A stretch of DNA of 28,927 nucleotides from a virus (IMGVR_UViG_3300020416_000041:1-28927); one strand, 5' to 3'; positions 1 to 28,927 are shown, counted from the first letter of the stretch. Made by a program: numbers and translations. Notes: generated by a model not told the origin, from the sequence alone.

Positions 1-90
1 TGGTAATAATTTCCACATTGGAGTAATTAATTAATGTGTTATTTTCTAAGTTTACTAAGGGGTAAACTTAGTAGGTATTGCTACTATACG

Positions 91-558
91 ATGACTGAAG
101 ATGTAACAAAGTCTGCTACGACACCTTCCAAAAAAGATGAAAAAAAGAAAAGCGTTTTTACTAAATTAAAAGAGGGAATTGATGATAAAGAAGAACAATT
201 AGCAATTTTATCCACTTTTGTGAGACTTGGAGTTGTTGTTTGGAGCGGCTTTATTATTTCATTAAATTACATCGAAATTCCAGGAATGGGGCAACAAGCT
301 CCTAAAGATATAACCTTCGTAGCGTCAGTGTTTACAGGCGCTCTCGCCAGTTTTGGACTTCAAACAGCATCTAAAAAAGGTGATGGAACAATGAAGATGG
401 ATGACAAGAAAAAGGGCGGATTAGGTGATATTAGTAAGGCTGATTTTGAACGATTAATTGAAAAGATGTCTCAAGTAGGTCCTACTCAAACATTGCGTAT
501 CGAGCAAGCGCCTATTAAAATTACTACAGTGGATAACAAGACCTCTCTCAATTCCTAG
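91..558 (+). CDS. Holin-like small membrane protein
   Basis: This 155-residue protein has a lysine-rich, charged N-terminus, then two hydrophobic segments at about residues 38-60 and 74-92, and a lysine-rich, polar C-terminal half. The layout suits a class II-type phage holin, which forms inner-membrane lesions so that the endolysin can reach the wall. The genes directly downstream encode a membrane protein and a lysozyme-related protein, so lysis is a reasonable inference. An in-frame ATG at 34 has a GGAG ten bases upstream and would add 19 residues of unlikely sequence. I chose the ATG at 91 because the mature-looking sequence begins there, but neither start is certain. Another kind of virion or membrane protein is possible. 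Confidence 0.55.
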   Translation: MTEDVTKSATTPSKKDEKKKSVFTKLKEGIDDKEEQLAILSTFVRLGVVVWSGFIISLNYIEIPGMGQQAPKDITFVASVFTGALASFGLQTASKKGDGTMKMDDKKKGGLGDISKADFERLIEKMSQVGPTQTLRIEQAPIKITTVDNKTSLNS

Positions 559-583
559 TTTCTAGATGTATAGGCGGAGCAAC

Positions 584-1114
584 ATGAACTGGACAGCTCT
601 CGGTTTAGGCACCTTTCTCGGAGTCTCAAATATTGGCTTAATGGGTGCCTTAATAAACCAAGGAAGTTTACCTGTTGTTGATTTCCCTGTTGGTAGTTAT
701 ACGTCCTATGAGATGGAAGCTACTAAAAATGGTTATAAGATTCGATATAACGCTAATGATCCAAAAGTAATGATAAAAACAGAGAATGTTGTTAAACCTT
801 CTAGTGGTTTATTTAGTAAAGGTGCTACAACTGTCGATTTGTATGAGGAATATACGATGAATGGGAAAGTGCATTTAGAGGGTGGTGATGATGCTTCTAA
901 GCTTACTGCTAAGGAAATAGCCTGTATAAAAGCAGAAGGAGCTGGAGGCTCTACGGGAGGCGTCATAGGTGCCTCTGTCGGGGCTCAAGCCGCTCCTGCA
1001 CTTTCAAACATACCTATCATTGGTTGGGTAGCTGGCGGATGGGCAACAATGTTTGGTCAAAAAACAGGAGCTAATCTTGGGGGAGATATAGCTAAAGCTA
1101 TAGAAGGCTGCTAG
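584..1114 (+). CDS. Glycine-rich membrane-associated protein of unknown function
   Basis: This 176-residue protein has a hydrophobic N-terminal segment at about residues 4-24 that could be a signal anchor. A polar beta-rich middle follows. The C-terminal part, from about residue 117, is rich in Gly and Ala with spaced glycines, like glycine-zipper membrane segments. An upstream ATG at 566 is in frame, but the AGGCGGAG ribosome-binding site sits correctly for the ATG at 584, which I prefer. The stop overlaps the GTG start of the next gene by one base (TAGTG), implying coupled translation with the lysozyme/peptidase-like gene. A lysis or envelope role is inferred from context only; no family is recognised. 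Confidence 0.7.
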   Translation: MNWTALGLGTFLGVSNIGLMGALINQGSLPVVDFPVGSYTSYEMEATKNGYKIRYNANDPKVMIKTENVVKPSSGLFSKGATTVDLYEEYTMNGKVHLEGGDDASKLTAKEIACIKAEGAGGSTGGVIGASVGAQAAPALSNIPIIGWVAGGWATMFGQKTGANLGGDIAKAIEGC

Positions 1115-2274
1115 TGCCTATAACTCATCTTTCTGAAGCGGGTTTAGAATTTATCCGTCTTTTCGAGGGTGCATATTTATCATCTGAGGTAGTAAGTAGT
1201 TTAGAGAAAAAAGTTGCTGATTTAGTTACAGCTCCTGTAAATCAAAATCAATTTGATGCTTTATTTTCATTTGCTTCAAATATGGGAGTTGAGGTTCTTT
1301 CTAATTCAAAATTACTTGAACGTATAAACGCTCTAGAAGACCCTTCAAAGGTTGCTGAAGAGGAATTGCATAAATGGAATAAAGAAGGCAATAAAGTTTT
1401 TCATGGGCTTTCTAGGCGACGCTCAGCAGAGTTAGAGTTGTTTTGCCATAAACCATCTGAATTTAAATGGGGTTGGGTATTCATTACGTCAAAATGCCAC
1501 ACCTCTTTAAAAAAACGTCCTTTACCTGATAATGAACTTTCTTCTGATGAGATAGCAAAGATTTCTCCAAACCGTTTAATTCGACGATGCCGTGTTATAG
1601 AAAGAACTAAGGGTTATACATATTTAGAGTTTGGTTTTGGTTTAGGTGAATGGTGGGTTTTAGATAAACATTGGGATGGTTTAAAAACTGAAGTACGTAT
1701 TGAACCCTATGCTTGTGACGGTAATCTTATATATTTAAGAGATTTTCCCTATTTACATCGACCAGAAGAAGAGAGTGCTGGATGGGGTATTAGTCAATGT
1801 TGTGCTATTGCAATGTGCTTAAAATACCTAGATGCACCTGCTATTAACTGTATTAATGACTATATGAAGATTGTTAATAAGTACGGAAGATTAAATTTTC
1901 GAGGTAGTCATATTAAAGCAATGAGGGAATTTGGTTTTTGTGCAACATTTAATCATGTAACTGCTACTGAAGATATAAAAAATAATTTAAAACAAGGTTT
2001 ACCAGTTATAGGTGTTATTGCAGGACGTAGTATTCGCCAAGTTGGAGGAATGGCTTACAGTGTAGTCATTACTGGGTATGACGATGAGAATTGGTTAGTA
2101 CAAGATCCATTTGGAGAGTTAGATTTAATAGTAGGTCGATATAAAGACAGAGGCGCTGATGCTGGTAGAAATGTTCTTTATAATTCTGAATTATTTAATA
2201 AGCGTCTTTCTGTAGGAGGAGGTGTTGATGGTTGGTGCTGGTTAAACTTTCGAGAATGTACGGTTAAAGATTAA
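1114..2274 (+). CDS. Degenerate GH24 lysozyme fused to a C39-like peptidase-fold domain
   Basis: Residues 1-110 resemble the phage-type GH24 lysozyme fold. The N-terminal helix keeps the catalytic-type Glu18 (RLFEG), and the later helices are clear (NQNQFDALFSFA, then LLERIN and WNKEG). The catalytic lobe between them, which normally carries the Asp and the TIGYG loop, is missing: FEG runs directly into the later helix. Residues about 215-375 resemble a C39-like cysteine-peptidase fold, with ISQCC (Cys229/Cys230), GYDDENW and DPFGE (Asp331). The His expected just before the ITGYDD strand is replaced (GGMAYS, residues 311-316). The start is GTG, overlapping the upstream stop by one base. By motif it probably binds peptidoglycan or peptide rather than cutting it, perhaps as a structural tail protein. 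Fold assignment is fair; lack of activity is inference. Confidence 0.75.
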   Translation: MPITHLSEAGLEFIRLFEGAYLSSEVVSSLEKKVADLVTAPVNQNQFDALFSFASNMGVEVLSNSKLLERINALEDPSKVAEEELHKWNKEGNKVFHGLSRRRSAELELFCHKPSEFKWGWVFITSKCHTSLKKRPLPDNELSSDEIAKISPNRLIRRCRVIERTKGYTYLEFGFGLGEWWVLDKHWDGLKTEVRIEPYACDGNLIYLRDFPYLHRPEEESAGWGISQCCAIAMCLKYLDAPAINCINDYMKIVNKYGRLNFRGSHIKAMREFGFCATFNHVTATEDIKNNLKQGLPVIGVIAGRSIRQVGGMAYSVVITGYDDENWLVQDPFGELDLIVGRYKDRGADAGRNVLYNSELFNKRLSVGGGVDGWCWLNFRECTVKD

Positions 2275-2318
2275 GTAGAGTTATTCTCCTAAGTGGAGTT
2301 ATTTAAAACACACTTGTT

Positions 2319-2528
2319 ATGGCTGAAGCAGCTAAATCTCTTGAAGATCAGTTAAAAGATCAAAAACAACAACTAGAGGATAATATCAGGCAAACTGAGG
2401 CTCAGATGAGTAGACTTAAAGAACAGTATTTAAAGGTTCTAGGTGCTCTTGAGTTTGCTGCAATTCAAAAACAAGAGACTGAAGTTACTGCTGACGATTC
2501 CACCCCTACTGAGGATGTAACCTCTTAA
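2319..2528 (+). CDS. Small coiled-coil protein
   Basis: This is a 69-residue protein. Residues about 5-50 are a continuous charged heptad-like helix (repeated Leu/Gln/Glu/Lys, with Met30 and Leu33 in hydrophobic positions), followed by an acidic Thr/Asp/Glu tail. It lies 44 bp after the peptidase-like gene and 4 bp before the next gene, so it belongs to the same transcription unit. Short coiled-coil proteins of this kind occur often in cyanophage structural regions, but I recognise no defined function. The leader at 2275-2318 contains GAGTTATT twice, ten bases apart, and a GTGGAG that can act as the ribosome-binding site. Confidence 0.7.
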   Translation: MAEAAKSLEDQLKDQKQQLEDNIRQTEAQMSRLKEQYLKVLGALEFAAIQKQETEVTADDSTPTEDVTS

Positions 2529-2532
2529 AAAA

Positions 2533-2754
2533 ATGTTAGGTGAACTTAACAGAAATCGATATAAAGCCTTAGAATTACTAGCCGAACATGTACGAGCGCC
2601 GTCTCGTGAATTATCTCTTGATGCCATCATTTGTGATATCAGTGATGAAGATTTAAAGTGGGTTACAAATAAAGTTCATTATTATTTGCTTAAGCTTTTA
2701 GAAGATGCTGACTACGATCCTGCTGAAGAAGAGATAATTGAGTATATAAATTAG
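2533..2754 (+). CDS. Small acidic protein of unknown function
   Basis: This 73-residue protein looks mostly helical, with a basic N-terminal third (LNRNRYKALELL) and an acidic C-terminus (DADYDPAEEEIIEYIN). It starts four bases after the coiled-coil gene, so the two are probably co-transcribed and coupled. No signal, membrane segment or catalytic motif is visible. Codon use (A/T-ending codons) matches its neighbours, and an opposing-strand reading frame over this stretch is a shadow. The function is unknown. Confidence 0.65.
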   Translation: MLGELNRNRYKALELLAEHVRAPSRELSLDAIICDISDEDLKWVTNKVHYYLLKLLEDADYDPAEEEIIEYIN

Positions 2755-2806
2755 AAAATATACAAGTTTATGCAGATTAAAGTTTTGACAAGGATGCAAG
2801 GTAAAT

Positions 2807-3217
2807 GTGTATCATTGCGAGCAGGATCTTTTAACTCAACTAATTGTTTTATCGCCCAAAAATGCTCGACGAGAATTTAGAAACCATATTTTTGAAGAAT
2901 GGCGTTGGAAATGTGCATATTGTGATTCTGAATTAAATGATTCAACCGCAACAATTGATCATATAGTTCCAAAATTTAAAGGTGGTCATAATGTTAAATC
3001 GAATATGTGTTGTTGTTGTTCTAGTTGCAATAAAGATAAAGGATCTACCTTTCTAGAAGAATGGTATACGCCAGATTTAGATTATTATTGCAAAAAAAGA
3101 TTTGTTAAGATAAAGAATTGGATGGAGCAAAAACCAAGCTCTATTAAACTATTATCAGCAGATAAGGCTCACCCTTACATAGCAAATGACTTCTACATCG
3201 GATGGGTCACCAGTTGA
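2807..3217 (+). CDS. HNH endonuclease
   Basis: This 136-residue protein contains a clear zinc-supported HNH core. CAYC (Cys36, Cys39) begins the zinc knuckle, IDHIVP (Asp51-His52) is the first catalytic stretch, the following GGH/N residues supply the middle Asn/His, and CSSCN (Cys71, Cys74) closes the knuckle. HNH enzymes cut one or both DNA strands with a divalent metal. In phages they serve as homing nucleases, packaging cofactors or recombination enzymes. The start is GTG at 2807, preceded by AAGG at a good distance. It overlaps the following small gene by 32 bp. It is a compact free-standing nuclease with no intron or intein nearby, so its DNA target cannot be inferred. Confidence 0.85.
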   Translation: MYHCEQDLLTQLIVLSPKNARREFRNHIFEEWRWKCAYCDSELNDSTATIDHIVPKFKGGHNVKSNMCCCCSSCNKDKGSTFLEEWYTPDLDYYCKKRFVKIKNWMEQKPSSIKLLSADKAHPYIANDFYIGWVTS

Positions 3218-3380
3218 TCCACAAGCAAAAACTTTTTTAGATGAATATGTAAAAAATCCAGAAAGGTGGATAGGTAAGCGTATTGCAGAAGATTTACCAG
3301 CACCTGGGGATGGAGCATTAAATGGTGCTGTAAGAAATGATATTAAAGGAAAAGTTGATGCTGGAGTTATAAGAGTTTAA
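3186..3380 (+). CDS. Small protein of unknown function overlapping the HNH gene
   Basis: This 64-residue soluble protein is rich in Asp, Pro and Lys, with motifs such as DPQAKTFLDEY and a Gly/Ala-rich middle (PAPGDGALNGAV). The ATG at 3186 lies inside the end of the HNH gene, overlapping it by 32 bp. Its own unoverlapped part has codon use like the rest of the phage, and no other frame covers 3218-3376. The TAA stop overlaps the stop of the opposing oxygenase gene by four bases (TTAA at 3377-3380). The function is unknown. Confidence 0.6.
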   Translation: MTSTSDGSPVDPQAKTFLDEYVKNPERWIGKRIAEDLPAPGDGALNGAVRNDIKGKVDAGVIRV

Positions 3381-4183
3381 ACAGGACTCCAACTTCTCCA
3401 CCATTTAGTAATTATATATTTTTTACCTGAGATAGGTGGTAGAGCCTCATGTATTGTATTTACATTGTTTGTACCATCAATATTTCTATTGTTCCAAGCT
3501 AAGAGAGTTCCTTCTTTTGGTTTAACTTTTATATCTACATTAGGAAAATTAGTCTCTCCTCCTTCTTCTACATCATTTAGATAAAGCATAGTAGTCCAAC
3601 TTCTTTGTCCTCCCATTTCAGTGTATATTTTTAAATCTTCGTCTAAAAAATAATCTGAATGTCTTTTATAGAATTGCCCAATTTCGTATTTTTGACCCAT
3701 CATACCTTCTCCAATAAATGGATGTAACTCCATTACTTTGCTTAAACTCTTATCTATACTTAAGAAAAACTCATGATATGTCCAATTTAGAAATGTAGTG
3801 CTACTAGTTCTTTCATCTTCTTTATGCACTCTTACATCATCTTCTGAACCAACATCATGTAATACTGCTGGAACTGAATTTTCTTCTATATAACCTCTTA
3901 ATAATTGACAATCGATTTTAGATAAAAAATTATCAATATAATAAAGTTGTAAATTTGGATTATCTATTCTTTCAGCTTTTTTTGTTATTGCACAGTTATA
4001 AAACGCTTCAAAATCTATTTTTTCTGGTGGTGATTTGAAATTACAAGCCTCTATTAACCATTCTATTTCGTTATCCTTTATATCCAAAACTTGTTTACAA
4101 TGTCTTATTGCTGCTACTTTTGGTGTACCGCTTATTATAAGTTCTTTTAAAAGATTTACAGCCTGTCGTTTAGTTGAAGCCAT
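3377..4183 (-). CDS. 2-oxoglutarate/Fe(II)-dependent oxygenase (prolyl 4-hydroxylase type)
   Basis: The C-terminal half of this 268-residue protein is a typical 2OG-Fe(II) dioxygenase. The iron ligands are His175 and Asp177 (RHSDY) and His245 (TIHEALPP), and the 2-oxoglutarate anchor is Lys255 (GKKYIITKWW). Between them lie the expected strands (TTMLYLNDVEEGGETNFP) and LLAWNN. Such enzymes couple 2-oxoglutarate decarboxylation to hydroxylation of protein side chains or other substrates. Many marine cyanophages carry several of unknown substrate. The N-terminal 60-80 residues are helical and basic (KRQAVNLLKELI), perhaps a partner-binding part. The gene is alone on this strand between two + blocks. 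Its stop shares TTAA with the upstream small gene's stop, and it is divergent from the NblA-like gene. Confidence 0.9.
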   Translation of the reverse strand: MASTKRQAVNLLKELIISGTPKVAAIRHCKQVLDIKDNEIEWLIEACNFKSPPEKIDFEAFYNCAITKKAERIDNPNLQLYYIDNFLSKIDCQLLRGYIEENSVPAVLHDVGSEDDVRVHKEDERTSSTTFLNWTYHEFFLSIDKSLSKVMELHPFIGEGMMGQKYEIGQFYKRHSDYFLDEDLKIYTEMGGQRSWTTMLYLNDVEEGGETNFPNVDIKVKPKEGTLLAWNNRNIDGTNNVNTIHEALPPISGKKYIITKWWRSWSPV

Positions 4184-4401
4184 ATTAAAATAGATACTAT
4201 AGGTACAGTCTATAGAAAAATGCAGTTAATAGCATTATCTTTTCTATTGTTTTTTAGTAGCACCTATTGTTGCAGCACTGTTTTTTTACACCATAATGCT
4301 CATCTTCACAAGAAAAAAGTCATAAAAAAGAATCAGCATACCTAAGTGTTATTGCTCTTTAATTCAGTCTTGGTAAGATAACTATAAGGTTTTAGCTATT
4401 T
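4184..4401. promoter_or_regulatory. Divergent intergenic region between oxygenase and NblA-like gene
   Basis: This 218-bp region must hold the divergent promoters for the oxygenase (-) and the NblA-like gene (+). CTATAG occurs twice (4197-4202 and 4210-4215), and the TATAGT/TACTAT stretch could be a -10 element in either direction. No clear TTGACA box is seen. The middle contains a possible small hydrophobic reading frame, described separately. Promoter placement is inference from gene orientation and AT-rich boxes. Confidence 0.35.
4220..4345 (+). CDS. Possible tiny hydrophobic ORF, perhaps frameshifted
   Basis: ATG at 4220 opens a 41-codon frame with a hydrophobic N-terminus (MQLIALSFLLFF), after which it becomes Cys/His/Lys-rich and unconvincing. 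The frame one base further, downstream of the six-T run at 4250-4255, reads as a continuous membrane segment (LVAPIVAALFFYTIMLIF) ending TRKKS at 4325. A one-base change in the T run would join them into a plausible 35-residue single-span membrane peptide. No good ribosome-binding site precedes the ATG. It could equally be non-coding leader sequence. Confidence 0.2.
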   Translation: MQLIALSFLLFFSSTYCCSTVFLHHNAHLHKKKVIKKNQHT

Positions 4402-4617
4402 ATGGATGCAATCGAGCTTCCAATGGACGTTGAATTTCAAATTCACGCCACTGCATTAGCGATTCAACAATTAGATCGTGATGACTTAGAGGAAGCCTTT
4501 ATTGAAATGCTCCATCAAAGAGCATTAGATCGTCAAATGTTTTATGGCGTTCTAAAAGATCACGGCATTGACGCCGACATTAAATTCAACATCTCCACTG
4601 TGGGACAGGTTTCTTAA
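4402..4617 (+). CDS. nblA: NblA-like phycobilisome degradation adaptor
   Basis: This 71-residue helical protein fits the NblA pattern along its length. An IEL start and a phenylalanine-containing first helix (EFQIHATALAIQQL) are followed by a polar turn. A long second helix then ends in Arg-Gln, Tyr and a LLK-like stretch, before a short tail (DRQMFYGVLKDHGIDAD). NblA binds phycobiliproteins and the ClpC chaperone and directs phycobilisomes to proteolysis during starvation. Cyanophage copies are known and may release amino acids or adjust light harvesting during infection. The gene opens a + block and lies 5 bp before a beta-rich protein gene. Similarity was judged from memory of NblA sequences, so an unrelated small helical phage protein remains possible. 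Confidence 0.6.
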   Translation: MDAIELPMDVEFQIHATALAIQQLDRDDLEEAFIEMLHQRALDRQMFYGVLKDHGIDADIKFNISTVGQVS

Positions 4618-4622
4618 ATACT

Positions 4623-5006
4623 ATGGCTACTCGCACTATTGAAGGCACTTTAGACACATTTAGTGTCGATACTGGCTCTGAAGTTACTTATCTTGGTGCA
4701 ACGTCATCAGGTAATAAAGGGGAGGCTGTTAGAGCTTTCCGTGTCAATCCAGGAGGTACTGGAAACATTATTGTCAAGCTTGATAAGACTAGTGGTGTAA
4801 ATACAATGGAAATATTTCAAGAAGATGCTTATACAGGCAGCAGTGCTGCTACTGGTTATGAGGTTGTTACGAATATAGCTAAAGATGGTAAAGGTAAAGG
4901 TGCTGTTGGAGTTGCAGTAACTAACGCAGCTAAAGATTATGTTGTTCTACTTGGTTTAGATGGTTATTCTGAAGTAAGTTATAACGGCAGCGTTGACGTC
5001 CCATAA
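4623..5006 (+). CDS. Beta-rich protein of unknown function (possible virion protein)
   Basis: This 127-residue protein is rich in Gly, Thr, Val and Ser with alternating hydrophobic residues (EVTYLGATSSG, FRVNPGGTGNIIVKL, AVGVAVTNAAKDYVVLLGL), suggesting a beta-sandwich. It has no signal peptide and no catalytic motif. The spacing to the NblA-like gene is 5 bp, and its end overlaps the TTG start of the next gene by 14 bp, so all three are likely one operon. The composition suits a small decoration or tail-associated protein, but this is a guess; no family is recognised. Confidence 0.7.
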   Translation: MATRTIEGTLDTFSVDTGSEVTYLGATSSGNKGEAVRAFRVNPGGTGNIIVKLDKTSGVNTMEIFQEDAYTGSSAATGYEVVTNIAKDGKGKGAVGVAVTNAAKDYVVLLGLDGYSEVSYNGSVDVP

Positions 5007-5739
5007 GAAGGAACGTAGAAATCAAAATTGGAAACAACATCCTTTTCTTACTTGGAAAGGTATAGAACTTATAAAAAGTTATTCACCAGCCCGTACATAT
5101 ATAGGTATGGGTCGGTATGCAGCGTATAAAGATTATGGCGAAGATATTTGGCGAATAGGCTATGGAAGTAAAAAATTTGGAAAAAGGTGGTTAAAATCTA
5201 ATGATATTGCTACTGAAAAAGAAATTGAACAACAACTAATAGAAGATTTAAAAGAATTTTCTGATTTAGTTTCTCAATATGTCTTTGTACCTTTAAATAT
5301 AAATAAAAAAGCAGCTTTATTGAGTTTTGCGTTCAGTATTGGTATTAGCTCTTTAAAAACTTGCCGTCTTCTTGATTTAATTAACAGTTCTGCTCCTAAA
5401 ACAGCTTTAATTCGTGAATGGAGCCCTTATATCAATCGCTTGTGGTGTTCAGGTGGAGATCTGATGATAGATCAACGTCGTATGGAACTGGATACGTATC
5501 TGGCTCCTGACAAGACAATTCCAACTTTTGTTCCTCATCGGTGTCATTTGAAGAAATGCTTATTAAATCTCCCTGAGACGTATACTGGGGCTCCCAATCA
5601 GCTGAAAGCAATTGAATATCTTGAGAAAAAGTTGGTTCAGTGGGATTCATCTGGGGAAGTGTTACGACGTTTTTTTCGTTATTGGTCTGAGAAGCCACGT
5701 AGTCTAGGATCTCCCCAGCGGCGAAAGGGTCCCGACTAA
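4993..5739 (+). CDS. Second GH24 lysozyme-like protein, catalytic Glu missing
   Basis: This 248-residue protein begins with TTG at 4993. Residues 17-165 follow the GH24 lysozyme order: an N-terminal helix (KGIELIKSY), then YKDYGEDIWRIGYGS (the usual D..G..TIGYG loop), then a helical lobe (NINKKAALLSFAFSIG, LLDLIN, IDQRRMEL). The first helix ends SYSPA instead of the FEG-type catalytic Glu, and Arg replaces the Thr before IGYG. The YKD Asp is kept. This is the converse of the protein at 1114, which keeps the Glu but lacks the loop. The C-terminal 80 residues form a basic extension with HRCHLKKC and a helical end. It probably binds peptidoglycan without cutting it, perhaps in the tail. The last 308 bp overlap a gene on the other strand. 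Confidence 0.7.
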   Translation: MTSHKKERRNQNWKQHPFLTWKGIELIKSYSPARTYIGMGRYAAYKDYGEDIWRIGYGSKKFGKRWLKSNDIATEKEIEQQLIEDLKEFSDLVSQYVFVPLNINKKAALLSFAFSIGISSLKTCRLLDLINSSAPKTALIREWSPYINRLWCSGGDLMIDQRRMELDTYLAPDKTIPTFVPHRCHLKKCLLNLPETYTGAPNQLKAIEYLEKKLVQWDSSGEVLRRFFRYWSEKPRSLGSPQRRKGPD

Positions 5740-5806
5740 GCATATCAATTGCATCTATGAGTTTTAACTCATCAGTGTATCCTTCAACAATTGCTTCATA
5801 ATTCAT
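5432..5806 (-). CDS. Acidic protein of unknown function with long antisense overlap
   Basis: This is a 124-residue protein. The first 45 residues look like a compact helical unit (KLIDAIDMLSRDPFAAGEIL) and lie mostly in unshared DNA. The remainder is acidic, low in structure and antisense to the basic C-terminus of the lysozyme-like gene. I chose the ATG at 5806 because AAAGG lies about ten bases upstream; an ATG at 5815 directly after that site is less likely. The start overlaps the end of the DUF1599-like gene, so the two are coupled. Either both frames are used over 308 bp, or the true protein ends earlier in relatives. Function unknown. Confidence 0.5.
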   Translation of the reverse strand: MNYEAIVEGYTDELKLIDAIDMLSRDPFAAGEILDYVASQTNNEKNVVTLPQMNPTEPTFSQDIQLLSADWEPQYTSQGDLISISSNDTDEEQKLELSCQEPDTYPVPYDVDLSSDLHLNTTSD

Positions 5807-6110
5807 TTGTTTCATCCTTTTGATGTTTTAAACTTATTTTAAGCAAAACTAAATATCCAATCAAATCTTGTATTACATCTTCATCTGTTCCTACTAAACC
5901 TGCTCCTTTTTTTATTCGATTTAATTTGTCATCTATACGTACTAATAATTGTTCTACTGCACTAGCTTTACTAAAAATCCTTGACGGGTTTAATGCTGAG
6001 TCACCATATTGCTGATTTTTATAAAGTAATAGCTCTTTTATGTCATCACATACACAGGCTATTTCTATCTGTGTCCCAGTCATTGCAGAATTGTTATTGT
6101 CTGTAGTCAT
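5796..6110 (-). CDS. DUF1599-like protein (nucleotide-modification-associated domain 1)
   Basis: This is a 104-residue all-helical protein. The diagnostic stretch is YGDSALNP, then RIF, VEQLLVRIDDKLNRIKKG, and EDVIQDLIGYLVLL. These match the conserved order of the DUF1599/Nmad1 family, short phage proteins with a MazG-like flavour found near nucleotide or DNA-modification genes. The biochemical role is not settled; binding or hydrolysis of a nucleotide is inferred for the family. It sits next to a methyltransferase-like gene, which fits a DNA-modification setting. A good AGAGGT ribosome-binding site precedes the ATG at 6110. Confidence 0.7.
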   Translation of the reverse strand: MTTDNNNSAMTGTQIEIACVCDDIKELLLYKNQQYGDSALNPSRIFSKASAVEQLLVRIDDKLNRIKKGAGLVGTDEDVIQDLIGYLVLLKISLKHQKDETNEL

Positions 6111-6128
6111 GAACCTCTAGTTTAACCT

Positions 6129-6755
6129 CTAATTAATAACTTTACCTATATGTGAAAAGATTTCCACAAATTTATCGGCTTGTTGGAAACCAAACTCTAA
6201 TTTTGGTAGATATATAAAATAACCCCAAAACATAGGTGTTTTTAATGTAAATAAATCCTTCCCATGTATGGTGTTTGCCCTTTCATAGGGTATACAAACT
6301 GGATAATCCCACATTTCTGGTAAAATTCTCATCATTTCAGGATATGTAGTAAAAAATAATGCTTCAGGAATGTTTCTTAGTTTCCATTCTCTTAATAACC
6401 GTTGAAACCAAATAATAGAAGGTGCTTTAGCTGCACCACCAGCTCTTTTACTCCATCTCCATGTACCTCTTTGTTTACTAAATGAACATCTTCCATAGGT
6501 AGGTGGAAATAAATATGTTGTACCTGTCCAAGGATCTTGCATATTTAATCCATCCTCTTTTAATGTATATATTTTTTTTGCTCTTAAAAATTGTGCATTT
6601 GCATTATGTGTAGAGCAAGGATCAAGATCAATATCACCTAGTAATGCACTTATATAAGGTATGTAATCAGCGGGAGTTAACCAATCATCCTCGATATGGA
6701 GGATTCTTCCAAGAATAAATTTATATTGTCGCCATGAGAGAGGTCGTTTTTTCAC
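6129..6755 (-). CDS. Phage DNA N6-adenine methyltransferase-like protein with altered NPPY motif
   Basis: This 208-residue protein follows the phage N6A-methyltransferase (Dam-like) order. WLTP comes near residue 25, then GDIDLDPCSTHNAN, then EDGL, W and the position of the catalytic (N/D)PPY motif, then helices and PMFWGYFIYLP near the end. In active enzymes the NPPY/DPPY loop holds the target adenine for methyl transfer from S-adenosylmethionine. Here it reads FPPTYG, so the first acidic or amide residue is Phe and a Thr is inserted. This suggests altered or lost catalysis. The start is GTG in a GTGA overlap with the upstream stop. Modification could protect phage DNA from restriction if activity remains. 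Confidence 0.65.
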   Translation of the reverse strand: MKKRPLSWRQYKFILGRILHIEDDWLTPADYIPYISALLGDIDLDPCSTHNANAQFLRAKKIYTLKEDGLNMQDPWTGTTYLFPPTYGRCSFSKQRGTWRWSKRAGGAAKAPSIIWFQRLLREWKLRNIPEALFFTTYPEMMRILPEMWDYPVCIPYERANTIHGKDLFTLKTPMFWGYFIYLPKLEFGFQQADKFVEIFSHIGKVIN

Positions 6756-7153
6756 ATTTGAAGGATACTTTTATTCTCTTCATCTGTTTTAAAATGAAAT
6801 AGTTGTATATCATCTTTATCTTGTAATATAAAAAGTGCTTCTTTTTCAGGATCAAGTGATTCTGCTATTGAAATCGCTTTTCTTAAATGCTCTACTCCGT
6901 GTAGTTCGTTATTATTTGCGTCATTAACTGCTTTTATAAGTAAGTCAACAGTTAAATAAAACATACTATCTTTATCTTCTTTTTGAGGCATGAAAACCAT
7001 TGCCCCTGGTCCCTCATTTTCATAAAATTTCCTATAATATTCGGCTTGATCAGCAACAATACGTTCAATTGACAATTTTAATAGTTTTTCTTCTGTTTCT
7101 CCTGTTGTTGTTCCCAACATTTTTAGGAGTAATTTGTTACGCCTGCTTGTCAT
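6752..7153 (-). CDS. Conserved-looking helical protein of unknown function
   Basis: This 133-residue protein has a basic N-terminus (SRRNKLLLKML), a central region with KEDKDSMFYLTVDLLIKAV and a C-terminus rich in Asp, Glu and Lys. It is predicted soluble and mainly helical. The ATG at 7153 lies 17 bp inside the upstream gene, and the stop overlaps the GTG start of the methyltransferase-like gene by four bases (GTGA). It is therefore part of a tightly coupled minus-strand operon running from 8122 to 5432. No family is recognised. Confidence 0.7.
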   Translation of the reverse strand: MTSRRNKLLLKMLGTTTGETEEKLLKLSIERIVADQAEYYRKFYENEGPGAMVFMPQKEDKDSMFYLTVDLLIKAVNDANNNELHGVEHLRKAISIAESLDPEKEALFILQDKDDIQLFHFKTDEENKSILQM

Positions 7154-7772
7154 TAGATTCTCCAGATACTTTAGTGTAACTCTCTTCTGTTGATTTAGCA
7201 GGTTTAGCTTTGGGAACTGATTTTATTAAATGACCTAAACCAGATTTTTTCAAAGTTTCTAATAATTTAGGTAAGGGTTTATATAAAACCACAGCTTTTT
7301 GCATATTTCCTATTTTTTTAATAAGTTTTCCATTTTTATCTCGTAGCTTTGTTAATTCTTCTTGTCTTATTAGGTATTCTGCTACGCATCTATAACGTCT
7401 TTTTTCTGATAAATTAATCTCAGGATAACGATCACAAATAGTACTCGTTCTCATATCGCTGAAAGTTAGCCGTATTTGATCTGCAAGAGATAATCCCAAC
7501 ATTAGATCTGTTGTACTAGTTTCATATCCTCTTATTAAATCTAAATATCTCCGCAAATCAGGTGTTTTAAAGCTACCAGAAGGTGGTATAAACATTTCTA
7601 CTTGTTCTATTAATGATGGCATTAAGTGCTCTCTAAAATTCTCTATAGTTACTTCTTCTGTTTTTAGATCTACAAAACGATAGCTCTGATAAACAGTTGT
7701 TGTATTTTCTGCTGGTTCGTAATCTGTATTTTCTAAAACGTGTAACCAATCCTCAGTATTAATTATTGTCAT
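7137..7772 (-). CDS. Protein of unknown function in the methyltransferase operon
   Basis: This 211-residue soluble protein has an acidic N-terminal 45 residues. The middle contains LIEQVEMFIPPSGSFKTPDL, LMLGLSLADQIRLTF and EKRRYRCVAEYLIRQEEL, and a basic Lys/Pro/Ala-rich tail begins at about residue 165. The basic tail and Arg-rich helix could contact nucleic acid, but no defined fold is recognisable. Its ATG overlaps the upstream stop (ATGA), and its end overlaps the next gene by 17 bp, so expression is likely coupled. Confidence 0.7.
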   Translation of the reverse strand: MTIINTEDWLHVLENTDYEPAENTTTVYQSYRFVDLKTEEVTIENFREHLMPSLIEQVEMFIPPSGSFKTPDLRRYLDLIRGYETSTTDLMLGLSLADQIRLTFSDMRTSTICDRYPEINLSEKRRYRCVAEYLIRQEELTKLRDKNGKLIKKIGNMQKAVVLYKPLPKLLETLKKSGLGHLIKSVPKAKPAKSTEESYTKVSGESNDKQA

Positions 7773-8122
7773 TCGAGGATGTTGTCTTCTACGATGTTAG
7801 CTGATTTTTTGTATTCGTCCCATTGTCTTTTGTGATCAGTAATTAAAGCTTGAATAAAAAACTCTCGAAGTTTGTTTATTTTTGGTTTAAATTCTAAATC
7901 CGTTTCTTTTTTTGTTTTATTCGCCATCCATAAAGACTCAGCTAACATTTTTTGGCTATCAGTTAGTAAATTATTTTTTAAATCTTTCGTGGACATATCA
8001 TCTATAAGTTCGCTAAACTCCTTAAGGAAAGGATATTTCTTGTTATGAAGAGACCCATCACTTATGCTGAGTTGTTGTTGATTTTGATTTTCCTTCCCTT
8101 TGGGTATATTGGAGTCCAGCAT
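7769..8122 (-). CDS. Small charged helical protein of unknown function
   Basis: This is a 117-residue protein with a polar Gln/Asn-rich N-terminus. A helical region from about residue 32 follows (FLKEFSELIDDM, LTDSQKMLAESLW, INKLREFFIQALI). It is the first gene of the minus-strand operon and is divergent from the DUF4214 gene across only 55 bp, which must hold both promoters. No motif reveals a function. Confidence 0.65.
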   Translation of the reverse strand: MLDSNIPKGKENQNQQQLSISDGSLHNKKYPFLKEFSELIDDMSTKDLKNNLLTDSQKMLAESLWMANKTKKETDLEFKPKINKLREFFIQALITDHKRQWDEYKKSANIVEDNILE

Positions 8123-8177
8123 TTACATGGGTTTGTCACAGATAGAATCAGTATAGAAATAAAACTTAAATGAGTAA

Positions 8178-9173
8178 ATGTCTGACGATAATGGCTCAAA
8201 CGGCACAAACAATACAAATAAAATAGGCGCTACGATAGTCTATGATTCTCCCCATGCTTTAGCAGCTGCAAAAGAGTATCAAAAGAAAATAGCAGGTCAG
8301 CTAGGTTTTAAGTTAGCAAGTAGACCATATAATCCTGATGAACAAAAACGTAATGAATTATTAGTTCGTTTAACCGAGGCAACTCAAGGAAAAGCATCAC
8401 TTCCTAAAGTAAGTGGTGTATCAGGTATAAAAACTGATCCATTCTTGACAAAGAGAGGTTCTGATTACTCCGGTTGGCATCGTCAGAACCCAGTGAATAT
8501 GGATTCTAGTTTAGATGATGACGCATTTGTACGAAGTGCTTATAAGTCTCTGTTAGGTAGAGAGGCTGATCAAGGAGGGTTAAATTATTGGAAATCAAGT
8601 TTAGCTAGTGGTGCAAGTAGAGATTCTGTTATAGCAAATATGAAACGTGGTTCTGAATATAGAACTAAATTTGTTGATGAAGCTTATAAAAATTTGTTAG
8701 GTCGAGATGCAAAAGCAGAAGGTCTGGATTATTGGAGCAAAGCACTAGAAGGTGGTGCATCTGAGGATTCTATTATTGCCAATATAAAGCGAAGTCCTGA
8801 ATATGGGCAGTTACAACAGAAATTAATGACGGATGCAATAGCTGCAAAAACCCCACTAGAAGTGTTAAATGAAACTTATAATGATCAGATTGCAACAGTT
8901 GGTCGTGATCTTGTAAAAGCTCAAGATCGTGTACAAGGAAAATATGGTACTGCAGAAGATTATTCTCCTTTATTAACTACAAGTGACCTTATATATACTC
9001 AAGATCCTGAAGCAGACGCAGTGGCTTCAATTAATTATTTAGCATCTGTAGATCCTTCTGACAGTTCTCCTAGTATCTGGACAAAGGCATTAGCAGATGC
9101 AGGAAAGAAAGCTCTTGCAAATGTTAATGTAAGTACTCTTGTTGATGATTTTGTAAATTCTTATTTAAGCTAA
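8178..9173 (+). CDS. DUF4214 repeat protein, probable virion-associated
   Basis: This 331-residue protein contains two tandem DUF4214 units at about residues 113-160 and 161-210. Each reads F..SAY.SLLGR, GL.YW...L..GAS and a closing SEY/PEY. DUF4214 occurs in cyanobacterial surface proteins and in marine phage structural proteins, where it is thought to help assembly or adhesion. The N-terminus is Asn/Gly-rich and the C-terminus is polar without membrane segments. It is a lone + gene between two minus operons. Its TAA stop overlaps the opposing gene's TAG (CTAA at 9170-9173). A role as a tail or particle protein is inferred. Confidence 0.7.
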   Translation: MSDDNGSNGTNNTNKIGATIVYDSPHALAAAKEYQKKIAGQLGFKLASRPYNPDEQKRNELLVRLTEATQGKASLPKVSGVSGIKTDPFLTKRGSDYSGWHRQNPVNMDSSLDDDAFVRSAYKSLLGREADQGGLNYWKSSLASGASRDSVIANMKRGSEYRTKFVDEAYKNLLGRDAKAEGLDYWSKALEGGASEDSIIANIKRSPEYGQLQQKLMTDAIAAKTPLEVLNETYNDQIATVGRDLVKAQDRVQGKYGTAEDYSPLLTTSDLIYTQDPEADAVASINYLASVDPSDSSPSIWTKALADAGKKALANVNVSTLVDDFVNSYLS

Positions 9174-9847
9174 GCAGCTAATGTACCAAAATCAATATTT
9201 GACACAATACCTTCATCCACTTTTCCGAAATTAGTTTGTTCTTTAATTGTTTCTTTTATAAATCTCCAATCCAAGTCAGTAACATTTACATTAATTGAAT
9301 AGTTAGTTTCTAAATATCTAATATCATTTGTAATTAAAAATAAATATCTTCCAGGGTCTAAAGTTAATACAGGATAATCCTTGTTAGGTAAATCACTTTC
9401 ATCATCTAGATAATCAATTGCAGCTTCTTTTGCTACATAACCTGAATCATTTATTGGTAATTCTTCTCGTCTAGACCTTTCAAATATTTGATAAAAAGCT
9501 AATAATGTATTTTTATTTGTATTTTTTTCATAAGAAAATTGACTAAAGTTCTGTGTAAATTGTATTGATCGGGGTTTTGTTAATTCTATTTGATAAAAAG
9601 TAGTTTGTTTACGTGATAAACCACCATGAGAGTTTTTTATTTCAACAGTTCTAAAAATTGCTGAAAAATCCCCAAGATCTATTGGATTATAAATATTATC
9701 ACCACTATTTGATGGTAAAGGATCAGATCCAAAGTATGAATTAGGTCCATAAGCTGTAGGACCTGCACCTCCTGTTGGGTAGGATTCTACTGTTCCAAGG
9801 TTATAAAAACCTGTGTTACTGGGAATTGTTGTTAGATACCGTGACAT
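9170..9847 (-). CDS. Beta-rich protein, possible surface or virion protein
   Basis: This 225-residue protein has a Gly/Pro/Tyr-rich N-terminal 60 residues. A likely beta domain follows (TTFYQIELTKPRSIQFTQNFSQF, then LTLDPGRYLFLITND and YSINVNVT). The pattern of a strand, a loop and a PGRYLFLI-type strand recalls the bacterial pre-peptidase C-terminal type of jelly-roll domain, but the match is loose. It overlaps the upstream small gene by 32 bp and meets the DUF4214 gene stop to stop. It may be a fibre or surface component; the function is unproven. Confidence 0.6.
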   Translation of the reverse strand: MSRYLTTIPSNTGFYNLGTVESYPTGGAGPTAYGPNSYFGSDPLPSNSGDNIYNPIDLGDFSAIFRTVEIKNSHGGLSRKQTTFYQIELTKPRSIQFTQNFSQFSYEKNTNKNTLLAFYQIFERSRREELPINDSGYVAKEAAIDYLDDESDLPNKDYPVLTLDPGRYLFLITNDIRYLETNYSINVNVTDLDWRFIKETIKEQTNFGKVDEGIVSNIDFGTLAA

Positions 9848-10166
9848 ACTCGTCTGCTAAGCCAGTGAAGATACTATTAGTTCTCCCTGATTTATTATAT
9901 AATTCTTCCATTATTCTACTCCGTTCAGGATATACACCTTCTTCTTGTTTTGTTGGATAGTTGTGATAATCGGTAGCAATTTCTAAATGATTTAATCTTG
10001 CTTTAGCTTCTTCTTCTGTATCACACCATGCTCCAAACGTTGTGTCACCATCTATTACAACCATTGGTGCATAATGCTTTTCTTTTAAATGAAAATTACT
10101 AGGAACTACTTCACTTTTTTTCAGAGTTACTTTCTCTCTCTTTGTAGTGTTTAAAGATGTTGTCAT
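9816..10166 (-). CDS. Small protein of unknown function
   Basis: This 116-residue soluble protein has a Lys/Thr-rich N-terminus and a short beta section (YAPMVVIDGDTTFGAWC). Helical stretches follow (EEEAKARLNHLEIA, SRIMEELYNKSG). Its ATG lies 56 bp inside the end of the HNH-like gene, and its end overlaps the next gene by 32 bp, so the three minus-strand genes form one overlapping operon. No family is recognised. Confidence 0.6.
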   Translation of the reverse strand: MTTSLNTTKREKVTLKKSEVVPSNFHLKEKHYAPMVVIDGDTTFGAWCDTEEEAKARLNHLEIATDYHNYPTKQEEGVYPERSRIMEELYNKSGRTNSIFTGLADEYVTVSNNNSQ

Positions 10167-11232
10167 GAGTTAGCTTGACGCACTGTAGTTGTGTTGGGGA
10201 TGACTCGTTTATGAGTTCTTTGATTGTAAGGTGCAGAGGGTTACAACAAAAAGGTTTACAAGATTTTTTTGTAAAAACTCTGTATTTACCTGTATAACCA
10301 CGGCTCAACCAAAATGCAACCCTAGAAGCTGATTGAGTTTTACCGCTATGGAAAGGCGATGGGAAATAAGCAACTGATTCTGTTCCATTTTTCTTTGTAG
10401 AACCGTTCCAAGCCCAGCATTCGTCATCTTCACCTATATCAACTTGATCCCAAAATCTTTTTATTTGCCAGTGCCATCGAAAATCAAAATTACGTACATC
10501 AATTGTGCATCGATCATTTTTTATTTCTTTCATGCAGTCTAAGCACTCTCCCATAAGTCCAAAATTACCTTTATGTGTTGTTGATCCTTTGGCATGCCAA
10601 GGACATTCATAATTATTTTTCATGTGATAATTTAAATTAAATTCATTTGCTTCCGTAGAATACTTGGAAGTCAGCTTTGCATATTGAGAGGCTATATTTT
10701 CCCAAAGAATCTGATTATCAAGGTTTTCAGTAGATTCTTCAGGTATGTAAGTCTCATAGTTACATATTCTACGCACAGTTTGATATGGAAGTCTATAAGT
10801 TTTTGATAATTTCAAACTACTAACACCAGATTCACTTTCCTGTCGCAGTCTTGTTATTAAAGTGTTATTAATGCCAGTTTTATTTCTTTCATTGTTTTCT
10901 TTTGCGACATCTGCCCTTGTTCCCCAGTAATAATGAGATGGGTTTAGACAATATTGAGACTTACAAATAGACCTACGAACAATAATTGGTTTTAAAGGAT
11001 CAGACTCTCGCCCAGCCATGGCTAAAATCAAGGGACGTGCATCTCTTCCCCGATAAGACAAATAATCTTTTTTACTTGTTGTAAAACCTTGAAATATTGT
11101 GTGATTACATTGGTCACGTTGTTTTAAGCACCAGCAATTATCTTTTCCTCTTAGTTGTAAAGCTATTTGAAAAGCTTTTATAAAGGTAATTTCGTCATTT
11201 GGTGTAAGAGAAGCAGCTAAAAAAGCATCCAT
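10111..11232 (-). CDS. Tandem HNH/His-Me-finger-like protein with central helix-turn-helix
   Basis: I chose the ATG at 11232, giving 373 residues. Two regions have the layout of phage His-Me-finger (HNH) homing nucleases. The first is DNCWCL (31) to CKSQYCLNPSHYYWGT (90-104), with AKENNERNKTG after it. The second is DDECWAWNGSTKKNG (269-283) to CKPFCCNPLHL (325-335). Between them lies a resolvase-like helix-turn-helix (ISKLSKTYRLPYQTVRR-type stretch, about 135-157) and a Cys/His cluster (210-233). The His normally expected just before the second-half Cys is not seen in either copy (VRRSICK; FTKKSCK). It may be a zinc-stabilised DNA-binding protein derived from nucleases. It is transcribed away from a 577-bp control region. 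Confidence 0.65.
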   Translation of the reverse strand: MDAFLAASLTPNDEITFIKAFQIALQLRGKDNCWCLKQRDQCNHTIFQGFTTSKKDYLSYRGRDARPLILAMAGRESDPLKPIIVRRSICKSQYCLNPSHYYWGTRADVAKENNERNKTGINNTLITRLRQESESGVSSLKLSKTYRLPYQTVRRICNYETYIPEESTENLDNQILWENIASQYAKLTSKYSTEANEFNLNYHMKNNYECPWHAKGSTTHKGNFGLMGECLDCMKEIKNDRCTIDVRNFDFRWHWQIKRFWDQVDIGEDDECWAWNGSTKKNGTESVAYFPSPFHSGKTQSASRVAFWLSRGYTGKYRVFTKKSCKPFCCNPLHLTIKELINESSPTQLQCVKLTHDNIFKHYKERESNSEKK

Positions 11233-11356
11233 AGTGGTAAAAATAGTTAGGGTGCAGAGTGTTCTACACATTAAACCTCTTCTGGCGCAATGGCAATCAT
11301 TGAACACCCAAAATCCAATTTTTTTTGGCTTATTTATTTACTTCTAAGGAGGAGAG

Positions 11357-11383
11357 GGTTAGGTCTGTGACTGTAAAATATTT
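11357..11383 (+). repeat. Intergenic direct repeat, copy 1
   Basis: GGTTAGGT at 11357-11364 is followed by two variable bases, then GTGACTGT at 11367-11374 and AAATATTT at 11376-11383. Copy 2 has the same boxes in the same order. The match of 24 bases over about 28 inside one intergenic region suggests a binding site or promoter element. This copy sits about 450 bp before the virion block. Confidence 0.55.
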
Positions 11384-11473
11384 TTATATACACTCATCTA
11401 CCTATCCCTAACGCTTACGTACTTAATATAAAAGCCTATTTTTTTTAAGTTTTTGGGTGTTTATACCAAAACT

Positions 11474-11486
11474 ACTGCAGTGCAGT
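11474..11486. promoter_or_regulatory. 13-nt odd palindrome, possible operator
   Basis: ACTGCA-G-TGCAGT is a perfect palindrome about one central base, lying between the two direct-repeat copies. Its size suits a dimeric repressor half-site pair. This is inference only. Confidence 0.3.
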
Positions 11487-11584
11487 CTATTAAGAAAAAA
11501 TTGCACAGAAAAATGAGCTTCTCCCTACCGATTTTTAGAGTTATTTTTTTGTTTTTAAAAGTTATTAGCTTTTTTAAGGGTAGA

Positions 11585-11612
11585 GGTTAGGTGCGTGACT
11601 GTTCAAATATTT
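11585..11612 (+). repeat. Intergenic direct repeat, copy 2
   Basis: GGTTAGGT at 11585-11592, GTGACTGT at 11595-11602 and AAATATTT at 11605-11612 repeat copy 1 after 228 bp, with a one-base shift of the last box. Both copies have the same orientation, toward the virion genes. Confidence 0.55.
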
Positions 11613-11809
11613 CTGCATATGACTCAGCTTCGTCAAATGAAGATGTATACCGACACATAGCTTCGTTAAGGCAACAGACACGATGCAGTTGGTGCCCGTT
11701 TCTGGTTAAAGTTTCAATAGTTGTCCCCTTAGGAAAGTTAATCAAAATAATAGGCAATTATCCAGTGTTATTATTATAAAAACTCTGATAAAAATAAAGG
11801 TAAAAGAGT

Positions 11810-12766
11810 ATGGACCCTCGTGAATATTTACTACGCTATTTTACTGATTTAGACAAAATTGATATACCTATAAATGTTAGAGATAATAGTTTTGGAGGTC
11901 GCTTATCAAGACTTGGTTCTCGTATAGGTACTCCTGTTAGGAATTTTATAAATAGTAAAGCATCAATTCCTAATTTATTAACTCCTAGATCAATAACTAG
12001 TAGCCCAGTTGTAAATACATTAGGTGGTGAAGTTATAGATGTAGCATCTAGTTCTCCTAAATCTTTCCTAGGTCAAGTTAGAGGACGTCTTCCACAGGGT
12101 GTTTTAAGATTTGCAGGTTTAAATAATCCAATTGTAAGAAAAGCTATTGGACCTGTTCTTGATACGACTGTAGGGAGTGTTATGGATTGGGGTGAAGGAA
12201 TGTCTCCTGTTCACGCAATTGGAAGAAACGTAACTGGAACTGCATTTGGAATACCAGCATATATAGCGGGTGAAGGAGCTTTACCTATGGTTCCGTTCTC
12301 AGGTGTTCCTGCTTATCTTTTAGCTAATCAACTTGGAAAAGAGCAATTTGATAGATTTTATAGCGGTAGTGATAGAGATTATATAGAACCTACAGTTGCT
12401 GCTGTAGATGAATTTCCTAATGATTACAGAAAGCCGCCAAGTCATTTAATAGAGAATAGAGGTCCTAAGCATCTTGAAACAGGAGAAGGACCTAAGCATC
12501 TCGAAACCGGAGAGGGACCAGCTCATTTATCTGAAGCAGTTGATCAATTTTTAACAGAAAGTGGGTTGAGAAACTCACCTGCAGCCAGATCAGGTGTCTT
12601 TACTGAGGAAGAATTAAGAAGACAGAAGCAGTTACATGATGATTTCAAAGAAGCTCAGAGATTTGGAACAATGGAAGAGTTTGTTAGACAGTACCCACAA
12701 TCTCAAACTGCAAAGGAATATGCTATTCGGAGAAGAATCCCATCCTCTTTAGATATGGAGTTTTAG
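11810..12766 (+). CDS. Repeat-containing protein, possible internal virion protein
   Basis: This 318-residue protein is the first gene of the long + block ending with the tail fibre. The N-terminal 100 residues are basic and Ser/Gly-rich. The middle (about 125-185) is hydrophobic and Gly/Ala-rich and could associate with a membrane. Residues 218-241 hold three 9-residue repeats (GPKHLETGE twice, then a shortened GPAHLSE). The C-terminal 60 residues are charged and helical (EEELRRQKQLHDDFKEAQRF). A basic part, a membrane-active part and helices are features seen in ejected core proteins, but this is a guess. AAAGG lies about eleven bases before the ATG. Confidence 0.65.
   Translation: MDPREYLLRYFTDLDKIDIPINVRDNSFGGRLSRLGSRIGTPVRNFINSKASIPNLLTPRSITSSPVVNTLGGEVIDVASSSPKSFLGQVRGRLPQGVLRFAGLNNPIVRKAIGPVLDTTVGSVMDWGEGMSPVHAIGRNVTGTAFGIPAYIAGEGALPMVPFSGVPAYLLANQLGKEQFDRFYSGSDRDYIEPTVAAVDEFPNDYRKPPSHLIENRGPKHLETGEGPKHLETGEGPAHLSEAVDQFLTESGLRNSPAARSGVFTEEELRRQKQLHDDFKEAQRFGTMEEFVRQYPQSQTAKEYAIRRRIPSSLDMEF
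12461..12541 (+). repeat. Three tandem 27-bp coding repeats
   Basis: Units start at 12461, 12488 and 12515. Units 1 and 2 encode the same nine residues (GPKHLETGE) with three silent changes, and unit 3 has diverged (GPAHLSEAV). Such repeats change copy number easily by slippage. Confidence 0.7.
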
Positions 12767-12815
12767 TAGTCACTGATTGGTCAAAGGTATAATTAATAGA
12801 AATAGGTAAAGATTA

Positions 12816-13046
12816 ATGAACGGCGCAGGATTTGACCCAGCAGGATTAGACATGGAGGATTTAGGTGATCCTCGTCGTCAAGAAGGGTTGCCTGGTGGTT
12901 ATGCGACGCAAGGACAAGCAGTCAGTGCTCCTTATGCCGAAGCAAATATAAAAGCTGCTGAAAAGACTAACCCGATGAACGCAGCTTCACAAGGACCAGG
13001 TATTACTGATAGGGTAGATGACTTTTTAGCTCGAATTGGTGCGTAG
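12816..13046 (+). CDS. Small acidic protein of unknown function
   Basis: This 76-residue soluble protein is rich in Gly, Ala, Asp and Pro (LDMEDLGDPRRQEGLPGG) and ends with a short helix (RVDDFLARIGA). The final helix resembles the VDQFL stretch in the preceding gene, so the two may share a docking element. A TATAAT box at 12788-12793 precedes it without a recognisable -35. The next gene's GTG follows its stop by two bases. Possibly a minor virion or scaffold-like protein. Confidence 0.55.
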   Translation: MNGAGFDPAGLDMEDLGDPRRQEGLPGGYATQGQAVSAPYAEANIKAAEKTNPMNAASQGPGITDRVDDFLARIGA

Positions 13047-13048
13047 CT

Positions 13049-13870
13049 GTGCTTAATTTAGGACCTTTTACTAATGTACTTAATACACCATTTAATCGTG
13101 CTGGAAGGTATCAAGATAATTATTTAGAACAAATTTTTGGTAGACCTAAAGAAACAAGATATGTACCTTCTAAAGAAGCTCAAAGACTTTTAGATGAGTT
13201 TATTGAGAACATTGGTAGAGAAATGCAAATTAAACCATTTACTGACGAAGATGTAGAAAGATCAAAAATAGCTCTTAGGAATGAAAGAGGAGCTGGTGGT
13301 ATGTATAAACCAAATGAAATAAATACAGTTTATTTAAGAGATAATGTACCGTTGACTACTCTTGTTCATGAACTTGCACATGCTTCTGATCCTCAACTTA
13401 GTTTAGATAACGTTATGGAAATTCAAAAACATATGTCTCAAGGACCAGTGCCTGATAATTTGGGGCCTACACCCAATGCTGTTAGTTTCTTTGACAAGGA
13501 AAATAGAGCCGATGCATTTAGACATTATTCAAGAGAACCTTTACATGTATATGAAGCTGAAGTACTTGCTGAAAAAGCTGCTGACGATTATGTAAAAGAA
13601 AAAGGAAAAGGACATTTTAATTACAGACGAATAGATGAATATCCTCGTATGTATATAGATAATTTTTTAAATGAAGTTTTTACTTCTAAAGGACTACTAG
13701 ATTATGGAAATTCAGGAGAAAGTAAATATAATTCTTCGGTTAGACGTTATCAATATGATCAAGATCAGTTAGATAGAGAAATAGCTCAAGATCCTAGAAT
13801 GCAAGAGGAAATACAAAGGTTTAGCAATAGAATGCAATCAATTAATGATAAATATATAGGAGGTTATTAA
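13049..13870 (+). CDS. Putative zinc metallopeptidase (HExxH)
   Basis: This 273-residue protein carries a clear zinc-peptidase motif, HELAH at residues 107-111, at the end of a hydrophobic helix (LTTLVHELAHASD). A possible third ligand is Glu169, Glu171 or Glu175 in YEAEVLAEKAADDY, which fits a gluzincin arrangement. The strand before it (NTVYLRD) and the spacing are normal for small phage and bacterial zincins. The C-terminal 80 residues are charged and helical. The start is GTG, two bases after the upstream stop. Placed among virion-type genes, it could process a virion protein or be delivered to the host. The substrate is unknown. Confidence 0.7.
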   Translation: MLNLGPFTNVLNTPFNRAGRYQDNYLEQIFGRPKETRYVPSKEAQRLLDEFIENIGREMQIKPFTDEDVERSKIALRNERGAGGMYKPNEINTVYLRDNVPLTTLVHELAHASDPQLSLDNVMEIQKHMSQGPVPDNLGPTPNAVSFFDKENRADAFRHYSREPLHVYEAEVLAEKAADDYVKEKGKGHFNYRRIDEYPRMYIDNFLNEVFTSKGLLDYGNSGESKYNSSVRRYQYDQDQLDREIAQDPRMQEEIQRFSNRMQSINDKYIGGY

Positions 13871-13873
13871 ATA

Positions 13874-14080
13874 ATGGGAGACACAGATTTTCCAGCAGTA
13901 ATGGCCAACTGGGGGAATGCTAGGGATTTAGCATCTCAATGGCAGAGTCGTTCCAAAGGCAGTTCTTCATACGTCAGGAGTGGAACAGGAATACCGACTA
14001 GTGGAGAACACGTTGAGTATGAATCAGGAGAGGGTTCCTTAGAAGATCCTTGGTATACAGAAAGAAGAGAAGTTTTTTAA
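13874..14080 (+). CDS. Small protein of unknown function before the tail fibre gene
   Basis: This 68-residue polar, Ser/Gly/Glu-rich protein has no membrane segment and looks partly disordered (SKGSSSYVRSGTG, ESGEGSLEDPW). The ATG follows the protease stop by three bases, with AGGAGG eleven bases upstream. The 95-bp gap after it, to the fibre gene, is AT-rich with a TATACT-type -10 box and may carry a fibre promoter. Function unknown. Confidence 0.55.
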   Translation: MGDTDFPAVMANWGNARDLASQWQSRSKGSSSYVRSGTGIPTSGEHVEYESGEGSLEDPWYTERREVF

Positions 14081-14175
14081 AAAATAGACTACATATTATA
14101 CTAAGAAGCCTAAGTTAAAGCTTTATAGATTAGCCACTTTAGAATAGAAAAAATAATTAGTAGTTGTATAACTAA

Positions 14176-17100
14176 ATGGCTTACATTGGAAGACAGCTGG
14201 TTCGTGGAGAGAACAAACTCTTCGATGATATATCTAGTAGCTTTAACGGAAGTACCACAACTTTCAATTTAACTGTTTCATCGGTAGCCACGTCTACTGC
14301 TACGGCACTACAACTTTTTGTAACTCTTAACGGTGTACTGCAGAAGCCAAATACAGATTTTACAACTGCAGGTAACCAAATAACTTTTGCAACTGCTCCT
14401 GCTAATGGAGTGTCCTGTTTTATCTTGATGCAGGGTGATGCAATTGATAGTGCTACCGTTTCTGATGGTTCGATAACACCACTTAAATTAGGCGGTCAAG
14501 ATTTTGCTTTTACAGGAGATATAAGGTTAAAGGATGCAGATGGTTCAAATTACGTAGGTTTTAAAAGTCCAACTACTGTAACTTCTAATGTTGTATGGAC
14601 TCTTCCAGCAGCAGATACTTCAGTTAGTGGTTATGTTCTTTCTAGTAACGGTTCAGGAGTTTTATCTTGGGTAGAAGCTGGTGATAGTTCAAGCCCATCA
14701 TTTACTGGAGACGTAACATTAAGTAATGATGGTTCAATTGTAGGATTTTCAAGTTTACATGGAACTTATACAGGAAGTGTAAAGACATATACGGTTACTG
14801 TTGCAAGTAAATCAGCTGCACATCGATACAACGGTACAGGTTCAGGTAGTGGTTACAAAATAAATGGTAAAGAAGCACCTTTCCTAACATTGACTCCAGG
14901 TAGAACATATAAATTTGATCAGTCAGATGGATCAAACTCAGGACACCCTTTCCGTTTCTATTTAGAAGCTGCTAAAACTACTGCTTATACAACAGGTGTT
15001 ACTACTAATGGAACAGCAGGATCTTCTGGAGCATACACACAGATAGTTGTTTCAGATACAACTCCACAGGTGCTGCACTATCAATGTAGTGCCCACGGCT
15101 ACATGGGAAATGCCGTTCAAACAAATAGCAATGTTGCAGCAGCTGGTTCATTAAATGGAGCAACACTAGCTAGTTCAGTAACAGGATCAAGTTTAACTTC
15201 TGTAGGAACTCTTGGAAGTTTGGCAGTTAGTGGTAACGCAACTGTTGGAGGTAATCTGACAGTTTCTGGAACTACCACTACGGTGGATTCTGTCACGCTT
15301 AGTGTGAAGGATAAAAATATCGAGATGGGTGTTGTAAGTAGCCCATCAGATACGACTGCCGACGGAGGGGGCATTACGTTAAAAGGGGCATCAGATCACA
15401 CATTTAATTGGATTAATGCTACAGATGCTTGGACATCTAGTGAGCATATACATTTACTAGATAATAAGAAGTTATTTGTTGGCGGTACATCAGGAACTAC
15501 TGATGGGTTAGAAATTTTACATGATGGGAGTAATAGTTTTATAAAAGACGCAGGTACAGGTTCATTATTTATTTATGCAGATGGCACTTATTTAAAAAAT
15601 GCTGCTGGTAATGAAAATTTAGCTGCTTTTGTTTCTAACGGAGCCGCAGAGTTGTACCATAATAACGTAAAACGGATAGAAACGACAAGTTCAGGAGCAA
15701 AATTTACTGGAAAATTATCTGCTCTTGATGGTACTGGTTCTGCTGGAAGTTGGATTGCTCTTGGAGATTCAGATGACCTTCGTATATACCATTCAGGATC
15801 AGAGTCATTTATAGCTGACGAAGGAACAGGTGGTCTTACTATTTCAGGTGGTACATTAACGTTTAAAAATCAGGCAAGAGATGAAACTCATGCAACGATG
15901 ACGGTTAATGGTGGAGTAGAACTTTTTTATGACAATAACTCTAAATTTAAAACCACTAGCACAGGCGTTGAAATAGACGGAAGAATAGATGGTAAATCAG
16001 GTGATCATTTAGACATTCGTACACTTTCATCACACAGTATTCAACTTAGAACTAATAACACTTTAAGACTTGAGTTACAATCTGGTGGACATTTAGTACC
16101 TTATCTTGATAGCACATATGACTTAGGAACAAATAGTAATAGGTTTAGAAATGTTTATGCTGACACTCTTTACGGTGATGGTGCAAACTTAACCAATCTT
16201 CCTGCTACTGGTGGATCTGTAGACTTAACAGCAAGTGGTTCAATTACAGCTAATAAAGGTGTGATTGTAAATGCATCTGGACAAGTAACGGCTCTTGTAG
16301 GAGCTGTTGCTTCAACAGGAAGTAGAGTTGAGTGGGAATCAGGAATTAAATACAATAATACCTGTAAATTATCAGATGATAAATATGTTGTTTGTTATCA
16401 CGACACAAGTAATAGTTCAGCTGGTGTCTGTAGGGTAGTTACAGTAAGCGGAACTACACCATCATTTGGCTCAGAAGCGCAATTTGAACATAACACAACA
16501 AACTGGATAAAAATTTGTGCACTAGATTCAAGTAGATTTGCCATTATTTTCCATACACCTAGTGCAAATGAAATTGAAGTTCAAATAGGTTCAGTTAGTG
16601 GTACAAATATTAGTTATGGTACTGCTGTTGCCACAGGCTTTACAGGTAACCCTGCTGATTACGGTACAGCTATAGGTTATCAATCTGATGTTAATGGTCT
16701 TTTGTTATTTGGATCTACCGCTGCTAATAGTGATAAACCTTACTATCGTACTTGTCGTCCAAGTGGCACTACCGTCAATATGTCAAATACATGGGTACTA
16801 TTAGAAAATAACACTGGTGCTCATGATTTAAATGTAGTTGAAAATACAACAGATAATGAATTATTACTTACATGGATTTCTAGTTCTCAACAAAATGGTG
16901 GTAGGTCTTGCACATTAAAATTATCAGGTTCATCAGGTTATCATTCAGTAACTGTAGGACAAAATGAATTAATTAGTAATCAAAACCAATATCGTTCGCG
17001 AGTTTGTTATAACTCCGATGATAATGTATATGGTTATATCTTTAGAAACCAAGACAAATCTAATCGTATAGATCAAAGTTGTGGAACCCCAAGTGGTTCT

Positions 17101-17658
17101 GGTACAGGTCGTACAATTTCATGGACAAGCTATGCACAGGTTTACGGCTCTGCTGCAAGTACTAATAAACCAAATATTGCTTATTCTTCTGCTGCAAGTA
17201 GGTATTTATTAATTTATGGAGCTTCTAATAATAACGGTAGATGGATTGTATATAAACAAAGTGGAGCTTCAATGGTGGCAGATGGTTCTGAGGCTTCTTA
17301 TGAAACATCCAGAAGTACTATAGCTAATCCTTATATGAATGTTTTAGATATAGGAAATGGAAAATTTGCAGTAACTTATCCTGGTGATACAAGTAAAGGA
17401 TATGCAATTATAAGACAACTAGCTAGTACAAATTTGACTGCTGAAAACTTTATAGGGTTTGCTTCAGCTTCTTATTCAAATGGTCAAACTGCGACTATTA
17501 ATGTTGTTGGTAATACTATTGGTGGACAATCTTCTTTAACACCAGGCCAAAGATATTTTGTTGCAGGTGACGGAACTATAAGTCTGACGGCAGGTGAACC
17601 AGAAGTTATAGCTGGTACTGCAATATCTTCTACTACATTACTAATTAAACCTCAATAA
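14176..17658 (+). CDS. Tail fibre / receptor-binding protein with cupredoxin-like domain
   Basis: The protein has 1160 residues. The N-terminus (MAYIGRQLVRGENKLFDD, FNGSTTTFNLTV, VTLNGVLQKP) is the particle-attachment region common in marine phage fibres. Residues about 195-320 form a cupredoxin-like unit. Its His257, Cys304, His307 and Met310 (HPF; CSAHGYM) reproduce a type-1 copper ligand set. Residues about 430-600 contain two similar beta repeats (SFI-D-GTG, ELYHNN / ELFFYDNN-like ends). A further region of about 400 residues has recurring strand patterns that suggest a beta-propeller. The last 70 residues form a compact end (VVGNTIGGQSSLTPGQRYF). It should bind the host surface. The stop overlaps the PsbN-like start by one base. 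Confidence 0.85.
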   Translation: MAYIGRQLVRGENKLFDDISSSFNGSTTTFNLTVSSVATSTATALQLFVTLNGVLQKPNTDFTTAGNQITFATAPANGVSCFILMQGDAIDSATVSDGSITPLKLGGQDFAFTGDIRLKDADGSNYVGFKSPTTVTSNVVWTLPAADTSVSGYVLSSNGSGVLSWVEAGDSSSPSFTGDVTLSNDGSIVGFSSLHGTYTGSVKTYTVTVASKSAAHRYNGTGSGSGYKINGKEAPFLTLTPGRTYKFDQSDGSNSGHPFRFYLEAAKTTAYTTGVTTNGTAGSSGAYTQIVVSDTTPQVLHYQCSAHGYMGNAVQTNSNVAAAGSLNGATLASSVTGSSLTSVGTLGSLAVSGNATVGGNLTVSGTTTTVDSVTLSVKDKNIEMGVVSSPSDTTADGGGITLKGASDHTFNWINATDAWTSSEHIHLLDNKKLFVGGTSGTTDGLEILHDGSNSFIKDAGTGSLFIYADGTYLKNAAGNENLAAFVSNGAAELYHNNVKRIETTSSGAKFTGKLSALDGTGSAGSWIALGDSDDLRIYHSGSESFIADEGTGGLTISGGTLTFKNQARDETHATMTVNGGVELFYDNNSKFKTTSTGVEIDGRIDGKSGDHLDIRTLSSHSIQLRTNNTLRLELQSGGHLVPYLDSTYDLGTNSNRFRNVYADTLYGDGANLTNLPATGGSVDLTASGSITANKGVIVNASGQVTALVGAVASTGSRVEWESGIKYNNTCKLSDDKYVVCYHDTSNSSAGVCRVVTVSGTTPSFGSEAQFEHNTTNWIKICALDSSRFAIIFHTPSANEIEVQIGSVSGTNISYGTAVATGFTGNPADYGTAIGYQSDVNGLLLFGSTAANSDKPYYRTCRPSGTTVNMSNTWVLLENNTGAHDLNVVENTTDNELLLTWISSSQQNGGRSCTLKLSGSSGYHSVTVGQNELISNQNQYRSRVCYNSDDNVYGYIFRNQDKSNRIDQSCGTPSGSGTGRTISWTSYAQVYGSAASTNKPNIAYSSAASRYLLIYGASNNNGRWIVYKQSGASMVADGSEASYETSRSTIANPYMNVLDIGNGKFAVTYPGDTSKGYAIIRQLASTNLTAENFIGFASASYSNGQTATINVVGNTIGGQSSLTPGQRYFVAGDGTISLTAGEPEVIAGTAISSTTLLIKPQ

Positions 17659-17927
17659 TGTTTAATTTTTTACTTTCTATTCCTTCTTTATACTTTCATC
17701 CTGATACTTGGGAAAAACCTTTGATATCTCATGGGACTTATGAAGGTTTGCCACCTCAAGGACAATTAATAGCTATTATCTTAGGCTTATTATTGTTCTT
17801 AGTAGGTTATGGAATCTACTTAACATTTGGTGCTGGTAAGGAAGATTTAAAAGATGCAATAGATGAACATGCAAAAATGCATGAATTAGGGATTGCACAT
17901 GGGCATAATGGAAGAAAGTTAAAATAG
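17658..17927 (+). CDS. PsbN-like photosystem II assembly protein
   Basis: This 89-residue protein has a single membrane span at about residues 36-57. The span and what follows match PsbN: GYGIYLTFGAGKEDLKDAIDEH corresponds to the PsbN end (G-Y-x-x-Y-x-x-F-G, L-R/K-D, E-H). PsbN is a thylakoid protein needed for photosystem II assembly and repair, not a core subunit. The phage copy is longer, with 35 extra N-terminal residues and a His/Lys-rich tail (HELGIAHGHNG). It is coupled to the tail fibre gene (TAATG), so it may be expressed late. A chance similarity of a small membrane protein cannot be excluded. Confidence 0.5.
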   Translation: MFNFLLSIPSLYFHPDTWEKPLISHGTYEGLPPQGQLIAIILGLLLFLVGYGIYLTFGAGKEDLKDAIDEHAKMHELGIAHGHNGRKLK

Positions 17928-17930
17928 TAA

Positions 17931-18161
17931 ATGGTTAATCTTAGAGAAAAAATCATTAAATCTCTCCTAGCTCATGCCAATGGAGAGATACAGCTACATC
18001 TTGCAAACGTTGAAATTTACTTGAATAATCCTGCAGGTATTGGGGAACATTCTGATGTCGCTGGAGCTATACAGGAAGAGTTAGATAAGGTAGCTAGATA
18101 TGAAGATCAAATCTTTATTATAAACAAATATTTAAAACCTCAATTACATTCTGTTAAATGA
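17931..18161 (+). CDS. Small helical protein, cyanophage-conserved type
   Basis: This 76-residue protein begins with a basic helix (VNLREKIIKSLLAHANGEI), then HLANVEIYLNNPAGIGEHSD, then a helix containing EELDKVARYEDQI. I recall proteins with the GIGEHSD pattern in several groups of cyanophage, near tail or structural genes. No biochemical role is known to me. It starts three bases after the PsbN-like stop and so shares its transcript. Confidence 0.7.
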   Translation: MVNLREKIIKSLLAHANGEIQLHLANVEIYLNNPAGIGEHSDVAGAIQEELDKVARYEDQIFIINKYLKPQLHSVK

Positions 18162-18180
18162 CAATTAGTTAGTTATCGAC

Positions 18181-18188
18181 TATAAATA
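18181..18188 (+). promoter_or_regulatory. TATAAATA box, possible promoter
   Basis: TATAAATA lies 25 bp before the next + gene and matches the T4-type late promoter -10 box. No T4-type late sigma factor gene is in this window, so it may be an ordinary AT-rich -10 element. Confidence 0.25.
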
Positions 18189-18213
18189 AAATATACGTCG
18201 ATATTAAATAGTT

Positions 18214-18396
18214 ATGTCTTTAACTAAACCAGTCGAACAAGCATTAATTGATGCTCAAGATGATTTACGAAGTGCATTAGCTTTTTCAGCTAGAGCAGAA
18301 AAACCTTATGTCAGTAAACATATTGCTGACATGTTGTTACGTATAGATGCTTTAATGGACGTCTCAGATATATTTGAAAAAATATTGGAAGATTAA
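18214..18396 (+). CDS. Small helical protein of unknown function
   Basis: This 60-residue soluble protein consists of two amphipathic helices (EQALIDAQDDLRSALAF and IADMLLRIDALMDVSDIF). It is the last gene of the long + block. Its TAA overlaps the stop of the opposing small membrane protein by four bases (TTAA at 18393-18396), with no room for a terminator. Function unknown. Confidence 0.6.
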   Translation: MSLTKPVEQALIDAQDDLRSALAFSARAEKPYVSKHIADMLLRIDALMDVSDIFEKILED

Positions 18397-18587
18397 CTAT
18401 TAGCTTCTTTTATCGCTTCAACAATAATTCTTTTTAACTCATTACGTTTCTTTTTACCGATACCCGCATTAGTGTCAATTCTTACTTTTAACCAATAAGC
18501 TCCATAAAGAAAGAGGCAGAATGGAATGGCATCAGCCCAGCTAATAGCATTCCACGCCTCTACAAAATTAATAAGACCAAAAGGCAT
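18393..18587 (-). CDS. Small single-span membrane protein coupled to hli genes
   Basis: This is a 64-residue protein with one hydrophobic segment at about residues 12-34 (ISWADAIPFCLFLYGAYWL), followed by a basic cytoplasmic-type tail (KKKRNELKRIIVEAIKEA). It lacks the ExxNGR chlorophyll-binding motif of its neighbours. Its ATG overlaps the stop of the shortest hli gene by one base (TAATG), so it is the fourth member of a coupled cluster. A thylakoid-membrane role is suggested by context alone. Confidence 0.65.
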   Translation of the reverse strand: MPFGLINFVEAWNAISWADAIPFCLFLYGAYWLKVRIDTNAGIGKKKRNELKRIIVEAIKEANS

Positions 18588-18691
18588 TATGAGAAGTATT
18601 TAGAGTGTGTATATACTCCAATAATAATCCAAAAAGCCAGCATAGCAAAACGACCATTAGCCTTTTGCCAGATTAAAGAATTAGTAGACAT
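18587..18691 (-). CDS. hli: Very short high-light-inducible protein (34 aa)
   Basis: This is a 34-residue protein made of little more than the hli membrane helix. KANGRFAMLAFWIIIGVYT carries the Asn-Gly-Arg and Ala-Met residues of the chlorophyll-binding helix, but the Glu that usually precedes them is replaced by Gln-Lys (WQKANGR). The short N-terminus is polar. Hli proteins bind chlorophyll and carotenoid and protect photosystem II. Cyanophages carry them to support photosynthesis during infection. The one-base overlap with the flanking genes on both sides implies coupled translation. Confidence 0.85.
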   Translation of the reverse strand: MSTNSLIWQKANGRFAMLAFWIIIGVYTHSKYFS

Positions 18692-18888
18692 TAGAAAACT
18701 CCTGGAATAATTTGACCTGTTGTGATGTATGCACCTAATAGTGCAACAAAACCGAGCATTGCCCAGCGTCCATTAGCTTTTTCAGCTTCTTCAAAATGAT
18801 TAGTATAGTTCTCAACTAAACGTGGTTGAGTTTCTTTAGCAAAAATATTTTGCTTACCATATTCAGTAATGATGTGAGAAGAAGTCAT
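18691..18888 (-). CDS. hli: High-light-inducible protein (65 aa)
   Basis: This 65-residue protein ends with the canonical hli helix, EEAEKANGRWAMLGFVALLG. The Glu, Asn and Arg ligand and salt-bridge residues are intact, and the C-terminal TTGQIIPG stretch is typical of cyanophage and picocyanobacterial hli proteins. The longer N-terminal 35 residues are polar. As a one-helix thylakoid protein it should dimerise, bind chlorophyll and dissipate excess light energy near photosystem II. It is the middle hli gene, with TAATG overlaps at both ends. Confidence 0.92.
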   Translation of the reverse strand: MTSSHIITEYGKQNIFAKETQPRLVENYTNHFEEAEKANGRWAMLGFVALLGAYITTGQIIPGVF

Positions 18889-19028
18889 TAAAAAATACCA
18901 GGAATGATGTTTCCAGTTGTCACATAAGCTCCTAAAGCAGCAACGATTCCAATCATGGCCAACCGACCATTAGTTAATTCAGCATTTTCAGAGAGTTGCT
19001 GATTAACAGCAGTTTCCTTAGTAGTCAT
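18888..19028 (-). CDS. hli: High-light-inducible protein (46 aa)
   Basis: This 46-residue hli protein has a short polar N-terminus, then SENAELTNGRLAMIGIVAALG with the full E..NGR..M..G pattern, then TTGNIIPGIF. It is the first gene of the coupled four-gene unit (hli-hli-hli-membrane protein) and lies just downstream of a strong hairpin, so it likely has its own promoter in 19083-19168 or is read through from the barrel-protein gene. The C-terminus is nearly the same as that of the 65-residue copy, suggesting duplication. Confidence 0.92.
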   Translation of the reverse strand: MTTKETAVNQQLSENAELTNGRLAMIGIVAALGAYVTTGNIIPGIF

Positions 19029-19041
19029 TAGTATGAAAAAG

Positions 19042-19083
19042 ATATGAAGAGACCCCACCTAGGTGAGGCTTGTCTCTTCATAT
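19042..19083 (-). terminator. Strong hairpin terminator between barrel gene and hli cluster
   Basis: Perfect 12-bp arms (ATATGAAGAGAC and GTCTCTTCATAT, 19042-19053 and 19072-19083) flank an inner palindrome CACCTAGGTG at 19056-19065. On the minus strand the hairpin is followed by CTTTTTC, a usable U tract. It would end transcripts of the secreted barrel gene, and could also act in the + direction, where TTTT follows. Confidence 0.75.
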
Positions 19084-19168
19084 TTTATACATATTTACAC
19101 TTTGTAACCGAACTTAACACTACTTTACAAAAGCTAATATAAAAGATTAGCAAATGTAATAACGTAGA

Positions 19169-19531
19169 TCAGAACTTATATTTAGCTCCGATTTTTGTTC
19201 CATAAAGGTTGTCATCTTCTTGTGACAATAGTGAAAATTCGCCATAAACACCAAGTTTTTCTGTTGCAGTGATGTCACCACCAATTTTTCCAGATAAACG
19301 TGTTTCGCCATCTTCACCTTCAGGAGCAATGATTGAAGGACCACCTTGTACATAGAAACCATAAGTTTCGTTACCACCTTCATAACCAATATGGATATCA
19401 GTTACAGATCCTTCGTAGTCAGTACCTGTGAAACCTGAGTTAGCTTCAACATTTACATATGTGCCAGCAAAAGCAGCAGGAGCAGCTACAGAGGCAGTTG
19501 TTGCTGCAAGAGCGATAAAAGTTTTAATCAT
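19169..19531 (-). CDS. Secreted outer-membrane-type beta-barrel protein
   Basis: This is a 120-residue protein. Residues 1-22 form a classic Sec signal peptide, with a basic start, a long hydrophobic core and cleavage after AFA. The mature 98 residues show alternating strands (TYVNVEANSGF, DIHIGYEG, YGFYVQGG, RLSGKIGG, KLGVYGEFSLLS, GTKIGAKYKF) and end in Phe, the usual signal for outer-membrane insertion by the Bam complex. That fits a small barrel or barrel-like protein in the host outer membrane. It has its own hairpin-covered leader and terminator, so it is regulated as a single gene. Superinfection exclusion or altered permeability are possible roles; a periplasmic protein is the alternative. 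Confidence 0.75.
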   Translation of the reverse strand: MIKTFIALAATTASVAAPAAFAGTYVNVEANSGFTGTDYEGSVTDIHIGYEGGNETYGFYVQGGPSIIAPEGEDGETRLSGKIGGDITATEKLGVYGEFSLLSQEDDNLYGTKIGAKYKF

Positions 19532-19536
19532 AAATT

Positions 19537-19553
19537 TTCCTTATAAAAAGGAA
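19537..19553 (-). promoter_or_regulatory. Hairpin over the ribosome-binding site of the barrel gene
   Basis: On the minus strand TTCCTT and AAGGAA pair across a short AT loop, and the AAGGAA arm is the Shine-Dalgarno site six bases before the ATG at 19531. Six base pairs could hide the site at low temperature or until a factor binds. The stem is short, so the effect may be mild. Confidence 0.35.
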
Positions 19554-19612
19554 TGAGAGTAATTACCTAGTAAGACTAACACCCAAAAGCCTAGATACTG
19601 CAAGGGTTTTGC

Positions 19613-22189
19613 CTATGCCAATTTATTTTCTGGCAGTATGGTAGGGGAGGAAGTGTGTTTTTGATCTGAATTCCGTACCACTAAACCTTTAATAAATGGT
19701 CTTCCTTTTTTTGTGAAATGATATATATTTTTAAGAGATAATTGATTCTTACAACAATCAAGAAGCAGAGATATAAAGCGTTTTTGACCTACAGGTTTTG
19801 ATCCAGTGTCTTCGCAATATGAGCAGTAACTAGCATAGAGATGGAAGCTACTGTTGCAATATCTTTCCTTTGCGTCTTTCGCTGCAGGAATTTTCTTTCC
19901 TACGGATGCAACAGCGTCGGGATCATGTACGACTTCTGACTGTAGCCATTCAACAAGGTTGTTACTATTTAAAAGAATTTCATTTCTAACTTTCTTTAGT
20001 GAGGGTACTTTTTCATAGGTATCAAGTAGATATTCTCTCATTTCTTTAGTACTCATTTTAAGAACCCAGTTAACTAAACCAGGTAAATAATCCTTCCATA
20101 AGCCCTTTACGACTCCGTTCTCCATTTTTATCATCTCTTTCGCCTCAGAATTTTTATCCCATAATGGGCGGTTAAACTCCACGGTTAAGCGACGTCTAGT
20201 AAGACCTGAAGTGTTGTCAGTTGTCTGAATCGGCTCATTGGCGCAAACCATGACCATACCGATGTAAACAAATGGTTCACCTACATTTTTATTTTTTTCT
20301 TCAAAGCGTAAGTTATCTCCTCCAGTAAGAGCTTTAAAGATCTGTGCAGAGCCTCCGTAACGCTCTGAGTCGTTGATAAGTGTAAGTCGCTTACCTTTTA
20401 TCGATGCGATCTCAAAACGGCTTTGTTCGAGCTGATTAAGGGTAGTACTTGCATAGTTACCATTACCAACTAAAGCACAACAAAGGTTTGCAAAAGTTGA
20501 TTTTCCACGTCCTCCTGGTCCTATAACTTCAAGGAATCTCTGTAGTTCATGTCCTTGACCAACTAAACAAGCTTTTAACCATGCTCGTAGCACTTGAACT
20601 CTATCCTCATCTCCATATTGTGTTCTTCTTAGCCATTGAATAATAGGTCCAGGATCTGCATTAGGGTCATAGTCAAAATCAAGTCCCCAAGTTAGATAAT
20701 GTTCAGGATCATGATCTAAAAATTCTCCTGTACTCATTTCGAGTACTCCATTATGAAACGCTAGACGATCAGGATCATCATCCCAATAGGTGTGAGTAAT
20801 ATAAGCCTGAGTTAGGTTTACTACGTCACTAATTAAATGAGAGGTAAAGCCACCTGGGGTAGGAATATTTTCTCTTAAAAACAAATCTTGTACGAAATGT
20901 CTATATTCATGTCGATATTCTTCTCTTCTCCATGTACCTTTACTACTTTGATAGAACATAAAGGTATCAAATTTAGGATCATATCTCCATCCACATTCAA
21001 TTACCATCTGGGTAACAAATTCTGCAAGTTCAGAAGCTGGTGGTGTTTTAGGACGACTCCTTCCCTTTACTTTTTCTTTTATTACTTCTTGCTCTTTTTC
21101 AGTAGGGGCACCCATAATTGCTTTTAAAGCATTATTTATAGTTTTTTCGTTGTATTCAGTTTTATCGTTTTTAAACAATTTTTTTGCTTTTTCTGCTAGT
21201 GCTTCGGCGGATTCAACAACAAAACCTCCAAGTTCTATATAGCCGTCTTCTTTTGCTTTTGCACGTAAAGTATGAATACCTGCTCCATTTTCTGGAGCTG
21301 GACCACCTTCTTGACGTTCAAAAGTACCCCATTTTTGTTCACAGACTCCATCTTGAAAATTTGGAGCTTGTGATGACCAATCTATCCATTCCTTTAATAA
21401 AGCGTCATCGATTTGATGTAAAGCTGCTCCAACAGTAATCCATTCTTCATAATCAATGGCACGATCTTCATTTAAATGATCTAGATATAGTTTTGCTTCT
21501 GTAAGTAATTCTTCTAGTTGAAACTCAGAACCATCTTCATAATTAAGATTTATCTGTTGAGTTACTATTCCTTGTCTAGGTGTTTTTCTATATTTTGTAG
21601 TGGGATATGCTTTTGCAATTTCTTTATATAGCCACTCAGGTAATTCAGGAGGATTTTTTGCATACTCAAATCCACCATGAGATGTTGTGAAATAACCCTC
21701 AGTTTCAGGATGACTACCCATAATGGCGCCTTGTCGTGATCTGAAAAGGATTTCAAAGGAAGGTATTCCTATTTTTATCGTTGCTTTATCTGGTAATAAA
21801 GATATTTTTTTAGACGGAATACTATACAGCATTCGTTGTCTTGCTTCCTTCCCAGATGAGATAGTTAAAGTAGGAGGAAAGATCGCTGAAAGTGGCGCAC
21901 CAGCTAGGTTTTCAAGTTCTGGAATTGCTTCTGGACCATCAATATCAACCCATAAAAGTCCACCTTCGTTTGACCATTGACCTGTAATTAAGCCTATGCC
22001 AGTTGCTTTTCCATCTTCTAGCTCACGTTTTATTTGATCAATCGTATAGGGTTGTGATGTCCAACCAGCCAGATATGCACGTTTCTCTCGCAGTGGCGTT
22101 AAAGCCCAATCTTTTGGAATTAAATCAAGGTTGATCTCACCAGCCTGAATTTGAAAGTTAGGTTGTGGATCTGGTGAAGCAATAGGCAC
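19613..22189 (-). CDS. Primase-helicase: prim-pol domain plus D5-type SF3 helicase
   Basis: The protein has 858 residues. The N-terminal 190 resemble a bifunctional primase-polymerase (AEP) domain with LLWVDIDG (Asp82, Asp84) and a later SHPETEGY stretch. A middle unit (about 245-300, YEEWITVGAALHQI and WIDWSSQAPNF) resembles a PriCT-2 linker. The C-terminal half has a D5-like lead-in and an SF3 helicase. Walker A is GPGGRGKSTF (Lys563), Walker B is LTLINDSE, and the sensor stretch is VMVCANEP, followed by TRRRLTVEFN. It should unwind and prime the phage genome at replication forks. The start is GTG at 22189. The nuclease gene lies 114 bp upstream. It pairs with the family A polymerase and SSB encoded nearby. 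Confidence 0.93.
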   Translation of the reverse strand: MPIASPDPQPNFQIQAGEINLDLIPKDWALTPLREKRAYLAGWTSQPYTIDQIKRELEDGKATGIGLITGQWSNEGGLLWVDIDGPEAIPELENLAGAPLSAIFPPTLTISSGKEARQRMLYSIPSKKISLLPDKATIKIGIPSFEILFRSRQGAIMGSHPETEGYFTTSHGGFEYAKNPPELPEWLYKEIAKAYPTTKYRKTPRQGIVTQQINLNYEDGSEFQLEELLTEAKLYLDHLNEDRAIDYEEWITVGAALHQIDDALLKEWIDWSSQAPNFQDGVCEQKWGTFERQEGGPAPENGAGIHTLRAKAKEDGYIELGGFVVESAEALAEKAKKLFKNDKTEYNEKTINNALKAIMGAPTEKEQEVIKEKVKGRSRPKTPPASELAEFVTQMVIECGWRYDPKFDTFMFYQSSKGTWRREEYRHEYRHFVQDLFLRENIPTPGGFTSHLISDVVNLTQAYITHTYWDDDPDRLAFHNGVLEMSTGEFLDHDPEHYLTWGLDFDYDPNADPGPIIQWLRRTQYGDEDRVQVLRAWLKACLVGQGHELQRFLEVIGPGGRGKSTFANLCCALVGNGNYASTTLNQLEQSRFEIASIKGKRLTLINDSERYGGSAQIFKALTGGDNLRFEEKNKNVGEPFVYIGMVMVCANEPIQTTDNTSGLTRRRLTVEFNRPLWDKNSEAKEMIKMENGVVKGLWKDYLPGLVNWVLKMSTKEMREYLLDTYEKVPSLKKVRNEILLNSNNLVEWLQSEVVHDPDAVASVGKKIPAAKDAKERYCNSSFHLYASYCSYCEDTGSKPVGQKRFISLLLDCCKNQLSLKNIYHFTKKGRPFIKGLVVRNSDQKHTSSPTILPENKLA

Positions 22190-22303
22190 AGGTTTGTCTC
22201 GTAAGCGTTATAAGATGTTGACACCAGCTTGAGGTTAGCGGTTTTTACCTAATTAGCCAGTATTTTCTTTTTTTAATTTTCCGTATCTCTAATTTAGAGG
22301 ACA

Positions 22304-23128
22304 TCAATCTGTCTTTTTATCCTCGTCTATCGCTTCCATTTCAAGCTTTTCCGCTTCTTGTGCTGGCAGAATTTCTTTATAATATTTTTCGACTGCGTTA
22401 AGCCATTTTTCTTTATATTTTTCAATTGTTGAGCTTTGTATTACGAAAACTTGAGTGTCTTCTCTTGTTGCTACAAAGGTCATTATTAGTTCTGGTTTTA
22501 TATTTACGGTATGTTCCAGAGCTAGTGCATATGCAGCCATTTGCATTTGGCATTTTGAGTATTTCATAAAGCCAGCTCGCTTCATTCCATACAATTTCTT
22601 AGGTGTATCTGCTCCAGGCCAACGAGCGTAGTAAGGACCATTACTGGTTTTTAAATCGCCAAGTACAACTTTGCCTTTATATTCTGCAACAATATCGGGT
22701 GTCCCAGCCCAACCCCAGTTTTCTTTTTTATTGACTCCAGGGTGCCATACTCGCGAAACACCATCTCCTCCTACTACCCATGAGAAATCATCAGGATTTT
22801 TAGGATTTTCTGCCCATACAATATTTTCTAATTTTTCTAAATTTTGTGGTAAACCATTCCAAAAATCTGCAATCTCAGGATCATCAATTTGTGGGTTTCT
22901 TTCTCTTCCTAATAAAAACTCTTCCATTAAAGAGTGTACTTTTGTTCCTCTTGCAGCAGCAGCTTCTCTACCACCAGGGTTTTTCTTTGCCCAGCGTTCT
23001 AATGCAGCTTTACTACCTGAAGTAGCGGATAAAATAGTCGTTACTGAAGGTAAGGCACCATATGGAGTTTTATAATGCCGAGATCCATCAATTGTGACGC
23101 GAGTGTCACCTTCAGAGCGATAATCCAA
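22304..23128 (-). CDS. RecB-like PD-(D/E)XK nuclease
   Basis: This 274-residue protein has the PD-(D/E)XK core of the RecB/Cas4 type: an early RGTKVHSLMEEF helix with His65, GTPDI (Asp145), GDLKTS (Asp158, Lys160) and the QMQMAAYALAL helix with its Gln and Tyr. Such phage nucleases resect DNA ends or degrade host DNA to feed synthesis. A TTG start at 23128 is used because an in-frame stop lies just upstream and the conserved part begins at residue 20. It sits beside the primase-helicase and upstream of small regulators, as in cyanophage replication blocks. The C-terminal 40 residues are charged. Confidence 0.9.
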   Translation of the reverse strand: MDYRSEGDTRVTIDGSRHYKTPYGALPSVTTILSATSGSKAALERWAKKNPGGREAAAARGTKVHSLMEEFLLGRERNPQIDDPEIADFWNGLPQNLEKLENIVWAENPKNPDDFSWVVGGDGVSRVWHPGVNKKENWGWAGTPDIVAEYKGKVVLGDLKTSNGPYYARWPGADTPKKLYGMKRAGFMKYSKCQMQMAAYALALEHTVNIKPELIMTFVATREDTQVFVIQSSTIEKYKEKWLNAVEKYYKEILPAQEAEKLEMEAIDEDKKTD

Positions 23129-23175
23129 AAACTTTTAATATCGGCTCTAAGGAGAATAACCTTACTAAATCTTGC

Positions 23176-23355
23176 TTAATCTCTAGGTTCTACCTCAACT
23201 AAGTGTTTTATAGCTTCATCCATCTCGTTAAAAAATTTACATTCTCCTGTGTAACAACTTAAATAACGCTCAAACGTAGTCTTTCCTCCTGTTAATGGAT
23301 ACTTATGAATAGTTCCTCCGTGTAGCGTAGTTAAAAGTAAAGAAGGTTTTTCCAT
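23176..23355 (-). CDS. Small protein of unknown function (59 aa)
   Basis: ATG at 23355 gives 59 residues: MEKPSLLLTTLHGG, a middle with YLSCYTGEC (two Cys) and a C-terminal helix (NEMDEAIKHLVEVEPRD). The length, A/T-rich codon use and tight fit between the neighbours (48 bp to the nuclease, 30 bp to the gene upstream) support a real gene. No family is recognised. The two cysteines could bind metal but are too few to claim it. Confidence 0.6.
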   Translation of the reverse strand: MEKPSLLLTTLHGGTIHKYPLTGGKTTFERYLSCYTGECKFFNEMDEAIKHLVEVEPRD

Positions 23356-23384
23356 TTTTATTGTTTGATATTTATATTCTATTT

Positions 23385-23702
23385 TTAATCATGTTCTACT
23401 TCTGGAGGACGTTCTTCAGGATTATTGTTAAAACAATTATCAATTCGCTGTACAAATTGCATATTTTGAAACTTCCCAACATGGGCTTGAATCCTTGCAT
23501 GAATATCAAAAGCAGATTTAATAGCATCATCAGGACTAATCATTAATTTTGAATTAGCTAGTAAACCTGCAGTCAGAATTGAAATAGAAAGTTCCTGAGG
23601 GTTCGAGACAAAACCTCTTAAAGATTTACCATTATCAGTGAATGAAGAGACAAGCCAATGAAGATGTTCTAGATGCTCGTCAGGAGTAGCGTTTTCTGGC
23701 AT
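23385..23702 (-). CDS. Helical protein of unknown function
   Basis: This 105-residue soluble protein is mostly helical (EHLEHLHWLVSSFTDNG, ELSISILTAGLLANSK, AIKSAFDIHARIQAHVG) with a polar C-terminus (NPEERPPEVEHD). The start lies two bases after the stop of the winged-helix gene, so the two are coupled. Function unknown. A DNA-metabolism role is suggested only by its neighbours. Confidence 0.65.
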   Translation of the reverse strand: MPENATPDEHLEHLHWLVSSFTDNGKSLRGFVSNPQELSISILTAGLLANSKLMISPDDAIKSAFDIHARIQAHVGKFQNMQFVQRIDNCFNNNPEERPPEVEHD

Positions 23703-23704
23703 AG

Positions 23705-23944
23705 TTATTCATCCAAATTGTGAATGTGATATAAAGCTATAGTATTCCTTTTTATCACTGGGTCGAGTAGTCCTTCATCTTTTAATGCATGTATGCGGCG
23801 TTGAATAGTTCTATGATTACGTCCAAATTTCTTTACAACTTCAGTAATAGGTATGAGCACTAAGTGTTTACCTTCAAACTCCGTAGAGATTTCAAGTAGA
23901 TAATTATGAATGTCTTTTGCAAGATCATCCATGAGATTTGTCAT
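23705..23944 (-). CDS. Winged-helix DNA-binding regulator
   Basis: From the ATG at 23944 this is a 79-residue protein with a clear helix-turn-helix: TEVVKKFGRNHRTIQRRIHAL. A wing (DEGLLDPVIKRNTIALYHI) follows. Such proteins bind operators and would regulate early or replication genes. A GTG at 23959 is in frame, but AGG sits seven bases before the ATG at 23944, which I chose. It is the only obvious small repressor-like regulator in the window and lies inside the replication block. Confidence 0.75.
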   Translation of the reverse strand: MTNLMDDLAKDIHNYLLEISTEFEGKHLVLIPITEVVKKFGRNHRTIQRRIHALKDEGLLDPVIKRNTIALYHIHNLDE

Positions 23945-24002
23945 TAATGGCCTAACCACTATTTGCTTCCAAATTTAGTACAGGTTCGATTCTACGGGTA
24001 TC

Positions 24003-24242
24003 TCACTCTGTATCTTTTTCTTTTTTCTCTAAATGTTGATTATATTTTTCAATCCCATTTTTTGCTGTTTGTAAGTCCAGTGTCCAACAGGGTTCCCAAT
24101 CGTGTGCCTTACTAGGGAATTTATATAAAACATGACCAGTATTTCCATGTTTGAGGCTTTTAATTTCATAACCTGCATATGTGAGTGGTTCCAATATTTC
24201 AGATGGACCACCACGATATTTGATCTTTTTTTGAGTTCTCAC
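24003..24242 (-). CDS. Small basic protein of unknown function
   Basis: From a GTG at 24242 this is a 79-residue protein. It begins with a basic stretch (RTQKKIKYRGG) and continues with a mixed beta/helix region (YAGYEIKSL, HVLYKF, WTLDLQTAKNGIEKY). It ends in a Lys/Glu tail. No clear ribosome-binding site precedes the GTG, so the start is uncertain. Nothing indicates a catalytic function. Confidence 0.5.
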   Translation of the reverse strand: MRTQKKIKYRGGPSEILEPLTYAGYEIKSLKHGNTGHVLYKFPSKAHDWEPCWTLDLQTAKNGIEKYNQHLEKKEKDTE

Positions 24243-24279
24243 TATTGCAAAGCAACAACAAGACTAGAATATCTTCCCT

Positions 24280-24405
24280 TTATCTATCAAAGGCGTTTTC
24301 GTACAACCAACTATCTGAAGATTTAGTCTCACATTTCTTTGTTTTTGGATGCACTTTTAAGCATTTAGGGCAGACTTCTTCCATTGCGGTAGTTTTCTTT
24401 TTCAT
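24280..24405 (-). CDS. Tiny Cys-containing protein (41 aa), possible zinc knuckle
   Basis: ATG at 24405 gives 41 residues. KKKTTAMEE is followed by VCPKCLKVHPKTKKC, which has three cysteines and one histidine spaced like a zinc knuckle (CxxCx3Hx5C), and a short polar tail. It fills the gap between the neighbouring minus-strand genes (37 bp to one, 22 bp to the other). Zinc binding and nucleic-acid or protein contact are inferred from spacing alone. Confidence 0.55.
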   Translation of the reverse strand: MKKKTTAMEEVCPKCLKVHPKTKKCETKSSDSWLYENAFDR

Positions 24406-24427
24406 GTGATTTATTTTTTATTATGAC

Positions 24428-25030
24428 TCATATACCTTTTTTTAATCTTTTACGTAAACGGTAAGCTAAAGACACTCTTTTAACTAGTTGGGCATGGGGA
24501 GGACCATGTTCTGGAAAATCTTCCATTATTTCTCTAATTCTTTCTTTATCTGGTAAATCTTCTACTTCTTCTTGAATAATTTTATTGTTAAAAAGTCTTT
24601 TTATTATTGTGCTTTTTTTGAGTCCAAATTTCTGTTTTTCTTTTTCACCCCACTTGTCAAAGTTAGGTATTAATTTAGATCTAACTGCTTTGATAGTAGC
24701 TTGATATTTATTACCAGTAGGTTTCGAGCTTATTAATTTCTTCTCATAAGCTAATTTAATGATGTTAATAATGTTTTCTCTTTTCTTTTTCCAGTGTTCT
24801 TGATTTCTTTTTAGCTCATCAATATCTTGTTCTAAATTATCAATCTGTTTGTCACATTCTTTGATGACTCCAATTATGGCATCAAATTTTGATTCCTCTC
24901 TAGATTTAAGTGAATCCCATATATAAATTAATTCTTTTTTTTCATCTTCCTCTATTTCTGGAGAATTTAAAAGAAAATTTACTTGTTGACCATGCTCCAA
25001 TAATTGCAGGTAAGTTGCCTTATCAGCCAT
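24428..25030 (-). CDS. Gp157-like coiled-coil protein
   Basis: This 200-residue protein has a long charged helical middle (about 45-95: KECDKQIDNLEQDIDELKRN, then KKKRENIINIIKLAYEK). A short beta/turn region follows (ISSKPTGNKYQATIK). The order of coiled coil followed by a short beta region matches the Siphovirus Gp157-like family, which often lies beside phage recombination and SSB genes and has been linked to phage resistance in Streptococcus. The C-terminus is basic (LAYRLRKRLKKG). The ATG shares one base with the stop of the upstream small basic gene (TAATG). Function is inferred from the family. Confidence 0.6.
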   Translation of the reverse strand: MADKATYLQLLEHGQQVNFLLNSPEIEEDEKKELIYIWDSLKSREESKFDAIIGVIKECDKQIDNLEQDIDELKRNQEHWKKKRENIINIIKLAYEKKLISSKPTGNKYQATIKAVRSKLIPNFDKWGEKEKQKFGLKKSTIIKRLFNNKIIQEEVEDLPDKERIREIMEDFPEHGPPHAQLVKRVSLAYRLRKRLKKGI

Positions 25031-25167
25031 TACTTTCCTTGTCCTCTATATTTCTTCTGACTTTTCCATTTATATGATCCGCTTTTACGTCTACCATTAC
25101 CTATTGATGTTTTTTTAGGATATGCGTCAACTGATCTTTGCCCGTCATTCCATTTAGCTTTTGCCAT
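25030..25167 (-). CDS. Tiny basic protein (45 aa)
   Basis: ATG at 25167 gives 45 residues rich in Lys, Arg, Gly and Ser (AKAKWNDGQRSVDAY, then GNGRRKSGSYKWKSQKKYRG). The composition suggests a nucleic-acid-binding or basic inhibitor peptide. Its stop overlaps the start of the Gp157-like gene by one base, and it is the first gene of the long minus-strand replication block, divergent from the small + gene at 25257. Confidence 0.6.
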   Translation of the reverse strand: MAKAKWNDGQRSVDAYPKKTSIGNGRRKSGSYKWKSQKKYRGQGK

Positions 25168-25256
25168 TTAGCCTTGTACTTTCTGCGTAAATTGTAGTGT
25201 TTGTACGGTGGCTGTCAATCAGGCTGGTTAGACTAGTTAATATGAAAGGGGTGCCT

Positions 25257-25505
25257 ATGAAAGAATTTCAAATTACAGAAGTAGCTTTTGACCCTTCAGA
25301 TACTGCTCCAACGCTAGAAGATGAATTTACAATGGAGTCAGTTTCAAGAGAGATAGCATCAATTAGAGACCCAGAAAGATTGAAAGTAGCTGCTATAAAC
25401 TTGTTAATGATTACTATGCAGCGTCAAGCAATAATACGCGGATTGTGTAAACAGTTAGCAAAAAGTAAAACGTCTAATGTAATCACAAAAACTCACCATA
25501 ATTAA
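25257..25505 (+). CDS. Small helical protein of unknown function
   Basis: I chose the ATG at 25257, giving 82 residues, because AAAGGGG lies five bases upstream; longer frames from 25197 or 25242 lack this. An acidic N-terminus (DPSDTAPTLEDEF) is followed by a helix pair (ESVSREIASIRD and LKVAAINLLMITMQRQAIIRG). It heads a two-gene + unit inserted between minus-strand blocks. The short divergent gap (89 bp) must hold both promoters. Function unknown. Confidence 0.65.
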   Translation: MKEFQITEVAFDPSDTAPTLEDEFTMESVSREIASIRDPERLKVAAINLLMITMQRQAIIRGLCKQLAKSKTSNVITKTHHN

Positions 25506-25508
25506 CTA

Positions 25509-25661
25509 TTGAATCCAGTCAAACAGCATAAAAAATTAATAAAACTTGCAACTAAAGCAGAAAACTGTACTTCTAGAGATCAAGCACAAAAGATCATAAA
25601 AAAAGCGGAGAAGGCTCAGTTGAAGCTCTCCGCTAATTCTATTGATGTAGAACAGGTTTAA
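25509..25661 (+). CDS. Small basic helical protein (50 aa), TTG start
   Basis: TTG at 25509, three bases after the upstream stop, opens a 50-codon frame encoding a strongly basic helix (VKQHKKLIKLATKAENC, DQAQKIIKKAEKAQLKLSAN). The regular heptad-like pattern and tight spacing support coding. Its stop overlaps the stop of the opposing gene (TTAA at 25658-25661). Codons for IKKAEKAQ also form a minus-strand terminator. It may bind nucleic acid; no family is recognised. Confidence 0.5.
   Translation: MNPVKQHKKLIKLATKAENCTSRDQAQKIIKKAEKAQLKLSANSIDVEQV
25598..25634 (-). terminator. Rho-independent terminator inside the opposing small gene
   Basis: On the minus strand AGCGGAGA and TCTCCGCT (8-bp stem, arms 25604-25611 and 25627-25634) enclose a 15-nt loop and are followed directly by seven T (25598-25604). 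It lies just after the stop of the minus gene at 25658, so it should end the SSB-cluster transcript before it reads into the + unit as antisense. Confidence 0.75.
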
Positions 25662-26569
25662 GTTAGTCCACCAGCAAGAGCACCAGCCTCATCTCTTTCT
25701 CCCAGAGAAGTTGCAGGAAGTACAGGGTTAGTGATATCTACCCCTGGTTTCAGAGCGTGAAAGCCAATTTCTTTCTCGCACTGCTTAAAGTACTTGTTGG
25801 CGTAAACCTCTGGTGGGCAGCTTTCCCAGACTTCTTCAATATGGTCAATGTCTGCTGCTTTTTTAGGCCAGAAGTTAAGGATATTATCCTCGTCTGGTAC
25901 TTCCCATGACTCTGGAACAGCGATATCAGATTTTCTCTTGTCACCATATTTCTCACTACCAAAGGTAGGAGTCCATATGACAGAAGAGCACATCTTCTCA
26001 CCAAAGCCTTGTGCGGCTTTATCACCAGTGTGGTTAGCGTAGGCAGTTTCTAGCTGTTCTAGAAACTGAGAGTACTTTTGGCAAAGTAATCTAGCTGCAC
26101 CACCATGGCAGGATAGAATCAAAGGCTTCTTATGAACAGGAGCGCCTTTTGAATCTACTAGGTAACAGAGAACTAGACGTCTTCTTCTATAAGGTACGGG
26201 TTTGTCTGGATTGTTTTCTTTCCATGTGTCCCATAGGTGATTCATGTCTCCATAGAGACCTTCAATAGCACCTTTTTCTTCGCTGTTTTCAACGAAAGTT
26301 GGATCGTCCTTATAACCACCACGTAAAATAATTAGTCGAGGTGTGCGGAATAGAATCCCTTCTTCAATTGTTCCCCCACCAAATTCTTCTTCGGTGTGTT
26401 CGGCATCAGGGAATTGGGAAGGCTTACCAAACCATCCGCAACGATCAGCATGTGTGTCCTTTAGGAATATCCCAGGATCTTTTCTTCTGTTAAGGATAAG
26501 AAGCATACCGAGTTCACGCATTTGGCGTGGGTACTTTTCAGTGTCCTTAAAACGGTCTAATACAGACAT
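25658..26569 (-). CDS. SSB-linked protein of unknown function
   Basis: This 303-residue soluble protein has mixed alpha/beta character. Notable stretches are DTHADRCGWFGKPSQFP (about 38-54), RTPRLIILRGGY (about 74), RRRRLVLCYLVDSKG (about 130) and LILSCHGGAARLLCQKYSQF (about 150). A long acidic and Trp-rich C-terminal third follows. I know proteins of similar look beside SSB genes in cyanophages and cyanobacteria, without a known activity. It follows the SSB gene by 56 bp and is probably co-transcribed with it, ending at the terminator at 25598-25634. A role in replication or recombination is inferred from position. Confidence 0.65.
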   Translation of the reverse strand: MSVLDRFKDTEKYPRQMRELGMLLILNRRKDPGIFLKDTHADRCGWFGKPSQFPDAEHTEEEFGGGTIEEGILFRTPRLIILRGGYKDDPTFVENSEEKGAIEGLYGDMNHLWDTWKENNPDKPVPYRRRRLVLCYLVDSKGAPVHKKPLILSCHGGAARLLCQKYSQFLEQLETAYANHTGDKAAQGFGEKMCSSVIWTPTFGSEKYGDKRKSDIAVPESWEVPDEDNILNFWPKKAADIDHIEEVWESCPPEVYANKYFKQCEKEIGFHALKPGVDITNPVLPATSLGERDEAGALAGGLT

Positions 26570-26625
26570 AAGTAGTTCAGAAATTTCAGTTAGGTTGTGC
26601 TGGATCTACCAGCGTTACAAGGCTA

Positions 26626-27375
26626 TCAAAAAGGAATCCCGTCATCAACTTCTTCAACCTTTTTAGGTTTAGAAGTAGATTTAGAAATTGCCTGTTGATG
26701 CGGAGAGTCAGCAAATTGGGGGTTTTCCAATTTAATTGCCTCTAAAGCTTCATCAACTTTTTTCTCTAGATCTTCAGTTTTTTTATTTTTACCGAAGAAG
26801 GAGTATTGAGAGGCTCGTACTCTAATTTTGTAGTTGTGCCTTGTGACATTATCTTTGCCAGTCCAGCATTCAAATTTCAAAGTACCTCCCATGGCAATTT
26901 GACGTCCTACAAAAAGGAATTTTTTCATCCGTTCTGCATCGTCTCTCCAGCTCTCAATTCGGAAACCGAGACTGTCTTGCCAAGTGTGGCCAAGAGTTTT
27001 TTGTGGAGGAGCTTGACACATCAAACCAAAGTTAAATGCATCTTCTCTATATTGTTCACCAATAAAACCAACGCCTCCTGCTAAGTAAACTTGGTTAATT
27101 GCTGTACCTGTAGGTACCGCTTGTATTGGTTGTGTAGGTACCACATACATCTTCCCATCTTCATGGGGATATATACGGCCATTAACGAGCAGAGTTGTTT
27201 CAGGTTCAAAGGCACCAGCTGCACATGTATCACCAGCTGCAAAACTAGGTAATACAAAAAGAGGTATAGGAGTTGGTTTTTTCCCAGTACCTGCTATAGC
27301 AAGCCGCATTGTACGTAGACCACTAACAGTGGTGTCGTCCCCTGTGTAAACTGCTGCCGCTGTAATTAAATTCAT
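26626..27375 (-). CDS. ssb: Single-stranded DNA-binding protein
   Basis: The 249-residue protein ends in VDDGIPF, the acidic tail by which bacterial SSBs recruit partner proteins. The N-terminal strand (NLITAAAVYTG, MRLAIAG) and a later region (KKFLFVGRQIAMGGTLKFECW, then YKIRVRASQY) fit an OB-fold split by an insertion of about 100 residues with its own beta strands. It should coat single-stranded DNA at the replication fork. The long insert makes it larger than typical SSBs (about 150-180 residues), as in some cyanophage versions. A 54-residue gene two bases upstream is coupled to it. Confidence 0.8.
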   Translation of the reverse strand: MNLITAAAVYTGDDTTVSGLRTMRLAIAGTGKKPTPIPLFVLPSFAAGDTCAAGAFEPETTLLVNGRIYPHEDGKMYVVPTQPIQAVPTGTAINQVYLAGGVGFIGEQYREDAFNFGLMCQAPPQKTLGHTWQDSLGFRIESWRDDAERMKKFLFVGRQIAMGGTLKFECWTGKDNVTRHNYKIRVRASQYSFFGKNKKTEDLEKKVDEALEAIKLENPQFADSPHQQAISKSTSKPKKVEEVDDGIPF

Positions 27376-27377
27376 AA

Positions 27378-27542
27378 TCAGTTTTCAAGAGATTTTGAAA
27401 GACGAGCCTTAAGGATTGTGTGAATCCTATCTAACTGTTCGTCAGCCAGATTTCTAAGGTCGTTGTAACCTCGTTCTAAATCAATGAGTTCCGTGGTGGT
27501 GATCTCATTTGGTGTCTCGGTTTTTTTAGTGCGAGGTGGCAT
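27378..27542 (-). CDS. Small helical protein coupled to SSB (54 aa)
   Basis: ATG at 27542 gives 54 residues with a Pro/Lys/Thr-rich start, then a charged helix (TELIDLERGYNDLRNLADEQ) and a basic end (HTILKARLSKSLEN). The stop lies two bases before the SSB start, so the two are probably translated together. A partner or regulator of SSB is a guess. The gene is too short for ordinary cut-offs but its codon use matches the neighbours. Confidence 0.6.
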   Translation of the reverse strand: MPPRTKKTETPNEITTTELIDLERGYNDLRNLADEQLDRIHTILKARLSKSLEN

Positions 27543-27617
27543 GGCAGTTATATCAGCAGAATTACTGTACTTACTTAGCTTAAAATAGCAAGAGGTCTTT
27601 ACTTAGAGATACGAGAG

Positions 27618-28112
27618 ATGATGCAAGATCCTGATGAGCTTCTAAGACAAGCTATATATGAGCAGAGTCAACGTGGTAGTCACTATCCTAGTTCTTCTAA
27701 TAGTTTTCCAATTCCTTTACCTCCTATTCCAACGGCGGATGATCCTTATGTGTTAGAGGATCACCCTATGAATACTGTTGATGATGACTATGAGATTTAT
27801 GTTGATCATGAGGATGGTCAAAGAATAAAATCTAGACCTAAAGTAAAGAAAAAAGAAATTTTTATAGGTCCAGATGGAAGACCTTTACCTGAGGATGTAC
27901 AAGAGCAAATCAGAGGATATGGTAGTGAAGATGAAGTTTCTAATGCTTTTTTTGATGAGTTATTTAAAATAGCTCGTGCAAACAGTGCAAATCCAGAGTC
28001 TAAATTTATAAGAGATCCAGGTGGTTCTGGTAAATTAATAAGATTTCATACACCTATTGATTTAAGGACAATTGAAGAAAAAATGGGAGGATATCCTTTT
28101 AATCAAATTTAA
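27618..28112 (+). CDS. Acidic, partly disordered protein of unknown function
   Basis: This is a 164-residue protein. The first 75 residues are Pro/Ser/Asp-rich and probably disordered (SSSNSFPIPLPPIPTADDP). The later part has IFIGPDGRPLPEDVQEQIRG, a helix (VSNAFFDELFKIARAN) and a basic end. ATGs at 27618 and 27621 are both possible. It is a single + gene flanked by opposing genes, with TTAA dual stops at 28109-28112. Function unknown. Confidence 0.6.
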   Translation: MMQDPDELLRQAIYEQSQRGSHYPSSSNSFPIPLPPIPTADDPYVLEDHPMNTVDDDYEIYVDHEDGQRIKSRPKVKKKEIFIGPDGRPLPEDVQEQIRGYGSEDEVSNAFFDELFKIARANSANPESKFIRDPGGSGKLIRFHTPIDLRTIEEKMGGYPFNQI

Positions 28113-28429
28113 ATTTTTGGAATATAACCTTTAGCTTGATTAATTAAAGGTAGAACTTCTGTCTCTACTTTCTCTGCAATTCTGTCAACAATACTTATAT
28201 CAATATCTAAAAAAGGAGGAATAATTCCTAACAATCTAAGGGTGCCATCTAAAAATAAAGCTAGGCAGAGAAATCCAAGAATCATACTAATAATTGTTGC
28301 CTTAAAATTGTGCTCTGCCATTGAAGCTTCATCTATTGCTCTAGCCTCGTCAACAGCAGCTGCAACCATGGCGTCTACTTCAGCTTTGGTATAAAAATCA
28401 CCTAAGAAAGGTATATCGTGTTTATCCAT
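28109..28429 (-). CDS. Single-span membrane protein of unknown function
   Basis: This 106-residue protein has a polar N-terminal half with YTKAEVDAMVAAAVDEARAI, one strong membrane span at about residues 45-66 (IISMILGFLCLALFLDGTLRLL) and a C-terminal helix (IVDRIAEKVETEVLPL). The TKAEVDA motif recurs in phage tail and other small-domain proteins, but here it is joined to a membrane span. It could be a host-membrane-acting factor or a minor virion protein. Confidence 0.6.
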   Translation of the reverse strand: MDKHDIPFLGDFYTKAEVDAMVAAAVDEARAIDEASMAEHNFKATIISMILGFLCLALFLDGTLRLLGIIPPFLDIDISIVDRIAEKVETEVLPLINQAKGYIPKI

Positions 28430-28492
28430 ATTTATATTTTTGAGAATTTGTACTCAAGGTGTTTTTGGTATCAGATCGATTAAAGTTTTGAA

Positions 28493-28624
28493 ATGAACAC
28501 ACATGATCCAGTCGAAAAGTATTTTGAATGCATTTCTTATTGTTACTTAGAGGACGATGAAGAAACATGTCTCAACGTATGCGTGGAAGGCTTGAAGGAT
28601 TCTCAATTTGGATCACACTCCTAA
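28493..28624 (+). CDS. Tiny Cys-containing protein (43 aa)
   Basis: ATG at 28493 gives 43 residues: HDPVEKYFECISYCYLEDDEE, then TCLNVCVEGLKDS. Four cysteines occur in two CxxxC pairs (Cys13/Cys17 and Cys26/Cys30), a helical-hairpin pattern that can be bridged by disulfides or metal. I recall small cyanophage proteins with the same VEKYFECI layout. The last 53 bp overlap the end of the opposing 58-residue gene. The upstream gap (28430-28492) has TTGTAC and TATCAG boxes 17 bp apart that could be its promoter. Confidence 0.6.
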   Translation: MNTHDPVEKYFECISYCYLEDDEETCLNVCVEGLKDSQFGSHS

Positions 28625-28748
28625 TTGATTCTGACATTTCTCTATAGCCTGTCCCTACATAGATCTGTCCTGCAACTACAGATGCTGACATAAGCCCCCA
28701 AAAAATGTAGTACCAAGAGGATTTAATTTGGTGTCTTTTGTTTTGCAT
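28572..28748 (-). CDS. Small membrane protein next to DNA polymerase (58 aa)
   Basis: ATG at 28748, immediately after the polymerase stop, gives 58 residues with a membrane span at about residues 13-31 (YYIFWGLMSASVVAGQIYVG). GYREMSESIRSVIQIEN follows. I recall short cyanophage proteins with the YYIFWG and VAGQIYVG pattern; their function is not known to me. It is translationally linked to the polymerase gene by zero spacing. Confidence 0.65.
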   Translation of the reverse strand: MQNKRHQIKSSWYYIFWGLMSASVVAGQIYVGTGYREMSESIRSVIQIENPSSLPRIR

Positions 28749-28927
28749 TTAATGAGTCTCCATCCAATTTTTACCTTCTTTGGCTTCACCAGTTAACGGA
28801 CATTTTAAATCAAAAAATTCTCCTGCTTTTTCAAAAGATTTAATTGCTAGATCTTTATACACGGAAACGTGTTGAGGTTTTACTAGTGCTTGGATTTCAT
28901 CGTGGATGTGAGCTACAAAAGCAAAAT
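28749..28927 (-). CDS. Family A DNA polymerase, C-terminal end (partial)
   Basis: The last 58 codons of a gene that runs off the right edge are present. AHIHDEIQALV contains motif C (His-Asp-Glu) of family A polymerases, in which the Asp binds catalytic metal. The final stretch (FFDLKCPLTGEAKEGKNWMETH) matches the thumb-end pattern of T7-type polymerases (C-x-L, G-x-NW, H end). It is the replicative polymerase of the phage, acting with the primase-helicase and SSB. The rest of the gene is outside the window. Confidence 0.9.
   Translation of the reverse strand, partial: FAFVAHIHDEIQALVKPQHVSVYKDLAIKSFEKAGEFFDLKCPLTGEAKEGKNWMETH

Follow-up and report, generated by a model that had tools for sequence, protein, structure and literature searches.

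In phage lysozymes of the GH24 family, Cys in place of the catalytic Asp is a known active variant, seen in the lysozyme of phage P1 and in T4 D20C (PMC8228626). The muramidase domain of SpmX is a GH24 domain that serves protein contacts and localisation, with undetectable lysozyme activity (PMC5347347). The truncated secondary product of the CTP1L endolysin is described as a non-catalytic lysin part that acts as a partner (PMC4777826). Among cyanophages, the lysozyme gp054 of S-CBS2 (ADF42410) carries a complete GH24 domain, a "PHQ" domain and a C39 domain with Cys and His present; PHQ is our own name, taken from a motif, for a short domain that lies beside C39 in cyanophage endolysins. The protein AHV82130 of Synechococcus phage S-EIV1 combines PHQ, a putative glucosaminidase and a C39 domain, again with Cys and His. 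In the open-access literature, no described inactive phage lysozymes of the kind reported below were found.

The virus record analysed here comprises 28,927 bases (the window). Judged on the genes tested, S-EIV1 is its only close cultured relative: the primases agree at 34% over 97% of the length, and the gene at 7137-7772 matches S-EIV1 at 49% and no other phage. Two separate genes of the window, P1 (1114-2274) and P2 (4993-5739), encode relatives of lysozymes. Our best explanation, to which we give a probability of about 0.7 as a whole, is that both are relics of two different peptidoglycan hydrolases in an uncultured marine cyanophage lineage related to S-EIV1, two dead lysins whose catalysis probably went in succession and whose proteins were retained non-catalytically, with no shared site. 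The P1 protein shares the order of GH24 and C39 with S-CBS2 gp054, which is the closest isolate (32.6% over most of the length); unlike gp054, it has an SH3-like domain in the place of PHQ, and neither its GH24 nor its C39 site is complete. The C39 domain of AHV82130, from the nearest cultured relative, is related to that of P1, but that protein bears, by the appearance of its sequence, a different sugar-cutting domain. P1 and P2 each match the fold of SpmX (Caulobacter/Asticcacaulis; PDB 6h9d); SpmX is, however, bacterial and keeps the catalytic Glu, whereas the two viral proteins have lost either the beta-lobe or the Glu. The CTP1L product comes from the same gene as the endolysin, whereas P1 and P2 are separate genes.

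The P1 gene, on the plus strand with a GTG start, encodes a modular endolysin relative of 386 aa, in which a GH24 remnant (residues 1-112; 1114-1449) is followed by an all-beta middle domain (residues about 113-208; 1450-1737), recognised from predicted strands and called SH3-like by resemblance, and by a C39/papain-like domain (residues 209-386; 1738-2271), identified by profile, Foldseek and alignments. The Phage_lysozyme profile PF00959 matches P1 at 1.4e-20 over profile positions 44-125 only. The protein reads ...IRLFEGAYLSSEVVSSLEKK...NQNQFDAL, in which the FEG motif with Glu18 leads, a few residues on, into the distal helices; the junction lies at about 1177-1185 in the DNA, and alignment with intact relatives puts the absent stretch, the beta-lobe (YxDxxGVxTIGYGHTGPDVK...), at about 35-40 residues. 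The AlphaFold2 model built from 30 sequences (mean pLDDT 89.6, pTM 0.83) likewise has no beta-lobe: helices 8-18 and 24-37 are directly consecutive (block pLDDT about 83-96), and the all-beta domain and then an alpha/beta domain come after them. With the whole model, the top PDB fold match in Foldseek was 8b2s, a GH24 protein with an SH3-like domain, while its parts matched GH24 muramidases and C39/papain-like peptidases, PCAT1 and ComA among them (PDB 3erv, 7n87 and 6mpz). The earlier note had described P1 as keeping Glu18 and the distal helices with no TIGYG loop, and the profile, alignment and model bear this out.

The degeneration of P1 is wider than the earlier note had seen, which had missed the damage to the C39 domain. 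In each of 21 related records searched, the C39 family PF13529 was found once; it reached 3.4e-15 in one intact relative, and the score of the window's P1 was under the cut-off. At the nucleophile position Cys is replaced by Ser227 (codon 1792-1794) and at the His position stands Tyr315 (codon 2056-2058), with Asp331 retained, so that P1 has the fold of a C39-type cysteine peptidase and lacks its catalytic Cys and His. Of the beta-deleted P1 in which this residue can be read, only that of the window has Tyr here, and the Tyr may be a sequencing error.

Relatives of P1 were compared in an alignment of 144 distinct sequences, including GH24 proteins that have no C39 part. In 55 of them, the intact P1 (L111 and L019 among many others), the GH24 triad Glu-Asp/Cys-Thr is complete and all readable C39 catalytic residues are present. 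Another 50 have a broken GH24 domain, 16 by the same beta-lobe deletion with Glu18 kept (16/16) and 34 by absence of the domain, and all 50 have also lost the C39 Cys and/or His. The remainder are partial, have an unrelated C-terminal part or carry GH24 and C39 in separate frames. Three cases of the last kind (L246:579-1820, L248:490-1731 and L251:3256-4494) have intact residues; either the endolysin is naturally in two pieces there or the frame has shifted.

The P2 gene, also on the plus strand, has a TTG start that overlaps the upstream gene by 14 nt and encodes 248 aa, with a degenerate GH24 domain (residues about 15-170; 5035-5502), placed by alignments and Foldseek, and a C-terminal endolysin-associated PHQ domain (residues about 182-235; 5536-5697), placed by an isolate HMM and hhalign. 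It matches PF00959 at 6.9e-17 over profile positions 7-105, and its GH24 part retains the full length. The protein reads ...IKSYSPARTYIGMGRYAAYKDYGEDIWRIGYGS; Ser31 (5083-5085), which is no acid, occupies the Glu position, Asp47 (5131-5133) is present, Arg54 (5152-5154) occupies the position of the catalytic Thr, and about seven residues are inserted between residues 32 and 41. The missing Glu and the lost Thr, which the earlier note had read from the window, are no accident of one sequence, for in an alignment of 89 distinct P2 sequences residue 31 is D or E in none, and residue 54 is R in 75 and K in 13 of the 88 that are readable. Five P2 sequences have a Glu one residue after position 31. 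In the model, block pLDDT exceeds 80 over residues 11-140 and the C-terminal part is poor; Foldseek returned P22 lysozyme, SpmX and AbLys1. The earlier note had asked for predicted structures of each protein alone; these give a confident P1 with no beta-lobe and a P2 with a modelled GH24 domain and GH24 fold matches. Both proteins are homologous to GH24 by profile and by fold, and in neither does Glu-X8-(Asp/Cys)-X5-Thr occur in one chain, since P1 has no Asp/Thr loop and P2 neither Glu nor Thr.

The C-terminal domain of P2 resembles a domain of the cyanophage endolysins of S-EIV1, S-CBS1, S-CBS2, PSS2, MA10 and S-CBP2. When the PHQ HMM made from isolates is searched, only its S-CBS2 source ranks ahead of the P2 proteins (best single-domain E 9e-4), and hhalign gives a probability of 95.7%. 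The relationship is recovered by profiles only, and weakly; tblastn of the C-terminal piece against the phage collection gave no match at E up to 1.

An intact counterpart of P2 exists in S-EIV1. The "lysozyme" AHV82244 (KJ410740 73216-73881) has, like P2, a GH24 domain and a C-terminal domain, but it reads KYEGYSERAYPD...YTLGYGS, with Glu, Asp and Thr retained in one chain and the insertion of P2 absent. It matches the P2 profile modestly (7.4e-9), and the assignment rests partly on gene order: as with P2, its neighbours are homologues of a conserved 71-aa gene (4402-4617, plus strand), which adjoins the S-EIV1 orthologue too, and of the genes at 6129, 6752 and 7137. The last three have homologues near the P2-type gene in 9 of 10 contigs compared, the short contig L322 having none of them. 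Directly upstream of P2 lies a conserved small protein (4623-5006, plus strand), syntenic in relatives, for which no Pfam family and no phage match was found. Among 36 uncultured P2-type relatives, the Glu is kept in all 36, followed by Asp or Asn and Thr or Ser. Two further hits, L325 and L326, are no lysozymes, judged on sequence. Another S-EIV1 protein that GenBank names "lysozyme" (AHV82128, 102 aa; L139:2340-2648) shows no lysozyme motif by eye. The state of the S-EIV1 P2-type protein is probably ancestral, given its likeness to GH24 lysozymes generally. The earlier note had asked whether the losses extend throughout the relatives; they do within their clades, in all beta-deleted P1 and all P2, and intact relatives are found elsewhere.

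The order of the losses was followed on a tree for 79 genomes (an earlier one had 34), built from P2 together with at most five of its neighbours. Broken P1 falls into two clades, of 31 and 14 genomes, and the 34 genomes outside count as intact, including L287, whose C39 site is intact in a frame that lacks GH24. Between intact and broken P1 two changes suffice, although some of the branches that call for a second change lack strong support. P2 is degenerate beside intact and broken P1 alike: P2 with no Glu accompanies a complete-triad P1 in 33 genomes with distinct P2, and in 33 more a P1 that has no GH24 and a broken C39, P2 being degenerate there in just the same manner. Because P2 is degenerate on both sides of the P1 split, its loss came first, and the two losses are, as far as the sequences tell, sequential and not reciprocal. 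In the course that alignment and tree show, the P2-type gene, which encodes a complete lysozyme in the sister lineage of S-EIV1, lost its Glu and Thr and gained the insertion in all sampled members of the window's larger group. The P1-type endolysin, in its intact state a GH24 domain with Glu-Asp/Cys-Thr, an SH3-like domain and a C39 peptidase with Gln-Cys-His-Asp, then stayed intact in most lineages and was disabled in two clades, where the GH24 beta-lobe or the whole domain disappeared and the C39 domain shed Cys and/or His.

The earlier note had raised, more speculatively, a single GH24 site split between the two proteins and completed in a complex, with P1 giving the Glu and P2 the Asp and loop. 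The window does hold complementary parts, and Glu18 persists in all beta-deleted P1. The state of P2 is nevertheless independent of that of P1, which is not the co-occurrence expected of a split lysozyme, P2 has Arg or Lys where such a site needs Thr, and the relatives with all residues in one chain, named beforehand as the finding that would speak against it, exist at both places. The co-occurrence table and these relatives contradict complementation, and we leave it next to no chance. Relaxed decay, with both proteins as functionless leftovers on the way out, would suit the way in which P1 has eroded step by step (beta-lobe, the GH24 domain as a whole, Cys, Gln and, in the window, His), but open frames and gene order are conserved across the relatives compared, and every domain is under purifying selection. 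By a simple Nei-Gojobori estimate over pairs of sequences, the GH24 remnant, SH3-like and C39 domains of P1 have median dN/dS values of 0.16, 0.24 and 0.30, and the GH24 and C-terminal domains of P2 have 0.11 and 0.18. Decay is accordingly very improbable to us, and the purifying selection on both proteins makes non-catalytic reuse the best reading, which the earlier note had also preferred and which fits sites that are degenerate throughout their clades.

Activity in a changed form was weighed for each protein. P2 could still be a muramidase with a rearranged site in which Asp47 and/or Glu50 act with Arg54; no other domain measured is as constrained as its GH24 part, 92% of sequences have acids at positions 47 and 50, position 54 is basic throughout, and no other wall hydrolase was recognised in the related contigs G001 and G004. 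Published structures of this endolysin family, however, all have Glu-X8-(Asp/Cys)-X5-Thr (PMC8228626), 7 sequences have N at residue 47 and 7 of 88 have S or A at residue 50, and Glu50 is no new replacement, since the intact protein of S-EIV1 has its counterpart (GGEPYT). We consider such activity unlikely, and Glu50 as a newly evolved catalytic residue is disfavoured by the same variability and counterpart; another acid in the missing position was sought by column conservation. P1 might likewise remain a lysin as a peptidase with a Ser nucleophile, since Ser is the usual replacement of Cys, His and Asp are retained in most beta-deleted relatives and the C39 fold is modelled with high confidence. 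Against this, Tyr takes the place of the His both in the window and across most of the second broken clade, L210/L211 have Ala for the Cys, the Gln is often lost among broken P1, and the isolate C39 domains comparable at the nucleophile region have Cys throughout; a Ser peptidase is a poor prospect. The preferred reading, two dead lysins kept non-catalytically, takes the catalytic death of both proteins as probable from their sequences and predicted folds; the retention of Glu18 in all 16 beta-deleted P1 speaks against it. Both would then have been kept for a job that falls to what is left of them, the helical lobe and the SH3-like, C39-like and C-terminal domains. Wall binding or the binding of a lysis or virion partner is most likely, and the wall-binding and structural roles are putative.

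The genes around P1 and P2 bear on how such a phage would lyse its host. Upstream of P1, on the plus strand, lie a DUF6450 membrane-protein gene (34-558; PF20048 1.6e-29, PHROG 2714 2.7e-53), which may in fact begin further on, at an ATG near 91, and a phrog_605 protein gene (566-1114; PHROG 605 1.8e-55), whose end overlaps the start of P1. All 45 broken P1 for which the sequence reaches far enough have DUF6450 at most 1.3 kb upstream, whereas 4 of 57 intact P1 do; two of these four, L208 and L189, stand beside the broken clades in the tree. Most broken P1, and many intact ones, have some membrane-protein gene upstream, which would be a candidate holin gene if the region were a holin-endolysin cassette. 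DUF6450 and phrog_605 also lie close together in the cyanomyoviruses P-SSM4 and SynMITS9220M01, where neither PF00959 nor PF13529 has a match; DUF6450 is equally present in MA10 and S-B68, which do have a PF00959 or PF13529 match, so the link to lysis is only a lead. Between P1 and P2, an HNH endonuclease gene (2807-3217) adjoins P1 and a 2OG-Fe(II) oxygenase gene lies on the minus strand (3377-4183); the oxygenase is present in some relatives and undetected in others at the same place, and detection of the HNH gene is also variable.

Among the frames of 100 aa or more in G004 (79.6 kb; the P2 gene, crossed by a cut, fell outside the set) and most such frames in 60.0 of the 60.1 kb of G001 (25 of 26 families displayed), Pfam at E up to 0.01 listed no other wall-hydrolase family. 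Searches of the 21 related records for Glucosaminidase (GH73) and Amidase_2 found none. At about 80 kb, against 79,178 bases for circular S-EIV1, and with P2 at different distances from the ends, G003 and G004 are suggested to be near-complete genomes. G004 (L127/L128) also has a photosystem reaction-centre (Photo_RC) match and a family A DNA polymerase. With P1 and P2 as the sole recognisable wall hydrolases in the two scanned contigs, either a lysin that escapes recognition is needed or one of the two is active after all. It is conceivable, if doubtful, that this cyanophage clade, with both ancestral lysins dead and kept as binding parts, does without a canonical peptidoglycan hydrolase and lyses its host by an unrecognised enzyme or by way of the DUF6450/phrog_605 membrane proteins.

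P1 and P2 would therefore be a stepwise record of two phage lysins that shed catalysis while the proteins were retained. Judged on its best-covered genomes, a group of marine cyanophages appears to be left with no recognisable working lysin, which makes it a promising place to look for a new lysis mechanism and for the role of DUF6450.
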